Shown here piece by piece: positions 1 through 64,000 of a DNA stretch of 64,000 nucleotides. The notes under the pieces are model-generated. The model saw only the letters and a program-made list of their open reading frames with translations. It made no database searches and was not told the origin of the DNA. Made by a program: the position numbers and the translations under genes. This DNA is from Bacteroidales bacterium. GTDB lineage: Bacteria; Bacteroidota; Bacteroidia; Bacteroidales; UBA932. The stretch is taken from the NCBI GenBank assembly GCA_024402115.1, contig JAKSJQ010000002.1, positions 31,106 through 95,105 of the forward strand, in the 5' to 3' direction. Within the stretch, counting starts at the first letter, position 1. Every line of letters begins with the position of its first letter.

Positions 1-296
1 GCCTGCTCCTGGGTGAGGGCACCCTTAGCAACGCCACCCTGGAGGTGCTTCTTAAGCATTACACCCTCGTAAGAGAGGATGCGGCGTGCGGTGAGAGTAG
101 GTTCTGCACCAACGTTGAGCCATGCAAGAGCGCGCTCAGAGTTGAGGACGATAGTTGCAGGGTTGGTGTTTGGATTGTAAGAGCCGATCTGCTCGATGTA
201 ACGACCATCGCGAGGTGCGCGGGTGTCTGCCACTACAATGTGGAAGAATGCGAAATTCTTCTTACCGTGGCGCTGAAGACGAATTTTAACAGCCAT
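1..296 (-). CDS. rpsP: 30S ribosomal protein S16 (partial, C-terminus beyond left edge)
   Basis: Read on the minus strand from ATG at 296, the product begins [20 protein letters not shown] and continues with the [22 protein letters not shown] segment typical of S16, a 30S subunit protein needed for small-subunit assembly. About 98 residues are visible and the rest lies left of position 1. A -7 box at 363-356 lies 60 nt upstream, so the gene probably starts its own transcript, as rpsP often does ahead of rimM/trmD-type genes. Identification is firm; the missing end cannot be assessed. Confidence 0.95.
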
Positions 297-355
297 TGTA
301 AATCTGTTTTAAATTGTTGATAATTACCTATGTTCCCTTCTCGAGGGAAAGCGTG

Positions 356-363
356 CAAAAGTA
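356..363 (-). promoter_or_regulatory. -7 promoter box for rpsP
   Basis: TACTTTTG on the minus strand matches the Bacteroidota -7 consensus TAnnTTTG, 60 nt upstream of the rpsP ATG. It lies back-to-back with the plus-strand box at 406-413. Confidence 0.6.
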
Positions 364-405
364 GGCATAATTATTGAAAATACAATCTGCGAACAAAAAC
401 TTTTA

Positions 406-413
406 TATATTTG
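406..413 (+). promoter_or_regulatory. -7 promoter box for the DUF2147 gene
   Basis: TATATTTG matches TAnnTTTG, 30 nt upstream of the ATG at 443. It argues against the longer TTG-initiated frame starting at 374, which would begin upstream of this promoter. Confidence 0.6.
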
Positions 414-442
414 TGCATCTAAACCAACATTTTAACGTGATT

Positions 443-901
443 ATGAGACGAATTTTCGCTGCAGTTGCAGCCATCCTCTTCTGCGCTCTCCCTTCTTTCG
501 CGCAGTCAAAGCTCAATGAATCAGCTGACAACATCATCGGAAAGTACCGTGCCGTGCAGGGCGGCGAGGTCAGCAACACCCAGGTAAGCAAGGAGGCAGA
601 CGGCACCTATACCATCAAGGTCATCTGGCTCGAGAAGGACAAGGAGGCCAACGGCCAGAAGAAACTTGACGTAAAGAATCCTGACAAGTCGCTCAGAAGT
701 ACACCTGCCGACAGGATCGTCCTCGTAAAGGGCCTTAAGTATAATAAGGAGAAGAAGCAGTGGGGCGACGCGAAGATCTATGACCCTACCCGTGGCATCA
801 AGGCGAACTGCACAGTGAAGTTCACCGACGACGGAAGACTCAGCATCAGAGGCCAGGTGATGGGCATCGGCGAGACCGTATACTGGACTAAGCTCGACTA
901 A
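443..901 (+). CDS. DUF2147 family secreted protein
   Basis: The 152-residue product starts MRRIFAAVAAILFCALPSFAQ, a Sec signal peptide with an AFA/AQ-type cleavage site near residue 20. The rest resembles the DUF2147 family: a start like IIGKYRAVQGG, a KNPDKSLR segment, then KIYDPTRGIKANCTVKF and an ending GIGETVYWTKLD. Members are small beta-rich periplasmic or exported proteins of unknown function. The start at 443 follows a -7 box by 30 nt and begins exactly at the signal peptide. The gene appears monocistronic, followed by a tRNA gene. Confidence 0.75.
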   Translation: MRRIFAAVAAILFCALPSFAQSKLNESADNIIGKYRAVQGGEVSNTQVSKEADGTYTIKVIWLEKDKEANGQKKLDVKNPDKSLRSTPADRIVLVKGLKYNKEKKQWGDAKIYDPTRGIKANCTVKFTDDGRLSIRGQVMGIGETVYWTKLD

Positions 902-958
902 AATTGATGTGGATTGCAAAAAATATCGAAAAAAATTTGTGGTTTAAAAAATCGCTCG

Positions 959-966
959 TATATTTG
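959..966 (+). promoter_or_regulatory. -7 promoter box for tRNA-Leu
   Basis: TATATTTG ends 10 nt before the first base of the mature tRNA-Leu at 977, the spacing expected for a tRNA promoter with a short leader. Confidence 0.65.
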
Positions 967-976
967 CAATCCCAAC

Positions 977-1059
977 GCGGAAGTGGCGAAATGGTAGACG
1001 CGCTACTTTGAGGGGGTAGTGGGAGTTTTCCTGTGCGAGTTCGAGTCTCGCCTTCCGCA
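977..1059 (+). tRNA. tRNA-Leu (anticodon GAG)
   Basis: The 7-bp acceptor stem GCGGAAG/CTTCCGC (977-983 with 1052-1058) and discriminator A1059 are intact. The anticodon stem CTACT/GGTAG encloses the loop TTGAGGG, giving anticodon GAG, which reads CUU/CUC leucine codons. The extended variable arm is that of a class II tRNA, and the T arm reads GCGAG-TTCGAGT-CTCGC. The 3' CCA is not encoded, so it must be added after transcription. Confidence 0.95.
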
Positions 1060-1065
1060 CACAAG

Positions 1066-1092
1066 GCCTCAGGCAAATGCCTGGGGCTTTTT
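1066..1092 (+). terminator. Rho-independent terminator after tRNA-Leu
   Basis: GCCTCAGGCA (1066-1075) pairs with TGCCTGGGGC (1078-1087) with one G-T pair, followed by five Ts. It lies just downstream of the tRNA. Confidence 0.85.
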
Positions 1093-1110
1093 CGTTATAT
1101 ACGTTTGAAC

Positions 1111-1138
1111 ATAAAGAGCGGCCCCGCAAAGGACCGCT
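1111..1138. terminator. Possible bidirectional terminator between tRNA-Leu and queH
   Basis: AGCGGCC and GGACCGCT form an imperfect stem, followed on the plus strand by TTTTTATG. On the minus strand it lies just after the queH stop (1150) but has only a poor T tract, so its role for queH is uncertain. Confidence 0.45.
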
Positions 1139-1149
1139 TTTTATGTTAC

Positions 1150-1743
1150 CTATCGATTGTCGGTGGTGTCGTTCTGAAGGCGTCTCATGCTGAATTCGCA
1201 GCCGCAGTAGAGCTGGTTGTAGAATCCATATTCCTTGATGATCTCCTGCCTTCGCTGCTGGAGTCCTCCCTTGCGCCAGTTCTTTTCCCACCATTCGAGC
1301 TTCGGCGCGGCGTCCCCGTCAAACTCCGAGAGTGCCTTCTCCACGGCCCAGCGGCCGGCTGCATCGATCTGCTCGAGGCTCTTCCATCTCGAAGATGCGA
1401 GGGTGGTGGTCATGATCGTATACCCATGGTCCAGGGCATATCTGGCGGTGCAGAGGAGGCGGTACCTGAAGCACTGAAGGCAGCGCGGGCCTCTTTCGGG
1501 CTCATCTTCCATGCCCTTGACGCTGCACAGCCATGATCCGTGATCATAGTCGTCGTCCACGATCTCCAGTCCCAGCGCCTGCGCGTACCTCGTGCATTCG
1601 TCCTTCCTTATCCTGTACTCCTCCTCCGGGTATATGTTCGGGTTGCAGTAGAAGATGGTGGGTTGCCAGCCGTTCGCGAGCATCCATTCGATGATCGCAG
1701 ACGAACATGGCGCGCAGCAGGTATGCAGCAGTACTTTCTCCAT
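1150..1743 (-). CDS. queH: Epoxyqueuosine reductase QueH
   Basis: The 197-residue product reduces epoxyqueuosine to queuosine in tRNA, the last step of queuosine synthesis, and is the non-homologous alternative to the cobalamin-dependent QueG. The family hallmarks are visible: HTCCAPC near the N-terminus (Cys9, Cys10, Cys13), GPRCLQCFRYR (Cys88, Cys91), a TTTLASSRWKS segment, and YCGCEFS close to the C-terminus; QueH uses such cysteines for an iron-sulfur/metal centre. The ATG at 1743 was chosen because MEKVLLHTCC is the normal family start; longer frames reach back into the promoter of the divergent gene. Another queuosine gene, tgt, lies in this window at 41550-40420. Confidence 0.9.
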   Translation of the reverse strand: MEKVLLHTCCAPCSSAIIEWMLANGWQPTIFYCNPNIYPEEEYRIRKDECTRYAQALGLEIVDDDYDHGSWLCSVKGMEDEPERGPRCLQCFRYRLLCTARYALDHGYTIMTTTLASSRWKSLEQIDAAGRWAVEKALSEFDGDAAPKLEWWEKNWRKGGLQQRRQEIIKEYGFYNQLYCGCEFSMRRLQNDTTDNR

Positions 1744-1785
1744 GTCAGCAAAGCTACTCATTTTCGCAGGAAATATGAAATTCAC

Positions 1786-1793
1786 TATCTTTG
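1786..1793 (+). promoter_or_regulatory. -7 promoter box for the M3 peptidase gene
   Basis: TATCTTTG, 23 nt upstream of ATG 1816. It lies in the queH/peptidase divergent gap. Confidence 0.65.
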
Positions 1794-1815
1794 TGTAGCA
1801 ATTAGACAAATAGAG

Positions 1816-3918
1816 ATGAGAAAGACAGTCATCACGTCGGCCCTTGCAGTGGCACTACCGAGGTCCGCAGCCGCTCAGAACCCATTCCTCCATAGGAGAT
1901 ACGGAACCCCATACGAGATCCCTCCTTTCGAGAAGTTCACCATGGACAACTACCGCGCGGGCATGCTCAGGGGCATAGAGCAGGAGAGGCAGGAGATACT
2001 GGACATCATCAACAATCCCGAGGCTCCCAGCTTCGAGAACGTGATCGTAGCTCTCGACGAGTGCGGTGAGCTCCTCAGCAAGACCAGCGGGGTGTGGAGC
2101 ACTCTCAACAGTTCCAACTCGAATGACGAGCTTCAGGCTCTCGCACGCGAGATGTCTCCGCTCACCTCGGAGCTCAGCAATTTCGTGAACATGAACGCCG
2201 ACCTTTTCGCGAAGGTTAAGGCCGTATATGACAAGAAGGACGCTCTCGGACTCAATCTCGAGCAGATGTCTCTCCTCGAGAAGACCTACAGGAGCTTCGT
2301 GAAGAGCGGTGCCCTCCTCTCTGCTTCAGACAAGGATAAGCTTGCGAAGATCAACCTCGAGCTTTCGCGTCTCCAGCTTGAGTTCAGCCAGAACCTTCTC
2401 CACGACACCAACAACACCTATGTGACCGTGGATGACGTGAAGCAGCTTGCAGGCCTTCCTCAGGCCAATATCGACCAGGCTGCCGAGCTTGCTGCCAAGA
2501 TCGGCCAGAGCGGAAAGTACAGCTTCAACATGCAGCGTCCGAGCTGCAACCCTGTGCTCCAGTACGCAAGCAACCGTGAGCTCCGCAAGAAGGTATACCT
2601 CATGTACAATGACCGCTGTAACCACGGTGACCAGTATGACAACAAGGAGATCGCAAGGCAGATAATCGCCCTCCGCCTCGAAAGAGCAAAGATCATGGGC
2701 GCGAAGGACTATGCGGAGATTCAGCTCGATACCAAGATGGCCGAGAACGAGGAGAACGTATATGCGCTCCTCGACGAGATCTGGGGCCCTGCAGTCGCAA
2801 AGGCTAAGGAAGAGATCGCTGACATCAAGGCAATGATGAAGAAGGACCGCGTCAAGGGTGAGCCTCAGCGCTGGGACTATATGTACTATCTCGATAAGGC
2901 TAAGCGTGCGAAGTTCAACGTGGACGAGTCTGAGATCTCGGAGTATCTCGAGATCAACAACGTCCAGCAGGGTATCTTCTACGTTGCGAACAAGCTCTAC
3001 GGCCTCTCATTCAACGAGCGTACCGAGGACTATCCTCAGTATGAGCCAACCGCCAAGTCATGGGACGTGATCGACAAGGACGGCAACGTGATCGCCATCT
3101 TCTACAGCGACTATTTCCCTCGCGACGGCAAGGGCGCAGGCGCATGGTGCGGCGGCTTCCGCGGCCAGAGCTATGACGGCGCGGCCCGCGTGCAGCCTAT
3201 CGTGACCAACGTCTGCAACATGACCCTCCCATCTGCGGACAAGCCAGCTCTCCAGACCCTCGACAACGTGGAGACCATGTTCCATGAGTTCGGACATGCG
3301 CTCCATTCTTTCTTCCGCAACGTACACTACAGCGGCACTTCGGGCGTCGAGCGTGACTTCGTGGAGCTTCCTTCGCAGATCAACGAGCATTGGGCATTCG
3401 AGCCAGAGGTTCTCAAGGTATATGCAAAGCACTACAAGACCGGTGAGATCATCCCGGACGAGCTTGTCGCAAAGATCGAGGCCAGCAGCAAGTATGGCCA
3501 GGGTTTCGCTACCGTGGAACTCGTAGCTGCGGCTCTCGTGGACATGGATCTCCATACTCTCACCTCAGTTCCTGCTGACCTTGACGTGATGGCTTTCCAG
3601 AACCAGAAGATGAACGAGCGCGGCATCCCTGCCCAGATTCTTCCTCGCTACAGCGTGACAAACTTCAGCCACTCTATCGGTGGCGGCTACAGCGCAGGCT
3701 ACTACAGCTACATCTGGTCGGAGGTTCTCGACTGCGACGCATTCCAGGCATTCGCAGAGACCGGCGACATCTTCAACCAGCAGGTTGCCGAGAAGTTCCG
3801 CAAGTTCGTCCTCACTCCTGGCGGTATCAGGTCAGGAAAGGAGATGTATCAGGACTTCCGTGGCCGTCAGCCAAGCGTGGACGGTCTTCTCGCAAACCGT
3901 GGACTCAGCCGTGAGTAA
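1816..3918 (+). CDS. dcp: M3 family zinc metallopeptidase (peptidyl-dipeptidase Dcp-like)
   Basis: The 700-residue protein carries the thimet-type zinc motif HEFGHALH (about residues 490-497), followed by a downstream Glu ligand region (RDFVELPSQINEHWAFEP) and the family signature GGYSAGYYSYIWSEVLD. M3 Dcp enzymes remove C-terminal dipeptides from short peptides. The start at 1816 gives a signal-like N-terminus (MRKTVITSALAVALPRSAAAQ), suggesting periplasmic location, though the hydrophobic stretch is short. It follows a -7 box by 23 nt. The downstream antiporter gene overlaps its stop codon. A paralogue that is a lipoprotein lies at 44286-46391. Confidence 0.92.
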   Translation: MRKTVITSALAVALPRSAAAQNPFLHRRYGTPYEIPPFEKFTMDNYRAGMLRGIEQERQEILDIINNPEAPSFENVIVALDECGELLSKTSGVWSTLNSSNSNDELQALAREMSPLTSELSNFVNMNADLFAKVKAVYDKKDALGLNLEQMSLLEKTYRSFVKSGALLSASDKDKLAKINLELSRLQLEFSQNLLHDTNNTYVTVDDVKQLAGLPQANIDQAAELAAKIGQSGKYSFNMQRPSCNPVLQYASNRELRKKVYLMYNDRCNHGDQYDNKEIARQIIALRLERAKIMGAKDYAEIQLDTKMAENEENVYALLDEIWGPAVAKAKEEIADIKAMMKKDRVKGEPQRWDYMYYLDKAKRAKFNVDESEISEYLEINNVQQGIFYVANKLYGLSFNERTEDYPQYEPTAKSWDVIDKDGNVIAIFYSDYFPRDGKGAGAWCGGFRGQSYDGAARVQPIVTNVCNMTLPSADKPALQTLDNVETMFHEFGHALHSFFRNVHYSGTSGVERDFVELPSQINEHWAFEPEVLKVYAKHYKTGEIIPDELVAKIEASSKYGQGFATVELVAAALVDMDLHTLTSVPADLDVMAFQNQKMNERGIPAQILPRYSVTNFSHSIGGGYSAGYYSYIWSEVLDCDAFQAFAETGDIFNQQVAEKFRKFVLTPGGIRSGKEMYQDFRGRQPSVDGLLANRGLSRE

Positions 3919-5194
3919 CGGCATCTCACATAGGAAAGGACTGCTGGCGCTCACTCCGCTGGCAGTCTTTCTTGCTGTCTATCTCGTCAGCTCGGCGGTG
4001 ATAGGGGATTTCTACAAGATTCCCATCTCAGCCGCGTTCCTGCTTGCCTCCTGCTACGCGGTGCTCATCACGCGCGGAAGCATCTCCGAGCGCATAGACA
4101 TCTTCTCTGCCGGAGCGGGGGACAGGAACATACTTCTGATGATATGGATATTCATACTCGCCGGCGCGTTTGCAGGTACGGCGAAGGACATAGGCGCCGT
4201 CGATTCGACGGTCAATGCCATACTCCATATCATCCCGGGCCGCCTGCTCTATGCGGGCCTCTTCCTTGCCGCGTGCTTCATTTCCATGTCCATCGGAACC
4301 AGCGTCGGCACAATAGTCGCCCTGATGCCCATCGCGACCGGAATCGCTGAGGATACGGGCATGACCTTGCCTTTCATGGCAGCGGTCGTGGTAGGAGGAG
4401 CGTTCTTCGGAGACAACCTTTCCTTCATCTCAGATACGACCATCGCTGCTACAAAGGCAATGGGCTGCGAGATGCGCGACAAGTTCAGCGCGAACCTCAG
4501 GATAGTGCTGCCGGCGATGTTGATTGTCACTGCGGTCTACGTTTGGCAGGGCTGGAGCGTGAATACAGTGCCTCAGATCGGGGATGTGCAGGTAGTGAAG
4601 ATGCTCCCGTACATAGCTGTGATCGTGCTTGCCCTTGTCGGGATGAACGTTACCATGGTCCTCGGAATCGGTATCGTGCTCAACGCGCTCATCGGTTTCT
4701 GCACACGTTCGCTGACCTGGGACAGCTGGCTTGCGTCTATGGGTGCGGGCATCAGCGGTATGGGAGACCTCATCATCGTGACCATGCTCGCAGGAGGCCT
4801 TCTTGCCATGATCAGGCACAACGGCGGACTGGACTATCTCATCGAGAGCCTCTCCCGTCATGCCAACGGTCGCAGGGGCGCAGAGCTCGTGATTGCGGCT
4901 CTGGTATGCCTTGCAAATCTGTGCACGGCGAACAATACTATCGCCATTCTCACTACCGGCGGCATAGCGAACGACATCTGCGGCAGGTTCGGGATCAGTC
5001 CGAAGAGGGGAGCGAGCCTGCTGGATACGTTCTCCTGCTTCGTGCAGGGCCTCATCCCTTATGGCGCCCAGCTCCTGATGGCAGCAGGCCTTGCCGGAAT
5101 CTCGTCGGTGGCGATCATCCGTTACCTCTATTATCCATTTGCATTGGGAATCTGCGCGGTCTGTGCAATCTTCATCGGTTCTCGCCGTTCCTAG
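3911..5194 (+). CDS. nhaC: NhaC-type Na+/H+ antiporter
   Basis: The 427-residue protein has about ten or more hydrophobic segments and NhaC-family features: GTSVGTIVALMPIA, a VVVGGAFFGDNLSFISDTTIAA segment, and a second LANLCTANNTIAI segment. It would exchange Na+ for H+ across the inner membrane; some members instead move amines or organic acids. The likely start is GTG at 3911 within GTGAGTAA, overlapping the M3 gene's stop by 8 bp. No in-frame ATG occurs until well into the second membrane segment, so a GTG start and translational coupling are inferred. It ends 124 bp before the convergent feoB. Confidence 0.85.
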   Translation: MSNGISHRKGLLALTPLAVFLAVYLVSSAVIGDFYKIPISAAFLLASCYAVLITRGSISERIDIFSAGAGDRNILLMIWIFILAGAFAGTAKDIGAVDSTVNAILHIIPGRLLYAGLFLAACFISMSIGTSVGTIVALMPIATGIAEDTGMTLPFMAAVVVGGAFFGDNLSFISDTTIAATKAMGCEMRDKFSANLRIVLPAMLIVTAVYVWQGWSVNTVPQIGDVQVVKMLPYIAVIVLALVGMNVTMVLGIGIVLNALIGFCTRSLTWDSWLASMGAGISGMGDLIIVTMLAGGLLAMIRHNGGLDYLIESLSRHANGRRGAELVIAALVCLANLCTANNTIAILTTGGIANDICGRFGISPKRGASLLDTFSCFVQGLIPYGAQLLMAAGLAGISSVAIIRYLYYPFALGICAVCAIFIGSRRS

Positions 5195-5202
5195 GTAGCC
5201 AT

Positions 5203-5318
5203 GCGCGGAGGCCTGACTCTCAGAGCCTGTGGCCGCCCATGGCCACATGAGGGGCCCAAGCATTGCTTGGGAGGGATGGAGCGAAGCGGAAGGCAACCTG
5301 AGAGTCAGGCCTCCGCGC
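5203..5318. repeat. Nested inverted-repeat element between convergent nhaC and feoB
   Basis: A perfect 21-bp inverted repeat (5203-5223 and 5298-5318, beginning GCGCGGAGGCC) brackets 74 bp. Inside are two more perfect hairpins: TGTGGCC/GGCCACA (5228-5234 with 5241-5247) and CCCAAGC/GCTTGGG (5255-5261 with 5265-5271). The right arm runs into the last base of the feoB stop codon. No T tract follows either arm, so it is not a standard terminator; a mobile palindromic unit or a structured RNA are alternatives. Confidence 0.8.
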
Positions 5319-7315
5319 TAGATGAGCAGGCTGACTACACGGAATACGACAAAGGCAGCGACCCACGCAAGCACAAGACTGTGGACGACCTCGAAGGCGG
5401 CCCATTTCCATCCTATCTCCCTCTTGAGGGTCGCGATGGTGGCTATGCATGGGAAATACAGCAACACGAATATCATGAATGCGAGCGCGACTGCAGGCGT
5501 GAAGACGTTCTGTCCGGCCTTTGGACCGCTCAGGTACTTTTCCTCCCTCATCGCGCTGGTGAGCGAGTCCTGATCCTCGTCGGCCTTGTAGAGTATGCCC
5601 ATGGTACTCACGATGGCCTCCTTAGCAGGAAGTCCGGTAAGTATGCACACATTCATCCTCCAGTCGAAGCCCAACGGCGCCATCACGGGCTCCATGCCCC
5701 TTCCTATGTCGGCAAGTATGGACTGCTCAGGGTTCGCTCCGTGATCGGTGCGCTCTGCAGGGAAGTACTCCAGTGCCCAGATTATCACCGATGCTGCGAG
5801 TATGACGGTCGAGATCTTCTGCAGGTAGTCGCTCGCCCTCTCCCAGATGTGGGCTCCGGTGCTGCGCCATGTCGGCTTGCGGTACTCAGGAAGCTCGGAC
5901 ACGTAGTCCTCGTTCTCCTTGCGGAACCATCTCGTATGCTTCATCACATAGGCGAAGAGTATGGAAAGTATCACTCCGATGACATACATGGACATCATCA
6001 CGAGCGCCTTGTAGTTCTGGAAGAACGCCGAGACGAAGAGCATGTACACAGGAAGCCTTGCCGAGCAGGACATGAACGGAATCATGAGCATGGTAAGGGC
6101 CCTGTCCTTCCTGTCCTCGATGCTCCTGGCGGCCATGATCGCAGGAACGTTGCAGCCGAATCCGATCAGCATAGGGATGAACGAGCGGCCATGGAGACCG
6201 AAGCGGTGCATGATCTTGTCCATCACGAAAGCCGCGCGGGCCATGTAGCCCGAATCCTCGAGCAGGGAGAGGAAGAAGAAGAGTATGATGATGTTCGGAA
6301 GGAAGGCCAGAACTGCGCCGACGCCCTGGACGACGCCGTCGATGAGCATGCTGGAGAACCAACCTTCAGCCATGATTCCATGCAGCCATTCTCCGAGTGC
6401 GCCAATTCCGTCCTCTATCCATTCCTGCGGATACGCTCCGAGTGCGAAGGTCGCCTGGAACATTCCGAAGAGTACGAGCGCAAGTATAGGGAGTCCGAGC
6501 CAGCGGTTGGTGAGAACCGCGTCTATCTTCTGGGTGAGGGAGTGGTCGGAGTTGTCGCTGCTATGGCGAATAGTCTCCTGGAGCGCACCTGAAACGAAGC
6601 CTCGCCTTGCGATGGCGACAAGTTCAGGGGAGCTCTTGTCGTAGCCCTTCCTCAGGGATTCGGAGAGCTTGTCCGCGAGAGCGAGGATCTCACCTGAATT
6701 GCTGAGCTTCTCGACGTATGGGAGTATGTATGGCTGCTTCTCGAGCAACCTCACGGCCATGTATCGGTCAGTGAAGCAAGTATCGTCGTCGTGCTGATGG
6801 TGTATCTTCTCGCTTATCTTGAGGATGGCCTTCTCGATGTCCTGTCCATAAGGGATCCTGACCTTCTTGTCAGCGTCCGGTGCCGGAGTTTCGTATGCGT
6901 CGATGATGGCAGGGAGTATGCGCGCCTTGCCCTCGACATCGTCGAAGTCTGCGGCGAGAACAGGCATTCCGAGCAGCAGCGAGAGCTTGTCCATGTCGAC
7001 GGAGTGGCCGGTGGCAAGGAACTCGTCATACCTCTCGAGCGCGAGGACTATCTTGTGGTCCATGTCCACGAGCTTGGTGACGGGATGTATGGTTCCCTCG
7101 AGGTTCGTGGAATCGGCGAGGTTGAGGACGACATCGGGTTTGTAGTCGAGTATGCTGGATATCTCGGACAGGAACTCGATGCGGAGACAATAGTCCCTCA
7201 CCGAGATCTCAGAGGTGGCAGCCATGCTTCTCGAGCCGATGACAGCTACCTTGATATGTTTCCTTTTTGCTGCATAAGGGCAGCTGGAGCATTGTCCGTT
7301 ACAGTTTACCGACAT
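5318..7315 (-). CDS. feoB: FeoB-like ferrous iron transporter with degenerate GTPase domain
   Basis: The 665-residue protein keeps the FeoB membrane domain: two Gate regions (GFGCNVPAIMAAR; CILTGLPAKEAIVSTMGIL) and many membrane segments from about residue 275. The N-terminal G domain is shortened and degenerate. Where family members have GNPNVGKS it reads GSRSMAATS, the switch/DxxG region is missing, and NMxD is replaced by ERYD, although the linking segment KPDVVLNLADSTNLEG is still recognisable. A Cys cluster CNGQCSSC (Cys5, Cys9, Cys12) precedes it. The ATG at 7315 is preferred: the longer frame begins at a TTG at 7339 that lies inside the -7 box. GTP-driven iron uptake is therefore doubtful; metal transport remains likely. 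Confidence 0.85.
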   Translation of the reverse strand: MSVNCNGQCSSCPYAAKRKHIKVAVIGSRSMAATSEISVRDYCLRIEFLSEISSILDYKPDVVLNLADSTNLEGTIHPVTKLVDMDHKIVLALERYDEFLATGHSVDMDKLSLLLGMPVLAADFDDVEGKARILPAIIDAYETPAPDADKKVRIPYGQDIEKAILKISEKIHHQHDDDTCFTDRYMAVRLLEKQPYILPYVEKLSNSGEILALADKLSESLRKGYDKSSPELVAIARRGFVSGALQETIRHSSDNSDHSLTQKIDAVLTNRWLGLPILALVLFGMFQATFALGAYPQEWIEDGIGALGEWLHGIMAEGWFSSMLIDGVVQGVGAVLAFLPNIIILFFFLSLLEDSGYMARAAFVMDKIMHRFGLHGRSFIPMLIGFGCNVPAIMAARSIEDRKDRALTMLMIPFMSCSARLPVYMLFVSAFFQNYKALVMMSMYVIGVILSILFAYVMKHTRWFRKENEDYVSELPEYRKPTWRSTGAHIWERASDYLQKISTVILAASVIIWALEYFPAERTDHGANPEQSILADIGRGMEPVMAPLGFDWRMNVCILTGLPAKEAIVSTMGILYKADEDQDSLTSAMREEKYLSGPKAGQNVFTPAVALAFMIFVLLYFPCIATIATLKREIGWKWAAFEVVHSLVLAWVAAFVVFRVVSLLI

Positions 7316-7336
7316 CACAAATTTTTCTTGATGCGA

Positions 7337-7344
7337 CAAAAATA
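7337..7344 (-). promoter_or_regulatory. -7 promoter box for feoB
   Basis: TATTTTTG on the minus strand, 22 nt upstream of ATG 7315. It overlaps the alternative TTG start at 7339, which decides the feoB start. Confidence 0.65.
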
Positions 7345-7411
7345 GTCAGTATTTGCTGCGGGTGCAATAGCTATTTGTGGGTATCTTTCATATGTGTTTT
7401 GTGAAAAGTGT

Positions 7412-7419
7412 TATTTTTG
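7412..7419 (+). promoter_or_regulatory. -7 promoter box for the GNAT-like gene
   Basis: TATTTTTG on the plus strand, 31 nt upstream of ATG 7450, divergent from the feoB box. Confidence 0.6.
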
Positions 7420-7449
7420 CGGAAACACACACACCTAAATACGACCTGA

Positions 7450-8583
7450 ATGTCAGTTGAAATCAGAAAAGTTACGACAAAGAGGGAACTGAGAATCTTT
7501 GCCGAATATCCCAATAAGCTGTACAAGGGCAATCCCTATTATGTGCCCACTCTCGTGTCAGACGACCTCAAGACCTTCGACAAATCCAAGAACGCCGCCT
7601 TCGAATTCTGCGATGCGGACTATTTCCTTGCATACAAGGACGGAAAGCTTGTCGGTAGGATAGCCGCACTGATCAATCCCCGCGCGAATGATGCATGGGA
7701 GAAGAAGACCGTCCGCTACGGCTGGGTCGACTTCATCGATGACCGCGAGGTGTCCGCAGCTCTGCTCAAGGCAGTGGAGGACTGGGGCAAGGAGAGAGGT
7801 ATGGACGATATCGAAGGCCCTCTCGGCTTCACGGACTTCGACACCGAGGGTATGCTTGTGGAAGGTTTCGAGGAGCTCGGAACCATGATCACCTTCTACA
7901 ATCATCCCTACTACATGGAGCATCTCGAGGCTCTCGGCTACACGAAGAGGAAGGACTGGGTCGAGAGAAGGCTCGTCGTTCCTGACACCATCCCGGAAAA
8001 GTACGGTAAGTACGCCGGTATCGTCGCAGAGAGAAACGGCCTCAGGGTGGCTCGGTACACCAGGCGCGAGATTAAGAAGAAGGGTATAGGATTCAAGTTC
8101 TTCGACCTGATCAACCGTACCTACTGCGTGCTCTATGGCTACTCCCAGCTCAGCGGAAAGCAGATGGCTCAGTATGTAGAGACCTATCTCTCCATGCTGA
8201 ACATGGACTTCGTGTCATTCATCGAGGACAGGAAGGGTGACCTCGCCGCCTTCGGAGTGATGATCCCGTCCATGTCCAAGGCACTCCAGAAGTCGGGGGG
8301 AAAGTGGTTCCCGTTCGGTTGGTTCCATCTGGTGCGCGGATTCTTCTTCCATAGGACTGATACTGCAGACATGCTTCTTATTGCCGTGCGTCCTGACCTT
8401 CAGGCCAAGGGCGTGCCCGCGATGATCATATCGGACATCTTCCCTCGCCTGGTGGCAGGTGGAATAAAATATGCCGAGACAAACCCGGAACTGGAGGATA
8501 ACTACTCGGTACAGAATCTCTGGAGCTTCTTCGAATCAAGGCAGCACCGTCGCCGCAGGATCTACGGCAAGGAGATGAAATAA
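7450..8583 (+). CDS. GNAT-like N-acetyltransferase fold protein, substrate unknown
   Basis: The 377-residue soluble protein resembles a conserved Bacteroidota family with an acetyltransferase-like fold: VGRIAALINPRAN near residues 70-82, a YGWVDFIDDREVSAALLKAV segment, and a C-terminal half with DMLLIAVRPDLQAKGVPAMI, which looks like the acetyl-CoA binding strand and helix of GNAT proteins. No signal peptide or membrane segment is apparent. The substrate is unknown. It is a single gene with its own -7 box, ended by a bidirectional terminator at 8591-8618. Confidence 0.6.
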   Translation: MSVEIRKVTTKRELRIFAEYPNKLYKGNPYYVPTLVSDDLKTFDKSKNAAFEFCDADYFLAYKDGKLVGRIAALINPRANDAWEKKTVRYGWVDFIDDREVSAALLKAVEDWGKERGMDDIEGPLGFTDFDTEGMLVEGFEELGTMITFYNHPYYMEHLEALGYTKRKDWVERRLVVPDTIPEKYGKYAGIVAERNGLRVARYTRREIKKKGIGFKFFDLINRTYCVLYGYSQLSGKQMAQYVETYLSMLNMDFVSFIEDRKGDLAAFGVMIPSMSKALQKSGGKWFPFGWFHLVRGFFFHRTDTADMLLIAVRPDLQAKGVPAMIISDIFPRLVAGGIKYAETNPELEDNYSVQNLWSFFESRQHRRRRIYGKEMK

Positions 8584-8590
8584 AACGAAA

Positions 8591-8618
8591 AAAAGCATCG
8601 CGATTGCGATGCTTTTTT
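8591..8618. terminator. Bidirectional terminator between GNAT-like gene and tRNA-Pro
   Basis: GCATCGC (8595-8601) and GCGATGC (8606-8612) form a perfect stem with a 4-nt loop, flanked by an A run on the left and TTTTTT on the right, so it can end transcripts from both directions. Confidence 0.9.
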
Positions 8619-8619
8619 G

Positions 8620-8693
8620 TCGGGGTACTCCGACTCGAACGGAGGACCACCTGGTCCCAAACCAGGTGCGCTAGCCAACTGCGCCACACCCCG
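8620..8693 (-). tRNA. tRNA-Pro (anticodon TGG)
   Basis: On the minus strand the acceptor stem CGGGGTG pairs with TACCCCG (one G-T pair), and the anticodon stem CCTGG/CCAGG holds the loop TTTGGGA with anticodon TGG. The T arm contains GTTCGAGTC. The 74-nt gene has discriminator A and no encoded CCA. Confidence 0.95.
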
Positions 8694-8711
8694 AGTTCCC
8701 TTTTGGGACTG

Positions 8712-8719
8712 CAAATATA
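8712..8719 (-). promoter_or_regulatory. -7 promoter box for tRNA-Pro
   Basis: TATATTTG on the minus strand, 18 nt upstream of the tRNA 5' end. Confidence 0.6.
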
Positions 8720-8762
8720 GATGCGTTTTTTTAATTCCCCAAAATTTTTTGCTTTTTTTTCA

Positions 8763-8770
8763 TAACTTTG
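8763..8770 (+). promoter_or_regulatory. -7 promoter box for lolD
   Basis: TAACTTTG, 39 nt upstream of ATG 8810. The longer reading frame at 8768 starts within this box and is therefore unlikely. Confidence 0.55.
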
Positions 8771-8809
8771 TCTAGTCAGGCTTGTAGAAGGCCGTACAAG
8801 AAGGTTTTT

Positions 8810-9472
8810 ATGATAGAAGCTAGGAACATAGAGAAGTCTTTCGGCGACCTCAAGGTGCTGAAAGGGATAGATTTCGTCACAGACAAGGCGGAGGTCGTAG
8901 CAATCATGGGTGCCAGCGGTGCCGGAAAGTCGACCTTGCTGCAGATTCTTGGTACCTTGTCCATGCCTGACAGCGGTTCTCTGACCATCGACGGCGTCGA
9001 CGTGCTGAAGCTCAGCGGAAAGGAACTTGCCGAGTTCAGGGGACGAAAGATAGGATTCGTGTTCCAGGCACATCATCTCCTTCCAGAGTTCACCGCGGTT
9101 GAGAACGTGATGATTCCGGCACTCATAGCGGGTGTCAGCCAGTCAGCCGCAAAGAAGAGGGCGACCGAGCTTCTTGCAGATCTTGGACTTGCTGACAGGA
9201 CGACTCACAAGCCTTCACAGCTTTCAGGTGGTGAGCAGCAGAGGGTGGCGATAGCAAGGGCCCTCATCAATGATCCCACCGTGCTTTTCGCAGACGAGCC
9301 TTCGGGCAACCTCGATACCGTGACCAAGGCCGAGATACATCAGCTTTTCTTCGACCTGCGCGATCGTTACGATCAGACCATCGTGATCGTGACCCATGAT
9401 CCCGAACTTGCGGCGATGTGCGACCGCTCGCTCTTCATGCAGGACGGTCTCTTTCTCGAGGAGACGAAATAG
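8810..9472 (+). CDS. lolD: ABC transporter ATP-binding protein, LolD/MacB-like
   Basis: The 220-residue ATPase has Walker [10 protein letters not shown] (about residues 37-45), the signature [15 protein letters not shown], Walker [13 protein letters not shown] and the switch His in IVTHD. Length, the [22 protein letters not shown] segment and the two-component form match LolD, which powers release of lipoproteins from the inner membrane to LolA; MacB-like or FtsE-like exporters share these features. No permease gene is adjacent, as is common for lolD in Bacteroidota. A methyltransferase gene begins 9 bp downstream, so both may be one transcript. Confidence 0.8.
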
Positions 9473-9481
9473 CTCCCGCCC

Positions 9482-10204
9482 ATGAGCATATTCCATTTCA
9501 AGCATTTCGATGTCGTGAATGACCGATCAGCGATGAAGGTCAATACCGACGGCGTGCTGCTCGGCGCGCTGATGGTGCTGCCGGAGGGTGGCAGGATGCT
9601 GGATGTCGGAACGGGTACGGGAACCATCGCTCTGATGGCGGCGCAGAGGTGCGCCCATGCGGTCGTGGATGCCATCGATATTGATGAGCCTTCGGCAAGC
9701 GAGGCTGCGGCGAACTTCGCTGCGAGCCCATGGGCGGAAAGGCTCCATGCCCATAACCTGAGTCTCGATGCGTACGAAGAGTCTCTCGCCGGGGAAGCTG
9801 AGGTGTTCGACGCAATCTTCTCCAACCCGCCGTATTTTGATAATTCCCTTGTCAACCCTGACGAAAGGAAGACCGACGCCCGCCACACCGCCAGCATGTC
9901 CTACAGGGAGATACTCGCTTTTGCGGAAAAATATCTCAAGGAGGAGGGCAGGGTGGCATTCGTGCTGCCTTCGGAAGAGGAGAAGAGGCTTTGCAGGGAG
10001 GCCCGTTCGAGGGGTTTCTTTCTCGAACGTATAGTCCGCGTTCGCACCACTCCGAAGAAGCAGCCGAGGAGGATGGTCGCGGAATTCACGAGGACACGCC
10101 GCGAGCAGGCCGTCGAGGAGGATCTCGTCCTGATGGACCCTACAAAAGAAAATCAGCGCACCCGGGAGTACGCTGATCTCATGTCCGATTTCTATACAAA
10201 CTAA
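9482..10204 (+). CDS. tRNA1(Val) (adenine(37)-N6)-methyltransferase, TrmN6/YfiC family
   Basis: The 240-residue SAM-dependent methyltransferase has motif I MLDVGTGTGTIAL (about residues 39-51), an acidic DAIDID after strand 2, and the adenine N6 methylase motif FSNPPYF (about residues 113-119). The start MSIFHFKHFDVVNDRSAMKVNTDGVLLGAL matches the YfiC family, which methylates A37 of tRNA1(Val). It probably shares a transcript with lolD, 9 bp upstream. It ends convergently 10 bp from the Spy-like gene. Confidence 0.85.
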   Translation: MSIFHFKHFDVVNDRSAMKVNTDGVLLGALMVLPEGGRMLDVGTGTGTIALMAAQRCAHAVVDAIDIDEPSASEAAANFAASPWAERLHAHNLSLDAYEESLAGEAEVFDAIFSNPPYFDNSLVNPDERKTDARHTASMSYREILAFAEKYLKEEGRVAFVLPSEEEKRLCREARSRGFFLERIVRVRTTPKKQPRRMVAEFTRTRREQAVEEDLVLMDPTKENQRTREYADLMSDFYTN

Positions 10205-10214
10205 CCTTTATCTT

Positions 10215-10931
10215 TTAAATCGATTCCTTGTCTGATTTCTGGTTCTGGCTGTTGTCTGGACCGCCGTGGAACCATGGCATGAACGGCATCCTTCTTTCTC
10301 CTGTCCTAGGAGTCTCACCGTTCTTAGGGGCTTCTCCGTTCTGAGGCGCACCCTCTCCGAAGCGTGGAGCGCTGCCGTTACCGAATCTTGGCATTCCGCC
10401 AGGGTTGCCCATTCCTGGCCTAGGTCCAGGAGCCGCGTGACCTCCCTGCAGCCTTCCGAAAATGTTCCTTCTGAAGTTCTCCTCGATTACGAAGAGCTTA
10501 GCTACCTTCTCTGCAGGAATGACCTTGCCGTAGGCTTTGACCGCTTCTGCGTTGAGGTTAGCGATGGTCTGCTGGGCCTTGACGTACTCGTCGAGGATCT
10601 TTGCGCTCTCCTTTCCCTCTTTCACGGCCTGGTCAAGCTTGCGAAGGGCTTCTGCGGATGCGTCAAGAGCTTTGTCCTTCTTTGCTGAGATGTCGTTGTA
10701 TACCGGCCAGAATTTCTGTGCTTCTGCCGGTGTGAGATTAAGTTCATTGGTGATGAAGCCTACCTTGGCGCTAGCCATCCTAGCCTTCCACTGCTGGCCG
10801 ATCTGTTCCCAGTTCTCGGGACGTCCCTGTCCCTGAGCCTGTCCTTGTCTGCTCTCCTGAGCGAATGCGTCGCCGGAGAAGATGCCTGCGGCAATGACTG
10901 CCACAAGTGCACACATGCGGATTTTCTTCAT
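10215..10931 (-). CDS. Spy/CpxP-like periplasmic protein with Gly/Pro-rich tail
   Basis: The 238-residue product has a signal peptide (MKKIRMCALVAVIAAGIFSGDAFAQ) and a helical core with the LNLTPAEAQKFWPVYND segment typical of Bacteroidota Spy-like proteins (about residues 60-165). The last 70 residues are low-complexity, rich in Gly, Pro and Asn, with repeated FGxGxAP and NGExP units. Spy/CpxP proteins act as periplasmic chaperones or stress sensors. It is the third gene of an ECF sigma, membrane protein, Spy-like cluster and so is probably part of an envelope-stress response (inference). Confidence 0.75.
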   Translation of the reverse strand: MKKIRMCALVAVIAAGIFSGDAFAQESRQGQAQGQGRPENWEQIGQQWKARMASAKVGFITNELNLTPAEAQKFWPVYNDISAKKDKALDASAEALRKLDQAVKEGKESAKILDEYVKAQQTIANLNAEAVKAYGKVIPAEKVAKLFVIEENFRRNIFGRLQGGHAAPGPRPGMGNPGGMPRFGNGSAPRFGEGAPQNGEAPKNGETPRTGERRMPFMPWFHGGPDNSQNQKSDKESI

Positions 10932-10945
10932 GGTTGAATTGGCTT

Positions 10946-11305
10946 TTATTCTGCGAAAAAGTCTGAGAATTCGAATTCCTCGACGCGAGCTCCTGTGTGG
11001 ATGAGATAAGCGATCATGTCTTCTTCGCTTATGTCGTTATAGAACTGGGCGTCGGCGGAATAGTAGCTTGCCTCAGGAAGCGTCTGGGCAGGCTTGTCGA
11101 GGAGGAAGGTTCCTCCTGCGATGAGGAGCAGGAACGACGCCGCTGCGGCGACGTAAGGCGCGAAGCGACGGACGACGGTCTGCCTTGGTTTCTTCCTGAC
11201 GGCAGCCATCATCTGTTCAGGCTTTGCTGCGAAGTATCCCTCAGGTACCTTGTAAGGCATCTTTCGCAGTTCCCTGTTGTCGAGTATGTCTCTCTTCTGT
11301 TCCAT
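10946..11305 (-). CDS. Single-pass membrane protein, probable anti-sigma or accessory factor
   Basis: The 119-residue protein has a cytosolic N-terminus with a VPEGYF motif (about residues 20-25), one membrane helix (about residues 46-68) and an acidic periplasmic end (SEEDMIAYLIHTGARVEEFEF). This layout is common for the gene directly after ECF sigma factors in Bacteroidota, so it may regulate the sigma factor, but no ZAS-type zinc motif is present. ATG 11305 was chosen; the longer frame begins at TTG 11332. It lies 44 bp after the sigma gene. Confidence 0.65.
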   Translation of the reverse strand: MEQKRDILDNRELRKMPYKVPEGYFAAKPEQMMAAVRKKPRQTVVRRFAPYVAAAASFLLLIAGGTFLLDKPAQTLPEASYYSADAQFYNDISEEDMIAYLIHTGARVEEFEFSDFFAE

Positions 11306-11349
11306 TCTTGTTGTTTTCCGAGTATTTGACAATGTTTTATATCAAAGGT

Positions 11350-11889
11350 TTAAAACTTTTTTTCAAGTTCTTCCTTTATCTTGTTGTAGGCAAAGTGATA
11401 GGAGGCTTTCAACGCTCCGACGGACGTTCCGGTGATCTCAGCGATGTCCTCGTACGGGAGCTCGTCGAAGTAGCGAAGGTTGAAGACCAGCTTCTGCTTC
11501 GCCGGCAGCCTGTTGATGGCCTTCATGAGCTCGCGCTGCAGCTCGTTCCCGTTGAATGATGGATCGTCGTCGATGCGCTGCTCCATCACGGCGTCGAGAT
11601 CTTCCCTCTGGAGGGCAGCTCGCCAGCGGTTCTTCCTGATGTGGTTCAGGGCTTCGTTGGTGGCGATCCTGTATGCCCAGGTGTAGAGCCTTGACTCCTC
11701 CCTGAATTCAGGCAGGGATGACCATATCTTCACGAAGCAGTCCTGGAGCAGGTCGTCCGCGTCCTCGTGGGAGTTGGTGAAACGGCGCAGATGCCAGTAC
11801 AGACGCTCGCTGTAGCTCTCGACCAATTCGCCGAAAGCACGCTCCTTCTGCCCGCTGCGGTAGAGGGTTATGATCTCCTTGTCTGTCAT
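11350..11889 (-). CDS. ECF-type RNA polymerase sigma factor
   Basis: The 179-residue protein has region 2 (YSERLYWHLRRFTNSHEDADDLLQDCFVKIW, about residues 25-57; DADDLLQ is the core-binding helix) and region 4 (LPAKQKLVFNLRYFDELPYEDIAEITGTSVGALKASYHFAYNKIKEEL), which binds the -35-like element. It heads the minus-strand cluster with the membrane protein and Spy-like gene. No TAnnTTTG box is seen upstream of it, consistent with autoregulation from a different promoter type (inference). Confidence 0.92.
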   Translation of the reverse strand: MTDKEIITLYRSGQKERAFGELVESYSERLYWHLRRFTNSHEDADDLLQDCFVKIWSSLPEFREESRLYTWAYRIATNEALNHIRKNRWRAALQREDLDAVMEQRIDDDPSFNGNELQRELMKAINRLPAKQKLVFNLRYFDELPYEDIAEITGTSVGALKASYHFAYNKIKEELEKKF

Positions 11890-12024
11890 CTGTGTGGTTC
11901 AAGCAGGCTTCAATCATGATGCCGCAACGGCGAATATATGGAAAATTATCATGATTTATGGCATAATTGTGCTCTCTTTCCTTTACGTGCGCGAAATGGA
12001 TTAGGAGAACTGATGACAATTCCT

Positions 12025-12032
12025 TATATTTG
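12025..12032 (+). promoter_or_regulatory. -7 promoter box for transketolase
   Basis: TATATTTG, 58 nt upstream of ATG 12091, in the 201-bp gap between the divergent sigma factor and transketolase genes. The rest of that gap shows nothing else identifiable. Confidence 0.65.
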
Positions 12033-12090
12033 CGTTTACGCGTAGAAGCGCCGTATTTGAAATACGTAAAAACAATATATTCATATAGAC

Positions 12091-14121
12091 ATGGCAAATT
12101 CAATCAGCGTGCTCAACCACGCAGCGGACAACATCCGTATCCTTGCTGCTTCTGCAGTTGAAAAGGCTAAGTCAGGTCATCCAGGCGGTGCCATGGGTGG
12201 TGCAGACTTCATCAACGTCCTCTATTCAGAGTACCTCAAGTACGATCCAAAGAACCCTACATGGGTTGGTCGTGACCGCTTCTTCCTCGATCCAGGCCAC
12301 ATGGCTCCTATGCTCTACTCACAGCTCTGCCTCGCTGGTAAGTTCACCCTCGATGAGCTCGCACAGCTCCGTCAGTGGGGTTCACCTACTACCGGTCACC
12401 CTGAGTACGAAGTAGCACGTGGTATCGAGAACACCTCTGGTCCTCTCGGCCAGGGTCACGCATACGCTATCGGTGCTGCCATCGCTGCGAAGTTCCTCGC
12501 TGCACACACCGGCAACCCTACCTTCGCTAAGGAGACCATCTACGCATACATCTCTGACGGTGGTATCCAGGAGGAGGTTTCACAGGGTGCTGCACGTATC
12601 GCAGGTAACCTCGGACTTGACAACCTCATCATGTTCTACGACTGCAATGACATCCAGCTCTCAACCGAGACCAAGGACGTCATGAACGAGGACACTGCTG
12701 CAAAGTATCGTGCACAGAACTGGGAGGTCATCGAGATCAACGGTAACGACGCTGCACAGATCCGCGCTGCTATCGAGAAGGCTCAGGCAGTCCAGGGCAA
12801 GCCAACCCTCATCATCGGTAAGTGTATCATGGGTAAGGGTGCCCTCAAGGCTGACGGTACCTCTTACGAGGCTAACTGCAAGACTCACGGCGCACCTCTC
12901 GGTGGTGACGCCTATGTAAATACCATCAAGAACCTCGGCGGTGATCCTGAGAATCCATTCCAGATCTTCCCAGACGTTCAGGAACTCTATGCAAACCGCG
13001 CAAAGGAGCTTGAGGCTATCTGCGCAGAGCGCTATGCAGAGGAGGCTGCATGGGCTGCAGCAAACCCTGAGGCAGCTGCTCAGCAGGCTGACTGGTTCTC
13101 AGGCAAGGCTCCTAAGATCGACTGGAACGCTTGCGTTCAGAAGGACAACGATGCAACCCGTAACGCTTCTGCAGCTTGTCTTTCAGTTCTCGCAGAGCAG
13201 GTTCCTAACATGATCTGCGCATCTGCAGACCTTTCCAACTCAGACAAGACCGACGGCTTCCTCAAGAAGACCCATGCACTCACTGCAGACGACTTCTCAG
13301 GCGCATTCTTCCAGGCAGGTGTCGCTGAGTTCACCATGGCATGCTGCTGCGTCGGTATGGCACTCCACGGTGGTGTCATCCCTGCTTGCGGTACATTCTT
13401 CGTATTCTCTCAGTACATGCTCCCTGTAGTACGTATGGCAGCTCTCATGCAGCTTCCTGTCAAGTTCATCTGGACACATGACGCATTCCGCGTGGGTGAG
13501 GACGGTCCTACCCATGAGCCAGTCGAGCATGAGGCACAGATCCGTCTCATGGAGAAGCTCAAGAGACATGACGGCAAGAACTCTTGCCTCGTTCTCCGTC
13601 CTGCAGACGCAAAGGAGACCACTACCGCTTGGGCTATGGCAATGGAGAACATGGAGAGCCCTACCGCTCTCATCCTCTCACGTCAGAACATCAACAACCT
13701 CCCTGAGGGCAACGACTATGAGCAGGCTCGCAAGGGTGGCTACATCGTTGCAGGTTCAGACGAGAACCCTGACGTAATCCTCGTTGCAACCGGTTCTGAG
13801 GTTTCAACCCTCGTTGCCGGTGCTGAGCTCCTCCGCAAGGACGGCAAGAAGGTACGTATCGTCAGCGTTCCATCTGAGGGCGTATTCCGCTGCCAGAGCA
13901 AGGAGTACCAGCAGAGCGTTGTCCCTGTAGGCTCTAAGGTATTCGGTATGACCGCAGGTCTTCCTGTAAACCTCCAGGGCTTCCTCATCGGTGCAGCTCC
14001 TGAGTCAACTGTATGGGGTCTCGAGACATTCGGTTTCTCTGCTCCTTACAAGGTGCTCGACGAGAAGCTCGGTTACACCGCTGAGAACGTTTACGCTCAG
14101 GTTAACAAGCTTTTTGAGTAA
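12091..14121 (+). CDS. tkt: Transketolase
   Basis: The 676-residue TPP enzyme moves two-carbon units between sugar phosphates in the non-oxidative pentose phosphate pathway. It has the N-terminal KSGHPGGAMGGAD, a TPP-binding stretch AYISDGGIQEE (about residues 152-162), the central VAEFTMACCCVGMALHGG, THDAFRVGEDGPTHEPVE substrate loop and a C-terminal domain with ILVATGSEVS. The full family length is present. Its codon use is more uniform than that of its neighbours (many GCT, CCT, GTT), as expected of a highly expressed gene. It stands alone between its own promoter and a terminator. Confidence 0.97.
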   Translation: MANSISVLNHAADNIRILAASAVEKAKSGHPGGAMGGADFINVLYSEYLKYDPKNPTWVGRDRFFLDPGHMAPMLYSQLCLAGKFTLDELAQLRQWGSPTTGHPEYEVARGIENTSGPLGQGHAYAIGAAIAAKFLAAHTGNPTFAKETIYAYISDGGIQEEVSQGAARIAGNLGLDNLIMFYDCNDIQLSTETKDVMNEDTAAKYRAQNWEVIEINGNDAAQIRAAIEKAQAVQGKPTLIIGKCIMGKGALKADGTSYEANCKTHGAPLGGDAYVNTIKNLGGDPENPFQIFPDVQELYANRAKELEAICAERYAEEAAWAAANPEAAAQQADWFSGKAPKIDWNACVQKDNDATRNASAACLSVLAEQVPNMICASADLSNSDKTDGFLKKTHALTADDFSGAFFQAGVAEFTMACCCVGMALHGGVIPACGTFFVFSQYMLPVVRMAALMQLPVKFIWTHDAFRVGEDGPTHEPVEHEAQIRLMEKLKRHDGKNSCLVLRPADAKETTTAWAMAMENMESPTALILSRQNINNLPEGNDYEQARKGGYIVAGSDENPDVILVATGSEVSTLVAGAELLRKDGKKVRIVSVPSEGVFRCQSKEYQQSVVPVGSKVFGMTAGLPVNLQGFLIGAAPESTVWGLETFGFSAPYKVLDEKLGYTAENVYAQVNKLFE

Positions 14122-14142
14122 TTGAATCACAAAGCATATTTC

Positions 14143-14174
14143 AAGGACGGTCGCTTCGGTGGCCGTCCTTTTTC
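14143..14174 (+). terminator. Rho-independent terminator after transketolase
   Basis: AAGGACGG (14143-14150) pairs with CCGTCCTT (14163-14170), followed by TTTTTC. It ends 18 nt before the lepA -7 box. Confidence 0.9.
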
Positions 14175-14191
14175 TTTTGTGCGATTTGAAT

Positions 14192-14199
14192 TATCTTTG
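14192..14199 (+). promoter_or_regulatory. -7 promoter box for lepA
   Basis: TATCTTTG, 20 nt upstream of ATG 14219; it rules out the longer frame starting at 14159. Confidence 0.65.
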
Positions 14200-14218
14200 C
14201 ATTTCAATTATCGCTGAA

Positions 14219-16006
14219 ATGGAAAAGACAAGAAACTTCTGTATCATCGCACATATCGACCACGGCAAGAGTACGCTCGCGGACAGGATGCTGGAGATGA
14301 CCAACACCCTCGCTGCGCGTGATATGGAAAACCAGGTCCTCGATTCCATGGATCTTGAGAAGGAGAAAGGTATCACCATCAAGAGCCATGCGATCCAGAT
14401 GAACTATGTATATAAAGGTGAGAAGTACACTCTCAACCTCATCGACACTCCGGGCCATGTCGACTTCTCTTACGAAGTCTCTCGCGCGATCGCGTCCTGC
14501 GAGGGTGCGCTCCTGGTCGTCGATGCCACCCAGGGAATCCAGGCTCAGACCATCTCCAACCTCTACCTTGCGGTGGAGCATGATCTCGAGATCATCCCTG
14601 TGCTGAACAAGATCGACGTCGATTCAGCCATGGTGGAGGTCGTTACAGACCAGATCGTGGATCTCATCGGCTGCGATCCGGAGGATGTCCTCAAATGCTC
14701 TGCAAAGACCGGAGAGGGCGTAAAGGAGATACTTGATGCCATCGTCGAGAGGGTACCGGCACCTAAGGGCGATCCGGAGGCTCCTCTCCAGGCCCTCATC
14801 TTCGACTCTGTGTTCAATTCCTTCCGCGGAATCATCGCATATTTCAAGGTTACCAACGGCAGCATCCATGTGGGTGACAAGGTCAAGTTCTTCAATACAG
14901 GTAAGGAATATGTCGCCGACGAGATCGGTGTGCTGAAGATGAAGCTTGTACCTAAGGATGAGATTCCATGCGGAAGCGTGGGCTATATCATCTCGGGTAT
15001 CAAGACGGCTTCCGAGGTGAAGGTGGGTGATACCATCACGAAGACGGACAATCCTTGCGAGACTGCGATCGCGGGCTTCGAGGAGGTAAAGCCTATGCTC
15101 TTCGCCGGCATGTATCCGGTCGAGACCGACCAGTACGAGGAGCTCCGCGCCTCTCTCGAGAAGTTCCAGCTCAACGATGCGTCCCTCGTGTTCGAACCGG
15201 AGTCGTCGCTTGCCCTCGGATTCGGCTTCCGCTGCGGCTTCCTCGGACTTCTCCACCTCGAGATCGTGCAGGAGCGTCTGTTCCGCGAGTTCGGAATGGA
15301 TGTCATCACCACCGTACCTAACGTGTCTTACAAGGTATATACAACCCAGGGCGAGTGCCTCGACGTGCACAATCCTTCGGGTCTTCCTGCGGTGACCCTC
15401 ATCGACAGGATAGAGGAGCCTTACATCAGGGCGCAGATCATCTCAAAGTCGGATTTCTATGGCCCTATCATGAAGCTCTGCCTCGATAAGAGGGGAATAC
15501 TCATCAACCAGCATTATCTCACAGCAGATCGTCTCGAGCTCACCTACGAGATGCCTCTGTCGGAGATCGTGTTCGACTTCTATGACAAGCTAAAGTCGAT
15601 CTCCAAAGGCTATGCTTCGTTCGACTACCATGTTGTCGGATTCAAGGAGGCGAAGCTCGTGAAGCTTGACATACTTCTCAACGGCGACCCTGCCGATGCG
15701 CTCTCGACCCTGATCCATCAGGACCATGCATACGACTTCGGAAGGAGGATATGCGAGAAGCTCAAGGAACTCATACCGCGCCAGCAGTTCGATATCGCTA
15801 TCCAGGCTGCGATCGGTGCGAAGATCATCGCCCGTGAGACCGTACGTCAGGTCCGCAAGGATGTGACCGCGAAGTGTTACGGAGGTGATATCACACGTAA
15901 GAGAAAGCTCCTCGAGAAGCAGAAACAGGGTAAGAAGAGGATGCGCCAGATCGGTACCGTCGAGGTTCCTCAGAGCGCGTTCATGGCTGTGCTCAAGCTC
16001 GACTAA
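14219..16006 (+). CDS. lepA: Elongation factor 4 (LepA)
   Basis: The 595-residue ribosomal GTPase begins [19 protein letters not shown] with the P loop, then DTPGHVDF (G3) and NKID (G4). It lacks EF-G domain IV and ends with the LepA-specific C-terminal domain ([32 protein letters not shown]). LepA binds stalled or assembling ribosomes. The length is standard. It is a single gene between its own -7 box and a bidirectional terminator. Confidence 0.97.
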
Positions 16007-16033
16007 TCATTCTTTCATATAAGACAGAAAACA

Positions 16034-16066
16034 AAAAGCGGCGCCTAATCACTAGGGGCCGCTTTT
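16034..16066. terminator. Bidirectional terminator between lepA and yidD
   Basis: AAAAGCGGC (16034-16042) pairs with GCCGCTTTT (16058-16066), with an imperfect inner GCCTA/TAGGG extension. The minus-strand side continues into TTTTTGTTTT, so it probably also ends the operon read from the right. The 158 bp between here and the yidD stop hold a small hairpin (AACTTGT/ACAAGTT at about 16069-16088) and a T/G-rich stretch, but no gene that I can see. Confidence 0.85.
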
Positions 16067-16224
16067 GTAACTTGTATATGCACAAGTTGAGACGAATAAG
16101 ATTCTTAACCGATGCAAATATCACCACAGAAAATTTGTGGCGAGTTGTAGCTGATGTTGTTTTTGTTGTTGTTTTAGCCGTTGTAGGCGTCTCCAGGCGG
16201 TATTACTCCTCCGGATTGTACAAT

Positions 16225-16473
16225 CTATGGTACCGGATCGTATCCGCTGCCTCCCCATGGGTTGCATCTGAGGACTCTCTTGAAGGTGAGCCAGAATCCC
16301 TTGAACGGACCGTATTTCCTGAAGGCTTCGAGGCCGTACTGTGAACAGGTCGGTGTGTATCGGCAGCATGGATGCTTATAGGGAGAGATGAACTTCCTAT
16401 AGAACTTGATGAGCATGATGAACGGGAAGATCGAAGCTTCCTTCAGCAGCTCCTTGACTTTTGCCTTGTCCAT
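16225..16473 (-). CDS. yidD: Membrane protein insertion efficiency factor YidD
   Basis: The 82-residue protein has the family core [26 protein letters not shown] and [17 protein letters not shown]. YidD is a small amphipathic membrane-associated protein that aids YidC-dependent insertion. It starts at ATG 16473 and overlaps the rnpA stop by one base (TAATG), so the two are translationally coupled; the rnpA-yidD order is widely conserved. The longer open frame upstream is a shadow of rnpA. Confidence 0.93.
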
Positions 16474-16835
16474 TATTTCGCTGCGGTTCGGAGTACCTGG
16501 CCGACCAGCTCGTAGATCTGCTGGTAGCTCATGATTTCCTTGCTGTTGTAGATGAAGAGTATGTCGATACCACCCTCGGCAGGGAGCATGGATTTCTGCA
16601 GGCGGAAGCTTTCCCTGATTCGTCTCTTGAGGAGGTTCCTCTTCACGGCACGTTTGAAATACTTCTTGGAAACCGAGATCATGATACGGTTGACCGGAGC
16701 ACCGCTTTCCCTGCGTATGCAGAACCTCATGCCAGGAATGTTTCCATAACGACCCTTGGCAAGAAGCTCGGTGATGTCCTTCTTGCAGTACAGCCTCTCC
16801 TCCTTGGAGAGCGTATTGCATACAGGAAGGTCCAT
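16473..16835 (-). CDS. rnpA: Ribonuclease P protein component
   Basis: The 120-residue basic protein has the RnpA signature region: [41 protein letters not shown], holding the RNA-binding RNR-like loop (about residues 40-80). It is the protein subunit that helps RNase P RNA trim tRNA 5' leaders. It abuts hemD (stop at 16836) and overlaps yidD. It is not next to rpmH or dnaA here, unlike in many bacteria. Confidence 0.93.
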
Positions 16836-17567
16836 CTAGTCTTGGGTTATGAGAATTTCTACTGCCTTGAGCACGGAAGGTACTTCGACGGTAGGGGCGG
16901 CGATCTCGATAGAGAGACCGGCTTCCTCCATCGCCTTTACGATAGATTTTCCGAAGGTGATGAACTTGGTGTCGTTCTGCTTGTACTCTGGGAAGTTCTC
17001 GTAGAGCGACTTGACGTCAGCCGCATTGTAGAACGCGATGATGTCGTAGCTGTCGATGTCGACGTCCTTGATGTCCTGAGATACAGGCTTTACGAATACT
17101 GCAGGGGTGAAGTCCAGTCCGGCCTTCTCGAAAGCCTTGGTCACGTCGTTGACCGGAGTCTCGGAGGTGGTGACGAGGAACTTCTCGCCGTTGTGCTTGG
17201 TTCCGATTTCTGCGAGGATGGTGTCTGCAGGTCCCTGTCCGAAGAAGATCTTCCTCTTGCGGTAGACGATGTGCTTCTGGAGATACTTTGCGACATTCTC
17301 GGTAGAGCAGAAGTACTTCATGGTCTCGGGCACCTTGACACGAAGCTCTTCGCACATGTGGAAGTATGCGTCTATGGTCGATTTTGACGAGAATACGATT
17401 GCTGTATATTCGGCGAGGTTGATCTTCTGGGTCCTGAACTCTCTCGAAGAGAGGGGCTCGATGTGGAAGAACGGCCTGAAGTCAATGGTGACGCCGTATT
17501 TCTCAGCAAGTGCAGGGAACGGGGATGCTACCTGTGGGGCTGGCTGTGAGATGAGTATTCGTTTCAT
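16836..17567 (-). CDS. hemD: Uroporphyrinogen-III synthase
   Basis: The 243-residue protein has the two-lobed HemD layout: [11 protein letters not shown] at the start, [14 protein letters not shown] in the first lobe, [10 protein letters not shown] and [15 protein letters not shown] at the hinge, and [19 protein letters not shown] plus [15 protein letters not shown] in the second. It would cyclise hydroxymethylbilane to uroporphyrinogen III in heme/siroheme synthesis. HemD sequences diverge strongly, so the call rests on motifs and on the neighbouring DUF4271 gene, a recurring Bacteroidota pairing. A -7 box at 17639-17632 gives it a possible promoter of its own. Confidence 0.85.
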
Positions 17568-17576
17568 ATTTCGCTT

Positions 17577-18323
17577 CTATAAGAACGCTGCGACTGAGGC
17601 AAGGATGCCTGTCGGCAGAATTTCAAGGGCGCAAAGATACAAAAATGTTGAAAACAAGGACATCGAACTGTCCAAAATTTGGGCTTTTCTGAGGAAATGG
17701 ATGGCATAGATGCCACATATTTCGTAGAACAGTACTGTCCTGATGAGCTCATATTCGCATCGGAACACTCCCATGACGGCCGCTGAGAAAAGAGTGAGCA
17801 TGGTGGCCGTGATGAGGAAGGTGTCGAATGCCTTCGTGGCGACGTTGTACGTCCTGTTGCTGGTCGAGCGCGGCCTAAGCAGGGCTGTCAGTCCGAACCT
17901 CATGCCGAGGTAGAGGAGGAAGGCTCCGAAGGTGCAGAGGAATCTCATGCCGGGTCCGAGCTTCTCCATGAGGTCTATTTCCCACAGGGAGTAGTTGGCA
18001 GCGACCATGCAGAGGGGGATGGGCACGAAACGCGCGACGATGTTCCTGTCTCTGCTGAGCTGGGCGCTGGCTTCGAGGTTGAGACACTCTTTCCAGCGTA
18101 TGAGGCATCCGAGCAGCGACGGCATGATGTTGATGAGTCGCTGTATCATGGTCATTCCGACCAGCAGGGAGACTGCCGCGAAGATGATGAGCGTCATGCT
18201 GTCCTCCCAATGTCCCGGCGACACGGCCTCGACGGCTTCCTTCGCTTCGGTAGGAAGCAGCAGGATGCCTTCGACGAATGCGCTGTCGATAGGGTGCGCC
18301 AGTCTCTGAAGTATGCTCATCAT
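17577..18323 (-). CDS. DUF4271 family membrane protein
   Basis: The 248-residue protein has about six to seven hydrophobic segments (for example LIIFAAVSLLVGMTMI, FLCTFGAFLLYLGMRFGL, FLITATMLTLFSAAVMGVF) and lacks a recognisable catalytic motif. It resembles DUF4271 proteins, which sit directly upstream of hemD in many Bacteroidota. Function unknown; a link with heme synthesis or membrane sensing is only suggested by position. It lies 3 bp after the SUI1 gene and 9 bp before hemD. Confidence 0.7.
   Translation of the reverse strand: MMSILQRLAHPIDSAFVEGILLLPTEAKEAVEAVSPGHWEDSMTLIIFAAVSLLVGMTMIQRLINIMPSLLGCLIRWKECLNLEASAQLSRDRNIVARFVPIPLCMVAANYSLWEIDLMEKLGPGMRFLCTFGAFLLYLGMRFGLTALLRPRSTSNRTYNVATKAFDTFLITATMLTLFSAAVMGVFRCEYELIRTVLFYEICGIYAIHFLRKAQILDSSMSLFSTFLYLCALEILPTGILASVAAFL
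17632..17639 (-). promoter_or_regulatory. Internal -7 promoter box ahead of hemD
   Basis: TATCTTTG on the minus strand inside the 3' end of the DUF4271 gene, 65 nt upstream of the hemD ATG. It may allow hemD-rnpA-yidD to be transcribed separately. Confidence 0.45.
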
Positions 18324-18326
18324 GGA

Positions 18327-18671
18327 TTAGTTTCCTCTCTTTGCCTTGTAGCCCATCTGGACGAGAAGTCCGACTATCCTGTCCCTGAAATCACCCTGGA
18401 TCGCAATCTCTCCGTCCTTGGCGGTGCCGCCCACTCCGCACTTCACCTTGAGGGTGCGTGCGAGCTCTGCGAGGTCGTCGTCAGAACCCACGAAACCGGT
18501 CACGAGGGTGACCTGCTTTCCGGCGCGGCCCTTGCGGTCGATCAGCACGCGGAGATTCTGCCTGCTCGGCTCCAGGGTCTCAACCTGTTCCGGGGCCTCT
18601 TCGGCATATGTGAAGTCGGGGTTGGTGGAGAATACGACTCCGAGTCGTTTCTTCCAGTCGTTGTCGGCCAT
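18327..18671 (-). CDS. SUI1/YciH-family translation initiation factor
   Basis: The 114-residue protein has a short N-terminal tail followed by the SUI1 fold: LRVLIDRKGRAGKQVTLVTGFVG, then LARTLKVKCGVGGTAKDGEIAIQGDFRDRIVGLLVQMGYKAKRGN. Bacterial SUI1 proteins resemble eIF1 and probably affect start-codon choice. ATG 18671 is chosen because the -7 box at 18701-18694 lies just upstream; the longer frame starts before the promoter. It is the first gene of the minus-strand operon to yidD. Confidence 0.88.
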   Translation of the reverse strand: MADNDWKKRLGVVFSTNPDFTYAEEAPEQVETLEPSRQNLRVLIDRKGRAGKQVTLVTGFVGSDDDLAELARTLKVKCGVGGTAKDGEIAIQGDFRDRIVGLLVQMGYKAKRGN

Positions 18672-18693
18672 CTGTCGTTTATTAAAATTTTTG

Positions 18694-18701
18694 CAAATAT
18701 A
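18694..18701 (-). promoter_or_regulatory. -7 promoter box for the SUI1-hemD-yidD operon
   Basis: TATATTTG on the minus strand, 23 nt upstream of ATG 18671 and only 13 bp from the oppositely directed box at 18715-18722. Confidence 0.65.
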
Positions 18702-18714
18702 GCGATTCTCTTCG

Positions 18715-18722
18715 TATATTTG
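18715..18722 (+). promoter_or_regulatory. -7 promoter box for the DUF2723 gene
   Basis: TATATTTG on the plus strand, 45 nt upstream of ATG 18767, back-to-back with the SUI1 operon box. Confidence 0.65.
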
Positions 18723-18766
18723 TTCTTTTAATACCGGCATAGCCGGTAATCAAGCAGAAGAAAAAC

Positions 18767-21700
18767 ATGGACAACAAGAAATTCAACCTTTGGAATCATA
18801 TATGTGCCGCTATCTCTTTCGTAGTGTCAGCCGTCACATATCTGATGACGATAGAGCCGACCGCGTCTTTCTGGGACTGCGGTGAGTTCATCGCATCATC
18901 ATACAAGCTCGAAGTGGGACATGCCCCTGGAAACCCGGTGTTCCAGCTTTTCGCAAGATTCTTCACGATGTTCACCGGTGCAGAGCACGCCGCCGTCGCA
19001 GTCAATGCGCTCAGCGCGATATGTTCGGCCCTGACCATATTCTTCCTCTACCTGACCATCGTGTTCCTCGCGAAGAGGCTCGTGCACCGTTCTGCTGACG
19101 GCACTTTCAGCACCGGCCGCGCAATCTCCATCTTCGGAGCCGGACTCGTCGGATCGCTCGCATACTGCTTCTCGGACACATTCTGGTTCTCGGCGGTGGA
19201 AGGTGAGGTGTACGCGATGTCGTCGCTCTTCACCGCGCTGGTGTTCTGGGCCATGACCAAGTGGTACGAGCAGGCTGACAGCAGGTATGCGAACCGCTGG
19301 ATCGTGCTCATCTCCTTCCTCATGGGCCTTTCGGTGGGCATCCACCTCCTCAACCTCCTGACCATCCCTTGTCTCGTCTTCATGTTCTACCACAAGAAGC
19401 GCGAGAACGGAAGCTACACCTTCTGGCAGAATGTCGGCATCTTCGCGGTTTCATGCGTGATACTCGCCGTCATCCTCTTCGTCATCATCCCGTATCTCCC
19501 GAAGACCGCGGCATGGTTCGACCTCTTCTTCGTGAACACCCTCGGACTTCCTTTCAACAGCGGTGCTGCATTCTTCATGGTGGCGCTTCTCGCGCTCTGC
19601 TTCTGGGGCCTCTTCAGGACCCTCAGGAAGAACCAGGCGTTCGCGAACACCATACTTCTCTGCTTCACGATGATCGTGATCGGCTTCTCGATCTTCTCGA
19701 TCTGCATCATACGCTCGAGCGCCAAGACCCCTACCAACGAGAACCAGCCGGACAACGCCTTTGGCCTCGTGAGATATCTCTCACGCGAGCAGTACGGCAA
19801 GAATCCGCTCATCTACGGACAGTATTTCGATGCTCCGGGCGATATCGTTTACGGCTCTTACTGGACTCCGCTGAACGGAAAGTACTACAAGGCTCCTACT
19901 CCTCCGGAGATGAAGTATGATGCTTCAGGCATGATGTTCTTCCCTCGCATGTGGTGCAACGCAGACGATAAGTACATACGTTTCTACGAGTCTTACATGA
20001 ACGGCGGCGGAAAGAAGGTCAAGGGCGCGGAGCACAAGATGCCTACCTTCGGACAGAACCTGGCGTTCTTCTTCGACTACCAGCTCAACTGGATGTACTG
20101 GAGATATTTCATGTGGAACTTCGTGGGCCGTCAGAACGACCTCCATTCCCCAAGTCCCGGAGAGATCTTCGAGGGCAACTGGGAGAGCGGAATCGGAATC
20201 ATCGACAGGATCCATCTCGGCGACCAGAGCAACGCTCCGGACTATCTCCGCGAGAATGGCGGAAAGAACCACTACTTCTTCCTCCCATTCCTGCTCGGAG
20301 TGCTCGGAATCTTCTTCCAGTTCGGACGTGACAAGAGAGGCTCATGGCTTACCTTCCTGCTCTTCTTCATGACCGGTATCGCGATCGTACTCTACCTCAA
20401 CCAGCCTCCTTTCCAGGTCCGCGAGAGGGATTATGCGTATGCGGGCTCGTTCTATGCGTTCTGCATCTGGATAGGTCTCGCGGTGACCGCGCTCTACACG
20501 GCCTTCGAGGAGATCATCGAAGGATGGGGCAGGGCTGACGACAGGTCGAAGGCGGCGGTCGCAGCCGCAACGACAGTCCTCTGTCTCGGCGTTCCAGCCC
20601 TCATGGCCGCCCAGAACTGGGACGACCATGACCGCAGCAACCGCTACACCGCGGTCGAGATTGCCAAGAACTACCTCAACTCAGTGGGCCCTAACGGTAT
20701 ACTCGTGACCCATGGCGACAATGATACCTTCCCTCTCTGGTACGCCCAGGAGGTCGAGGGCATAAGGACAGACGTGCGCGTCGTGAACACCTCGCTCCTC
20801 GGAACCGACTGGCATATCGACCAGATGAAGTGGGCCGTGAACGAGAGCGCCCCTCTTGCCCTCAGCATCGGTCCTGAGCAGTACCTCTATGGAACCAACG
20901 ACTGGCCATACATCTATGACACCCGCAACACTGTGATCCCTATCGAGGACGTGATGAAGGTGTTCAGGCATCCGGATGCGAAGCTCACTCTTCAGAGCGG
21001 CAAGAATGTCGACTATATCATCTCACACAAGATAAGCGTCCCTGTCAACAAGGAGAACGTCATCAAGTACGGCATCCTCGACGCCAAGTACGCGGACCAG
21101 ATCCCTGACGAGATCATCCTCACAATGTCTGAGGACAAGGACTACATCTCGAAGCAGGAGCTCTTCATGCTCGACCTTCTCTCGAACTACCAGTGGGACC
21201 GTCCTATCAACCTCCTCTCGATGGGCGGCGACCTCAACATGGGCATCAAGGAATACCTCATGTTCGACGGATTCTCGTACAGGTTCGTGCCTATCAGGAA
21301 CAAGACCAAGCTCTCAACTCCTGACTTCGTGGATGTCGAGGACCTCTACCACAAGATGACCCAGGTCTACACCTTCGACGCTGTCAGCCGCGACGACTAC
21401 TTCATCGACTACCAGAACTTCTACACCTACTGCGGTGTGATGAGCCTCAGGCAGCTCTTCGTGAGCGTGGCAAAGCAGTTCGTCAAGGCGGGCCACGAGG
21501 ACTGGGCGCTCGAGATGATCGACAAGGCGATGGAGGTGCAGAAGCCGGAGAGGTTCCCTCTCAACATGACTGAGTACGGATTCTCGAACGAGCTCATGAT
21601 AATGGAGATCGTGAACCTCTACTACATCTGCGGACAGCCGGAGAAGGCCCGCGACCTTGCGCGCGCATTCGCTGCGGAGACCTGCAGGAACGCTCAGTTC

Positions 21701-21847
21701 TACTTCGACTTCTACGAGTACGCAAAGCCTGACTTCGAGTCCAACTGCCAGTACATCTACTATGTCAGCGACATACTCCGCGACAACGGAGACGAGCAGC
21801 TTGCCGACGAGATCGAGTCAAGTCTCAAGGACACGCTCGGAATCTGA
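18767..21847 (+). CDS. DUF2723 family membrane protein (TMEM260-like probable protein O-mannosyltransferase)
   Basis: The 1026-residue protein starts with a membrane helix and TIEPTASFWDCGEFIASSYKLEVGHAPGNPVFQL, the DUF2723 core with the acidic residues of GT-C glycosyltransferases in the first periplasmic loop. About ten membrane segments follow up to residue 580, then a soluble C-terminal half with YLNSVGPNGILVTHGDNDTFPLWYAQEVEGIRTDVRVVN and helical repeats. Human TMEM260, of the same family, is an O-mannosyltransferase; Bacteroidota members are suspected in general protein O-glycosylation (inference). The next gene starts 23 bp downstream. Confidence 0.8.
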   Translation: MDNKKFNLWNHICAAISFVVSAVTYLMTIEPTASFWDCGEFIASSYKLEVGHAPGNPVFQLFARFFTMFTGAEHAAVAVNALSAICSALTIFFLYLTIVFLAKRLVHRSADGTFSTGRAISIFGAGLVGSLAYCFSDTFWFSAVEGEVYAMSSLFTALVFWAMTKWYEQADSRYANRWIVLISFLMGLSVGIHLLNLLTIPCLVFMFYHKKRENGSYTFWQNVGIFAVSCVILAVILFVIIPYLPKTAAWFDLFFVNTLGLPFNSGAAFFMVALLALCFWGLFRTLRKNQAFANTILLCFTMIVIGFSIFSICIIRSSAKTPTNENQPDNAFGLVRYLSREQYGKNPLIYGQYFDAPGDIVYGSYWTPLNGKYYKAPTPPEMKYDASGMMFFPRMWCNADDKYIRFYESYMNGGGKKVKGAEHKMPTFGQNLAFFFDYQLNWMYWRYFMWNFVGRQNDLHSPSPGEIFEGNWESGIGIIDRIHLGDQSNAPDYLRENGGKNHYFFLPFLLGVLGIFFQFGRDKRGSWLTFLLFFMTGIAIVLYLNQPPFQVRERDYAYAGSFYAFCIWIGLAVTALYTAFEEIIEGWGRADDRSKAAVAAATTVLCLGVPALMAAQNWDDHDRSNRYTAVEIAKNYLNSVGPNGILVTHGDNDTFPLWYAQEVEGIRTDVRVVNTSLLGTDWHIDQMKWAVNESAPLALSIGPEQYLYGTNDWPYIYDTRNTVIPIEDVMKVFRHPDAKLTLQSGKNVDYIISHKISVPVNKENVIKYGILDAKYADQIPDEIILTMSEDKDYISKQELFMLDLLSNYQWDRPINLLSMGGDLNMGIKEYLMFDGFSYRFVPIRNKTKLSTPDFVDVEDLYHKMTQVYTFDAVSRDDYFIDYQNFYTYCGVMSLRQLFVSVAKQFVKAGHEDWALEMIDKAMEVQKPERFPLNMTEYGFSNELMIMEIVNLYYICGQPEKARDLARAFAAETCRNAQFYFDFYEYAKPDFESNCQYIYYVSDILRDNGDEQLADEIESSLKDTLGI

Positions 21848-21870
21848 TGAACCAATAAGAACCACACTAT

Positions 21871-22746
21871 ATGAAGAAACTCAATCTGATCTTCGCGGCA
21901 GCCGCAATGGCGGTTGTGTCATGCGCCCAGAACCAGCCTCAGGAGCCTGCCATCCTGACCAATACTCCTGAAGAGGAGGAAGCTCCGGCAGAATACCAGG
22001 AACCGGTAGTCTTCACCAACGAGGACGTGACCTTCCGTCAGATCGACGAGCATACCTGGGAGGGTAACGGAAATCTCGTATTCGGAGAGTCGCTCTACAT
22101 CATCGAGGGCGAGGACCGTGCACTGCTCATCGATGCGGGCACCAGGATCGCCGACCTCGACAAGATCGTTGCAGGCATCACCTCGAAGCCTGTGACCCTC
22201 ATGGCCACCCATGTCCATGGAGACCACACCGGTTCGGCAATCAACTATTTCCCTGAGATCTGGATCAATGCCGCCGACATGGTGGGCGCACGCACCCAGA
22301 TGAGAAACTACAAGGGTGAGATCAAGTTCCTCACCGACGGCGAAGTCATCGACCTCGGCGGAAGGCAGATCGAGGTGATCTTCACCCCCGGCCACACTCC
22401 TGGCTCGACCTCGTTCTTCGACAAGGAGAAGCACTACGGCTTCAGCGGTGACGCTTTCGGCTCCACCAACCTCCTTCTCCAGACCAACTTCTCGACCCTT
22501 CTCAACACTGCATCGAGAATCGCAAGGTACATGCAGGTCAACGGCATCGAGAAGATGTACTCAGGCCACTACCACGGCCACAATCCTGAGACCCTCCAGA
22601 GGGTGCTCGACCTCAAGTCGATGGCTGAGGAGATGCTCGAGGGCCGCAGAGTCGGCGAGGTCAAGGAGAACGCACGCGGTCTCAACGCTCATATCCACGA
22701 TCATGGCGTGACCGTTCAGTACAGATACCCTGAAGGCGTAAAGTAA
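21871..22746 (+). CDS. Metallo-beta-lactamase fold lipoprotein
   Basis: The 291-residue protein has a lipoprotein signal (AVVSC, Cys18) and an acidic linker, then an MBL-fold domain with HVHGDH (His114, His116, Asp118, His119), a TPGHTPGSTSFF segment carrying the next His, SGDAFGS for the bridging Asp and SGHYHGHNP for the last His. The dinuclear zinc site looks complete. The fold covers lactonases, thioesterases, sulfatases and beta-lactamases, so the substrate is open. It may share a transcript with the DUF2723 gene upstream and the TonB receptor 9 bp downstream. Confidence 0.85.
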   Translation: MKKLNLIFAAAAMAVVSCAQNQPQEPAILTNTPEEEEAPAEYQEPVVFTNEDVTFRQIDEHTWEGNGNLVFGESLYIIEGEDRALLIDAGTRIADLDKIVAGITSKPVTLMATHVHGDHTGSAINYFPEIWINAADMVGARTQMRNYKGEIKFLTDGEVIDLGGRQIEVIFTPGHTPGSTSFFDKEKHYGFSGDAFGSTNLLLQTNFSTLLNTASRIARYMQVNGIEKMYSGHYHGHNPETLQRVLDLKSMAEEMLEGRRVGEVKENARGLNAHIHDHGVTVQYRYPEGVK

Positions 22747-22755
22747 AGACAGCAC

Positions 22756-24933
22756 ATGACGTCAGCAAGACATATAGCATTGTGTGCCGGAGTTCTCTGC
22801 TCCGGCCTCTTTGCGTATGCCCAGGACTGGTCCGAAGTGCAGCTCGATACGCTTAATTCGGCCTATGTCGTGGCCGATAAGTATGATGCCGTGAACGGAA
22901 CCCAGACCGGTATGACCAAGATAGACTCGAAGAAGCTTCACGGCGGATTCGCCACCTTCAGCACGCCTGACGTCATAAAGATACTTCAGACACTTCCCGG
23001 AGTGGCGAGCGGCTCCGAACTCCTGTCGGGACTCTATGTCCATGGCGGCGACGGTTCGGACAACCTCTTTCTCCTGGACGGCGTCCCTCTCTATCAGGTC
23101 AGCCATATCGGAGGACTCTTCTCCTCTTTCAACACCGATTTCGTGCAGGATCTCGATTTCTACAAGAGCGGATTCCCGGCCCGTTACGGCGGACGTCTGT
23201 CGTCAGTGGTGGATGTGAACGGCTCTGACGGAGATTTCGAGAAATACCATGGAAGCGTTTCCGTCGGACTGATCGACGGAAGGGTGCAGTTCGGAGGCCC
23301 GATAGTAAAGGGCAGGACCTCATTCAACGTCGCGGCCCGCAGAAGCTGGCTTGACGTCGCGACTGAGCCTGCCATGGCAATCATAAACCTGCGCTACCGC
23401 AGGCATGGAAATCCTCTGAGGACGAGTTTCCATTACGCTTTCTATGACATCAACGCCCGTATAACCCACCGTGCCAAGAACGGGGACATGATATATTTCA
23501 ACTTCTACGACGGAAGCGACTATCTGAAGTCTTCGTTGAATGACAAGACCGATGAGGAAATGGGAGACAGCACGGTAGAAAAGACGGACGAGATGGGATT
23601 CGACATCCGCTGGGGCAATCTGACTTCATCGGTGAAGTGGAACCATGAACTTATGGACGGCCTGAGGATGAGCAGCATTGCGTACTATACCCAGAGCACG
23701 TCGAAGACCAATTTCTTCATGGACAGTGACGTTGAGGACAATACCAGCCATGCTCTTTTCGGCAATCGTACCAGGTTGCATGACCTCAGCGCGAAGACCG
23801 ACTTCGACTGGTTGCCGACCAGAGACATGCATGTGCGATACGGCGCCCAGTACCAGTTCCATATCTACCGCCCGGAGCGGCAGACAGAATTCTTCACGAC
23901 AAGCATGGGAGAGGATTTGGTCAACATGAGCACGCAGAATGATTGGCAGTACCTTTCTCACGAGTTCTCGCTGTATGCGGAGGATGAGTGGGCGATTGCA
24001 AAGTGGTTCAAGGCAAATGCCGGCGTGAGGTACATGCTTTACGGAATGGAGAACAAGGTGTGGCACAGGTTCGAACCGAGAGTGGCTCTGAGGGCCCGTG
24101 CGGGCAGAAATGTCGAGTTCAAGCTTTCATATACGGAGATGAACCAGGCCAACCACCTCGTCGCGACTACCTACCTCGACCTTCCGACCAACTGCTGGAT
24201 GCCTTCGACATCGAAGGTGGCGCCTTCCCATTCCAAGCAAGTAGCGGGCGGCGTATATGCCAGCCTTCCGCATGACATTTCCATCAGCGTCGAGGGCTAT
24301 TACAAGAGCATGAGGGATATACTTGAGTACGGCGGCGAGGCTGCCATGTTCCCTCCTATCGATGATTGGGAGACGACCTTCCTCCAGGGCAAGGGACGCT
24401 CCTATGGACTCGAGCTTTCGTTCATCTACAATGGAACCATCTTCACCGGAGAGGCATACTATACTCTCAGCAAGACGGAGCGCTTCTTCGAAGACATCTG
24501 CGAGAACTGGTATCCGGACAGGAATGACAACAGACACAAGATCAACATTCAGGGCGCGTGGAAGATAGGGGAGCGCATCGACCTGTCGGCTGCGTGGGTG
24601 TGCCACAGCGGCAACCGCTGGACCATGCCGACGCATGTCGCCATCCTCCCGGGCGGAAGAATCGAAGAGATGTATTCATCGCCATACAATGCCCAGATGC
24701 CGGCTGTACACAGACTTGATCTCGGATTCAACTACCGCAAGCAGACAAAACGTGGATTCGAGAGCATCTGGAATGTCAGCATATATAACGTCTATTGCAG
24801 GATGAATCCGATCATGGCTTATGCCAAGATGGGAGTATACGACGTGACTACTGATACCATGACCCCATATCACGGTGTGGCGATGGGACTCCTTCCTATT
24901 ATACCGTCGTTCAGCTATACATTGAAGTTCTGA
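22756..24933 (+). CDS. TonB-dependent outer-membrane receptor (DUF4249-associated)
   Basis: The 725-residue protein has a signal peptide ending near AYAQ and a plug domain (STPDVIKILQTLPGVASGSE, DNLFLLDGVPLYQVSHIGGLFSSFNTD, FYKSGFPARYGGRLSSVVDV), followed by a beta barrel ending LPIIPSFSYTLKF with a C-terminal Phe. It lacks the N-terminal carboxypeptidase-like regulatory domain that many such Bacteroidota receptors have. The stop overlaps the start of the DUF4249 lipoprotein (TGATG), so the two form a receptor/surface lipoprotein pair, analogous to SusC/SusD; ligand unknown. Confidence 0.88.
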   Translation: MTSARHIALCAGVLCSGLFAYAQDWSEVQLDTLNSAYVVADKYDAVNGTQTGMTKIDSKKLHGGFATFSTPDVIKILQTLPGVASGSELLSGLYVHGGDGSDNLFLLDGVPLYQVSHIGGLFSSFNTDFVQDLDFYKSGFPARYGGRLSSVVDVNGSDGDFEKYHGSVSVGLIDGRVQFGGPIVKGRTSFNVAARRSWLDVATEPAMAIINLRYRRHGNPLRTSFHYAFYDINARITHRAKNGDMIYFNFYDGSDYLKSSLNDKTDEEMGDSTVEKTDEMGFDIRWGNLTSSVKWNHELMDGLRMSSIAYYTQSTSKTNFFMDSDVEDNTSHALFGNRTRLHDLSAKTDFDWLPTRDMHVRYGAQYQFHIYRPERQTEFFTTSMGEDLVNMSTQNDWQYLSHEFSLYAEDEWAIAKWFKANAGVRYMLYGMENKVWHRFEPRVALRARAGRNVEFKLSYTEMNQANHLVATTYLDLPTNCWMPSTSKVAPSHSKQVAGGVYASLPHDISISVEGYYKSMRDILEYGGEAAMFPPIDDWETTFLQGKGRSYGLELSFIYNGTIFTGEAYYTLSKTERFFEDICENWYPDRNDNRHKINIQGAWKIGERIDLSAAWVCHSGNRWTMPTHVAILPGGRIEEMYSSPYNAQMPAVHRLDLGFNYRKQTKRGFESIWNVSIYNVYCRMNPIMAYAKMGVYDVTTDTMTPYHGVAMGLLPIIPSFSYTLKF

Positions 24934-25934
24934 TGAGAAGTTTTGTACGATATATTCTTTTCGTTTTCGTGGCGACCGTCGTCATGGGCTGTGAGTATGA
25001 CTTTGACCTGAAGGGTACCCATGAGGCTCCGATGCTTGTGGTTGACTGTATGGTCAACCAGGGGTATGGAAATGGAAGAAAAACACTCGTGTGTGTCAGC
25101 ATATATGGAACAGTGCCTGTCGGAGACTATGTCCCAAGTTCATCGAAGACAGAGGGAACTCAGGCCCCGGTGCTTGACGAGCTGGAAGTTTCCGCTACGG
25201 TCAACGGAGAGGAGATAACGCTTACCAGGTTCGAAGCTCCGGTGGGATCTGACGAAGCTTTCCCTAAAGACTTCTTTACTGCCGTCATCGAAGATTTGAC
25301 AGAGGGTGACGTTGTAGAGGTACATGCATCGGCAAAGGGTTATCCTGATGCCATCGGACGTACTGTTGCCCCGGGTGCGGCAGAGGTGGTCAGCGCGGAG
25401 GTCAGCAAGGACAGCATCCTTTCCGTGAAGATAAATGATAACCCTGCGACCAGGGATTATTACGGAGTCGTTCTCAAGAGAGAGTTCGAGATGCACCGTG
25501 AGATTTCTCCGGAAGAAGGCGGTGGGACCGAGTTCGTCACGGGAGACTACCTGGATCTCCTGGGCCTCGAAATCGGAAATGGACTCAGGACGAGCATTCA
25601 GCCACGCCTTTTCAGCCAGCTCGGATTCCTGTCTCTGGCATTCTCAGATAATCTGGTGTTCTTCGATGACCTCAGCATAAAGGAGCAGGACAATACCTTC
25701 AAGGCTGTCGTGCTGGAAATGAAGGGAGCCTACTACAGCGGCGATTACCAGCTTTCCGTATATAAGCTCTCTCCTGAGGCATATAAGTTCATGAGAGCCC
25801 TCTATGAGATCAATACAGGTTCGATGATGGCGGGTATCTCAGCCGTTTCATACACATATTCGGGCATCTCCGGAGGATTCGGCGCCGTGGGTGCATACCG
25901 GAAAAAGGACATGGTTTTACCTATTAATTATTAA
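24933..25934 (+). CDS. DUF4249 family lipoprotein
   Basis: The 333-residue protein has a lipoprotein signal with Cys20 (VVMGC) followed by EYDFDLKGTHEAPMLVVDCMVNQG, typical of DUF4249 proteins. These are Ig-like surface lipoproteins coded next to TonB receptors and thought to help capture an unknown ligand. Its ATG overlaps the receptor's stop by one base. The middle holds a beta-rich Ig-like region and the C-terminal part includes VLEMKGAYYSGDYQLSVYKLSPEAYKFMRAL, also family-like. Confidence 0.8.
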   Translation: MRSFVRYILFVFVATVVMGCEYDFDLKGTHEAPMLVVDCMVNQGYGNGRKTLVCVSIYGTVPVGDYVPSSSKTEGTQAPVLDELEVSATVNGEEITLTRFEAPVGSDEAFPKDFFTAVIEDLTEGDVVEVHASAKGYPDAIGRTVAPGAAEVVSAEVSKDSILSVKINDNPATRDYYGVVLKREFEMHREISPEEGGGTEFVTGDYLDLLGLEIGNGLRTSIQPRLFSQLGFLSLAFSDNLVFFDDLSIKEQDNTFKAVVLEMKGAYYSGDYQLSVYKLSPEAYKFMRALYEINTGSMMAGISAVSYTYSGISGGFGAVGAYRKKDMVLPINY

Positions 25935-25939
25935 TTTTG
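25932..25939 (+). promoter_or_regulatory. -7 promoter box for cstA
   Basis: TAATTTTG, 25 nt upstream of ATG 25965; it overlaps the last bases of the DUF4249 gene. Confidence 0.6.
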
Positions 25940-25964
25940 CGGACTTAAATATTTTAACCTCCCC

Positions 25965-27422
25965 ATGTACTCTTATCTCATAAGCATGCTTGCCCTGGTG
26001 TTGGGATACATCTTCTACGGCAAGTTCGTACAGAAAGTCTTCGGTCCGGATGCGGAGAAGCTGACTCCGGCCGTGGCGATCAATGACGGCGTGGACTATG
26101 TCCCCATGCCTGTCTGGAAAGTTTTCATGGTCCAGTTCCTGAACATCGCCGGAACCGGTCCGATCTTCGGTGCCATCATGGGTGCGAAGTTCGGCCCTTC
26201 GTGCTATCTGTGGGTGGTCTTCGGATGCATCTTCGCCGGTGCCGTCCATGACTATCTTTCGGGAATGGTCAGCATCAGGAACGGCGGAATCGACCTTCCG
26301 ACCATCGTGGGACGCTACCTCGGCAAGACCACACGCGCGGTGATGCTCACCTTCTGCGTCGTCCTCCTCGTGCTCGTGGGTGCGGTGTTCGTTTACAGCC
26401 CGGCATCAATACTCGGTGACCTTGTCGGTGACGGAAGCTTCAGCGCGGTCATGATATGGGTCGGAGTGATCATCGTATACTATGTCTTCGCGACCCTCGT
26501 GCCTATCGACAAGATCATCGGAAAGATATATCCGCTCTTCGCCTTCGCGCTCATCTTCATGGCGATCGCGATGATGGTGGGACTCTTCGTGAAGTGGCCT
26601 GTCATCCCCGAGTTCTGGCAGGGTCTGGGCAACCGCGGTCCGTCCGTCGGTCTCAATGGACAGAGCATCTTCCCATGCCTGTGCATCACTGTCGCCTGCG
26701 GTGCGATCAGCGGATTCCATGCAACTCAGAGCACTCTCATGGCACGCTGCCTCACCAACGAGAAACTCGGACGTCCTGTGTTCTACGGCACCATGATCGT
26801 TGAGGGAATGGTCGCTCTCACATGGGCAGCGGTGGCTTCATACTTCTTCTTCGACGGCGGTGCAGAGGAGGTCGGCTCCACCATGAGCGCTGCGGCTCCC
26901 AAGGTAGTCTCTGACGTCAGCCGTGCATGGCTTGGTGTCGCCGGCAGCGTACTCGCCCTTCTGGGCGTGGTCGCAGCGCCTATCACAAGCGGCGATACTG
27001 CTCTCCGCAGTGCTCGTCTCATAATCGCGGATGTCTTCAAATATGACCAGAAGCCTATCTCGAACCGTCTGCGTATAGTCATCCCACTCTTCGCGGTGAC
27101 TGCGCTCATCCTGTGGTTCAATATCGCCAACGAGGACGGATTCAACATCGTCTGGCGTTACTTCGCACTCGCAAAGCAGGCGCTCGCCTGCTTCTCCCGC
27201 TGGGCGCTCGCTTCGTTCCTGGTGAAGGAGAGGGGAAAGTTCGCATATCTCATAACATTCATCCCGGCAGTGTTCATGACCACGGTGTGCATCACCTACA
27301 TCAGCACCGCCAAGATCGGATTCAATCTCCCAATGGGATGGTCGGGCTACATCGCTGCCATCGTGGCATGCGCAAGCATCGCACTGTTCTATTCGTGGTA
27401 TTGTTTCGGCAGAAAAAAGTAA
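25965..27422 (+). CDS. cstA: CstA-family carbon starvation/peptide transporter
   Basis: The 485-residue protein has about 13 hydrophobic segments and CstA hallmarks: FLNIAGTGPIFGAIMGAKFGP, HDYLSGMVSIRNGG, CGAISGFHATQSTLMARCLTNEKLGRPVFYG and VAAPITSGDTALRSARLIIAD. CstA members import peptides or pyruvate. This is the short Bacteroidota form, about 200 residues shorter than E. coli CstA. A stretch near residue 395 (YFALAKQALACFSRWALAS) differs from the usual FAW.NQTLA pattern, but the frame is intact. It lies 6 bp before the methyltransferase gene. Confidence 0.9.
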   Translation: MYSYLISMLALVLGYIFYGKFVQKVFGPDAEKLTPAVAINDGVDYVPMPVWKVFMVQFLNIAGTGPIFGAIMGAKFGPSCYLWVVFGCIFAGAVHDYLSGMVSIRNGGIDLPTIVGRYLGKTTRAVMLTFCVVLLVLVGAVFVYSPASILGDLVGDGSFSAVMIWVGVIIVYYVFATLVPIDKIIGKIYPLFAFALIFMAIAMMVGLFVKWPVIPEFWQGLGNRGPSVGLNGQSIFPCLCITVACGAISGFHATQSTLMARCLTNEKLGRPVFYGTMIVEGMVALTWAAVASYFFFDGGAEEVGSTMSAAAPKVVSDVSRAWLGVAGSVLALLGVVAAPITSGDTALRSARLIIADVFKYDQKPISNRLRIVIPLFAVTALILWFNIANEDGFNIVWRYFALAKQALACFSRWALASFLVKERGKFAYLITFIPAVFMTTVCITYISTAKIGFNLPMGWSGYIAAIVACASIALFYSWYCFGRKK

Positions 27423-27428
27423 TCAGAC

Positions 27429-28355
27429 ATGACTATCGAAATTCCCGGCAAATTCTGGAAGGACTATGAACTCGTAGACTCAGGCAACTTCGAAAAGCTT
27501 GAGCGCTTCGGCAGCTATTACCTCGCCCGCCCTGAGCCGAAGGCTCTCTGGGGCAAGTCCATGTCCGAGCAGCAGTGGGACAAGCTCATCCATACCCGTT
27601 TCACCCCCGGAGCAGGCTTCGCGAAGGCAGGCAAGGAGGACAGCGGTACCTGGGACAGGCGCAAGAAGATGGACGACCAGTGGTATATCCGCTACGGTGG
27701 CGGGCAACCAGGACTGGACTTCACCCTGAGACTTGGTCTCACTTCGTTCAAGCACGTGGGCGTCTTCCCCGAGCAGGCTTCCAACTGGGAATATATATAT
27801 AGGAACACGCGCGAGCTCGTGGAGAAGGCCAAGGCGGAAGGCAATCCGGCTCCGAAGGTGCTCAACCTCTTCGCTTATACTGGTGCGGCATCTCTCGCCG
27901 CCAAGGCTGCAGGGGCTGACGTCACCCACCTCGACTCGGTGCGCCAGGTGGTAACATGGGCCCGCGGTAATATGGAGAACAGCCATCTCGACAACATCCG
28001 CTGGATAGTGGAGGACGCGCTCAAGTTCGCAAAGCGAGAGGCGAAGAGAGGGAACAGGTATCAGGGAATCATACTCGACCCTCCTGCATACGGACATGGC
28101 CCGGACGGGGAGAAGTGGAAGCTCGACGAGTGCCTCTTCGACATGCTCAGGCAGGTTGCAGCGATACTTGCACCCGAGGACAGCTTCATGGTGCTCAACC
28201 TCTATTCGAACGGATACAGCGCCGTGCTCGGCGAGACCATAGTCCGCGAGGCTTTCGGCAGGCAGTGCAAGTCCCTGGACTACGGAGAGCTCGTGCTCGA
28301 GGATTCCTTCGGCAAGAAGCTCCCTCTCAGCGTGGTCGTAAGGCTCCGCAGATAG
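27429..28355 (+). CDS. RlmI-like SAM-dependent rRNA methyltransferase
   Basis: The 308-residue protein has the motif I region VLNLFAYTGAASLAAKAAGADVTHLDSVRQVV (about residues 139-170) and motif IV ILDPPAYGHGPDGEKWKLD, as in the RlmI/Methyltrans_SAM family that makes m5C in 23S rRNA. The catalytic Cys is not clear: the PP motif is followed by AYG. A PUA domain typical of RlmI is absent; the N-terminus is short. The exact target is therefore open. It is probably cotranscribed with cstA and is followed by a terminator. Confidence 0.75.
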   Translation: MTIEIPGKFWKDYELVDSGNFEKLERFGSYYLARPEPKALWGKSMSEQQWDKLIHTRFTPGAGFAKAGKEDSGTWDRRKKMDDQWYIRYGGGQPGLDFTLRLGLTSFKHVGVFPEQASNWEYIYRNTRELVEKAKAEGNPAPKVLNLFAYTGAASLAAKAAGADVTHLDSVRQVVTWARGNMENSHLDNIRWIVEDALKFAKREAKRGNRYQGIILDPPAYGHGPDGEKWKLDECLFDMLRQVAAILAPEDSFMVLNLYSNGYSAVLGETIVREAFGRQCKSLDYGELVLEDSFGKKLPLSVVVRLRR

Positions 28356-28383
28356 AGAATTCGGACTTCGAAATATAGAAGAT

Positions 28384-28423
28384 ACCCCGCTTCTGATCTC
28401 ACGACCGGAAGCGGGGTTTATGT
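28384..28423 (+). terminator. Rho-independent terminator after the methyltransferase gene
   Basis: ACCCCGCTTC (28384-28393) pairs perfectly with GAAGCGGGGT (28408-28417), followed by TTTATGTT. Confidence 0.8.
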
Positions 28424-28729
28424 TGTTCAGTTCAGTATTTATGTCGTTTTATTGCTTTATCCAAATCTGTGCCAATGCTGTTATAGGACATGAAAGAATT
28501 TTTATTCCGTTTTTTATCTATACTTTTTGACCTTTGCATGTGTAACGATATTTTGAAATTTGGTTTAGAATTTTAATCAAAATAGTAAATGTGGTTGCAA
28601 ATACTTAATAAAAACTTTTATTATTGAGCATGGTCGTTAGTGTGCGGGAATACCCAAGTGCTTGCAAATCAATTTTTTTCGCCCTATTTTTGCCACTTAA
28701 AACATTTACTTACTAAAGTTCAGTTTATT
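28424..28729. other. AT-rich leader region upstream of the susC operon
   Basis: Just over 300 bp without a gene, clearly richer in A and T than the flanking genes. It holds a weak hairpin AATAAAA/TTTTATT near 28606-28622 and the susC -7 box. No small ORF or tRNA was recognised, and no ECF sigma or anti-sigma gene lies next to it. Confidence 0.5.
28685..28692 (+). promoter_or_regulatory. -7 promoter box for the susCD operon
   Basis: TATTTTTG, 37 nt upstream of the susC ATG at 28730. Confidence 0.65.
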
Positions 28730-31700
28730 ATGTTAAAGAAAATCGCATTGGCGCTGATCGCTCTCGTCGGAGCAGCCGTAATGGCATCAGCGCAGACCAA
28801 GCAGATTTCCGGTAAGGTGACTGACGCGAACGGTGATCCTGTTCCAGGTGCATCCGTTCTCCTCAGAGGTACCACTACCGGTACAGTTACTAATCTGGAC
28901 GGTACCTACGTGCTTTCTGCAGCTCCTACCGATGTGCTCGAGTTCACATTCTTCGGTATGAAGTCTCAGAATGTCACCGTAGGTGATCATACCGTCATCA
29001 ATGTAACCATGCAGGATGACTCAATGGCCCTTGATGAGGTCGTCGTTACCGCAATGGGTATCTCTCGTTCAGAGAAGACCCTCGGTTATTCAGCGACCAC
29101 CGTCAAGAGTGACGATATCGTTTCTGCACGTTCAACCAACCTTACAAACGCGATGGCAGGTAAGGTTGCCGGTGTACAGGTCCAGGCAAGTTCTTCTGAC
29201 CCAGGTGCTGCCAGCAACATCATCATCCGTGGTTTCAGCTCTATCAACGGATCCAACCAGCCTCTCTATGTTGTCGACGGCGTTCCTGTAAGCAACGTCA
29301 ACATGAACGGTCAGTCAAAGAGTACCGCAGTTGCCGGTATCGGTAACATCGCTTCTGAAGATATCGAGAGCATGACTATCCTCAAGGGTGCAGCAGCAAC
29401 CGCACTTTACGGTAGCCGCGCAGCCAACGGTGTCGTAATCGTCACCACCCGCAGCGGTAAGAAGGGTAGCGACCGTGACTTCACCGTTGAGTACAGCGGT
29501 GGTCTCCAGCTCCGTCAGGTGGCTATGTTCCCTGAGATGCAGAACATGTTCGGTCAGGGTTGGAACGGTACTCAGACCTATATTGAGAACGGTTCATGGG
29601 GTCCTGCCCTTGACGGTTCAACTCAGGTGTACGGTCCTATCTGGAACAACCAGCAGCGCATCCACGAGTTCGATGCAAAGCCAACCAACGTGAAGGATTT
29701 CTTCGAGCTTGGCGTTTCTCACAACCACAATGTCGCTATCAGCGGTGCATCATCTGACAACAAGCTGACCTACTATCTCTCTTACGGTCATACTTCAGAT
29801 AACGGTGCAATGCCTGGCAAGCACGATGTCTATAAGAGAAACACCATCTCTTACAGCTCTTCATACGAGGCAGCCAAGTGGCTCAAGGTGACCTCACAGG
29901 TCAGCTTCGCAACCAACAAGTCAGACGTTGTCGGTTCATATCAGGGTACTTCAGTGATCGATGGTCTCTATGAGTTCCCTCGCGACATATCTATCGTCGA
30001 CCTTAAGGATCTCAGCAACCCATTCAACACTCCTGAGGCTTATCTTACTCCTTACGGTATCACCAACCCTTACTGGGCAATCGAGAACAACTACAACCAC
30101 ACCGACGCAAAGGAGGTTCGCGGCAAGGCACAGATCGACCTCAAGCCTGTCAAGGGTCTCACCTTCACCTATCGTTTCGGTTTCGACTACAATGACCTTG
30201 ATGCCAAGATGGGTTATCCTGAGATCAAGCTTGATGACGCTCTCATCAACGATGACAAGGGTTATGCTCCATCTAACATGAACCAGGCAGGTTGGGTATA
30301 TGCTCACTATCGCAGAGGATATGAGACTAACCATGACTTCCTTGCAAACTATACCAACAGTTTCTTCGATGACAAGTTCAGCCTCACTGCAATCGCCGGT
30401 TTGAACATCAACGAGCGTGCGGCTACAAGCCTCACCGGCCAGACTGACGAGCTTACCTTCGAGACCGGTTTCTGGGATCTCAGCAACGGTGCTACCAAGT
30501 CAACCCTCTCAGAGTCTCAGAGCAAGAGACGCGCTATCGGTCTCTTCGCAGACGTCACCCTCGGCTACAATGAGGAACTCTTCCTCGACATCACTGCCCG
30601 CAATGACTGGTCATCAACTCTCCCAATCAATGCGAACAGCTACTTCTACCCAGGCGTGACCCTCAGCTGGATCTTCTCTAACCGTCTCCAGAACAAGGAC
30701 GTCCTCTCATTCGGTAAGCTCCGCGCGGCTTATGGTATGACCGGTAATGACGCAGGTGTATACAGGACAAGCGTTTCTTACACCCAGGCTTATGCCAACG
30801 GTTACTACTACGGTTCAATCGCAGACTTCCCTATGCATTCAACCAATGCATTCATCGCAGCGGCTTCAAAGGGTTCATCAACACTCAGGCCTGAGCTTAC
30901 CAGCGAGGCTGAGTTCGGTGCAAACCTCCAGTTCTTCGGCGGCCGTATCGGATTCGATGCAGCTTACTACTATAGAGTGACCAACGACCAGATCTTCACC
31001 CTCCCTGTAGACCCTGCCACCGGTTACACTTCAATGGTGACCAACTTCGGTAAGGTAAGGAACACCGGTTATGAGCTCGTGCTCAACACCGTTCCTGTAC
31101 AGACCAGGGACTTCAGCTGGTCTCTCGACTTCAACTTCTCTCAGAACTTCAACAAGGTTGTCTCACTTCCTGAGGGTCTCGATGAGGGCAAGACCGTCAT
31201 CAACAGCTTCTCTGCCGGCAGCGATGCAGTCTATGTATATGCTGAGGAAGGCAAGCCTATGGGTCAGTTCTATACCTACCTTCCAGCTCGTACCGCAGAC
31301 GGTAAGCTCATCGTTGACGGAAATGGTCAGCCTATCAAGTCAACCGAGATCGAGGATACCGGCAAGAACTTCCAGAACAAGTGGACTGCAGGTATCAACA
31401 CTGCTCTCACCTACAAGGGCTTCAGCCTCAGTGCAGTTCTCGATGTACGTATGGGCGGTTACATGTTCTCTCGTACCAAGAACCTCATGCAGTTCACCGG
31501 TAACGGCATCATGAGTACCTACAACAAGCGCCGTCCTTTCGTCATCCCAGACTCAGTTGTTGAGACTGCTGACGGAAAATATGTTGAGAACACCACTCCT
31601 ATCTATCTCAACGACAGCTCATATCAGACATTCTATGACTCTTACGGTGCAGGCGAGTGCGGCGAGTTCTATCTCATCGACAGAAGCTATGCAAAACTCC

Positions 31701-31939
31701 GTAACATCAGCCTCACCTACAGCCTTCCTAAGAAGTGGCTCAAGAAGATGACCTTCTCCGGTCTTTCTGTGACTGCATTCGTGAACAATGTTTTCACCTG
31801 GACCGCAAAGAGCAACGTATACATCGATCCTGAGACCACCTCATTCGCAGGTGACGGTGACCTTGCATCACAGTTCGGCGAGCTCTATTCAAACCCATCG
31901 AACCGTATCTATGGTTTCAATGTCAGCATCAAATTCTAA
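28730..31939 (+). CDS. SusC/RagA-family TonB-linked outer-membrane protein
   Basis: The 1069-residue protein starts at ATG 28730 with a signal peptide (MLKKIALALIALVGAAVMASAQ), then a carboxypeptidase-like regulatory domain (ISGKVTDANGDPVPGASVLL, about residues 25-95), the TonB-box-like MALDEVVVTAMG, a plug domain (SNIIIRGFSSINGSNQPLYVVDGVPV; ESMTILKGAAATALYGSRAANGVVIVTT) and a long barrel ending YGFNVSIKF. It forms the TonB-powered channel of a SusCD pedal-bin importer with the downstream SusD-like protein. No glycoside hydrolase, sensor or anti-sigma gene is near, so the ligand may not be a polysaccharide. Confidence 0.95.
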   Translation: MLKKIALALIALVGAAVMASAQTKQISGKVTDANGDPVPGASVLLRGTTTGTVTNLDGTYVLSAAPTDVLEFTFFGMKSQNVTVGDHTVINVTMQDDSMALDEVVVTAMGISRSEKTLGYSATTVKSDDIVSARSTNLTNAMAGKVAGVQVQASSSDPGAASNIIIRGFSSINGSNQPLYVVDGVPVSNVNMNGQSKSTAVAGIGNIASEDIESMTILKGAAATALYGSRAANGVVIVTTRSGKKGSDRDFTVEYSGGLQLRQVAMFPEMQNMFGQGWNGTQTYIENGSWGPALDGSTQVYGPIWNNQQRIHEFDAKPTNVKDFFELGVSHNHNVAISGASSDNKLTYYLSYGHTSDNGAMPGKHDVYKRNTISYSSSYEAAKWLKVTSQVSFATNKSDVVGSYQGTSVIDGLYEFPRDISIVDLKDLSNPFNTPEAYLTPYGITNPYWAIENNYNHTDAKEVRGKAQIDLKPVKGLTFTYRFGFDYNDLDAKMGYPEIKLDDALINDDKGYAPSNMNQAGWVYAHYRRGYETNHDFLANYTNSFFDDKFSLTAIAGLNINERAATSLTGQTDELTFETGFWDLSNGATKSTLSESQSKRRAIGLFADVTLGYNEELFLDITARNDWSSTLPINANSYFYPGVTLSWIFSNRLQNKDVLSFGKLRAAYGMTGNDAGVYRTSVSYTQAYANGYYYGSIADFPMHSTNAFIAAASKGSSTLRPELTSEAEFGANLQFFGGRIGFDAAYYYRVTNDQIFTLPVDPATGYTSMVTNFGKVRNTGYELVLNTVPVQTRDFSWSLDFNFSQNFNKVVSLPEGLDEGKTVINSFSAGSDAVYVYAEEGKPMGQFYTYLPARTADGKLIVDGNGQPIKSTEIEDTGKNFQNKWTAGINTALTYKGFSLSAVLDVRMGGYMFSRTKNLMQFTGNGIMSTYNKRRPFVIPDSVVETADGKYVENTTPIYLNDSSYQTFYDSYGAGECGEFYLIDRSYAKLRNISLTYSLPKKWLKKMTFSGLSVTAFVNNVFTWTAKSNVYIDPETTSFAGDGDLASQFGELYSNPSNRIYGFNVSIKF

Positions 31940-31960
31940 AGAAAGAGGAGAACACAGAAT

Positions 31961-33469
31961 ATGAAAAAGTTTTTATCATTTGTTTCTGCTGCAGCTCTCC
32001 TTGTGAGCGCTACATCGTGCAAAGGCTATCTCGATATAAACTACGATCCTAACGTCCCTGCTTCGGAGAACATCACCACTTCGATGATCTTCCCAGGCGT
32101 CGAGATGGCAATCGCAGCCAGCTACGGAGACTATCTTCGTATCGTCGGCGGATATTTCTGCCAGCATTATGCACATCAGTTCGGAACTTCGAACTATGTT
32201 GACTACTCTCAGTTCGAGATGTCTGCTGTCCGCAACAGCAGCACCTATACCCAGCTCTTCCAGAAGGGTCTCACCAATATCAAGACCATTCAGCAGAAGG
32301 CTTCTGCAGAAGAGGATTGGGGTACATACCTTGCAGCAACCACTCTCAGGGCCTTCATCTATCAGGCTCTCGTAGACTGCTACGGTGAAGTTCCTTACTC
32401 TGAGGCTCTCGATGATTCAAACCTCACTCCTAAGTACGACGACGGAAAGGATATCTATCTCGGTATCGTCAGCGAGCTTGATGAGGCTATCTCAAAGGCG
32501 TCTGCAGGTGACATGGTCTGCACAAACTTCCTCCTTCCTGGAGAGACCGCAGGTGAGTGGATCAAGTTCGCAAACTCTCTCAAGCTCCGTATCCTCGTCC
32601 GCATGATGGATGTAGTTGACGTGAAGTCCCAGATCACTGCTCTCGTGGCAGAGAATAACTTCATCGGCAGCGACATCGAGTTCGCAGGCTGCTGGGAGAA
32701 GGCTGCCGGTAAGGAAAGCCCATTCTATGGTGAGGAGTTCTCTACCCTCGGCGGTTCAACCCAGATCAACGTCATCGCCAACATCGCTCTCATCGGCTCA
32801 ATGCAGGTTAAGGACAGCGAGGGCGTCATCCTCTACACTGACCCACGTCTTGCAGCATTCTTCAATGCAAACAATGAGGGCAAGTATGATGGTGGCGTAT
32901 CAGGAACCAACCTTTCCACCGCAACTGCTCCTTACAACACCACAGCTCACTGGTGCCGTCCGGTGGCAAGCTACGACATGCCTGTATCCCTTCTTTCAGT
33001 GGCAGAGGTCAAGTTCCTCCTTGCCGAGGTTGCAGCAAAGTTCGGTGGCGATGCAGCAGGTTATTATGCTGAGGCTATCAATGCATCATTCGACGCAGCA
33101 GGAGTTGAGGGCGCTGACGAGTATCTCGAGCGCAACCCATACAATGCTCAGAATTACAAGGAGTGCATCGGCGTTGCAAAGTGGATCGCTCTTTCAGGCG
33201 TGAACCCATTCGAGGCTTACTGCGAGGTTCGTCGTCTCAAGTTCCCTTCATTCGGTAAAGTTACCGGTGACGATCTCTATAAGGAAGGTGGTGCGGTAAA
33301 CGGTGACAAGTATGTCGCCAACCATCTTTACACTCCTTTCAAGGTGTTCGGTCCTGTAGGCAGCAATAACCTTCTTCAGCGTTTCCCTTACGCGGAGAGC
33401 TCTTCTTCACGTAACTCTAACGTTCCGGAGTTCCCTGGTTACACCGTTCCTATCTTCTGGGCTAAATAA
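31961..33469 (+). CDS. SusD/RagB-like lipoprotein
   Basis: The 502-residue lipoprotein (Cys20 in SATSC) has the SusD start KGYLDINYDPNVPAS, TPR-like helices with TLRAFIYQALVDCYGEVPYSEAL, and a C-terminal section with EVRRLKFPSFGK. The pattern fits the SusD-like_2 subgroup. It would cap the SusC channel at the cell surface and bind the ligand. It starts 21 bp after susC and is followed by two small lipoprotein genes in the same operon. Confidence 0.93.
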   Translation: MKKFLSFVSAAALLVSATSCKGYLDINYDPNVPASENITTSMIFPGVEMAIAASYGDYLRIVGGYFCQHYAHQFGTSNYVDYSQFEMSAVRNSSTYTQLFQKGLTNIKTIQQKASAEEDWGTYLAATTLRAFIYQALVDCYGEVPYSEALDDSNLTPKYDDGKDIYLGIVSELDEAISKASAGDMVCTNFLLPGETAGEWIKFANSLKLRILVRMMDVVDVKSQITALVAENNFIGSDIEFAGCWEKAAGKESPFYGEEFSTLGGSTQINVIANIALIGSMQVKDSEGVILYTDPRLAAFFNANNEGKYDGGVSGTNLSTATAPYNTTAHWCRPVASYDMPVSLLSVAEVKFLLAEVAAKFGGDAAGYYAEAINASFDAAGVEGADEYLERNPYNAQNYKECIGVAKWIALSGVNPFEAYCEVRRLKFPSFGKVTGDDLYKEGGAVNGDKYVANHLYTPFKVFGPVGSNNLLQRFPYAESSSSRNSNVPEFPGYTVPIFWAK

Positions 33470-33479
33470 TTAAAGTGCA

Positions 33480-34175
33480 ATGACAATGAAAAAGCTTATA
33501 TATATAGCATCCGCAGTTGTTGCGATGGTCCTTTCTGCCAGCTGCACAAAGGAGTCTGCAAACAAGACCAGGGTTACCTACTATCCTGTTCTTGAGCTTG
33601 CCGGTGATACCCGTATCATTCTTGACAAGGGTACATCTTTCGCTGAGCCAGGTTTCTCGGCTACTCTCAACGGAGAGGATGTCACCGATCAGGTCAAGGT
33701 GGAGTCAAATGTCGATCCTCAGATATCAGGTGTCTATGAAGTTGCGTACAGCATCGTGAATGCTGACGGTTTTTCTTCAAAGGCATACCGTCAGGTAATC
33801 GTACTCGACCCTAACGATCCTATCGAGGGTTTCTACTATACAGATCCATCAAGCTACCGTCTTTACAATGGTGTCAAGACAGCTTACGGCAGTGATTTCG
33901 AGATCCTTGTAATCTGCCAGGGCGAAGGTGTATACTATGTTGATGACCTTCTTGGCGGTTGGTATTGCCAGAGGGCAGGCTATGGTGACAATTACAAGAT
34001 GAACGGCATCGTCGAAATCGACGGGGATGGCGTTATCGAACTCCTGGACAGTTATATTGGTGGTTGGGGCGACAGCCTTGTTGACTGGGCAGATGGAAAG
34101 TTCGAGGACGGAACCATCACCTATATGGCGCAGTATGTCTCAGGCATGCAGTTCTATGTTACAATGTCTAAATAA
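33480..34175 (+). CDS. Lipoprotein with DUF5011-type Ig-like domain
   Basis: The 231-residue lipoprotein (SASC, Cys22) has an Ig-like domain of DUF5011 type: LDKGTSFAEPGFSATLNGEDVTDQV and QISGVYEVAYSIVNADGFSSKAYRQVIV (about residues 45-115). The C-terminal half is rich in Tyr, Gly and Asp (GGWYCQRAGYGDNYKMNGIVEIDGDG) and not assigned. Start 33480 is used; MKKLIY at 33486 is equally possible. Located 10 bp after susD, it is probably a surface accessory of the SusCD importer. Confidence 0.7.
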   Translation: MTMKKLIYIASAVVAMVLSASCTKESANKTRVTYYPVLELAGDTRIILDKGTSFAEPGFSATLNGEDVTDQVKVESNVDPQISGVYEVAYSIVNADGFSSKAYRQVIVLDPNDPIEGFYYTDPSSYRLYNGVKTAYGSDFEILVICQGEGVYYVDDLLGGWYCQRAGYGDNYKMNGIVEIDGDGVIELLDSYIGGWGDSLVDWADGKFEDGTITYMAQYVSGMQFYVTMSK

Positions 34176-34185
34176 GTATTGAACA

Positions 34186-34743
34186 ATGAAGAAGATTTTA
34201 TATGTATTGTCTATCTGTGCATGTGTGATTCTTTCATCATGCCAGCATAAGGAGCAGCCAGGCTCAACCGCAACTGAGGCACTTGCAGGCCAGTGGTATG
34301 TTCAGGTTGACATCGCTGACGAGAATGGCGCTGTCGTTGATGAAGGTGAAGACTTCAACGGTGGACGTTGCCTCCTCCTTACCTATAATACTGCATCCAA
34401 CACGGATAATGTCCTCTATGTTGACGACCTCGGCGGCTTCTGGGAATTCAAGGTTAAGGTTCCTTGCAACGTGAATGGTCTTACCTTTGGCGCTTCAGAG
34501 TCCGAGTTGATCGAGAACGAGGCCTATGACTGTGGCGTAAACCTTTGGGGTGGAAAGATCGTCAAGGACGGAGCCACTACACCTAGCGGTATGCCTGCTG
34601 ACTATATCGAGTTCTTTATCAATTTCGACGATGATGATCTTGAGGATTATGGTATGCCTGGTATCAGTTACCCTGTATATTACGGTGGTACCTGCTACAA
34701 GGTTTCAGGTTGGCGTTACACCGGATTCGAGCTTGACGACTAA
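34186..34743 (+). CDS. Small lipoprotein, lipid-binding-hydrolase-like
   Basis: The 185-residue lipoprotein (ILSSC, Cys19) is acidic and beta-rich. ALAGQWYVQVDIADENG and LLLTYNTASNTDNVLYVDDLGGFWEFKVKV resemble a Bacteroidota lipoprotein family named lipid-binding putative hydrolase (PF12888), but no catalytic residues are evident. It is the last gene of the susCD operon, 10 bp after the Ig-like lipoprotein, and ends at a strong terminator. Confidence 0.6.
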   Translation: MKKILYVLSICACVILSSCQHKEQPGSTATEALAGQWYVQVDIADENGAVVDEGEDFNGGRCLLLTYNTASNTDNVLYVDDLGGFWEFKVKVPCNVNGLTFGASESELIENEAYDCGVNLWGGKIVKDGATTPSGMPADYIEFFINFDDDDLEDYGMPGISYPVYYGGTCYKVSGWRYTGFELDD

Positions 34744-34761
34744 TCAAGTCTGATATTTTTG

Positions 34762-34795
34762 AAAGGAGGCTGATGCAAATCAGCCTCCTTTTTTA
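34762..34795 (+). terminator. Rho-independent terminator of the susCD operon
   Basis: A perfect 13-bp stem AAAGGAGGCTGAT/ATCAGCCTCCTTT (34762-34774 with 34779-34791), GCAA tetraloop, followed by TTTT. The T tract runs directly into the next promoter's -7 box. Confidence 0.95.
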
Positions 34796-34803
34796 TATAT
34801 TTG
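34796..34803 (+). promoter_or_regulatory. -7 promoter box for the sorting-domain lipoprotein gene
   Basis: TATATTTG one base after the terminator T tract. The ATG at 34809 is only 5 nt away, so ATG 34824 is the more plausible start. Confidence 0.55.
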
Positions 34804-34823
34804 CTCGTATGGAGGGTAAAGTT

Positions 34824-35504
34824 ATGTCTAGATTCTATCTCACGGTGGCATCCCTGCTGGCGGCAGCGATGTCCTTTTTCTCATGTACGAAGGCCTATGT
34901 GCCTGATTCTGTGGCGCGCCCAGGCGTCTCTACCGAAACAAGGAGCGAGCTTCCTTCCGAAGCCCATGCTCCAGTCGTGACTTCGGCCGTGGAGAGTATG
35001 TACTTCGAAGGGACGGGTGCGACCTTCACCATCGCGATGGATGAGCATTTCTCCGATCCGGACGGTGATGTGCTCAGCTACTCGGTGAGCATGAACACGA
35101 AGGGACTCGTGGATCTCAAGATAGAGGGCAGCACGCTCAACGGCAAGCTTTACAACTACGGCAGGACAGACATCGTCATCACGGCTACCGACGGTGACGG
35201 ACTCAGCGCCGACCTTCCTTTCGCGGTGCTCTGCGCCAAGAAGGACAGCGGTGCCAGCGTCTACCCGAATCCGGTGAGACCGAACGGCGAGGGACGCTAT
35301 CTTCTCAATGTATGCTCCGGCAGGGAGGCTGAGACAGACATCCGCATCTACAACCAGAGCGGATCGCTGGCCTGGTCCAACACTCTTCTTTCAAGCGTCT
35401 TCAAGCCTGCGGTCGTGGACATGACAGACTTCGCTTCCGGCAAATACAATGTCGTAGTCAGGATCAACGGCGAGACTTATACTCACAGCATAATCAAGCT
35501 CTAG
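34824..35504 (+). CDS. Lipoprotein with cadherin-like domain and T9SS type A sorting domain
   Basis: The 226-residue product has a lipoprotein signal (MSFFSC, Cys21), a cadherin/Ig-like domain (HFSDPDGDVLSYSVS through DIVITATDGDGLSAD, about residues 70-138) and an ending that looks like a type IX secretion type A sorting domain: ASVYPNPVRPNG, then IRIYNQSGSLAWS, then DMTDFASGKYNVVVRINGE with a final HSIIKL (about residues 150-226). A lipid anchor plus a T9SS signal on one protein is unusual. The next gene is PorV-like and starts 1 bp after the stop. The start at 34824 is preferred over 34809, which lies too close to the -7 box. Confidence 0.7.
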   Translation: MSRFYLTVASLLAAAMSFFSCTKAYVPDSVARPGVSTETRSELPSEAHAPVVTSAVESMYFEGTGATFTIAMDEHFSDPDGDVLSYSVSMNTKGLVDLKIEGSTLNGKLYNYGRTDIVITATDGDGLSADLPFAVLCAKKDSGASVYPNPVRPNGEGRYLLNVCSGREAETDIRIYNQSGSLAWSNTLLSSVFKPAVVDMTDFASGKYNVVVRINGETYTHSIIKL

Positions 35505-35505
35505 C

Positions 35506-36471
35506 ATGAAAAGGTCAATCATCATCCTCTTTGCCGTCATGCTCAGCAGCGCGGCATTCGCACAGACAACGGACCTCAGGGTGGCAGCCACTTCCGAGGC
35601 GGCACTTGCATTCTCCCGTATCGGACACAGCCCGGTGGCGGAAGCGATGGGAGGAGCCGGTCTTCTCTCCACTGCTTCAACCGCTTGGGCATCGTACTAC
35701 AACCCTGCGGCGGTGACTTTCGCACACAGGACTGCGGACTTCGCCGTCTCATACAACACTTGGCGTCCGTCGTCAAGCAACTATATCAACCTCGGCGGCT
35801 CGTATAAGATAGGTGAGAAGGTCGGTATCACGGCCGGCGCTACTCTCGGCATGGGCAAGACCATGGCACTCACCGATGATTTCGGCAGCGAGGCAGGACA
35901 GTTCCGTCCTATGGACTACCAGTTCAATCTCGGCGCAGCGTATCGCTTCGTGGAGTGGGTTTCCGTGGGCGCGAACGTGAAGTATGTCGGTCAGAAACTC
36001 TTCACCGACGTGCGCCAGGGCACTGTGGCTGCCGACGTCTTCTTCATGGGCGAGTACAAAGGTATCAAGGCTACCGTCGGATTCAACAGCCTCGGAGGTC
36101 GCGTAAAGGACCTTGCAGGCAGGCGTTGGAACATCCCGTCATCACTGAGCTTCGCGGCCGGATATGAGACCGTTCTGTGGGGTGCTCACGGCATCGAGGC
36201 AGAACTGCGTGGCGACTATTACTTCATCGAGGACAAGGCTGTCGTGAACAATCCGTTCTGTCTTTCGATGGGTGCTGCATATTCGTTCAAGTTCATAACT
36301 GCGCGACTCGGATACCACTACGGCGCCGAGAGCTCAGTCATGCCAAGCTTCGGCGCCGCGGGTCTTACTCTGCGCATAGCAGATATCCATATCGATGCGA
36401 TGTACTACATCGCAAAGGAAGGAAGCCCGTTGAAGAACAATCTGTCCTTCGGACTGGGCTATTCCTTCTAG
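35506..36471 (+). CDS. PorV/PorQ-like outer-membrane beta-barrel protein
   Basis: The 321-residue protein has a signal peptide (MKRSIIILFAVMLSSAAFAQ) and the FadL-like start of PorV/PorQ proteins, EAMGGAGLLSTASTAWASYYNPAAVTF (about residues 45-71), followed by beta-barrel strands and a final LSFGLGYSF. PorV shuttles T9SS cargo and PorQ is its homologue in the attachment complex. It directly follows a gene whose product carries a T9SS sorting domain, which supports a T9SS link. The gene overlaps the convergent aldo/keto reductase by 4 bp. Confidence 0.75.
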   Translation: MKRSIIILFAVMLSSAAFAQTTDLRVAATSEAALAFSRIGHSPVAEAMGGAGLLSTASTAWASYYNPAAVTFAHRTADFAVSYNTWRPSSSNYINLGGSYKIGEKVGITAGATLGMGKTMALTDDFGSEAGQFRPMDYQFNLGAAYRFVEWVSVGANVKYVGQKLFTDVRQGTVAADVFFMGEYKGIKATVGFNSLGGRVKDLAGRRWNIPSSLSFAAGYETVLWGAHGIEAELRGDYYFIEDKAVVNNPFCLSMGAAYSFKFITARLGYHYGAESSVMPSFGAAGLTLRIADIHIDAMYYIAKEGSPLKNNLSFGLGYSF

Positions 36472-37802
36472 AAAGTCTTCTTGAGATTATTCACATATCT
36501 GTCGATCCTCTGCAGCTCGCGTGGGATCCTGATATGCTGTGGGCAGTGTGACATACACTCCTCGCAACCTACGCAGTGGTCTGCCTGGCGTACCTTCTCG
36601 AGGGTGCGGTCATAGCTGATGAGGTAAGCACGGCGAGCCTTGCGGAACTCCTTCTGCTCTGGGGTTGCGTTCTCGAGATCCACGACGTTACCTTCGTTGA
36701 CGCACTTGTTGTAGTGAGCGAAGATTGCAGGGATGTCGATACCGTAAGGACAAGGCATGCAGTACTTGCAGCCGGTGCAGCTGATGGTAGGATACTCCTT
36801 CATGAGGCTTGCCTGTGACTCGAGGAAGTCGAGCTCCTCGTCGGTAAGAGGCACGAGTGGGCAGAAGCTCTTGAGGTTGTCCTCGAGATGCTCCCTGTAG
36901 GTCATACCTGAAAGGGTCACGAGCACGTTAGGATGAGTACCGCAGAAGCGGAAAGCCCATGATGCGACGCTCCTGCCAGGCTCACGCTCCATGAAGCGCT
37001 CTGCGATGGCGTCAGGAACGGTTGCGAGCGCACCTCCGAGAAGAGGCTCCATGATCACTACAGGAATGCCACGCTTGGTGAGCTCCTCGTACATGTACTT
37101 GGCCTTTGCCTCACGGGTCTGGTGGGTCCAGTCGGAATAGTTCATCTGGATCTGCACGAAGTCCCAGTGGTACTGCTCATGATATTTCATCATCTCGTCG
37201 AAACCTGAAGCAGGGCCGTGGAAAGAGAATCCGAGGTTGCGGATTCTTCCCGCCTTGCGCTCCTCGAGGAGATATTCCATCATGCCGTTGTCGACGAACC
37301 TCTGCTTGAACACAGCCTCGCCGCTGACAGAGTGGAGGAGGTAGTAGTCAAGATAGTCGGTCTGGAAGTTCTCGAGCGACTTCTTGTACATGAGGATGGA
37401 GTTCTCCTTGGTCCAGTTGCTGAAGTTGGAGAGCTTGGTCGCGATGTAGTAGCTGTTGCGTGGATGCCTTGCAAGCGCGAGGCCGGTTGCCTGCTCGCTC
37501 TGTCCCTGGAGATATACAGGAGACGAGTCGAAGTAGTTGATACCTGCCTCGATTGCGCGGTCCACGAGTTCGTTGACGCTGTCCTGATCGATGATGTCCT
37601 TTCCGTCGGCATCCTTGATCATCTGCCAGCGCATGGTTCCATAACCGAGGAGACTGCACTTGTCTCCGGTGTTGGGGTTGGTGCGGTAGGTCATCTCGCC
37701 GAGCTTGGTGTCGGCGGTGACAGTCTTGTTATTTGTGCATGCTGCAAGGCCGAAAGCCGCTGCTCCGGCGCCTGCGCTCTTGATGAAATCTCTTCTGTCC
37801 AT
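36468..37802 (-). CDS. Tat-exported aldo/keto reductase with C-terminal ferredoxin domain
   Basis: The 444-residue protein has a twin-arginine signal (MDRRDFIKSAGAGAAAFGLAAC, also with a lipobox-like Cys), an aldo/keto reductase barrel (LGYGTMRW; INYFDSSPVYLQGQSE with the catalytic Asp and Tyr region; ATKLSNFSNW; DYLDYYLLHSV; SFHGPASGFDEMM) and two [4Fe-4S] motifs at the end (CTGCKYCMPCP and CVGCEECMSHCP). Such enzymes probably receive electrons through the clusters. ATG 37802 is preferred over 37829 because the Tat motif starts there. The membrane polyferredoxin gene 4 bp upstream is the likely electron donor. Confidence 0.85.
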   Translation of the reverse strand: MDRRDFIKSAGAGAAAFGLAACTNNKTVTADTKLGEMTYRTNPNTGDKCSLLGYGTMRWQMIKDADGKDIIDQDSVNELVDRAIEAGINYFDSSPVYLQGQSEQATGLALARHPRNSYYIATKLSNFSNWTKENSILMYKKSLENFQTDYLDYYLLHSVSGEAVFKQRFVDNGMMEYLLEERKAGRIRNLGFSFHGPASGFDEMMKYHEQYHWDFVQIQMNYSDWTHQTREAKAKYMYEELTKRGIPVVIMEPLLGGALATVPDAIAERFMEREPGRSVASWAFRFCGTHPNVLVTLSGMTYREHLEDNLKSFCPLVPLTDEELDFLESQASLMKEYPTISCTGCKYCMPCPYGIDIPAIFAHYNKCVNEGNVVDLENATPEQKEFRKARRAYLISYDRTLEKVRQADHCVGCEECMSHCPQHIRIPRELQRIDRYVNNLKKTF

Positions 37803-37806
37803 AGTA

Positions 37807-39306
37807 CTAGATGCTTCTGTGTACTTCATGTCCTTCTACATGGATTGCTGAGAGAGGGCGTGCAGGACATACATATTCACACGCTCCACAACCGATGCAA
37901 CGCTCTGGATTCACGCTTGGAATCCTTACGTCTGATCCTTCTTCCTTGACCATCTTGATGGCGCCGGCAGGGCAGTGACGTGCGCAGTTGCCGCAGTTCA
38001 CGCCGTCGTTGTTGGCGATGCAGAGGAAGAGGTCGACCTCTGCGTGTCCAACCTGGATGGCGGTCTTCTCCTCTGGGGTGATCTTCACGATCGCGCCAGC
38101 TGGGCAGACCTCCGAGCACCTGGTACATTCAGGACGGCAGTAGCCGCGCTCGTATGACATTTCAGGCTGCATGAGGCTCTTGAGTGAAGTCGAAGGGCGG
38201 AGGACGTTGTTAGGGCACACGCTCACGCAGAGCTGACATCCTGTACAGTGCTGTGCGAGGTGCTTGAGTCCGGTGGCGCCGGCAGGGACGATATGTGTCT
38301 CCCTCTCAGGGATGATCTTGCCGGTCACTGCTGCGAGACCTCCGTCGACCTTCATGTCCTGGGCCTTCGCTGCTGCGGTTCCGAGTGCGAATGCGGAACC
38401 CATCATGAAAGCACGGCGTCCTGCGTCTGCTGCGCCGGCCTTCTCTGCCTTTGCGGGAGCGGGCTCGCTGTTCTTCTTACCGTAGCGGAAGCTGTAGGTG
38501 ATGGCCTTGGACTTGCATGACTCGATGCAGTTCATGCAGTCCACGCAGCGGCTGTAGTCGATCTCGTGGTTCTTGGTGTCGATGCAGGATGCCTTGCACT
38601 GCTTGCCGCAGAGGCCGCAGTTCACGCACTTGCTCTCATTGATCACAGGCCCGAAGAGTGAGAACTTCGAGATGAGTCCGAGAGTGGTTCCTACAGGACA
38701 GATGGTGTTGCAGTAGGTACGTCCGTTCTTCCATGCGAGGATGACCACTGCCACGAGGGTCACGAGCGCGATGATGAAGGTAGGGAGGCTCCTGAGCCAT
38801 ACTTCCTTGGTGTAGAAGTTATAGCTGTCGAAGTGGGCGTCGATGAGTGCGAGTAGGTTGTTGCCCCATCCGTACATCGGTGCGAAGATGTTGCTGACGA
38901 TGCGTCCGTATGCACTGTATGGTGCAAGGAGGGCGACGAGGCTGCCGAGTCCTGCCACGATGGCGATGATCAGGAGACCGAGCATTCCATAGCGGAGCCA
39001 GCTCTTGGCGGGCGAATAGCTGAAGCGGTAGCGATTTTTCTTCTTACCCTTACCGTGGATCCAGGAAACGATGTCCTGGAAAACTCCCATCGGGCAGATT
39101 ACGGAGCAGTAGACACGTCCGCACACGAGGGTGAGAAGGACTAGGGCTACGATGACTCCGAAATTGAGGGCAAGGACGGCAGGAAGGAACTGGACCTTCG
39201 CCATCCATCCGAGCCACGCATGCAATGTTCCTGTGAAATCAAGGAACAGGGCGGTCACTCCTACCCAGAAAAGGGCTGCGAGGACGATGCGGATTTTACG
39301 TAACAT
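37807..39306 (-). CDS. NapH/NapG-like membrane polyferredoxin
   Basis: The 499-residue protein starts with membrane segments and two NapH-type motifs (CGRVYCSVICPMGVFQD, about residues 62-78; CNTICPVGTTLG), followed by ferredoxin motifs CVNCGLCGKQC and CVDCMNCIESC. Around residue 290 is an internal twin-arginine-like stretch (GRRAFMMGSAFALGTAAA) and then four more Fe-S motifs ending CIGCGACEYVCP. It looks like NapH joined to a NapG/MauM-like ferredoxin. It probably moves electrons from the quinone pool or cytosol to the periplasmic aldo/keto reductase encoded next door. Confidence 0.8.
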   Translation of the reverse strand: MLRKIRIVLAALFWVGVTALFLDFTGTLHAWLGWMAKVQFLPAVLALNFGVIVALVLLTLVCGRVYCSVICPMGVFQDIVSWIHGKGKKKNRYRFSYSPAKSWLRYGMLGLLIIAIVAGLGSLVALLAPYSAYGRIVSNIFAPMYGWGNNLLALIDAHFDSYNFYTKEVWLRSLPTFIIALVTLVAVVILAWKNGRTYCNTICPVGTTLGLISKFSLFGPVINESKCVNCGLCGKQCKASCIDTKNHEIDYSRCVDCMNCIESCKSKAITYSFRYGKKNSEPAPAKAEKAGAADAGRRAFMMGSAFALGTAAAKAQDMKVDGGLAAVTGKIIPERETHIVPAGATGLKHLAQHCTGCQLCVSVCPNNVLRPSTSLKSLMQPEMSYERGYCRPECTRCSEVCPAGAIVKITPEEKTAIQVGHAEVDLFLCIANNDGVNCGNCARHCPAGAIKMVKEEGSDVRIPSVNPERCIGCGACEYVCPARPLSAIHVEGHEVHRSI

Positions 39307-39321
39307 AGGTGGTTGATTAAT

Positions 39322-40416
39322 TTACTTAGGTGCAATCTTATAAAGGAAGGCGGCCACGAAGGTGTAAACGATGTTTGGTATCCATAGCGCCATTCCCGGT
39401 GACATTCCTCCGGCATACACGAACATCTCACTGAACTTCAGGAAGAGGATGTAGGTGAAGGCGAGTGCGATTCCGATTCCGATGTTCCATCCTATGCCGC
39501 CTCTCTTCTTCTTAGAGGAGAGGGATACACCCATGATGGTGAGGATGAATGCCGAGAAAGGAAGCGCGATTCTCGTATGTTTCTCGATCAGGGTCTGGCG
39601 CACGTTCGCGTCGCCCCTGAGCCGCTGGGTCTCGATGAGCTTGTTCAGTTTCTGCTGCGGAAGCGTCGATACTGTCTTCTTGTCCCTGTAGAAGTCGGCC
39701 ACCTCAAGGTTGAGGACGGTGTCGATCTGAGCTCCGCTGGTGATCTTGTCGTCGAGGTTCTCGCCGTAGTCGCGGATGAAGTAGTCCTTCAGGGTCCAGC
39801 AGCACTTGGTGCTGTCGTATACCGCGGTCTCTGCCGAGAGCTTTGACACGAGCTGGTTGTCCTCGATCTGCTCGATGGTCATCTTGTACGCCGTGTTGTT
39901 CCAGCTGCTGAAGGACTCTACGTAGATGAACTGGCCCGGAGAAGTCTGGTAGTGGACGTCCCTCGAGGTGAATGACTGCGAACCGCTGACATACTTCTGC
40001 TCGAACGGTATTCGAGTCGCGTTGGCCCTCGGGATGACCCAGAGGTTGAGGCAGAGGGAGATGACGAAGATGATGAATGCGGAGAATATGTACGGAACCA
40101 TCATCCTGTGGTAGCTGATGCCGCAGGAGAGTATGGCCACGATCTCGGTGTTGGCGGCGAGCTTCGAGGTGAAGAATATGACGGTGATGAACACGAACAG
40201 AGGACTGAACATGTTCATGAAGTAAGGTACGAAGTTGAGGTAGTAGTCGACGACGATGGCCTTCAGCGGGGCTGAGTTGGACACGAAATCGTCGATTTTC
40301 TCGCTGATGTCGAAGATGATGACGATGCCGATGATGAGGATGAGCGACACGAAGAAGGTCGAGATGAACTTCTTCACTATGTACTTGTCCAATATCTTCG
40401 GTCTGAGGTCTATCAT
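39322..40416 (-). CDS. lptG: LptG/LptF-family lipopolysaccharide export permease
   Basis: The 364-residue protein has the YjgP/YjgQ layout: three N-terminal membrane helices (IVKKFISTFFVSLILIIGIVIIFD; FVITVIFFTSKLAANTEIVAILSCGISYHRMMVPY), a central periplasmic beta-jellyroll, and three C-terminal helices (HTRIALPFSAFILTIMGVSLSS; GGMSPGMALWIPNIVYTFVAAFL). It would pair with an LptF in the LptB2FG complex, and an LptF-like domain is encoded at 49840-48419. It lies 3 bp after tgt, a common tgt-lptG order in Bacteroidota. Confidence 0.9.
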   Translation of the reverse strand: MIDLRPKILDKYIVKKFISTFFVSLILIIGIVIIFDISEKIDDFVSNSAPLKAIVVDYYLNFVPYFMNMFSPLFVFITVIFFTSKLAANTEIVAILSCGISYHRMMVPYIFSAFIIFVISLCLNLWVIPRANATRIPFEQKYVSGSQSFTSRDVHYQTSPGQFIYVESFSSWNNTAYKMTIEQIEDNQLVSKLSAETAVYDSTKCCWTLKDYFIRDYGENLDDKITSGAQIDTVLNLEVADFYRDKKTVSTLPQQKLNKLIETQRLRGDANVRQTLIEKHTRIALPFSAFILTIMGVSLSSKKKRGGIGWNIGIGIALAFTYILFLKFSEMFVYAGGMSPGMALWIPNIVYTFVAAFLYKIAPK

Positions 40417-40419
40417 GGT

Positions 40420-41550
40420 CTAGAGTCTCTGAGATATTCTCTTAACGGTCACTTCCTTCCACTGCGCGAAGTCTCCGGCCTTGATGTGCTTGCGTGCTTC
40501 GCGGACGAGGTCGAGGTAGAAGGCGAGGTTGTGCTCGCTGGCAATCTGTGCCGCGAACATCTCGCCGGCTATGAAGAGGTGACGTACGTATGCCTTGCTG
40601 TAGGTGTGGTCGACGAATGAGCTTCCCTTAGGGTCGAGTTCGCTGAAGTCGTCCGCCCACTTCTTGTTCCTCATGTTCATGATGCCGTCCCAGGTGAAGA
40701 GCATGCCGTTGCGGCCGTTTCGGGTAGGCATCACGCAGTCGAACATGTCTATGCCCCTTGCGATGGCCTCAAGGAGGTTTGCAGGAGTGCCCACTCCCAT
40801 CAGGTAGCGTGCCTTGTCCTGCGGGATGACAGGGTTGAGGGTCTCTATCATCTCGTACATCTGCTCGGTAGGCTCACCGACGGCGAGTCCTCCGATTGCG
40901 ATTGCAGCGTCTGCATATTCGAGCGCATGCTCTGCTGCCTCCACGCGGAGGGCAGGGTAGACGCAACCCTGGATGATAGGGAGGAAGGCCTGGCTGTAGT
41001 CGTAGAGAGGCTCGGTCTCATGGAAGCGCTTCGAGAAACGCTCGAGCCAATTCTGGGTAAGCTTGAGCGACTTCTTTGCGTAGTTGTAGTCCGCGTCTCC
41101 CGGGCAGCACTCGTCGAAAGCCATGATGATGTCGGCACCGATGGCTCTCTGGGTGTCCACGTTGTTCTCCGGAGTGAATGTGTGTCTCGAACCGTCGATG
41201 TGGCTCTGGAAGGTACATCCTTCGGGAGTGATCTTGCGTATGCCGGTCAGCGAGAATACCTGGAATCCGCCGCTGTCGGTGAGGATAGGACGGTCCCATG
41301 ACTCGAACTTGTGGAGTCCTCCGACCTTCTTGAGCAGGTCGAGTCCCGGACGCAGGTAGAGGTGGTATGTGTTGCCGAGTATGATCTCGGCCTTTATGTC
41401 TTCCTTGAGGTCGCGATGGTACACTCCCTTTACCGATCCGACGGTGCCGACAGGCATGAAGATCGGGGTCTCGATCTTGCCGTGGTCCGTGGTCAGTATT
41501 CCGCATCTTGCGGAGCTGTTGGGGTCTTTTGCGGTCAATTCGAATGTCAT
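40420..41550 (-). CDS. tgt: tRNA-guanine transglycosylase
   Basis: The 376-residue enzyme exchanges guanine 34 for preQ1 in queuosine tRNAs. It has ILTDSGGFQVFSL with the catalytic Asp region, GGLAVGEP, MGVGTPANLLEAIARGIDMFDCVMPTRNGRNG, and EHNLAFYLDLVREAR. The usual zinc ligands CxCxxC after LDP are missing: the segment reads LDPKGSSFVDHTYSKAYVRHLF, although the later His is kept. This may be a lineage trait. It leads the minus operon tgt-lptG-polyferredoxin-reductase from a -7 box at 41584-41577. Confidence 0.93.
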   Translation of the reverse strand: MTFELTAKDPNSSARCGILTTDHGKIETPIFMPVGTVGSVKGVYHRDLKEDIKAEIILGNTYHLYLRPGLDLLKKVGGLHKFESWDRPILTDSGGFQVFSLTGIRKITPEGCTFQSHIDGSRHTFTPENNVDTQRAIGADIIMAFDECCPGDADYNYAKKSLKLTQNWLERFSKRFHETEPLYDYSQAFLPIIQGCVYPALRVEAAEHALEYADAAIAIGGLAVGEPTEQMYEMIETLNPVIPQDKARYLMGVGTPANLLEAIARGIDMFDCVMPTRNGRNGMLFTWDGIMNMRNKKWADDFSELDPKGSSFVDHTYSKAYVRHLFIAGEMFAAQIASEHNLAFYLDLVREARKHIKAGDFAQWKEVTVKRISQRL

Positions 41551-41576
41551 GGTGTATTCGCGATTATTTCAATCTT

Positions 41577-41584
41577 CAAAGATA
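41577..41584 (-). promoter_or_regulatory. -7 promoter box for the tgt operon
   Basis: TATCTTTG on the minus strand, 27 nt upstream of ATG 41550, facing away from the box at 41607-41614. Confidence 0.65.
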
Positions 41585-41606
41585 AGAAAGTTTGACGGAT
41601 TTCGCT

Positions 41607-41614
41607 TATCTTTG
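41607..41614 (+). promoter_or_regulatory. -7 promoter box for the nucleoside transporter gene
   Basis: TATCTTTG, 43 nt upstream of ATG 41657. Confidence 0.65.
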
Positions 41615-41656
41615 CCATCCCATAACCAATCGAATTAACATTAAAATCATATAAGA

Positions 41657-43081
41657 ATGAAGAATTCGAACATTACGCTCCGTCTTATCGTGATGAACTT
41701 TATCGAGTTCGCAGTTTGGGGAGCATATCTTACCTCAATGGGAAGCTTCCTTGCCAGCGCAGGACTCGGTGCCCAGATCTGGCTTTTCTTTGCTACCCAG
41801 GGTTTCGTATCCATCTTCATGCCTGCGCTCATGGGTATCGTTGCAGACAAGTGGATGCCGGCTCAGAGAGTGCTTTCTCTCTGCCATGGACTTGCAGGTC
41901 TCTTTATGCTGGCAGCAGGCTTCTACGCCATGTCTAACGGCTCGTTCATCGAGATTCCAGACGTGCATTTCCCTGGCAAGATGGCGACAGTCTACCAGGC
42001 TTCAGCCAGCTTCCAGTTCTCTATGTTCTATGTCCTCTACCTGCTCAGCGTTGCTTTCTTCATGCCTACCATCGCTATCTCGAATTCAGTGGCATACCAT
42101 GCGCTCGAGTCTGCCGGTAAGGACACCGTCAAGGCTTTCCCTCCTATCCGCGTGTTCGGTACGGTAGGTTTCATCATCTCGATGCTCTTCGTGAACTTCG
42201 TGAAGAACGGCCACGGCGTACAGTTCCAGCACTCTTATGATCAGTTCTTCGTTTCCGGAATCCTCGGAGTGGTGCTCTGCGTCTATGCACTCACGATGCC
42301 TAACTGCCCTTGCAAGCCAAAGAGCGAAGGTGACCAGTCTCTCGCAGAGTCTCTTGGCCTTTCTGCATTCAAGCTTTTCAAGGACAAGCAGTTCGCAATT
42401 TTCTTCATCTTCTCGATGCTCCTCGGTGCTTCTCTCCAGATCACCAACGGATATGCGAATACCTTCATCACTTCGTTCCAGCACAGCGCTGATCCTGCAA
42501 TCGCAGGCTCATGGGGTGCTCGCAACGCGAATGCACTCATCTCCCTCAGCCAGCTTTCGGAGACTCTCTGCATCCTTCTCATCCCATTCTGCATGAAGAA
42601 GTTCGGAATCAAGAACGTGATGCTCATCGCCATGTTCGCATGGGTGTTCCGCTTCGGTTTCTTCGGTCTCGGCAACCCTGGAATGAGCGGCCTCTGGCTT
42701 TTCGTCCTCAGCTGCATCGTATATGGTGTCGCTTTCGACTTCTTCAATATCTCAGGTTCACTCTACGTTAACGAGAATACAGACAAGAGCATCCGTTCTT
42801 CGGCTCAGGGTCTCTTCATGCTCATGACCAACGGTCTCGGTGCTTCAATCGGTACCTGGGCAGCAGGTAGGGTGGTGAATGCTCTCGTTTATAACCCACA
42901 GGCCGCAGCTAAGGCTGCCGCACTTGAGCAGGGCCTCGACGAGGCTGCAGCCCATGTCGCTGAGGTATCAGCAGGCAACTGGCAGCTCACTTGGTACATC
43001 TTTGCAGCATACGCTCTCGTAGTGGGCATACTCTTCGCGATTCTCTTCAAGGATCCGACCAAGAAGGCTGTCACTGAGTAG
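41657..43081 (+). CDS. NupG-type nucleoside:H+ symporter (MFS)
   Basis: The 474-residue protein has twelve hydrophobic segments and NupG-family features: LRLIVMNFIEFAVWGAYLTSMGSFL at the start, GIVADKWMPAQRVLSLCHGLAG, FPPIRVFGTVGFI and YVNENTDKSIRSSAQGLFMLMTNGLGASIGTWAAG. It would import nucleosides with protons. A short loop near residue 410 is Ala-rich. It is a single gene with its own promoter and terminator. Confidence 0.87.
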   Translation: MKNSNITLRLIVMNFIEFAVWGAYLTSMGSFLASAGLGAQIWLFFATQGFVSIFMPALMGIVADKWMPAQRVLSLCHGLAGLFMLAAGFYAMSNGSFIEIPDVHFPGKMATVYQASASFQFSMFYVLYLLSVAFFMPTIAISNSVAYHALESAGKDTVKAFPPIRVFGTVGFIISMLFVNFVKNGHGVQFQHSYDQFFVSGILGVVLCVYALTMPNCPCKPKSEGDQSLAESLGLSAFKLFKDKQFAIFFIFSMLLGASLQITNGYANTFITSFQHSADPAIAGSWGARNANALISLSQLSETLCILLIPFCMKKFGIKNVMLIAMFAWVFRFGFFGLGNPGMSGLWLFVLSCIVYGVAFDFFNISGSLYVNENTDKSIRSSAQGLFMLMTNGLGASIGTWAAGRVVNALVYNPQAAAKAAALEQGLDEAAAHVAEVSAGNWQLTWYIFAAYALVVGILFAILFKDPTKKAVTE

Positions 43082-43128
43082 TACGTAATGAATTCCCGGT
43101 TTACCGGGCTTCGGATATAGCAATAATG

Positions 43129-43163
43129 ACAGGCCGCGTCCTCACGACGGGGCCTGTTTTTGT
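43129..43163 (+). terminator. Rho-independent terminator after the nucleoside transporter gene
   Basis: ACAGGCC (43129-43135) pairs with GGCCTGT (43151-43157), with an inner CGTC/GACG stem, followed by TTTTTG. Nearby are a CCCGGTTTACCGGG palindrome (43095-43108) and an AGCCGG/CCGGCT hairpin near 43190-43204 that may serve the convergent ssb. Confidence 0.85.
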
Positions 43164-43212
43164 GCTAGCAAGAAATGTGATAATAGCAGCCGGAGACCCG
43201 GCTGTCGTGTGT

Positions 43213-43560
43213 TTAATATCCTGCCTGCATGGTGAGCTGCTCATCGAGGATCTCGATGCTGCTTGCCACCACGTCGTATGAGTATCTCTCGACGCCGTCT
43301 GATCCGGTATACCTGTTGGTCCTGAGCCTTCCGACTACGTGGACCGGAGTTCCTCTGGTCAGGAATTCGAAGTCAGGCATGCCCTTGAGCTTCCATGCTG
43401 TGATGTTGTGCCAGGTGGTCTCGATCACGGCTTCGCCATTCCTGTCCTTGTAGACATAGGTCGTTGCCACCGAAAAGTTTACGACGTTGTTCTCTGTGTT
43501 CTGTGAGAGGCGCACATTACCAATGTTTCCTCTCAGCTCAATCTTGTTCAACTGTTCCAT
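43213..43560 (-). CDS. ssb: Single-stranded DNA-binding protein (short form)
   Basis: The 115-residue protein has the OB fold of SSB: MEQLNKIELRGNIGNVRL, NFSVATTYVYKDRNGEAVIETTWHNITAWKLKG, VHVVGRLRTNRYTG. It ends right after the OB fold (LDEQLTMQAGY) and lacks the acidic tail with the DDDIPF-like tip that recruits repair proteins in full-length SSB. It may be a secondary SSB or one with a different partner surface. No clear -7 box is seen upstream. Confidence 0.92.
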   Translation of the reverse strand: MEQLNKIELRGNIGNVRLSQNTENNVVNFSVATTYVYKDRNGEAVIETTWHNITAWKLKGMPDFEFLTRGTPVHVVGRLRTNRYTGSDGVERYSYDVVASSIEILDEQLTMQAGY

Positions 43561-43873
43561 AAGTTCTCTCTTTTATTGTTCCTTCCCCACATCCTTATGC
43601 GCGCTGTCTTCGGTAGGTACTGTGGCAAAGGAAATGATATAAAATCGGCCTTGCAATAGCCTGGAAGCAGGTTTTCTCTTTTTCGTAGCAAATGAAGAAA
43701 TCTCCATGTCGTAATAAATTCATATCGGCTTTGAATTAAAACGGAGGTTCAAGGATTTTCTTCATCTGCTGAGAAAAAACGAAAACCTCATCATCAGAGT
43801 CATGCTTCTATGGGAGCGGTGCGGCGAAATCATAGATGCTTTTGCCATTTTTGTATTGCTAAAGAAGATTGAT
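43561..43873. other. 313-bp gap with long imperfect inverted repeat
   Basis: No ORF is convincing here. The main feature is an inverted repeat at 43669-43705 and 43753-43788 (left arm AGGTTTTC...ATGAAGAAAT, right arm its near complement, with several mismatches), enclosing about 47 bp. A weak CATTTTTG element at about 43846 could be the promoter of the downstream zinc-finger gene. Confidence 0.6.
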
Positions 43874-44272
43874 ATGGGAAGGAGAGACAGCTATGAACAG
43901 AAGGAGGGGCAGCAATGCCTGGAGTGTGGTGATCCCGTTCTGATGGAGGACGGCCGTGCGGACAGGAAGTTCTGCTGTGTGGAGTGCAAGAACAGGTACC
44001 ATTATAGGAACCGTCGCAAGCTGAGGATACTGAAGGGCCGTATACATGGTACCCTTGAGCGTAACTATGAGATCCTGGACGGTCTCGTGAAACTTGGCGT
44101 CAGCTCGGTGGACAGGAACGAGGCTGCATTGATGGGGCTTGATCTTACGATCATGACCTCCTGCTATCACGTGAAGGGTCATCTCGAATGTGCCTGCTAC
44201 GACATCACCTATCGCCTAACTGACAAGAAGTTGAGCAATATTTCCAAATGTTTGACTAAATTTGCGCCCTGA
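43874..44272 (+). CDS. Small zinc-finger protein, function unknown
   Basis: The 132-residue basic protein has a Cys4-type zinc knuckle CLECGDPVLMEDGRADRKFCCVECKNRYHYRNRR (about residues 16-50), resembling small zinc ribbons that end in YH.R. The C-terminal half (LERNYEILDGLVKLGVSSVDRNEAALMGLDLTIMTSCYHVKGHLECACYDITYRL) is unassigned but seems typical of a conserved Bacteroidota protein; nucleic-acid binding is a guess from the zinc site and the basic residues. ATG 43874 is chosen because the longer frame at 43802 lacks any promoter support. The next gene's -7 box lies in its 3' end. Confidence 0.65.
   Translation: MGRRDSYEQKEGQQCLECGDPVLMEDGRADRKFCCVECKNRYHYRNRRKLRILKGRIHGTLERNYEILDGLVKLGVSSVDRNEAALMGLDLTIMTSCYHVKGHLECACYDITYRLTDKKLSNISKCLTKFAP
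44257..44264 (+). promoter_or_regulatory. -7 promoter box for the second M3 peptidase
   Basis: TAAATTTG within the last codons of the zinc-finger gene, 22 nt upstream of ATG 44286. Confidence 0.6.
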
Positions 44273-44285
44273 TAATTTCAATACA

Positions 44286-46391
44286 ATGCGTAAAGTAATA
44301 GCAGCAGCTGCCACTATGATGGCGCTCATCACTTCTTGTAAAATGGAGAACAATCCACTTCTCGTCGAATCGCCACTTCCTTATGGCGCTCCGCAGTTCG
44401 ACAAAATCCAGACTAAGCATTACCTTCCTGCATTCCAGACAGCAATCGCTGAGTATAAGGCGGAGGTAGATGCCATCGTTGCTAATGAGGCTGAGCCTGA
44501 TTTCAATAACACCATCCTCGCACTTGAGCAGTCAGGAAGGACTCTCGACAAGGTTTCCAGCATCTTCTACAACCTCCACGAGGCTGATACCAACGATGAG
44601 ATGGACCAGGTGGCAGAGGAGATCGCTCCGCTCATGACCGAGTGCTCGATGTATGTGTCGCTCAACCAGCCGCTCTTTGAGAGGATCAAGGCAGTTTACG
44701 CCAAGCGCGATCAGCTCGGACTCGAGCCTGACCAGATGAAGCTTCTCGTTGACACCTATGAGTCTTTCGCAAGGAATGGTGCAAACCTTTCTGACGCAGA
44801 CAAGGATCTCTACGGAAAGTATCAGGAGGAACTCTCCCTCGTGCAGCTTCAGTACAGCAAGAACGTCCTTGCCGCAACCAATGCGTTCGTTCTCAATATC
44901 ACCGACGAGGCTGACCTTGCAGGTCTCCCATCGTTCGTTGTTGACATGGGTGCTTCGACAGCAGCAGAGAAAGGCCTCCAGGGCTGGGCTTATGACCTTT
45001 CACAGCCAAGCTACTCTCCTTTCATGACCTATAGCGAGAAGCGTGATCTCCGTGAGAAGATCTACCGTGCATACAATACTAAGGCTGTTGGCGGTGAGTT
45101 CGACAACCTTGAGAATGTCAAGAAGATCGTGGATCTCCGCATCAAGATTGCAAACCTTCTCGGCTACGAGACCTATGCGGACTATGCTACCGAGAACAGG
45201 ATGGCGAAGAATACCGCAACCGTGATGAACTTCCTTGACGAGCTTCTCGAGCCTTCGATCCCAGCTGCGAAGAAGGATGTTGCTGACATCTATGCTTACG
45301 CTAAGGAGCATGGTTTCCAGGACAGTGAGCTCAGACCTTGGGACTGGGCATACTGGAATGAGAAGTACAAGGACGCATATTTCGACCTCAATGACGAGAT
45401 GCTCAAGCCATATTTCCAGCTCGAGAACTGTATCGATGCAGTCCTCGGTCTTGCTACCAGGCTCTATGGCATCAGCTTCGATGCTCGCCCTGACATCCCT
45501 GGCTACAACAAGGATGTGAAGGTGTTTGACGTGAAGGACGAGAATGGCAAGCACATCGCTCTCTTCTATGCCGACTTCTTCCCACGCGCAAGCAAGAGGG
45601 GAGGTGCATGGATGACAGAGTTCCGTGGCCAGAGCATCGTTGACGGTGTCGAGTATCGCCCGTTCATCAGCATCGTGACCAACTTCACCAAGCCGACCGC
45701 TACCGCACCTTCTCTCATCACCCATGATGAGCTCACCACTTTCCTCCATGAGTTCGGACATGCTCTTCACGGCATGCTCGCAGAGGGTCGCTACGGCTCA
45801 CAGTCAGGTACCAGCGTATCTCGTGACTTCGTGGAGCTTCCTTCGCAGATCATGGAGAACTGGGCTTTCGAGCCTGAGTATCTCAATACTTTCGCAAAGC
45901 ACTATCAGACCGGTGAGACCATCCCTCAGGAACTCATCGACAAGATCGTCGCTTCGAAGAACTACCTCGCAGCATACCTCCAGGTGCGCCAGCTCCAGTT
46001 CGGTATCATCGATATGGCTTGGCATACTCTCAAGGCGCTTCCTGCCAACATCGATGTCGTAGCTTTCGAGAAGAAGGCTCTTGCGCCATCTAACGTGATC
46101 TACTCCGATCCTGCATGTGCGATCTCGACTTCTTTCGGCCACATCTTCACCGGCGGCTACTCTGCAGGTTACTACTCATACAAGTGGGCTGAGGTCCTCG
46201 AGGCTGATGCGTTCTCTCTCTTCGCAGAGAAGGGTATCTTCAACAAGGACGTCGCTGCATCGTTCCGCAGGAACATCCTCAGCAAGGGTAGCTCAGACGA
46301 TGAGGCTGTGCTCTATCGCAACTTCCGTGGTCACGATCCTGAGCCTCGCGCTCTTCTCGAGAAGTTGGGTATCGTTGCTCCGCAGAAATAG
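44286..46391 (+). CDS. dcp: M3 family peptidyl-dipeptidase, lipoprotein form
   Basis: The 701-residue protein has a lipoprotein signal (ALITSC, Cys18) and the M3 zinc motif HEFGHALH (about residues 488-495), RDFVELPSQIMENWAFEP and GGYSAGYYSYKWAEVLEADAF. It would be anchored in the periplasm or outer membrane and release dipeptides from peptide C-termini. It is a paralogue of the 1816-3918 gene with the same length and motif order. ATG 44286 sits 22 nt after a -7 box and starts the lipobox signal; the 44262 start precedes that point. A strong terminator follows. Confidence 0.92.
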   Translation: MRKVIAAAATMMALITSCKMENNPLLVESPLPYGAPQFDKIQTKHYLPAFQTAIAEYKAEVDAIVANEAEPDFNNTILALEQSGRTLDKVSSIFYNLHEADTNDEMDQVAEEIAPLMTECSMYVSLNQPLFERIKAVYAKRDQLGLEPDQMKLLVDTYESFARNGANLSDADKDLYGKYQEELSLVQLQYSKNVLAATNAFVLNITDEADLAGLPSFVVDMGASTAAEKGLQGWAYDLSQPSYSPFMTYSEKRDLREKIYRAYNTKAVGGEFDNLENVKKIVDLRIKIANLLGYETYADYATENRMAKNTATVMNFLDELLEPSIPAAKKDVADIYAYAKEHGFQDSELRPWDWAYWNEKYKDAYFDLNDEMLKPYFQLENCIDAVLGLATRLYGISFDARPDIPGYNKDVKVFDVKDENGKHIALFYADFFPRASKRGGAWMTEFRGQSIVDGVEYRPFISIVTNFTKPTATAPSLITHDELTTFLHEFGHALHGMLAEGRYGSQSGTSVSRDFVELPSQIMENWAFEPEYLNTFAKHYQTGETIPQELIDKIVASKNYLAAYLQVRQLQFGIIDMAWHTLKALPANIDVVAFEKKALAPSNVIYSDPACAISTSFGHIFTGGYSAGYYSYKWAEVLEADAFSLFAEKGIFNKDVAASFRRNILSKGSSDDEAVLYRNFRGHDPEPRALLEKLGIVAPQK

Positions 46392-46412
46392 TCTTAGACT
46401 TTATATATTCAG

Positions 46413-46446
46413 AAGCGTCCGGTCAACTTGGCCGGACGCTTTTTTG
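46413..46446 (+). terminator. Rho-independent terminator after the second M3 peptidase
   Basis: Perfect 10-bp stem AAGCGTCCGG/CCGGACGCTT (46413-46422 with 46432-46441), followed by TTTTTG. Confidence 0.92.
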
Positions 46447-46463
46447 CCTCCTTCACTGCCGCT

Positions 46464-46643
46464 GCGAACTCAAAAAATCGACTCAAATTTTAAGTTCGCT
46501 CCAGCATTTTGCCTGTTTGGCCCTGTTTTGGTGCCGCGAACTCAAAGAATTGACTTAAATTTTAAGTTCGCAACGACATTTTGCCCGTTTGGGCCTGTTT
46601 TGGTGCTGCGAACTCAAAAAAATGGCACATTTTTTCGGTTCGC
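46464..46643. repeat. 72-bp-period tandem repeat with 36-bp palindromic half-units
   Basis: GCGAACTC starts at 46464, 46536 and 46608, exactly 72 bp apart. Each copy is a 36-bp imperfect palindrome ending AGTTCGC (46499, 46571) or GGTTCGC (46643). The two 36-bp stretches between them (46500-46535, 46572-46607) are also alike, both containing CATTTTGCC and CCTGTTTTGGTGC, so this is a tandem duplication and not a CRISPR array. It fills most of the 300-bp gap between the M3 gene and thiN; the third copy is more diverged in its middle. Confidence 0.85.
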
Positions 46644-46691
46644 GCAAGAACGGTGTGCATACGCTCTATCGCGGGATATACGGGGTAGTTG

Positions 46692-47348
46692 TCAGCTGAG
46701 GATGATCAGGGCGTAGGAGGGGTGGGAGAAGGTGAGGGTGACGGTGTCGGCGGAGGCGCGGTTGAGGGTCGCCTTCCACCAGTTGTCGAATACGACGTCG
46801 TCAGTCGGCCATACGAGTCCCTGGGACTTGATCTTGAGACTGTTGTCAGGAGTGAGGACTGAGACGGCCCTGCCGGCTCCGCAGTCGAAGCTGCAGCTGT
46901 CAGTGATCGCAAAGATGGTCGAGTAGTCAGAGACTATGTCGCAGGTTATGCCCCGCTTCGAAAAGCCGAATCTGCGCTCGTACTCCATGAGGAGGGAAAC
47001 GTTGCCTATGGTGTGGTCCTCACGCATGCCGGTTGCGCCGACGATGTGAATCTCCAACTCCTCATCCGGGAAACGCTGGAGGATATACTTGATGGCCTTG
47101 GTCTGGTCGTTGTCGTCCTGCTCGGTCTCATGGACTATGCGGTCGGCATAGCGCTTGCGGACCGAAGCGGGAAGTGAGTCCAGGTCACCGATCACGATGT
47201 CGGGAAGCTGGCGGCCGTCATGCTTCCGCCTGAGCCATCTGGTGAACGCACCGTCGCAGCAGATGAGGAAATTCGCGCTGTCGATGAGCCAGAGCGGATA
47301 TGGCTGACGAGGGTATTCCCCGTTTCCTATGATGGTGATGGTCTTCAT
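46692..47348 (-). CDS. thiN: Thiamine diphosphokinase
   Basis: The 218-residue enzyme transfers pyrophosphate from ATP to thiamine to give thiamine diphosphate. Family motifs: ICCDGAFTRWL, PDIVIGDLDSLP with metal-binding acidic residues, EQDDNDQTKAIKYIL, VGATGMREDHTIGNVSLL and a beta-sandwich substrate-binding end (SQGLVWPTDDVVFDNW). Length and layout are normal. It is the last gene of the alaS, lptF-fmt, thiN operon, 5 bp after the fusion gene. No THI-box riboswitch is seen nearby. Confidence 0.9.
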   Translation of the reverse strand: MKTITIIGNGEYPRQPYPLWLIDSANFLICCDGAFTRWLRRKHDGRQLPDIVIGDLDSLPASVRKRYADRIVHETEQDDNDQTKAIKYILQRFPDEELEIHIVGATGMREDHTIGNVSLLMEYERRFGFSKRGITCDIVSDYSTIFAITDSCSFDCGAGRAVSVLTPDNSLKIKSQGLVWPTDDVVFDNWWKATLNRASADTVTLTFSHPSYALIILS

Positions 47349-47353
47349 CAGCG

Positions 47354-49840
47354 CTATTCCTTAGGGGCGTGGGTCCTTCTGATGAACTCGACAGAGGTGC
47401 CCTGGGTGGTCTTGTAGCTGCAAGGCTCCCTGAAGCCGAGGAGGAATGACTTGGTGTCCATTCTCTTCTTTCCGCTGATCTGGAGTTCCTTGATCGAGAT
47501 GGCTCCGTCCGTGGTGGTGATCGCGAGGGTGTTCTTGCCGTCGCAGAGTATGGTACCTGGAGCTGGCTGCGCGCCGGCTTCGAGGCCGCTGAGGCCTGCG
47601 AGGGCCGCTGTCTGTGCGGCATCCATGCGCTCGGCAGAGTATATCTTCATCTGGACAGGCTCTGTGCCCTCCTTGTAGACTTCAGTGAAGGCTGCAGGAT
47701 ATGGGCTGAGACCCCTGATGAGATTGTAGATGTCCTTGCTGCGGGCGTTCCAGTCGATGTGACATAGCTCGCGTGTGAGCTTAGGTGCAGGCTTGAGGAC
47801 CTCGTCGCCCTGGATGAACGACTTCTGGACGCGGTTCTCGATATGGCCCTCGATGATGCCCTCGACGGTCTGGACGACCACCTTGGAGCCGAGTTCCATG
47901 AGCTTGTCATGAACGTCGCCGGCGTTGTCGGTCTTCTCGATCCTGATCTGCTCGCGCATCATTATGTTGCCGGTGTCGATGCCCTCGTCGATGAAGAAGG
48001 TGGTGACTCCTGTCACCTGGTCACCATTGATGACAGCCCAGTTGATAGGGGCCGCACCGCGGTACTGAGGGAGGAGGGCGGCGTGGAGATTGAAGGTTCC
48101 GAGGGCCGGGATCTCCCATACGACCTTTGGAAGCATCCTGAAGGCCACGACCACGAAGAGGTCAGGCTTGAGTGCCTTCATCGCGTCGACGAACTCTGGG
48201 TCCTTGAGCTTCTCAGGCTGGTACACAGGAATGCCGTGCTCTACGGCGTATTTCTTCACGGCGCTCTCGTTGACCTTCAGGCCGCGGCCTGAGGCCTTGT
48301 CCGGAACGGTTACGACAGCTGCGATATGATAACCCTGCTGGATGAGAGCGTCGAGAGGTGCCACCGCGAACTCCGGTGTACCCATGTATACGATCTGAGT
48401 CTTGTGGAAAACTGACATGACTTTTCTCTTAATCTTTCTGAAGAATGCCTTGAAACTGTCCATGTTGAACAGAGGCGAATCGTTGATGGCCTTCCATGTC
48501 AGGAAGAAGCCTATCGGAGCCAGCACTATGACGGATATGAACGCTCCCATGAAGCTGCCCACGGCTCCGTCTCGGGCAAGCTTGGTTCCGGAAACGTCGA
48601 CAACCCAGTACAGCACGAAGAAGAGCACCGAGACGATTGCCGGAGTTCCGAGACCACCCTTTCTGATGAGCGCGCCAAGAGGTGCGCCGATGAAGAAGAA
48701 TATGAAGCAGGCGAGTGCGCCGGCGAACTTCTTGAGTATGTTCTCGTCAGCGCGCCTGAGCACCCAGATGTATTGGATTGCGTCGCGGGAATAGCCCTCG
48801 AGCGTGTTCTGGAGCTCGTCTGCAGCCGAAATTGCACTGTCGTAAGCGTTGCGCTCCTCCTGCAGGTCCTTCCACACCATGAGGTCCTCCGGTGCGAACA
48901 TGGCCTTGTACTCCCTGTGGTTGGCGGAATCCAGCTGGTCATTGTATCTGAGACGGCGCCCGGTCCTGAACTCGTCCATCTGGGTGTCGTACATCTTGTT
49001 GTAGAGCAGGGTGAGCGAATCCTTCACGACATAGAGCTGGGAGAGCGGCATGGTCTTGACCTCGTCGCTGAACCTTCCGCTTTCGGACTTTTTGAATGCG
49101 TAGTTCTCCAGGGGAATCACCATCTCCTGGAGCTTGAAGTCGATCTGCTGGAGCTGGAGGGTCGTGTCCCTGTACCTTCGGTTGTTTGTCTCCTCGTAGT
49201 TGGTTCCATTGTACATGGAGAAGGTGAGGAAGCTCTTGTCCGGGGACATGACCATGAGTGCGGAATCGGCGATGGTGAGGCTGACGTTACCCTTGCTGCC
49301 GGTGTGGTCGTAGACCATGACGCCGTGCATCATGCCGGTCTCGGCATCCCTGTCGTCGATTCGGAGAATATAGCCGTCGATGCCGTCGTAGAAGGTGCCT
49401 TCCGGAATCTTGATCTCGTTCTTGGTGCGCAGGATGTCGTCCCTGAGCGTGTAGATCTCGTTGTAGGCAATAGGCACAAGGTTGTTCGTCGCGAAGAAGG
49501 TTCCTATCGCGATGAGGACGGATACGAGTGTGAGCGGGAGCATGATCCTCTGGAGCGAGATTCCGGCAGCCTTGATCGCGAGCAGTTCGTTGTTCTCTCC
49601 GAGGTTTCCCATGGTCATCATCGAGGAGAGGAGGGTCGCGAGAGGCAGCGCCAGAGGCAGCAGCGTCGCGCATCCCCATCCCATGAATTCGATGATCACA
49701 CGAAAGCCGAGACCCTTTCCTACCAGCTCATCGATGTACAGCCAAAGGAACTGCATCATCAGGATGAACACGACGACGAAGAGGATCGCAACGAACGGTC
49801 CTATGAACGTCTTCAGTATGAACTGGTCCAGCTTCTTCAT
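47354..49840 (-). CDS. LptF-like permease fused to methionyl-tRNA formyltransferase
   Basis: One uninterrupted 828-residue frame joins two unrelated proteins. Residues 1-474 are an LptF/YjgP permease (MKKLDQFILKTFIGPFVAILFVVVFILMMQFLWLYIDELVGKG; NNELLAIKAAGISLQRIMLPL; C-terminal helices ending TWKAINDSPLFNMD). Residues 475-828 are a complete Fmt: IVYMGTPEFAVAPLDAL, FNLHAALLPQYRGAAPINWAV with catalytic Asn/His, and DEGIDTGNIM with the catalytic Asp. The junction reads FRKIKRKV-MSVFHKTQ; ATG 48418 could also start a separate 354-residue Fmt. The linker is on the cytosolic side, where Fmt works. It lies in an operon between alaS (12 bp) and thiN (5 bp). Confidence 0.85.
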   Translation of the reverse strand: MKKLDQFILKTFIGPFVAILFVVVFILMMQFLWLYIDELVGKGLGFRVIIEFMGWGCATLLPLALPLATLLSSMMTMGNLGENNELLAIKAAGISLQRIMLPLTLVSVLIAIGTFFATNNLVPIAYNEIYTLRDDILRTKNEIKIPEGTFYDGIDGYILRIDDRDAETGMMHGVMVYDHTGSKGNVSLTIADSALMVMSPDKSFLTFSMYNGTNYEETNNRRYRDTTLQLQQIDFKLQEMVIPLENYAFKKSESGRFSDEVKTMPLSQLYVVKDSLTLLYNKMYDTQMDEFRTGRRLRYNDQLDSANHREYKAMFAPEDLMVWKDLQEERNAYDSAISAADELQNTLEGYSRDAIQYIWVLRRADENILKKFAGALACFIFFFIGAPLGALIRKGGLGTPAIVSVLFFVLYWVVDVSGTKLARDGAVGSFMGAFISVIVLAPIGFFLTWKAINDSPLFNMDSFKAFFRKIKRKVMSVFHKTQIVYMGTPEFAVAPLDALIQQGYHIAAVVTVPDKASGRGLKVNESAVKKYAVEHGIPVYQPEKLKDPEFVDAMKALKPDLFVVVAFRMLPKVVWEIPALGTFNLHAALLPQYRGAAPINWAVINGDQVTGVTTFFIDEGIDTGNIMMREQIRIEKTDNAGDVHDKLMELGSKVVVQTVEGIIEGHIENRVQKSFIQGDEVLKPAPKLTRELCHIDWNARSKDIYNLIRGLSPYPAAFTEVYKEGTEPVQMKIYSAERMDAAQTAALAGLSGLEAGAQPAPGTILCDGKNTLAITTTDGAISIKELQISGKKRMDTKSFLLGFREPCSYKTTQGTSVEFIRRTHAPKE

Positions 49841-49852
49841 TAAATGTCGGAC

Positions 49853-52474
49853 TTATTTGGTCGCAGCTGCAACGAGTGCGTGAAGGGCGTCCTTGAGTCC
49901 GCCGCAGTTCCTACCACCGGCAGTTGCGAGACCAGGCTGTCCGCCGCCACCGCCCTGGATGAACTTGGCAGCATCGCGGATGTCCTTGCCTGCGTTCTTG
50001 CCTGCTGCTACGAGATCAGCCGAGTACATGAGCACGAGCTGTGGCTTGCCCTCGGACTCGATGGCTGCTGCGAGAGCAGTGTTCTTGAGCTCCTTCTGGA
50101 GGTTGGCAGCAGCGTCCCTGAGCATTGCTGGTTCGAATGAGAGGGCGCTGTTGATGGAGATGACGTTGATTCCGTTGATCTCCTTAGCCATTGAGCTGAG
50201 CTCCTTGGCAAGCTCTGCGGCCTTCTGCTTTGCGAAAGCCTCAGCCTGCTTCTTGTATTCTGAGTTCTCGTTGATGAGCTTCTGGATTGCGCCTGCGAGG
50301 TCTGGCACGTTGTTGAAGAATGCCTTTGCGGTGCGGAGAGCCTCCTGAGCTGCCTCAGAGTGCATCTCTGCTGCGAAGCCGGTCACAGCCTCGATACGGC
50401 GGATACCTGCAGCGATGGCAGACTCGCCGGTAATCTGGAAGTATCCGATCTTACCGGTAGCGTCGGTGTGGCAACCACCGCAGAGCTCGATGCTCCTGCC
50501 GAACTTCACCACGCGGACGCGGTCGCCGTACTTCTCTCCGAAGAGTGCGATTGCGCCCATCTCCTTAGCCTCTTCCATGGTGGCGTCGCGCTTCTCCTCG
50601 AGTGGGAGGTTCTCACGGATGATGGCGTTCACCTTGTGCTCGATCTCGCGGATCTGTGCGTCGGTGAGCTTCTCGAAATGGCTGAAGTCGAAACGGAAGT
50701 AGTTGTCGCAGACGTATGAACCCTTCTGCTCCACATGTGTTCCGAGAACGTCGCGGAGGACGCCGTCGAGAAGGTGGGTACAGCTGTGGTTGTTCGCGAT
50801 CTTCTGCCTGCGCTCTGCGTCTACCACGAGGGTGAAGCTCTCGCTAGGGTCTGAAGGCATCTTCTCTGCGATATGTACGGTGAGACCGTTCTCCTTGACG
50901 GTGTTGAGGATGGCGATCTGCTCGCCGCTCTCTGAGATGATCACGCCGGTGTCACCGACCTCACCACCCATCTCGCCGTAGAACGGGGTCTGGTCGAAGA
51001 CGAGCTGGAGCATCTCCTTGTTCTTCTGCTTAACCACACGCTGGCGGAGAAGCTGTGCGACCTCCACTGTGGTCTGGTCGTAACCTACGAACTCGGTCTC
51101 TCCGGCCTTGTACTCAACCCAGTCGCCGAACTCGTTGGCGGTAGCGTTGCGTGCGCGCTCCTTCTGCTTCTGAAGCTCCACGTTGAAGCCGTCGAGGTCT
51201 ACCTTGTATCCGTTCTCACCTGCGATGAGCTCGGTAAGGTCGATAGGGAAACCGAAGGTGTCATAGAGCTTGAATGCATCTGCGCCTGCGATGACCTTGC
51301 TGTCCTTCGCTGCTGCCATGCACTCGTCCATGAGCCTGATTCCGCGGTCGAGGGTCTTGAGGAATGCGTTCTCCTCCTCACGGATGACGCTCTCGATGAG
51401 CTTCTGCTGCTTCTCGATCTCCGGATAAGCCTCACCCATGTCATGGATGAGCTGAGGGACGAGGCGGCAGAGGAAAGGCTCGTTGAAGCCGAGGAAGGTG
51501 TATCCGTAGCGGACTGCACGGCGGAGGATTCGGCGGATCACATATCCTGCCTTCACGTTGGAAGGAAGCTGGCCGTCAGCGATAGAGAAGCTGATGGTAC
51601 GGATATGGTCGGCGATCACGCGCATCGCGATGTCGCACTTCTTGTCCTGGCCGTAGCTGTGTCCCGAAAGCTCGCCGATCTTTGCGAGCATGCCGGTGAA
51701 CACGTCTGAGTCGTAGTTGCTGTTCTTGCCCTGGAGCACTGCGCAGAGGCGCTCGAAGCCCATTCCTGTGTCGATGTTCTTTGCAGGGAGGCTCTCGAGG
51801 TGTCCGTCTGCCATGCGCATGTACTGCATGAAGACGATGTTCCAGATCTCGATCACATGTGGATCGTCGTGGTTCACGAGGTCGCGTCCGAGCACGCCGC
51901 TTGCCTTCTCCTCAGGAGTACGGATGTCGATGTGGATCTCTGAGCAAGGACCGCAAGGACCGGTGTCGCCCATCTCCCAGAAGTTGTCATGCTTGTTTCC
52001 GAGGACGATGTGGTCCTCAGGGAGATGCTTGAGCCATGCTTCCTTGGCCTCGAGGTCGAGCTCGGTGCCGTCCTCAGGTGAGCCTTCGAAGATGGTTGCG
52101 TAGAGTATGCTCTTGTCGATCTTGAACACGTCGGTAAGGAGCTCCCATGCCATGTCGATGGCCTCGGTCTTGAAATAGTCGCCGAAGCTCCAGTTTCCGA
52201 GCATCTCGAACATGGTGTGGTGGTAGGTGTCATGTCCCACCTCCTCAAGGTCGTTATGCTTGCCGCTGACGCGGAGACATTTCTGTGAATCGGCAGCCCT
52301 GTCCCACTTCTTCTTCGCGTTGCCGAGGAAGATGTCCTTGAACTGGTTCATGCCTGCGTTTGTGAACATGAGGGTAGGGTCGCCCTTGACTACCATCGGT
52401 GCAGACGGTACGATGGCGTGTCCCTTTGATGCGAAATAGTCCAGGAATGCCTGGCGGATTTCTTTGGATGTCAT
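49853..52474 (-). CDS. alaS: Alanyl-tRNA synthetase
   Basis: The 873-residue class II synthetase has motif 1 ([39 protein letters not shown]), [11 protein letters not shown] (motif 3 region), an editing domain with [16 protein letters not shown] and [17 protein letters not shown] zinc-binding residues, and the C-Ala domain ending [16 protein letters not shown]. All domains are present at normal length. It is the first gene of a minus operon, with a -7 box at 52516-52509. Confidence 0.97.
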
Positions 52475-52508
52475 ATAGTTATCTTGGTTTATTTTCAGTA
52501 ATAACCCG

Positions 52509-52516
52509 CAAATTTA
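52509..52516 (-). promoter_or_regulatory. -7 promoter box for the alaS operon
   Basis: TAAATTTG on the minus strand, 35 nt upstream of ATG 52474, 12 bp from the divergent box at 52529-52536. Confidence 0.6.
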
Positions 52517-52528
52517 CAACAAATATTG

Positions 52529-52536
52529 TATATTTG
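52529..52536 (+). promoter_or_regulatory. -7 promoter box for the M23 peptidase genes
   Basis: TATATTTG ends only 4 nt before ATG 52541; transcription would start at or just before that ATG. Confidence 0.55.
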
Positions 52537-52540
52537 CGCG

Positions 52541-53485
52541 ATGTCAAAGTCCAAAAAGCGCATATATATGGTACGCGGGGTGGGATTCTTCGTCCTCACC
52601 GTGGCGATGTATGCACTTTTCTTCTGGCTCTACAACGTCGTGTTCGAACTTGAGCAGCCGATGAGCTACTTTCTTCGTAGAAGGAATTCTTCTTGGGCCG
52701 CGAAGGTCGAGCTGATGGGCAGAAGGATGGACACTTACGAGGAGATTCTCAATCATCTGGAGCAGAGGGACAACGAGGTCTATCGCTCCGTGTTCGGTAT
52801 GAATGAGATTCCGTCAGAGGTGCGTGACGCCGGAATCGGAGGCGTGAACCGCTATGAGCCTTTTGCGGACCTTTCCGACTCCAGCCTCCTGAAAACCACG
52901 GCGATACGTCTCGACAGGCTGACAAAGAAAGCCTATATCCAGAGCAAGTCCTTCGACGAGGTGTTCGCCCTTGCGGTGAGTGCCGGCGACATGGGTACCA
53001 GCGTTCCTTCGATACCGCCAATGTATCCTGACGCATACATCATGCTGACCAGTACCTTCGGTTACAGAGAGGATCCTGTATGGGGAGGAGCTGCTCGCCA
53101 CACTGGAATTGACCTTGCGACGGACAAGGGCAATCCTGTCTACGCGACCGGCGCCGGAGTGGTGGAGAGCGTGACTTCGGATTCCCGTGGTTACGGTCTC
53201 ATGGTCGTGCTAGACCATGGTTTCGGATATAAGACCAGATATGCCCATCTGAACGCTGCCGTGGTGACCGAGGGACAGCATGTCGACAGGGGAGATCACA
53301 TCGCATATTCGGGCCAGTCGGGAAAGTGTACCGGTGCTCACCTCCACTACGAGGTGCTATACAGGAACAATTATGTCAACCCTCTGAATTACATGGACTT
53401 GGATATACATCTTGCTGACTATAGGAACATGGTCAAACTCGTCCCTCGACAGAAGGGGACGACGGCAAGGAGGCGCAGGAGATAG
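52541..53485 (+). CDS. M23 family metallopeptidase, membrane-anchored (first copy)
   Basis: The 314-residue protein has a basic N-terminus and one membrane helix (GVGFFVLTVAMYALFFWLYNVVF, about residues 14-36), a long periplasmic linker, and a C-terminal LytM domain: FGYREDPVWGGAARHTGIDLA (zinc His and Asp) and GAHLHYEV (HxH). It would cut peptidoglycan cross-links or act on cell-wall remodelling. The -7 box lies so close that ATG 52541 would be nearly leaderless; ATG 52568 (MVRGVGFF) is a real alternative. A related M23 gene follows after 2 bp. Confidence 0.85.
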   Translation: MSKSKKRIYMVRGVGFFVLTVAMYALFFWLYNVVFELEQPMSYFLRRRNSSWAAKVELMGRRMDTYEEILNHLEQRDNEVYRSVFGMNEIPSEVRDAGIGGVNRYEPFADLSDSSLLKTTAIRLDRLTKKAYIQSKSFDEVFALAVSAGDMGTSVPSIPPMYPDAYIMLTSTFGYREDPVWGGAARHTGIDLATDKGNPVYATGAGVVESVTSDSRGYGLMVVLDHGFGYKTRYAHLNAAVVTEGQHVDRGDHIAYSGQSGKCTGAHLHYEVLYRNNYVNPLNYMDLDIHLADYRNMVKLVPRQKGTTARRRRR

Positions 53486-53487
53486 CT

Positions 53488-54399
53488 ATGAGAAACAGGA
53501 AGGAAGATATGAGGATCGTGGGTAGCGTGCTGAGGTGGTTCTTCAGCGCGGCTGTCTTCGTGTGCCTGTACCATCTGGCCTTCGTTCTCGTGTTCCCGAA
53601 GGACAGCGACAGGATAGTGATGAGGGAAAACAGGATGTATGAGAAGCTCTACTCCCGGATGAGGGAACAGGAGCGACTTCTCCATGACGCGGTCGAATTC
53701 CTGGAGATCAGGGACGACGAGATCTACAACAATCTCTTCAATACTTCCGTCCCTTCCATCACTGACCTGGAGATAGGTACGGCCCTTCCGAACGACGGTG
53801 AGGATCTCAGCGACAACAAGATATATGCTTATGCTGCAGAAAAGGCGGAAAGCATTGAGGCTGCGTCACTTACGGTTGAGGAAAACTTCCGCAGGATCTT
53901 TGAGATAACGGGTGCGGAAGGGTATGCCACCCCTCCTATGGTGGTGCCGGTGGAAGGCTTCACCGTGTCCAGGACCGGAGCGTCTGTGGGCCCGAAGGTG
54001 AGCCCGTTCTACAAGGTCTCGACGAGCCATGACGGACTCGACCTGATCGCTCCCGTGGGTACCGCGGTGCTCGCCGGCGGACCTGGTGTCGTGATGAAGG
54101 TGGTGCGCTCCATCCAGGCGGACGGAAACACCGTGTTCATCGACCATGGAAACGGATATGTGACCCGATATTCGCATCTCGGAGAGATCAAGGTCGGCCC
54201 GGGAAGGAAGGTCAAGGCCGGTGAGAAGATAGGTACCGTCGGCATGTCTGGAAAGTCATTCGCGCCGCACCTGCACTACACCGTGATGCGCGGCAATGTG
54301 GTCTGCGATCCTGTGAACTTCATGTTCGCAAGCGTTTCGCCGATGGACTATGCGGAGATGCTCGTGCTTTCGAGCTCGACCGCACAACAGATGGATTAA
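53488..54399 (+). CDS. M23 family metallopeptidase, membrane-anchored (second copy)
   Basis: The 303-residue protein has the same plan as its upstream neighbour: one membrane helix (WFFSAAVFVCLYHLAFVLVF, about residues 18-37), a coiled linker (MREQERLLHDAVEFLEIRDDEIYNNLF), and a LytM domain with VSTSHDGLDLIAPVGT (His, Asp) and FAPHLHYTV (HxH). The zinc ligands are intact in both copies, so both may be active. The pair seems a tandem duplication with strongly diverged linkers. The MerR-type gene starts 16 bp downstream. Confidence 0.87.
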   Translation: MRNRKEDMRIVGSVLRWFFSAAVFVCLYHLAFVLVFPKDSDRIVMRENRMYEKLYSRMREQERLLHDAVEFLEIRDDEIYNNLFNTSVPSITDLEIGTALPNDGEDLSDNKIYAYAAEKAESIEAASLTVEENFRRIFEITGAEGYATPPMVVPVEGFTVSRTGASVGPKVSPFYKVSTSHDGLDLIAPVGTAVLAGGPGVVMKVVRSIQADGNTVFIDHGNGYVTRYSHLGEIKVGPGRKVKAGEKIGTVGMSGKSFAPHLHYTVMRGNVVCDPVNFMFASVSPMDYAEMLVLSSSTAQQMD

Positions 54400-54415
54400 A
54401 GATAAGACAAACGAT

Positions 54416-54730
54416 ATGGAAAAGTTATTCTACACGATCAGCGAAGTCGCTGAACTCCTCGGGGAGAGCACCTCGTGCATCAGATTCTGGTCGAATTCGT
54501 TCCCGAAGTCGATCAAGCCTAAGCGCAATGCGAAGGGCAACCGCCAGTTCACGGCACGTGACATCGAGGCATTCAAGCAGATCCAGCTCCTTCTCAAGAA
54601 GCAGGGCATGACCATCGAAGGTGCGGCCAAGAAACTCGCTCACGGCGAGGCTGCGGACAACACCGTGGTTGTTCTCGACCATCTGAAGAACATCAGGGAG
54701 CAGCTCGTCGAAATCAAGAAGGGATTGTAG
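54416..54730 (+). CDS. MerR-family transcriptional regulator, short form
   Basis: The 104-residue protein is a winged helix of the MerR type: FYTISEVAELLGESTSCIRFWSNSFPKSIKPKRNAKGNRQFTARDIEAFKQIQLLLKKQGMTIEGAAKKL. The ending VVVLDHLKNIREQLVEIKKGL is a short helix; no effector domain or Cys sensor is present, so the signal is unknown. This form is often found after M23 genes in Bacteroidota. ATG 54416 is used, 16 bp after the M23 gene, so the three form an operon. Confidence 0.85.
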   Translation: MEKLFYTISEVAELLGESTSCIRFWSNSFPKSIKPKRNAKGNRQFTARDIEAFKQIQLLLKKQGMTIEGAAKKLAHGEAADNTVVVLDHLKNIREQLVEIKKGL

Positions 54731-54764
54731 GAAAATTTCTTTTTATCATATAAGGAAAAAATAA

Positions 54765-54772
54765 TACCTTTG
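54765..54772 (+). promoter_or_regulatory. -7 promoter box for the zinc-ribbon/dnaB operon
   Basis: TACCTTTG, 54 nt upstream of ATG 54827. Confidence 0.6.
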
Positions 54773-54826
54773 CAGTTCGCACGAAAAGCGACCATCCAAC
54801 AACGATTTAATATCTTAAGAACCAAT

Positions 54827-55639
54827 ATGGCAACAAAGAAGACCAAGAAATTCGAGACCCCTATCGATCAGAGGGAGACCTTCGTATCTATCCAGAGAAG
54901 CTTCGCAGACTCAGAGCTCTCAGTCGAGGAGAAGCTCATGACTCTCTACGCTCTCCAGCAGGTTGACTCCCAGATCGACAAGATCCTCCAGCTCAGGGGA
55001 GAACTTCCTCTCGAGGTCGAGGCTCTCGAGAACGAGCTCGAAGAGATTGCATCCAAGGAAGCTGCGATCAGCGCAGAGATCGAGGAGAATGCAGCGACCA
55101 TCGCACACAGCAAGCAGTGCATCGTAGAGTACGACGCACAGACCGAGAAGTACAAGGCTCAGCTCGAGACTGTATCCAACAGCCGTGAGTTCGACTCGCT
55201 CCAGAAGGAGATCGAGAACCAGGAACTTCTCCGTGCGATTGCCGAGAAGACCATCAACGAGACTCGTGAGAGGAATCTTGACAGGAAGCAGGCACTCGAG
55301 AACATGAGGGAGAAGAAGGAAGTCAAGGCAGCTGACCTCGAGGCAAAGAGGGAAGAGCTTGCTACCATCGTCGAGGCTACCGCAGCAGAGGAGAAGAAGC
55401 TCCTCGCTCAGCACGAAGAGTGCGCAGCCAAGATCGACGAGAGGACCATCAGCGCATACGAGCGTATCCGCAAGAGCTGCAACAACCACCTCGCAGTGGT
55501 TTCAGTATACAACGGTAACGCTTGCGGCGGTTGCATGAGCACCATTCCTCCTCAGCGCCTCCTCGATATCGCTACCAACAAGAAGATGATCATCTGCGAG
55601 TACTGCGGAAGGATCCTCATGAACCCAGACAAGGCATAA
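54827..55639 (+). CDS. Coiled-coil protein with C-terminal C4 zinc ribbon
   Basis: The 270-residue protein has a long coiled coil (about residues 45-200, full of E/K/A heptads) and a C-terminal zinc ribbon CGGCMSTIPPQ...CEYCGRILM (about residues 232-265), the CT398/zf-RING_7 family plan. The family is linked to nucleic-acid or flagellar secretion roles in other bacteria; here function is unknown. ATG 54827 is chosen because the longer frame lies within the promoter spacing. Codon use suggests strong expression. dnaB follows after 15 bp. Confidence 0.8.
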   Translation: MATKKTKKFETPIDQRETFVSIQRSFADSELSVEEKLMTLYALQQVDSQIDKILQLRGELPLEVEALENELEEIASKEAAISAEIEENAATIAHSKQCIVEYDAQTEKYKAQLETVSNSREFDSLQKEIENQELLRAIAEKTINETRERNLDRKQALENMREKKEVKAADLEAKREELATIVEATAAEEKKLLAQHEECAAKIDERTISAYERIRKSCNNHLAVVSVYNGNACGGCMSTIPPQRLLDIATNKKMIICEYCGRILMNPDKA

Positions 55640-55654
55640 TAACAACCGGCCTAT

Positions 55655-57169
55655 ATGGCAAAGACCTATCGTGGAAAGTCATCTCGCGACGAGCAGGTGA
55701 ACCTTGACGCCCTTATGGGAACCATGCCTCCTCAGGCGATTGACTTCGAGGAGGCGGTTCTTGGTGCGCTCATGGTGGAGCCGAACTGTCTCGATGACAC
55801 TCTCGATGAGCTTGCAAACTCCAACTGCTTCTACAGTCAGAAGAACAGGCTGGTATTCGAGGCCATCAAGGATCTCTACGCCCAGCATGCTCCCGTCGAT
55901 TCATATACCGTCGCGGAGAAGCTCAAGAGCACGGGCAAGCTCGAGGAGGCTGGCGGTCTGGAATTCATTTCCGACCTTTCCTCAAGAGTGGGTTCCGCAG
56001 CTCATGTGGAGTACTACGCGAAGGTCATAAAGCAGAAATTCATCCAGCGCGAGCTCATCACTGCCTCGTATTCCATCCTGAAGACGGCGTATGATGACTC
56101 TGTGAACATGGAGGCTCTCATCGATACCGCGGAGACCAAGATCTTCGCAGCGGTGGAGCACAATGTCACCAAGGACGCGCAGGATATCGGTTCGGTGATC
56201 AACAAGTCGCTGAACGACCTCGAGAAGGCCCAGAGCCAGGAAGGCTCATACAGCGGCGTTCCGTCCGGATTCCCATCCATCGACAGCATCACCCTCGGCT
56301 GGCAGCCATCGGACCTCATCATCCTTGCTGCACGCCCGTCCGTGGGTAAGACTGCGTTTGCGCTCAACGTGGCGAGAAATGCGGCGGTCATGGGCTATCC
56401 GACGGCGATATTCTCTCTTGAGATGCCGGCCAAGCAGCTGGCGAACCGTATGATGGTCTCCGAGACCGGAATCGACTCTAAGAAGCTCAAGGGTGGTGTC
56501 AAGCTGGAGCCGGGAGACTGGGAGAGGCTTGAATCGCAGCTTACCAAGCTCGCGTCTGCGCAGCTCTATATCGACGATACTCCGTCTCTTCCTGTAATGG
56601 AGTTCCGTTCCAAGGTGAAGAAGCTCGTGAAGCAGAAGGGCGTCAGACTCATCATCGTCGACTACCTCCAGCTCATGCAGGGACCTGTGGAGCTCCGAGG
56701 AATGCGAGAGCAGGAAGTCGCGGCCATCTCGAGAACCCTCAAGGCTACGGCAAAGGAGCACGGAGTGCCAATCATCGCCCTCTCGCAGCTCAGCCGTCAG
56801 GCAGTGACCCGTCAGGGCAGCAACAACAGGCCTCAGCTCAGCGACCTCCGCGAGTCGGGATCAATCGAGCAGGATGCCGACATGGTACTCTTCATCCACC
56901 GTCTCGACTACCAGAACTTCGGCGACGACACCGTGCAGAAGGGAGAGACCCAGCTCATCATCGCCAAGCACCGAAACGGTGAGATCGGAGACGTTCCGCT
57001 CATCTTCCGCGACTCGATGGCAAAGTTCGTCGATGCCCAGGAGGAGAACCTCTCGAACGATTTCGGACATGTCAGCGCTTCGGCCATGAACAGCGCGCCG
57101 GCCTCGGATTCGGGCTACAACCCTTTCGGCGGCGACGATTTCGGATTCGACGGAGGAAACTTCGCTTAA
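55655..57169 (+). CDS. dnaB: Replicative DNA helicase DnaB
   Basis: The 504-residue protein has the N-terminal domain (PPQAIDFEEAVLGALMVEPNCLDDTLDEL) and the RecA-like domain with Walker A ARPSVGKTAFAL (about residues 228-239), IIVDYLQLM (Walker B), SQLSRQ and QDADMVLFIHR. It ends in a Gly/Phe-rich tail (FGGDDFGFDGGNFA) that is common in this phylum and may bind partners. It unwinds DNA at the replication fork. It follows the zinc-ribbon gene by 15 bp and precedes the DUF3108 gene by 12 bp. Confidence 0.96.
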   Translation: MAKTYRGKSSRDEQVNLDALMGTMPPQAIDFEEAVLGALMVEPNCLDDTLDELANSNCFYSQKNRLVFEAIKDLYAQHAPVDSYTVAEKLKSTGKLEEAGGLEFISDLSSRVGSAAHVEYYAKVIKQKFIQRELITASYSILKTAYDDSVNMEALIDTAETKIFAAVEHNVTKDAQDIGSVINKSLNDLEKAQSQEGSYSGVPSGFPSIDSITLGWQPSDLIILAARPSVGKTAFALNVARNAAVMGYPTAIFSLEMPAKQLANRMMVSETGIDSKKLKGGVKLEPGDWERLESQLTKLASAQLYIDDTPSLPVMEFRSKVKKLVKQKGVRLIIVDYLQLMQGPVELRGMREQEVAAISRTLKATAKEHGVPIIALSQLSRQAVTRQGSNNRPQLSDLRESGSIEQDADMVLFIHRLDYQNFGDDTVQKGETQLIIAKHRNGEIGDVPLIFRDSMAKFVDAQEENLSNDFGHVSASAMNSAPASDSGYNPFGGDDFGFDGGNFA

Positions 57170-57181
57170 ATCAGATAGGAC

Positions 57182-58024
57182 ATGCGTGGAGCAGTCATAA
57201 GAACGATTATGATCCTGGCCTTGACGGCGGGGTCATTTTTCGTATGCGGGGGTCAGGAGATCCCTGTCCGCACAACCTCCAGGGAGAAGCTCGCGTTCCA
57301 GGCCGGTGAGAAGATCAAGTACATGATCCACTACGACTGGGGCGTGATCAGCACAGACGTCGGCTGGGGCCAGGCGGTGCTCTCGGAGTGCGTGTACAAT
57401 GGTCAGGAATGCTTCCGCGTGAACATCAACGGACAGACGGGAAAGATATGGGACAAGCTCTTCCGCGTGCGTGAGAACTTCTCTTCCGTGTTCACTGCGG
57501 ACGGTCTCGTGCCCCAGCATTTCACCCGTGACACCTACGAGGGCGGCTACGAGGCTAAGAATACATATGTGTACAGGTGGGACGCGGAAGAACCGTACAT
57601 CGATGCGGACGTCTACTCTTCGCACGGCGGAAAGAAGGACCTCCAGATTCCTCTGGACCACAATACATACGACCTGCCGGCGCTCTTCTATCTTGCGAGG
57701 AACATGGATTTCGACAAGGTGGAGCCGGGCGTGAGACACCCGATGACCTTCGCGATCGACGATGACGTGTACCATGTGCACTTCGTGCTTTACGGCCGCG
57801 AGAAGAAGAAGGTCAAGGGCCTCGGCACCATCGATACGATACGTTTCTCGGCGAAGCTCGTCGCGGGCGAGGTGTTCACCGGGGAGCAGGATATGATGAT
57901 ATGGGTGTCTGACGACGAGAACAGGCTCCCGGTTTATTTTGAGGCTCCGATCTGGATAGGAAAGGTCAGCGGAAGGCTGGTCGAGCATTCGGGTCTGCGC
58001 AGCAAGCTTGTGACTGTGAAGTAA
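57182..58024 (+). CDS. DUF3108 family secreted protein
   Basis: The 280-residue protein has a signal peptide (MRGAVIRTIMILALTAGSFFVCGGQ, with a possible lipobox-like Cys22) and the DUF3108 region: LAFQAGEKIKYMIHYDWGVISTDVGWGQ, RVRENFSSVFTADGLVPQHFTRDTYEGGY, MTFAIDDDVYHVHFVLYGREKKKVKGLGTIDTIRFSAKLVAGEVF and MMIWVSDDENRLPVYFEAPIWIGKVSGRL. The fold is beta-rich; the function is unknown. It is placed between dnaB and the Rnf genes in one run of closely spaced genes. Confidence 0.8.
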   Translation: MRGAVIRTIMILALTAGSFFVCGGQEIPVRTTSREKLAFQAGEKIKYMIHYDWGVISTDVGWGQAVLSECVYNGQECFRVNINGQTGKIWDKLFRVRENFSSVFTADGLVPQHFTRDTYEGGYEAKNTYVYRWDAEEPYIDADVYSSHGGKKDLQIPLDHNTYDLPALFYLARNMDFDKVEPGVRHPMTFAIDDDVYHVHFVLYGREKKKVKGLGTIDTIRFSAKLVAGEVFTGEQDMMIWVSDDENRLPVYFEAPIWIGKVSGRLVEHSGLRSKLVTVK

Positions 58025-58027
58025 GCT

Positions 58028-58447
58028 ATGAAGAAGGACGAGATAAGCCATGTCGGCAGGATCATTTCGATAACTCCGGAAGTGACGACCGTGGAGATCA
58101 TCTCCGAGTCGGCCTGCAGCCAGTGCCATGCAAGGGGGCTGTGCGGTGCTTCGGAGGAGGTCGCGAAACATATCAGGGTGCGTACGGTGCCGGACTCCGG
58201 CAATGCCGTGGGCGATACTGTAAGGGTGTGCCTTAAAAAATCGCTCGGAATGAAAGCAGTAATGCTTTCTTACGTGATTCCTGTTATTATTTTAATGATT
58301 TTCGTAGTATCTTTGTCAGTCCTCTTTGAGTCAGATTGGCTCGTGGGCTTGGTCACCCTCGCCGGGGTGGCTGCATACTACGGTATCCTGTATCTTATGA
58401 GAGACAGGCTGGACGGTGAATACGAATTTTATATTATAAACAACTAA
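58028..58447 (+). CDS. rseC: RseC/SoxR-reducing system protein
   Basis: The 139-residue protein has the RseC pattern: SHVGRIISITPEVTTVEIISESACSQCHARGLCGAS (Cys cluster near residues 30-39), a beta region VRTVPDSGNAVGDTVRV, and two membrane helices (AVMLSYVIPVIILMIFVVSLSVL; LVGLVTLAGVAAYYGILYLM). It is the usual first gene of Bacteroidota rnf operons and may support assembly or redox control of the complex. It starts 3 bp after the DUF3108 gene and ends 5 bp before rnfB. A -7 box lies in its 3' half. Confidence 0.88.
   Translation: MKKDEISHVGRIISITPEVTTVEIISESACSQCHARGLCGASEEVAKHIRVRTVPDSGNAVGDTVRVCLKKSLGMKAVMLSYVIPVIILMIFVVSLSVLFESDWLVGLVTLAGVAAYYGILYLMRDRLDGEYEFYIINN
58308..58315 (+). promoter_or_regulatory. 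Possible internal -7 promoter box ahead of rnfB
   Basis: TATCTTTG inside rseC, in a locally AT-rich stretch, about 137 nt upstream of the rnfB ATG. It could give the rnf genes their own promoter. Confidence 0.35.
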
Positions 58448-58452
58448 CCCTT

Positions 58453-59421
58453 ATGACAAGTGCAATTATCTGGACTATCGTGATTCTCACGGTACTGGGT
58501 GTGGTGCTCGCCATGGTTCTTTTCCTCGTTGCGAAGAAATTCAAGGTCGAGGAGGATCCACGTATCGACGAGGTCGAGAAGGTCATGCCGGGTGCCAACT
58601 GCGGTGGCTGCGGATTCGCCGGCTGCCGTGCTTTCGCGCAGAGCTGCGTTGAGGCTGGCAATCTTGACAAGAACTTCTGCCCTGTCGGAGGCAATGACAC
58701 CATGAAGAAGGTTGCCGCCGTTCTCGGCATCGAGGCAGTTGCCAAGGCTCCTATGGTAGCCGTGGTCCGCTGCAACGGTACATGCCAGAACCGTCCGACG
58801 ACCAACGAGTACGACGGCCTCAAGAGCTGTCGTGTCAAGGCATCCCTCTACAGCGGTGACACCGGCTGTGCATTCGGATGTCTCGGATGTGGCGACTGTG
58901 TCGCGGCATGTCAGTTCGGCGCTATCAGCATGAACCCTGAGACTGGTCTTCCTGTCGTTGACGAGGAGAAGTGTACTGCCTGCGGCAAGTGCGCTGCTGC
59001 CTGCCCTAAGCAGGTGATCGAAATCCGCCTCAAGGGCCCACGTAACATGCGTCTCTACGTATCATGCATCAACAAGGACAAGGGTCCTGTCGCCAAGAAG
59101 GCATGCGCCGCCGCCTGCATCGGCTGCGGTATCTGCGCGAAGACCTGTACCCACGGCGCCATCACCGTCGAGAACAACGTGGCTTACATCGATCCTGCGA
59201 AGTGCAAGCTTTGCCGCGAGTGCGAGGCCATGTGTCCTACATCAGCAATCCATGCAGTCAACTTCCCAAAGCCTCTCGACAAGGATGCCGTAAAGGCACG
59301 TATCGCTGAGCGCAACAGGAAGGCCAAGGAGGCTGCGGCCGCAGCTGCTGAAGCTGCAAAGGCTGCCGCTGCCCCTGCACCGGCTGCCCCAGAGAAGAAG
59401 GAGGAACCAAAAAATGAGTAA
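58453..59421 (+). CDS. rnfB: Rnf electron transport complex subunit B
   Basis: The 322-residue protein has an N-terminal membrane helix (IIWTIVILTVLGVVLAMVLFLVA), the Fe-S domain GANCGGCGFAGCRAFAQSCVE (about residues 48-70) and several [4Fe-4S] motifs (CLGCGDCVAACQ; CTACGKCAAACP; CIGCGICAKTC; CKLCRECEAMCP). RnfB accepts electrons from ferredoxin. The tail is Ala/Lys/Glu-rich (AKEAAAAAAEAAKAAAAPAP). The stop overlaps the rnfC start by 8 bp (ATGAGTAA). Confidence 0.95.
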   Translation: MTSAIIWTIVILTVLGVVLAMVLFLVAKKFKVEEDPRIDEVEKVMPGANCGGCGFAGCRAFAQSCVEAGNLDKNFCPVGGNDTMKKVAAVLGIEAVAKAPMVAVVRCNGTCQNRPTTNEYDGLKSCRVKASLYSGDTGCAFGCLGCGDCVAACQFGAISMNPETGLPVVDEEKCTACGKCAAACPKQVIEIRLKGPRNMRLYVSCINKDKGPVAKKACAAACIGCGICAKTCTHGAITVENNVAYIDPAKCKLCRECEAMCPTSAIHAVNFPKPLDKDAVKARIAERNRKAKEAAAAAAEAAKAAAAPAPAAPEKKEEPKNE

Positions 59422-60802
59422 GACATTCAAGATCGGCGGCGTCCATCCTCACGACAGCAAGTTCAGCCGCAACTGCGCGATCGAGGTCCTTCCTCTTCCG
59501 CAGACCGTTTATATCTCTATGGCCCAGCACCTCGGTGCGCCTGCAGTGCCATGCGTGGCAGTAGGTGACAAGGTGAAGGCCGGTCAGGTGATCGCCGAGC
59601 CAGCTCCGCGCGCTCTTTCTGCATATGTACACAGCTCTGTGAGCGGTACCGTGAAGAGCATCGGTCCTCGCAAGGATATCGCCGGCAACAATCAGAACCA
59701 CATCGAGATCCTCGTGGAGGGCGATGAGTGGGCAGAGGGCATCGACCTCAGCACCGACCTCGTCACCACAATCCCTACCGACAGGGCAGAGGTCCTCAAG
59801 AAGATTCAGATGGGCGGCGTTGTCGGCCTCGGCGGTGCGACCTTCCCTGCTCATGTGAAGCTCAACCCACCTGCAGGAAGCAAGGCTGAGTGCCTCATCC
59901 TCAATGGTGCGGAGTGCGAGCCTTTCCTCACCAGCGACAACCGAATCATGATCGAGCGCAGCAAGGAGATCGTTGTCGGAGCGGCCATCATGCAGATGGT
60001 GCTCGGCGGATGTCCATGCGTCATCGGCATCGAGGAGAACAAGCCTGAGGCAATCGCAGCCATGAACAAGGCTGTGTCCGAGCTCGGTTATCCCGGCATC
60101 TCTGTGATGGTGCTCATGAAGAAGTACCCGCAGGGTGGTGAGAAGCAGCTCATCAATGCCGTCATGGGCCGTGAGGTGGGCAGCGGCGCGCTTCCTATCA
60201 GCGCAGGCGCTGTGGTGCAGAACGTAGCAACCTCTCTCGCAGTATACGAGGCCGTCCAGAAGAACAAGCCTCTCGTGACCAACACGATGACCATCACCGG
60301 TGACTGTCTCCCTGTCGAGAAGCAGCACAACTACCTTTTCCGTATCGGCATGCCGCTCAGCTGGATCGCCGAGTACGCAGGCGGTGTCCCTGAGGGCGCT
60401 GCGAAGGTGGTCAGCGGCGGTCCTATGATGGGAAGGGCGATCGCAAACCTCGATGCATGCACCGTCAAGGGCTCGTCTTCTCTCCTCTACCTTTCTGAGA
60501 AGACCACCAAGAGGGCCGTGCAGAGCAACTGTATCCGTTGCGGCAAGTGCGCGGAGGCATGTCCTATGGGACTTGAGCCATTCCTCCTGAACAAGCTCGC
60601 GAAGAACGGAATGATGGATGAGCTCGAGGCTAACGCAGTGCAGGATTGCATCTCTTGCGGTTGCTGCCAGTTCTCATGCCCTGCATGCATTCCACTCCTT
60701 GATACTATCAATATCGCCAAGGGCCAGGTACTCGGCATCCTGCGCGCACGTGCCGCAGCAGCAAAGGCTGCAGCCGAGGCCGCAAAGGCATCACAGAAAT
60801 AA
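59414..60802 (+). CDS. rnfC: Rnf electron transport complex subunit C
   Basis: The 462-residue subunit has a RnfC barrel-sandwich start (VGDKVKAGQVIAEP), an NAD/FMN-binding core (GGVVGLGGATFPAHVKLNPPAG; LILNGAECEPFLTSDNRIMIE; VIGIEENKPEAIAAM) and two ferredoxin motifs (CIRCGKCAEACPMG; CISCGCCQFSCPAC). It passes electrons to NAD+. Its short tail is Ala-rich (RAAAAKAAAEAAKASQK), a small version of the alanine repeats in enterobacterial RnfC. The start overlaps rnfB by 8 bp. Confidence 0.95.
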   Translation: MSKTFKIGGVHPHDSKFSRNCAIEVLPLPQTVYISMAQHLGAPAVPCVAVGDKVKAGQVIAEPAPRALSAYVHSSVSGTVKSIGPRKDIAGNNQNHIEILVEGDEWAEGIDLSTDLVTTIPTDRAEVLKKIQMGGVVGLGGATFPAHVKLNPPAGSKAECLILNGAECEPFLTSDNRIMIERSKEIVVGAAIMQMVLGGCPCVIGIEENKPEAIAAMNKAVSELGYPGISVMVLMKKYPQGGEKQLINAVMGREVGSGALPISAGAVVQNVATSLAVYEAVQKNKPLVTNTMTITGDCLPVEKQHNYLFRIGMPLSWIAEYAGGVPEGAAKVVSGGPMMGRAIANLDACTVKGSSSLLYLSEKTTKRAVQSNCIRCGKCAEACPMGLEPFLLNKLAKNGMMDELEANAVQDCISCGCCQFSCPACIPLLDTINIAKGQVLGILRARAAAAKAAAEAAKASQK

Positions 60803-60812
60803 TCGGTAAGCT

Positions 60813-61775
60813 ATGAACAAGTTATTGGTTTCACCATCACCTCATGTCCATACTTCAGTCTCTACCCAGAGCCTGATGAGGGACGTGGTGATCGCAATGC
60901 TTCCGGCAGCTCTGGTCTCAGTCCTCTTCTATGGATGGTCTGAGCTCCTCATCCTTGCCGTCAGCGTAATATCATGTGTGGGACTTGAGTACCTTATCTC
61001 CAAGTTCCTTCTCAAGCGTCCGGCTACCATCTGCGACCTTTCTGCAGTGGTCACCGGCGTGCTCCTCGCACTCAACGTGCCTCCTACCTGCCCTTGGTGG
61101 GTGATCGTCATCGGCGCCATCTTCGCTATCGGCGTCGCTAAGATGACCTTCGGAGGTCTCGGACAGAACATGTTCAACCCTGCCATCGCAGGCCGTGTGT
61201 TCCTCCTCGTCTCTTTCCCTACCTATATGACTGACTGGACCGTTCCTGCAGGCTTCATCCATGCGACTGACGCCGTTTCGGGTGCGACTCTCCTCGGTGC
61301 GTATGCAGAGGGTGGCGTAGAGGCAATCAAGGGCATCAGCTATGTCCAGACCCTCTTCCTCAATATCGGTGGTTCAGCAGGTGAGATTTCCGCATGCGCG
61401 CTTTTGCTCGGATTCGTATATCTCCTCGTCCGCAAGGTGATCCGTCCACACATCACCCTCAGCATCTGGGGTACCGTGGCTGTGGTGGCTCTCATCTTCT
61501 GGGCTTGCGCTCCTGCAAAGTATCCTGACCCAATCTTCGCACTTCTCACCGGTGGTGTGCTTCTCGGTTCCATCTTCATGGCTACCGACTACGTGACCAG
61601 TCCTATGAGCGCGAAGGGCGGCATCATCTTCGGTGTCGGCATCGGTCTTCTCACCGTCCTTATCAGGTACTTCGGATCATATCCAGAGGGCGTCAGCTTC
61701 GCAATCCTTATCATGAACGCGACAGTTCCGCTCATCAACAAGTACTGTCACCAGAAAAAATACGGGAGGAAATAG
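60813..61775 (+). CDS. rnfD: Rnf electron transport complex subunit D
   Basis: The 320-residue membrane protein has about ten hydrophobic segments; SPSPHVHTSVSTQSLMRDV at the start, GLGQNMFNPAIAGRVFL, and ATDAVSGATLLGA, whose SGAT sequence is the covalent FMN attachment site (Thr, about residue 156). The C-terminal ATDYVTSPMSAKGGIIFG segment is also family-typical. It carries electrons through the membrane in the ferredoxin:NAD+ oxidoreductase, which pumps Na+ or H+. 10 bp after rnfC, 3 bp before rnfG. Confidence 0.95.
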   Translation: MNKLLVSPSPHVHTSVSTQSLMRDVVIAMLPAALVSVLFYGWSELLILAVSVISCVGLEYLISKFLLKRPATICDLSAVVTGVLLALNVPPTCPWWVIVIGAIFAIGVAKMTFGGLGQNMFNPAIAGRVFLLVSFPTYMTDWTVPAGFIHATDAVSGATLLGAYAEGGVEAIKGISYVQTLFLNIGGSAGEISACALLLGFVYLLVRKVIRPHITLSIWGTVAVVALIFWACAPAKYPDPIFALLTGGVLLGSIFMATDYVTSPMSAKGGIIFGVGIGLLTVLIRYFGSYPEGVSFAILIMNATVPLINKYCHQKKYGRK

Positions 61776-61778
61776 GCT

Positions 61779-62375
61779 ATGGCAGTGAAATCTACATTGA
61801 AGAACATGGCACTCTGCCTTTCTGTGATCTGTCTGGTATGCTCTGCACTCCTCGCAGGCGTGTACGTGCTTACCAAAGGTCCTATCGATGCGGCGGCTCA
61901 GGCGAAGACTGCAAATGCTATCGCTGAGGTTACCCCTGCATTCGATTCTTATGAGGAACTCAGCGTGGACATGGACGGCAGCACCTATCCTTACTATCAG
62001 GTTTCTGATGCTTCAGGAAAGGTTCTCGCACATGCGATCCAGTCTACCGTTTCCGGCTTCGGCGGCGCTCTCACCCTCATGGTGGGCGTGACTACCGACG
62101 GCGTGGTATACAACACTTCAGTCCTCAGCCACTCTGAGACTCCAGGCCTCGGCGCGAAGTGCACCGAGCCTAAGTTCCACGACCAGTTCGCTGGCTGGAA
62201 CCCATCGGAGAAGACTCTCGTGGTGAAGAAGGACGGTGGTGACGTCGATGCAATCACTGCGTCTACCATCACTTCTCGCGCTTACACTCTCGCAGTCGCA
62301 AACGCTGTCAAGGTATCTATGATCCTTAACGCTGTCGGCGCTGCATCAAATGATGGAGGACAGGACAATGAGTAA
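61779..62375 (+). CDS. rnfG: Rnf electron transport complex subunit G
   Basis: The 198-residue protein has one N-terminal membrane helix (MALCLSVICLVCSALLAGVYVL) and a periplasmic FMN-binding domain: GFGGALTLMVGVTTDG, LSHSETPGLGAKC, and DAITASTITSRAYTLAV, where the Thr of the (S/A)xTxT motif takes FMN covalently. The C-terminal end overlaps the rnfE start by 8 bp (ATGAGTAA). Confidence 0.95.
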   Translation: MAVKSTLKNMALCLSVICLVCSALLAGVYVLTKGPIDAAAQAKTANAIAEVTPAFDSYEELSVDMDGSTYPYYQVSDASGKVLAHAIQSTVSGFGGALTLMVGVTTDGVVYNTSVLSHSETPGLGAKCTEPKFHDQFAGWNPSEKTLVVKKDGGDVDAITASTITSRAYTLAVANAVKVSMILNAVGAASNDGGQDNE

Positions 62376-62949
62376 ACTTCAGCTTATCACCAAAGGCCTT
62401 GTAAAGGAGAACCCTACCTTCGTGCTCCTTCTCGGTATGTGCCCTACCTTGGCAACTACCACCTCGGCCATCAACGGTATGAGCATGGGCCTTGCGACCA
62501 TGTTCGTGCTCATCCTTTCCAACATGACGATCTCAGCGATCGCACGCTTCATCCCTGACAAGGTCCGCATCCCTTCTTACATCGTTGTGATCGCGACTTT
62601 CGTGACCTTGCTCCAGTTCCTCATGCAGGCGTTCGTTCCTTCGGTTTATGAGACCCTCGGCCTCTTCATTCCGCTGATCGTCGTGAACTGTATCATCCTC
62701 GGCCGTGCTGAGGCTTTCGCCAACAAGAACACAGTCGTTGACTCTGCTCTCGACGGTATCGGTATCGGACTCGGTTTCACCATGGCCCTTACCCTTCTCG
62801 GCCTGATCCGCGAGTTCCTCGGCAGCCTCTCGATCTTCGGATTCAAGCTCGCTCCGGTGGACGGTGCTCTCGCATTCGTGCTTGCTCCAGGTGCGTTCAT
62901 CGCCCTCGCATACCTTATCGTAGTATTCAAGAAGCTTACAGATAAATAG
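62368..62949 (+). CDS. rnfE: Rnf electron transport complex subunit E
   Basis: The 193-residue protein has six membrane segments and the RsxE pattern: MSKLQLITKGLVKENPTFVLLLGMCPTLATTTSA and NCIILGRAEAFANKNTVVDSALDGIGIGLGFT. With RnfA it forms the paired inverted-topology membrane core. Its ATG at 62368 lies in the 8-bp overlap ATGAGTAA with rnfG; the longer frame at 62350 would overlap more and is not needed. Confidence 0.95.
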   Translation: MSKLQLITKGLVKENPTFVLLLGMCPTLATTTSAINGMSMGLATMFVLILSNMTISAIARFIPDKVRIPSYIVVIATFVTLLQFLMQAFVPSVYETLGLFIPLIVVNCIILGRAEAFANKNTVVDSALDGIGIGLGFTMALTLLGLIREFLGSLSIFGFKLAPVDGALAFVLAPGAFIALAYLIVVFKKLTDK

Positions 62950-62951
62950 TC

Positions 62952-63551
62952 ATGGAATACATTCTCATCATCATTTCAGCGATATTCGTAAACAATATCC
63001 TGCTTTCCCAGTTCCTCGGCGTATGTCCGTTCCTGGGTGTGTCGAACAAGCTTGACACAGCTGTCGGAATGTCTGGTGCAGTGTGCTTCGTCATCACTCT
63101 CGCCACTATCGTGACTTTCCTTCTGAACAAGCTTCTCGTTCTCTGCAACGTTGCATTCCTCCAGACCATCGCTTTCATTCTCGTGATCGCGGCGCTCGTC
63201 CAGATGGTGGAGATCGTGCTCAAGAAGATCAGCCCTAGCCTCTATCAGGCTCTCGGAATCTTCCTTCCGCTCATCACCACCAACTGCGCGGTTCTCGGTG
63301 TGTCAATCAACGTCGTTACCAAGGAGTTCTCTTTTGCGGGCGGTGCTCCTCACGTGTTCAATCTCGGTGAGGCTGCCGTATACGCTTTCGCGACTTCTCT
63401 CGGTTACGGTCTCGCAATGGTGCTCTTCGCAGGTCTCCGCGAGCAGATCTCCCTCAATGACGTGCCTAAGGCATTCAAGGGTATTCCTATCGCTCTCGTG
63501 ACTGCCGGCATCCTCGCGATGGCGTTCATGGGTTTCTCGGGAATGGTTTAA
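62952..63551 (+). CDS. rnfA: Rnf electron transport complex subunit A
   Basis: The 199-residue protein has six hydrophobic segments and RsxA features: FVNNILLSQFLGVCPFLGVSNKLDTAVGMSGAVCFV and FLPLITTNCAVLGVSI, including the membrane Cys residues (about 25 and 113) that hold the intramembrane Fe-S centre with RnfE. It ends the rnfBCDGEA operon, 2 bp after rnfE, and is followed by an 18-bp terminator. Confidence 0.96.
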   Translation: MEYILIIISAIFVNNILLSQFLGVCPFLGVSNKLDTAVGMSGAVCFVITLATIVTFLLNKLLVLCNVAFLQTIAFILVIAALVQMVEIVLKKISPSLYQALGIFLPLITTNCAVLGVSINVVTKEFSFAGGAPHVFNLGEAAVYAFATSLGYGLAMVLFAGLREQISLNDVPKAFKGIPIALVTAGILAMAFMGFSGMV

Positions 63552-63571
63552 AACCGTTCGAAGTGTTATGT

Positions 63572-63617
63572 AAAAGAATCCCCGAAAAGATCTACCTTTT
63601 CGGGGATTCTTTTTATT
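63572..63617 (+). terminator. Rho-independent terminator of the rnf operon
   Basis: A perfect 18-bp stem (63572-63589 with 63596-63613) with a 6-nt loop, continuing into T-rich sequence. Because the stem starts with AAAA and ends with TTTT it may also work for the convergent acyltransferase gene. Confidence 0.95.
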
Positions 63618-63637
63618 ATAAGACGTCTAGTAGAAGC

Positions 63638-64000
63638 TTACTCGAGTCTTGAGTAAAACCTATCATATAGAGACTCAATTGAAATAAGCCATTTGTCTAA
63701 AAACGAGTAGCAAATCATTTCCCAACACTTGATTCTGATCTTGTCTGCACATGAGCATGTCACGACTAGAGTTATCGAAACTATGATCGCGACCATTGTG
63801 TATGAAATAGTGTGAAGAGAAGATGCGAGATAGTTCATCCCACCAACAAAGTATGGTAAGACTATTGGATGGAGGTGGATTATGTATACGGAGAACACAG
63901 AACAGGCAATCCAATTAACTGATTTGCTTGAGAAAGATAATCGGGAAAAGCCTAGAAGGAGAAATAATGATGCTGCTATGACAAATGGAGAAGAGTAGTA
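63638..64000 (-). CDS. Acyltransferase 3 family membrane protein (partial, N-terminus beyond right edge)
   Basis: The open minus-strand frame runs to the window edge, coding about 120 C-terminal residues. Visible parts are hydrophobic segments and a stretch SKSVNWIACSVFSVYIIHLHPIV, which fits the last conserved part of OafA/Acyltransferase_3 proteins (usually SxxxYLIHxHP). These membrane enzymes add O-acetyl groups to polysaccharides. The stop is at 63638. The sequence is much more AT-rich than the rest of the window, consistent with a recently acquired surface-polysaccharide gene (inference). Confidence 0.7.
   Translation of the reverse strand, partial: YYSSPFVIAASLFLLLGFSRLSFSSKSVNWIACSVFSVYIIHLHPIVLPYFVGGMNYLASSLHTISYTMVAIIVSITLVVTCSCADKIRIKCWEMICYSFLDKWLISIESLYDRFYSRLE

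Follow-up and report, generated by a model that had tools for sequence, protein, structure and literature searches.

Within the window, a stretch of 64,000 nucleotides from a Bacteroidales bacterium, an ATG-started reading frame of 828 codons runs uninterrupted on the minus strand from 49840 to 47354. It encodes an LptF/LptG-family permease followed, with no intervening stop codon, by a methionyl-tRNA formyltransferase (Fmt), as a fused product of 828 aa and 92.6 kDa. The original prediction had described such a frame, leaving its strand unstated, and the frame itself, Pfam and the NCBIfam equivalog TIGR00460 bear it out. Residues 7–450 (48491..49822) match the LptF_LptG domain (Pfam PF03739, E = 6e-66, 223 bits against a cut-off of 27.9), residues 483–659 (47864..48394) match Formyl_trans_N (Pfam, E = 7e-38) and residues 687–803 (47432..47782) match Formyl_trans_C (Pfam, E = 3e-21). 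Between the two halves lies the junction (residues 455–482, 48395..48478), a lysine-rich linker with a translation-initiation-like stretch. Codon 475, an in-frame ATG at 48416..48418 whose first base is 48418, is the candidate internal start of a free Fmt of 354 aa and 38.9 kDa (47354..48418), a possible second product suggested by the signals at the junction. All of these features lie on the minus strand.

The Fmt half scores over the cut-off of TIGR00460 (fmt) with 239.3 bits versus 201.5. The permease half scores under the equivalog cut-offs of both LptF (TIGR04407, 136 versus 230) and LptG (TIGR04408, 82 versus 240), and we name it LptF/LptG family rather than LptF. Alignment with 1fmt places N584, H586 and D622 of the fusion on the residues that act in catalysis in E. 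coli Fmt. We take them to be the catalytic Asn, His and Asp by their roles in that enzyme, and all three are invariant in 82/82 aligned fused proteins. The claim that both halves are complete is upheld. The TIGR00460 score and the catalytic residues place the Fmt half in the Fmt family, and it is predicted to formylate Met-tRNA(fMet). In a structure model of the fusion (mean pLDDT of 84), the Fmt half matches the solved Fmt structures 2fmt and 4iqf with a target TM of about 0.9, and confidence at the junction is low at residues 457–460 and 474–476; the relative placement of the two halves, at a pTM of 0.47, was left unused. By the known topology of LptF, the Fmt half is presumably on the cytosolic side, and we infer an inner-membrane permease that carries a complete Fmt at its cytosolic C-terminus.

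The upstream neighbour alaS (49853..52474, minus strand; Pfam tRNA-synt_2c) is separated from the fusion by 12 nt. Downstream, after a gap of 5 nt, comes a thiamine pyrophosphokinase gene (46692..47348, minus strand; Pfam TPK_catalytic), called thiN in the original prediction. The three genes are intact, tightly packed and on one strand, in agreement with the earlier statement that the fusion is not part of a decayed region. Among clade-A loci with room to tell, alaS lies upstream of the fusion in 90/91 and the thiamine pyrophosphokinase gene follows in the same downstream order in 79/85. The window has its own second, unfused LptF/LptG-family permease gene at 39322–40416, adjoining tgt. This short permease (364 aa) comes directly after tgt, the pair occupying 39322–41550 on the minus strand, 7 kb from the fusion. 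According to an excerpt of PMC11130926, tests of LptF/LptG-family proteins from three further Bacteroidota for preQ1 transport were unsuccessful. On the plus strand, 52526–54399 holds two adjoining genes with a Peptidase_M23 domain in each.

The fusion is shared by every near relative that was read. A first genome scan found 286 loci, of which the best 80 by similarity were kept, and the frame is uninterrupted in 80/80 of these; the nearest named relative is Candidatus Cryptobacteroides caccocaballi, with 92% identity over the full length. From a genus sample of 400 genomes, 396 matched, about 16 of them weakly (E above 1e-150) and outside the loci examined, and the genes are fused in 108/108 loci read from the matches listed, comprising 63 near-copies of the first set and 45 new loci (<98.5% DNA identity to the earlier set). 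The domain pair of the original prediction thus recurs throughout its near relatives. Distinct fused sequences number 170 in all; for clade grouping, 121 of 125 distinct fused sequences were used, with L088, L102 and the truncated pair L126 and L127 standing apart. The best 120 of 7,877 protein matches all carry the three Pfam domains in 808–839 aa.

Further out, both arrangements occur. In a family sample of 149 genomes (148 matched; 40/149 outside the DNA reading), 50 are fused, namely 46 among the 105 loci L088–L192, two of them cut by contig ends beyond the junction, plus L081–L084. In a further 56, lptF and fmt are separate genes no more than 71 nt apart; one has an intervening gene and two run off the contig. 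The original prediction had named relatives with two genes and a stop at this point as evidence against a fusion: near relatives have none, but distant family members do, in the form of two touching genes. Among the matches listed, which rank full-length matches first, 3/295 are fused in an order sample (G001, G034 and G017, all inside the family) and 1/395 in a phylum sample (G001, the reference genome itself); no fusion outside the window's Bacteroidales family appears among the matches listed in either sample.

One could suspect an artefact of assembly or sequencing, masking a stop codon or frameshift, on the grounds that titled records are mostly metagenome assemblies. The recurrence of the same frame in all of the best 80 of 286 loci and in 108/108 genus-sample loci rules out sequencing error, and both halves are under purifying selection, with dN/dS of 0.03–0.15 in 12/13 close pairs and the remaining pair nearly identical. 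We regard the likelihood of an artefact as negligible. The fusion is genuine and conserved in a group of gut bacteria.

The fused gene is also the only recognizable fmt where it occurs. In 59/59 fused genomes searched, exactly one gene, the fused one, scores over the fmt cut-off and no second fmt does; weaker matches in these 59 genomes fall below the cut-off, as judged by score and length alone. The Fmt half resembles known Fmt (TIGR00460; 1fmt/2fmt, 4iqf) in score, catalytic residues and fold, and differs from it in being attached C-terminally to a membrane permease and in being the sole Fmt over the cut-off in those genomes. A second, unfused LptF/G permease is present in 57/59 fused genomes searched, LptB is over its cut-off in 29/30 and peptide deformylase in 30/30. 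The permease half is like the LptF/LptG permease of the LPS exporter (PF03739) in its whole-domain match and in the presence of LptB and a second permease in the genomes, and unlike it in carrying a tRNA enzyme and in scoring under both the LptF and LptG equivalog cut-offs.

Comparison across the family suggests how the two genes came together. In 7/7 inspected loci where lptF and fmt are not adjacent (six from outside the family and L191 from within it; one has further genes as well), ribBA lies between the two; this gene was identified by sight, and Pfam agrees in the two loci checked. Most of the family genomes searched lack ribBA or carry it elsewhere, and DHBP synthase was not found in 40/52 family genomes searched, fused and unfused, these being draft genomes in which some absences may be gaps. 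Without the intervening ribBA, the end of lptF abuts the start of fmt or runs a few bases into it, often in another frame. In this Bacteroidales family, the disappearance or relocation of ribBA would have placed lptF directly before fmt, touching or overlapping it, and loss of the stop codon, or a change of frame, would then have joined the two genes in at least three lineages. At L089, L090, L091 and L125, lptF and fmt are in-frame and parted by stop codons and a few codons, an arrangement that resembles a pre-fusion state. Deletions are described in an excerpt of PMC12803068 as bringing coding sequences together, with fusion following and with distant gene fragments being joined. Unlike the fusions in that excerpt, the present one would unite two complete genes after loss of an intervening gene; the main text of PMC12803068 makes no mention of LptF, formyltransferase or 'Bacteroid-'.

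A tree of 130 rows included 21 of the 80 first loci and excluded 14 named later ones that were duplicates, truncated or far apart. On it, the fused state requires four changes, three of which are forced by well-supported branches. A tree of 63 rows, hand-picked from the 130 and computed under a mixture model, gave the same result. AU tests rejected a single origin of all fused rows (p = 1e-47), a single clade of fused rows minus L088 (p = 4e-5) and clades A, B and C as one clade (p = 1e-4), and did not reject clades A and B as one clade (p = 0.58). The fused L088 and the two-gene L192 are sisters on the tree, which indicates a separate fusion event. The fused state thus changed at least three times, a count that alone cannot tell gain from loss. 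Three observations lead us to read the changes as gains, and to infer that at least three of them were: the fusion is absent from the outgroups, the two frames differ in many unfused relatives, and linkers vary from one fused clade to another.

Repeated gain could reflect functional coupling, with Fmt anchored at the LPS transporter for formylation near membrane-bound ribosomes, for example, or for a 1:1 ratio of LptF to Fmt. Such coupling would fit the three or more changes to or from the fused state, the retention of the fusion in 170 distinct sequences, and the existence of lineages without an internal start signal in which all Fmt is seemingly on a membrane protein. However, the genes adjoin and often overlap in unfused family members, so stop loss alone explains repeated fusion; two genes are kept in many sister lineages, and the linker differs from one fused clade to the next. 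We consider functional coupling improbable. Similarly doubtful is the wider proposition that part of the family formylates all of its initiator tRNA with an exporter-fixed enzyme selected for coupling envelope export to initiation, with the window's lineage as an intermediate that would still draw a soluble copy from an internal start.

We analysed the junction for signs of that internal start, beginning with the ATG itself. It is kept at codon 475 in 58/89 main-clade sequences of the 121-sequence grouping and, in a larger set of 134 main-clade sequences, in 89, with 45 lacking it. Another ATG at −10 to −4 occurs in 23/45 main-clade sequences without the codon-475 ATG versus 3/89 with it, a difference whose Fisher P of 1e-10 is inflated by the relatedness of the sequences. 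No ATG is found at −11 to −4 in 22/134 main-clade sequences, and 18 have none in −25 to −3. The clade nearest to the window pair (L014, L029) is without the ATG. In clade B, codons −25 to −4 lack an in-frame ATG in 20/22 sequences and contain no ATG, GTG or TTG in 13/22. These clade-B and main-clade sequences reject a universal internal start, and the second product therefore cannot be essential group-wide unless GTG or TTG, present in some of them, is used.

Initiation in Bacteroidetes reportedly dispenses with Shine–Dalgarno sequences and is tuned through mRNA structure and an A at −3 (excerpt of PMC6847099). Mean mRNA folding energy is −4.1 kcal/mol at the codon-475 ATG, −5.5 at the true start and −10.0 at other internal ATGs, and A content at the same three kinds of site is 0.54, 0.37 and 0.24. 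Relative to synonymous shuffles, the 89 ATG sequences show weaker structure and higher A content (mean z of 1.0 and 1.45, respectively), and the same bias holds in the 23 sequences with a nearby ATG. Sequences without an ATG (n = 22) have a slight bias of the same sign (z of 0.41 and 0.55), and the bias is about zero in clades B (22 sequences) and C (10 sequences). The junction of the window folds at −2.9 kcal/mol versus −9.6 ± 2.9 for its shuffles, and 0/60 shuffles are as weak. Such shuffles leave the protein sequence unchanged, so the A-rich, weakly folded stretch is not accounted for by lysine content. An A at −3 is found at 71% of the 89 ATG sites versus 36% of other internal ATGs; in the window, this position of the codon-475 ATG is a G.

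A second signature would be depressed synonymous change. Random pairs gave no excess codon conservation at the junction, either in the main clade (0.87–1.03, where values above 1 denote excess), for which the test averages over diverged pairs, or in its ATG-bearing subset (0.86–1.11), and our initial reading from this test, that there was no internal start signal, was dropped after close-pair tests. In 23 first-set close pairs with the ATG in both members, the linker has 0.63 of the expected synonymous change, versus 0.88–1.03 in other groups, the grouping by ATG having been made after the first 44 pairs were seen. Across 60 close pairs in all, the 35 with the ATG in both members have an observed/expected ratio in the linker of 0.70 [0.58–0.80] versus 0.91 in the remaining 25 pairs (permutation P = 0.003); in two control regions the groups do not differ. 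Beyond the first 30 codons of the gene, the lowest 10-codon window is −15 to −6, on the ATG, at 0.45; the true gene start has a value of 0.60 in close pairs. Among ATG pairs, the 17 with at least one new sequence give 0.79 [0.65–0.92] and the eight that are all new give 0.76 [0.52–0.95]; 14/24 second-set pairs include a first-set sequence, and the upstream half alone in the second set gives 0.89 [0.75–1.02]. Between the window and its nearest relative, a single linker codon differs, against 5.9 expected. Collectively, these patterns indicate that start-like nucleotide features are under selection at the in-frame ATG in the close relatives that keep it, and the proposal that the ATG at 48418 acts as a second start giving free Fmt gains support at the level of sequence signals.

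The same data can be read differently, with the full-length fusion alone being made, the ATG an ordinary methionine and the A-rich stretch of weak structure a relic of the fmt start or a consequence of the lysine-rich linker. Stability of the fusion without an upstream ATG in 20/22 clade-B sequences speaks for this, as do the 22/134 main-clade sequences without one at −11 to −4, the negative random-pair codon tests and the want of an A at −3 in the window. However, shuffles that preserve the amino acids leave lysine content as no explanation, and a relic is not expected to give depressed synonymous change today, nor replacement ATGs where the first is missing. On balance we regard exclusive production of the full-length protein as possible but considerably less likely than two products.

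For the window's lineage, two products from one frame is the likeliest reading of these sequence comparisons. The old fmt start would still be used, with ribosomes initiating also at AUG 48418, so that one frame would yield a 93 kDa LptF–Fmt and a 39 kDa free Fmt. We assign a probability of roughly 0.65 to this interpretation as a whole: a conserved fusion that is the sole Fmt gene in the fused genomes searched and that, in the window's lineage, is also translated from the internal AUG. In E. coli, cheA and infB are each translated from a single frame into a long product and a shorter, C-terminal one. Unlike those genes, the fusion has parts from two unrelated genes, and its internal start would be the one from which the second gene was formerly translated.

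Lineages without such a start would depend on the fused enzyme alone. Absence of the ATG from 20/22 clade-B sequences means that the fusion itself probably serves as Fmt there, and clade B, together with some main-clade species, seems to make the fused form alone, barring cleavage or initiation at a rarer start codon. A post-translational cut of the fused chain into LptF and Fmt would serve these lineages, and model confidence is low at two points of the junction; yet no common cleavage motif is apparent by eye and the linkers differ between clades, and we consider cleavage unlikely. Our survey of literature on the fusion, its genes and gene fusion, in which most subscription journals were outside coverage, showed no paper on an LptF–Fmt fusion among the matches listed, and a survey on internal starts with the same coverage yielded no paper.

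The few source-given names among the best 120 of 7,877 protein matches cover one half alone, a warning for annotation. The failure to find DHBP synthase in 40/52 family genomes searched means that many such gut bacteria may need external riboflavin. In one gut lineage, a widespread translation-initiation enzyme is found solely within the gene of a membrane transporter. The family forms a natural series from separate genes through overlapping genes to a fusion with a likely internal start and a fusion without one, and this series lets one ask how gene fusions settle and whether formylation tolerates membrane anchoring.
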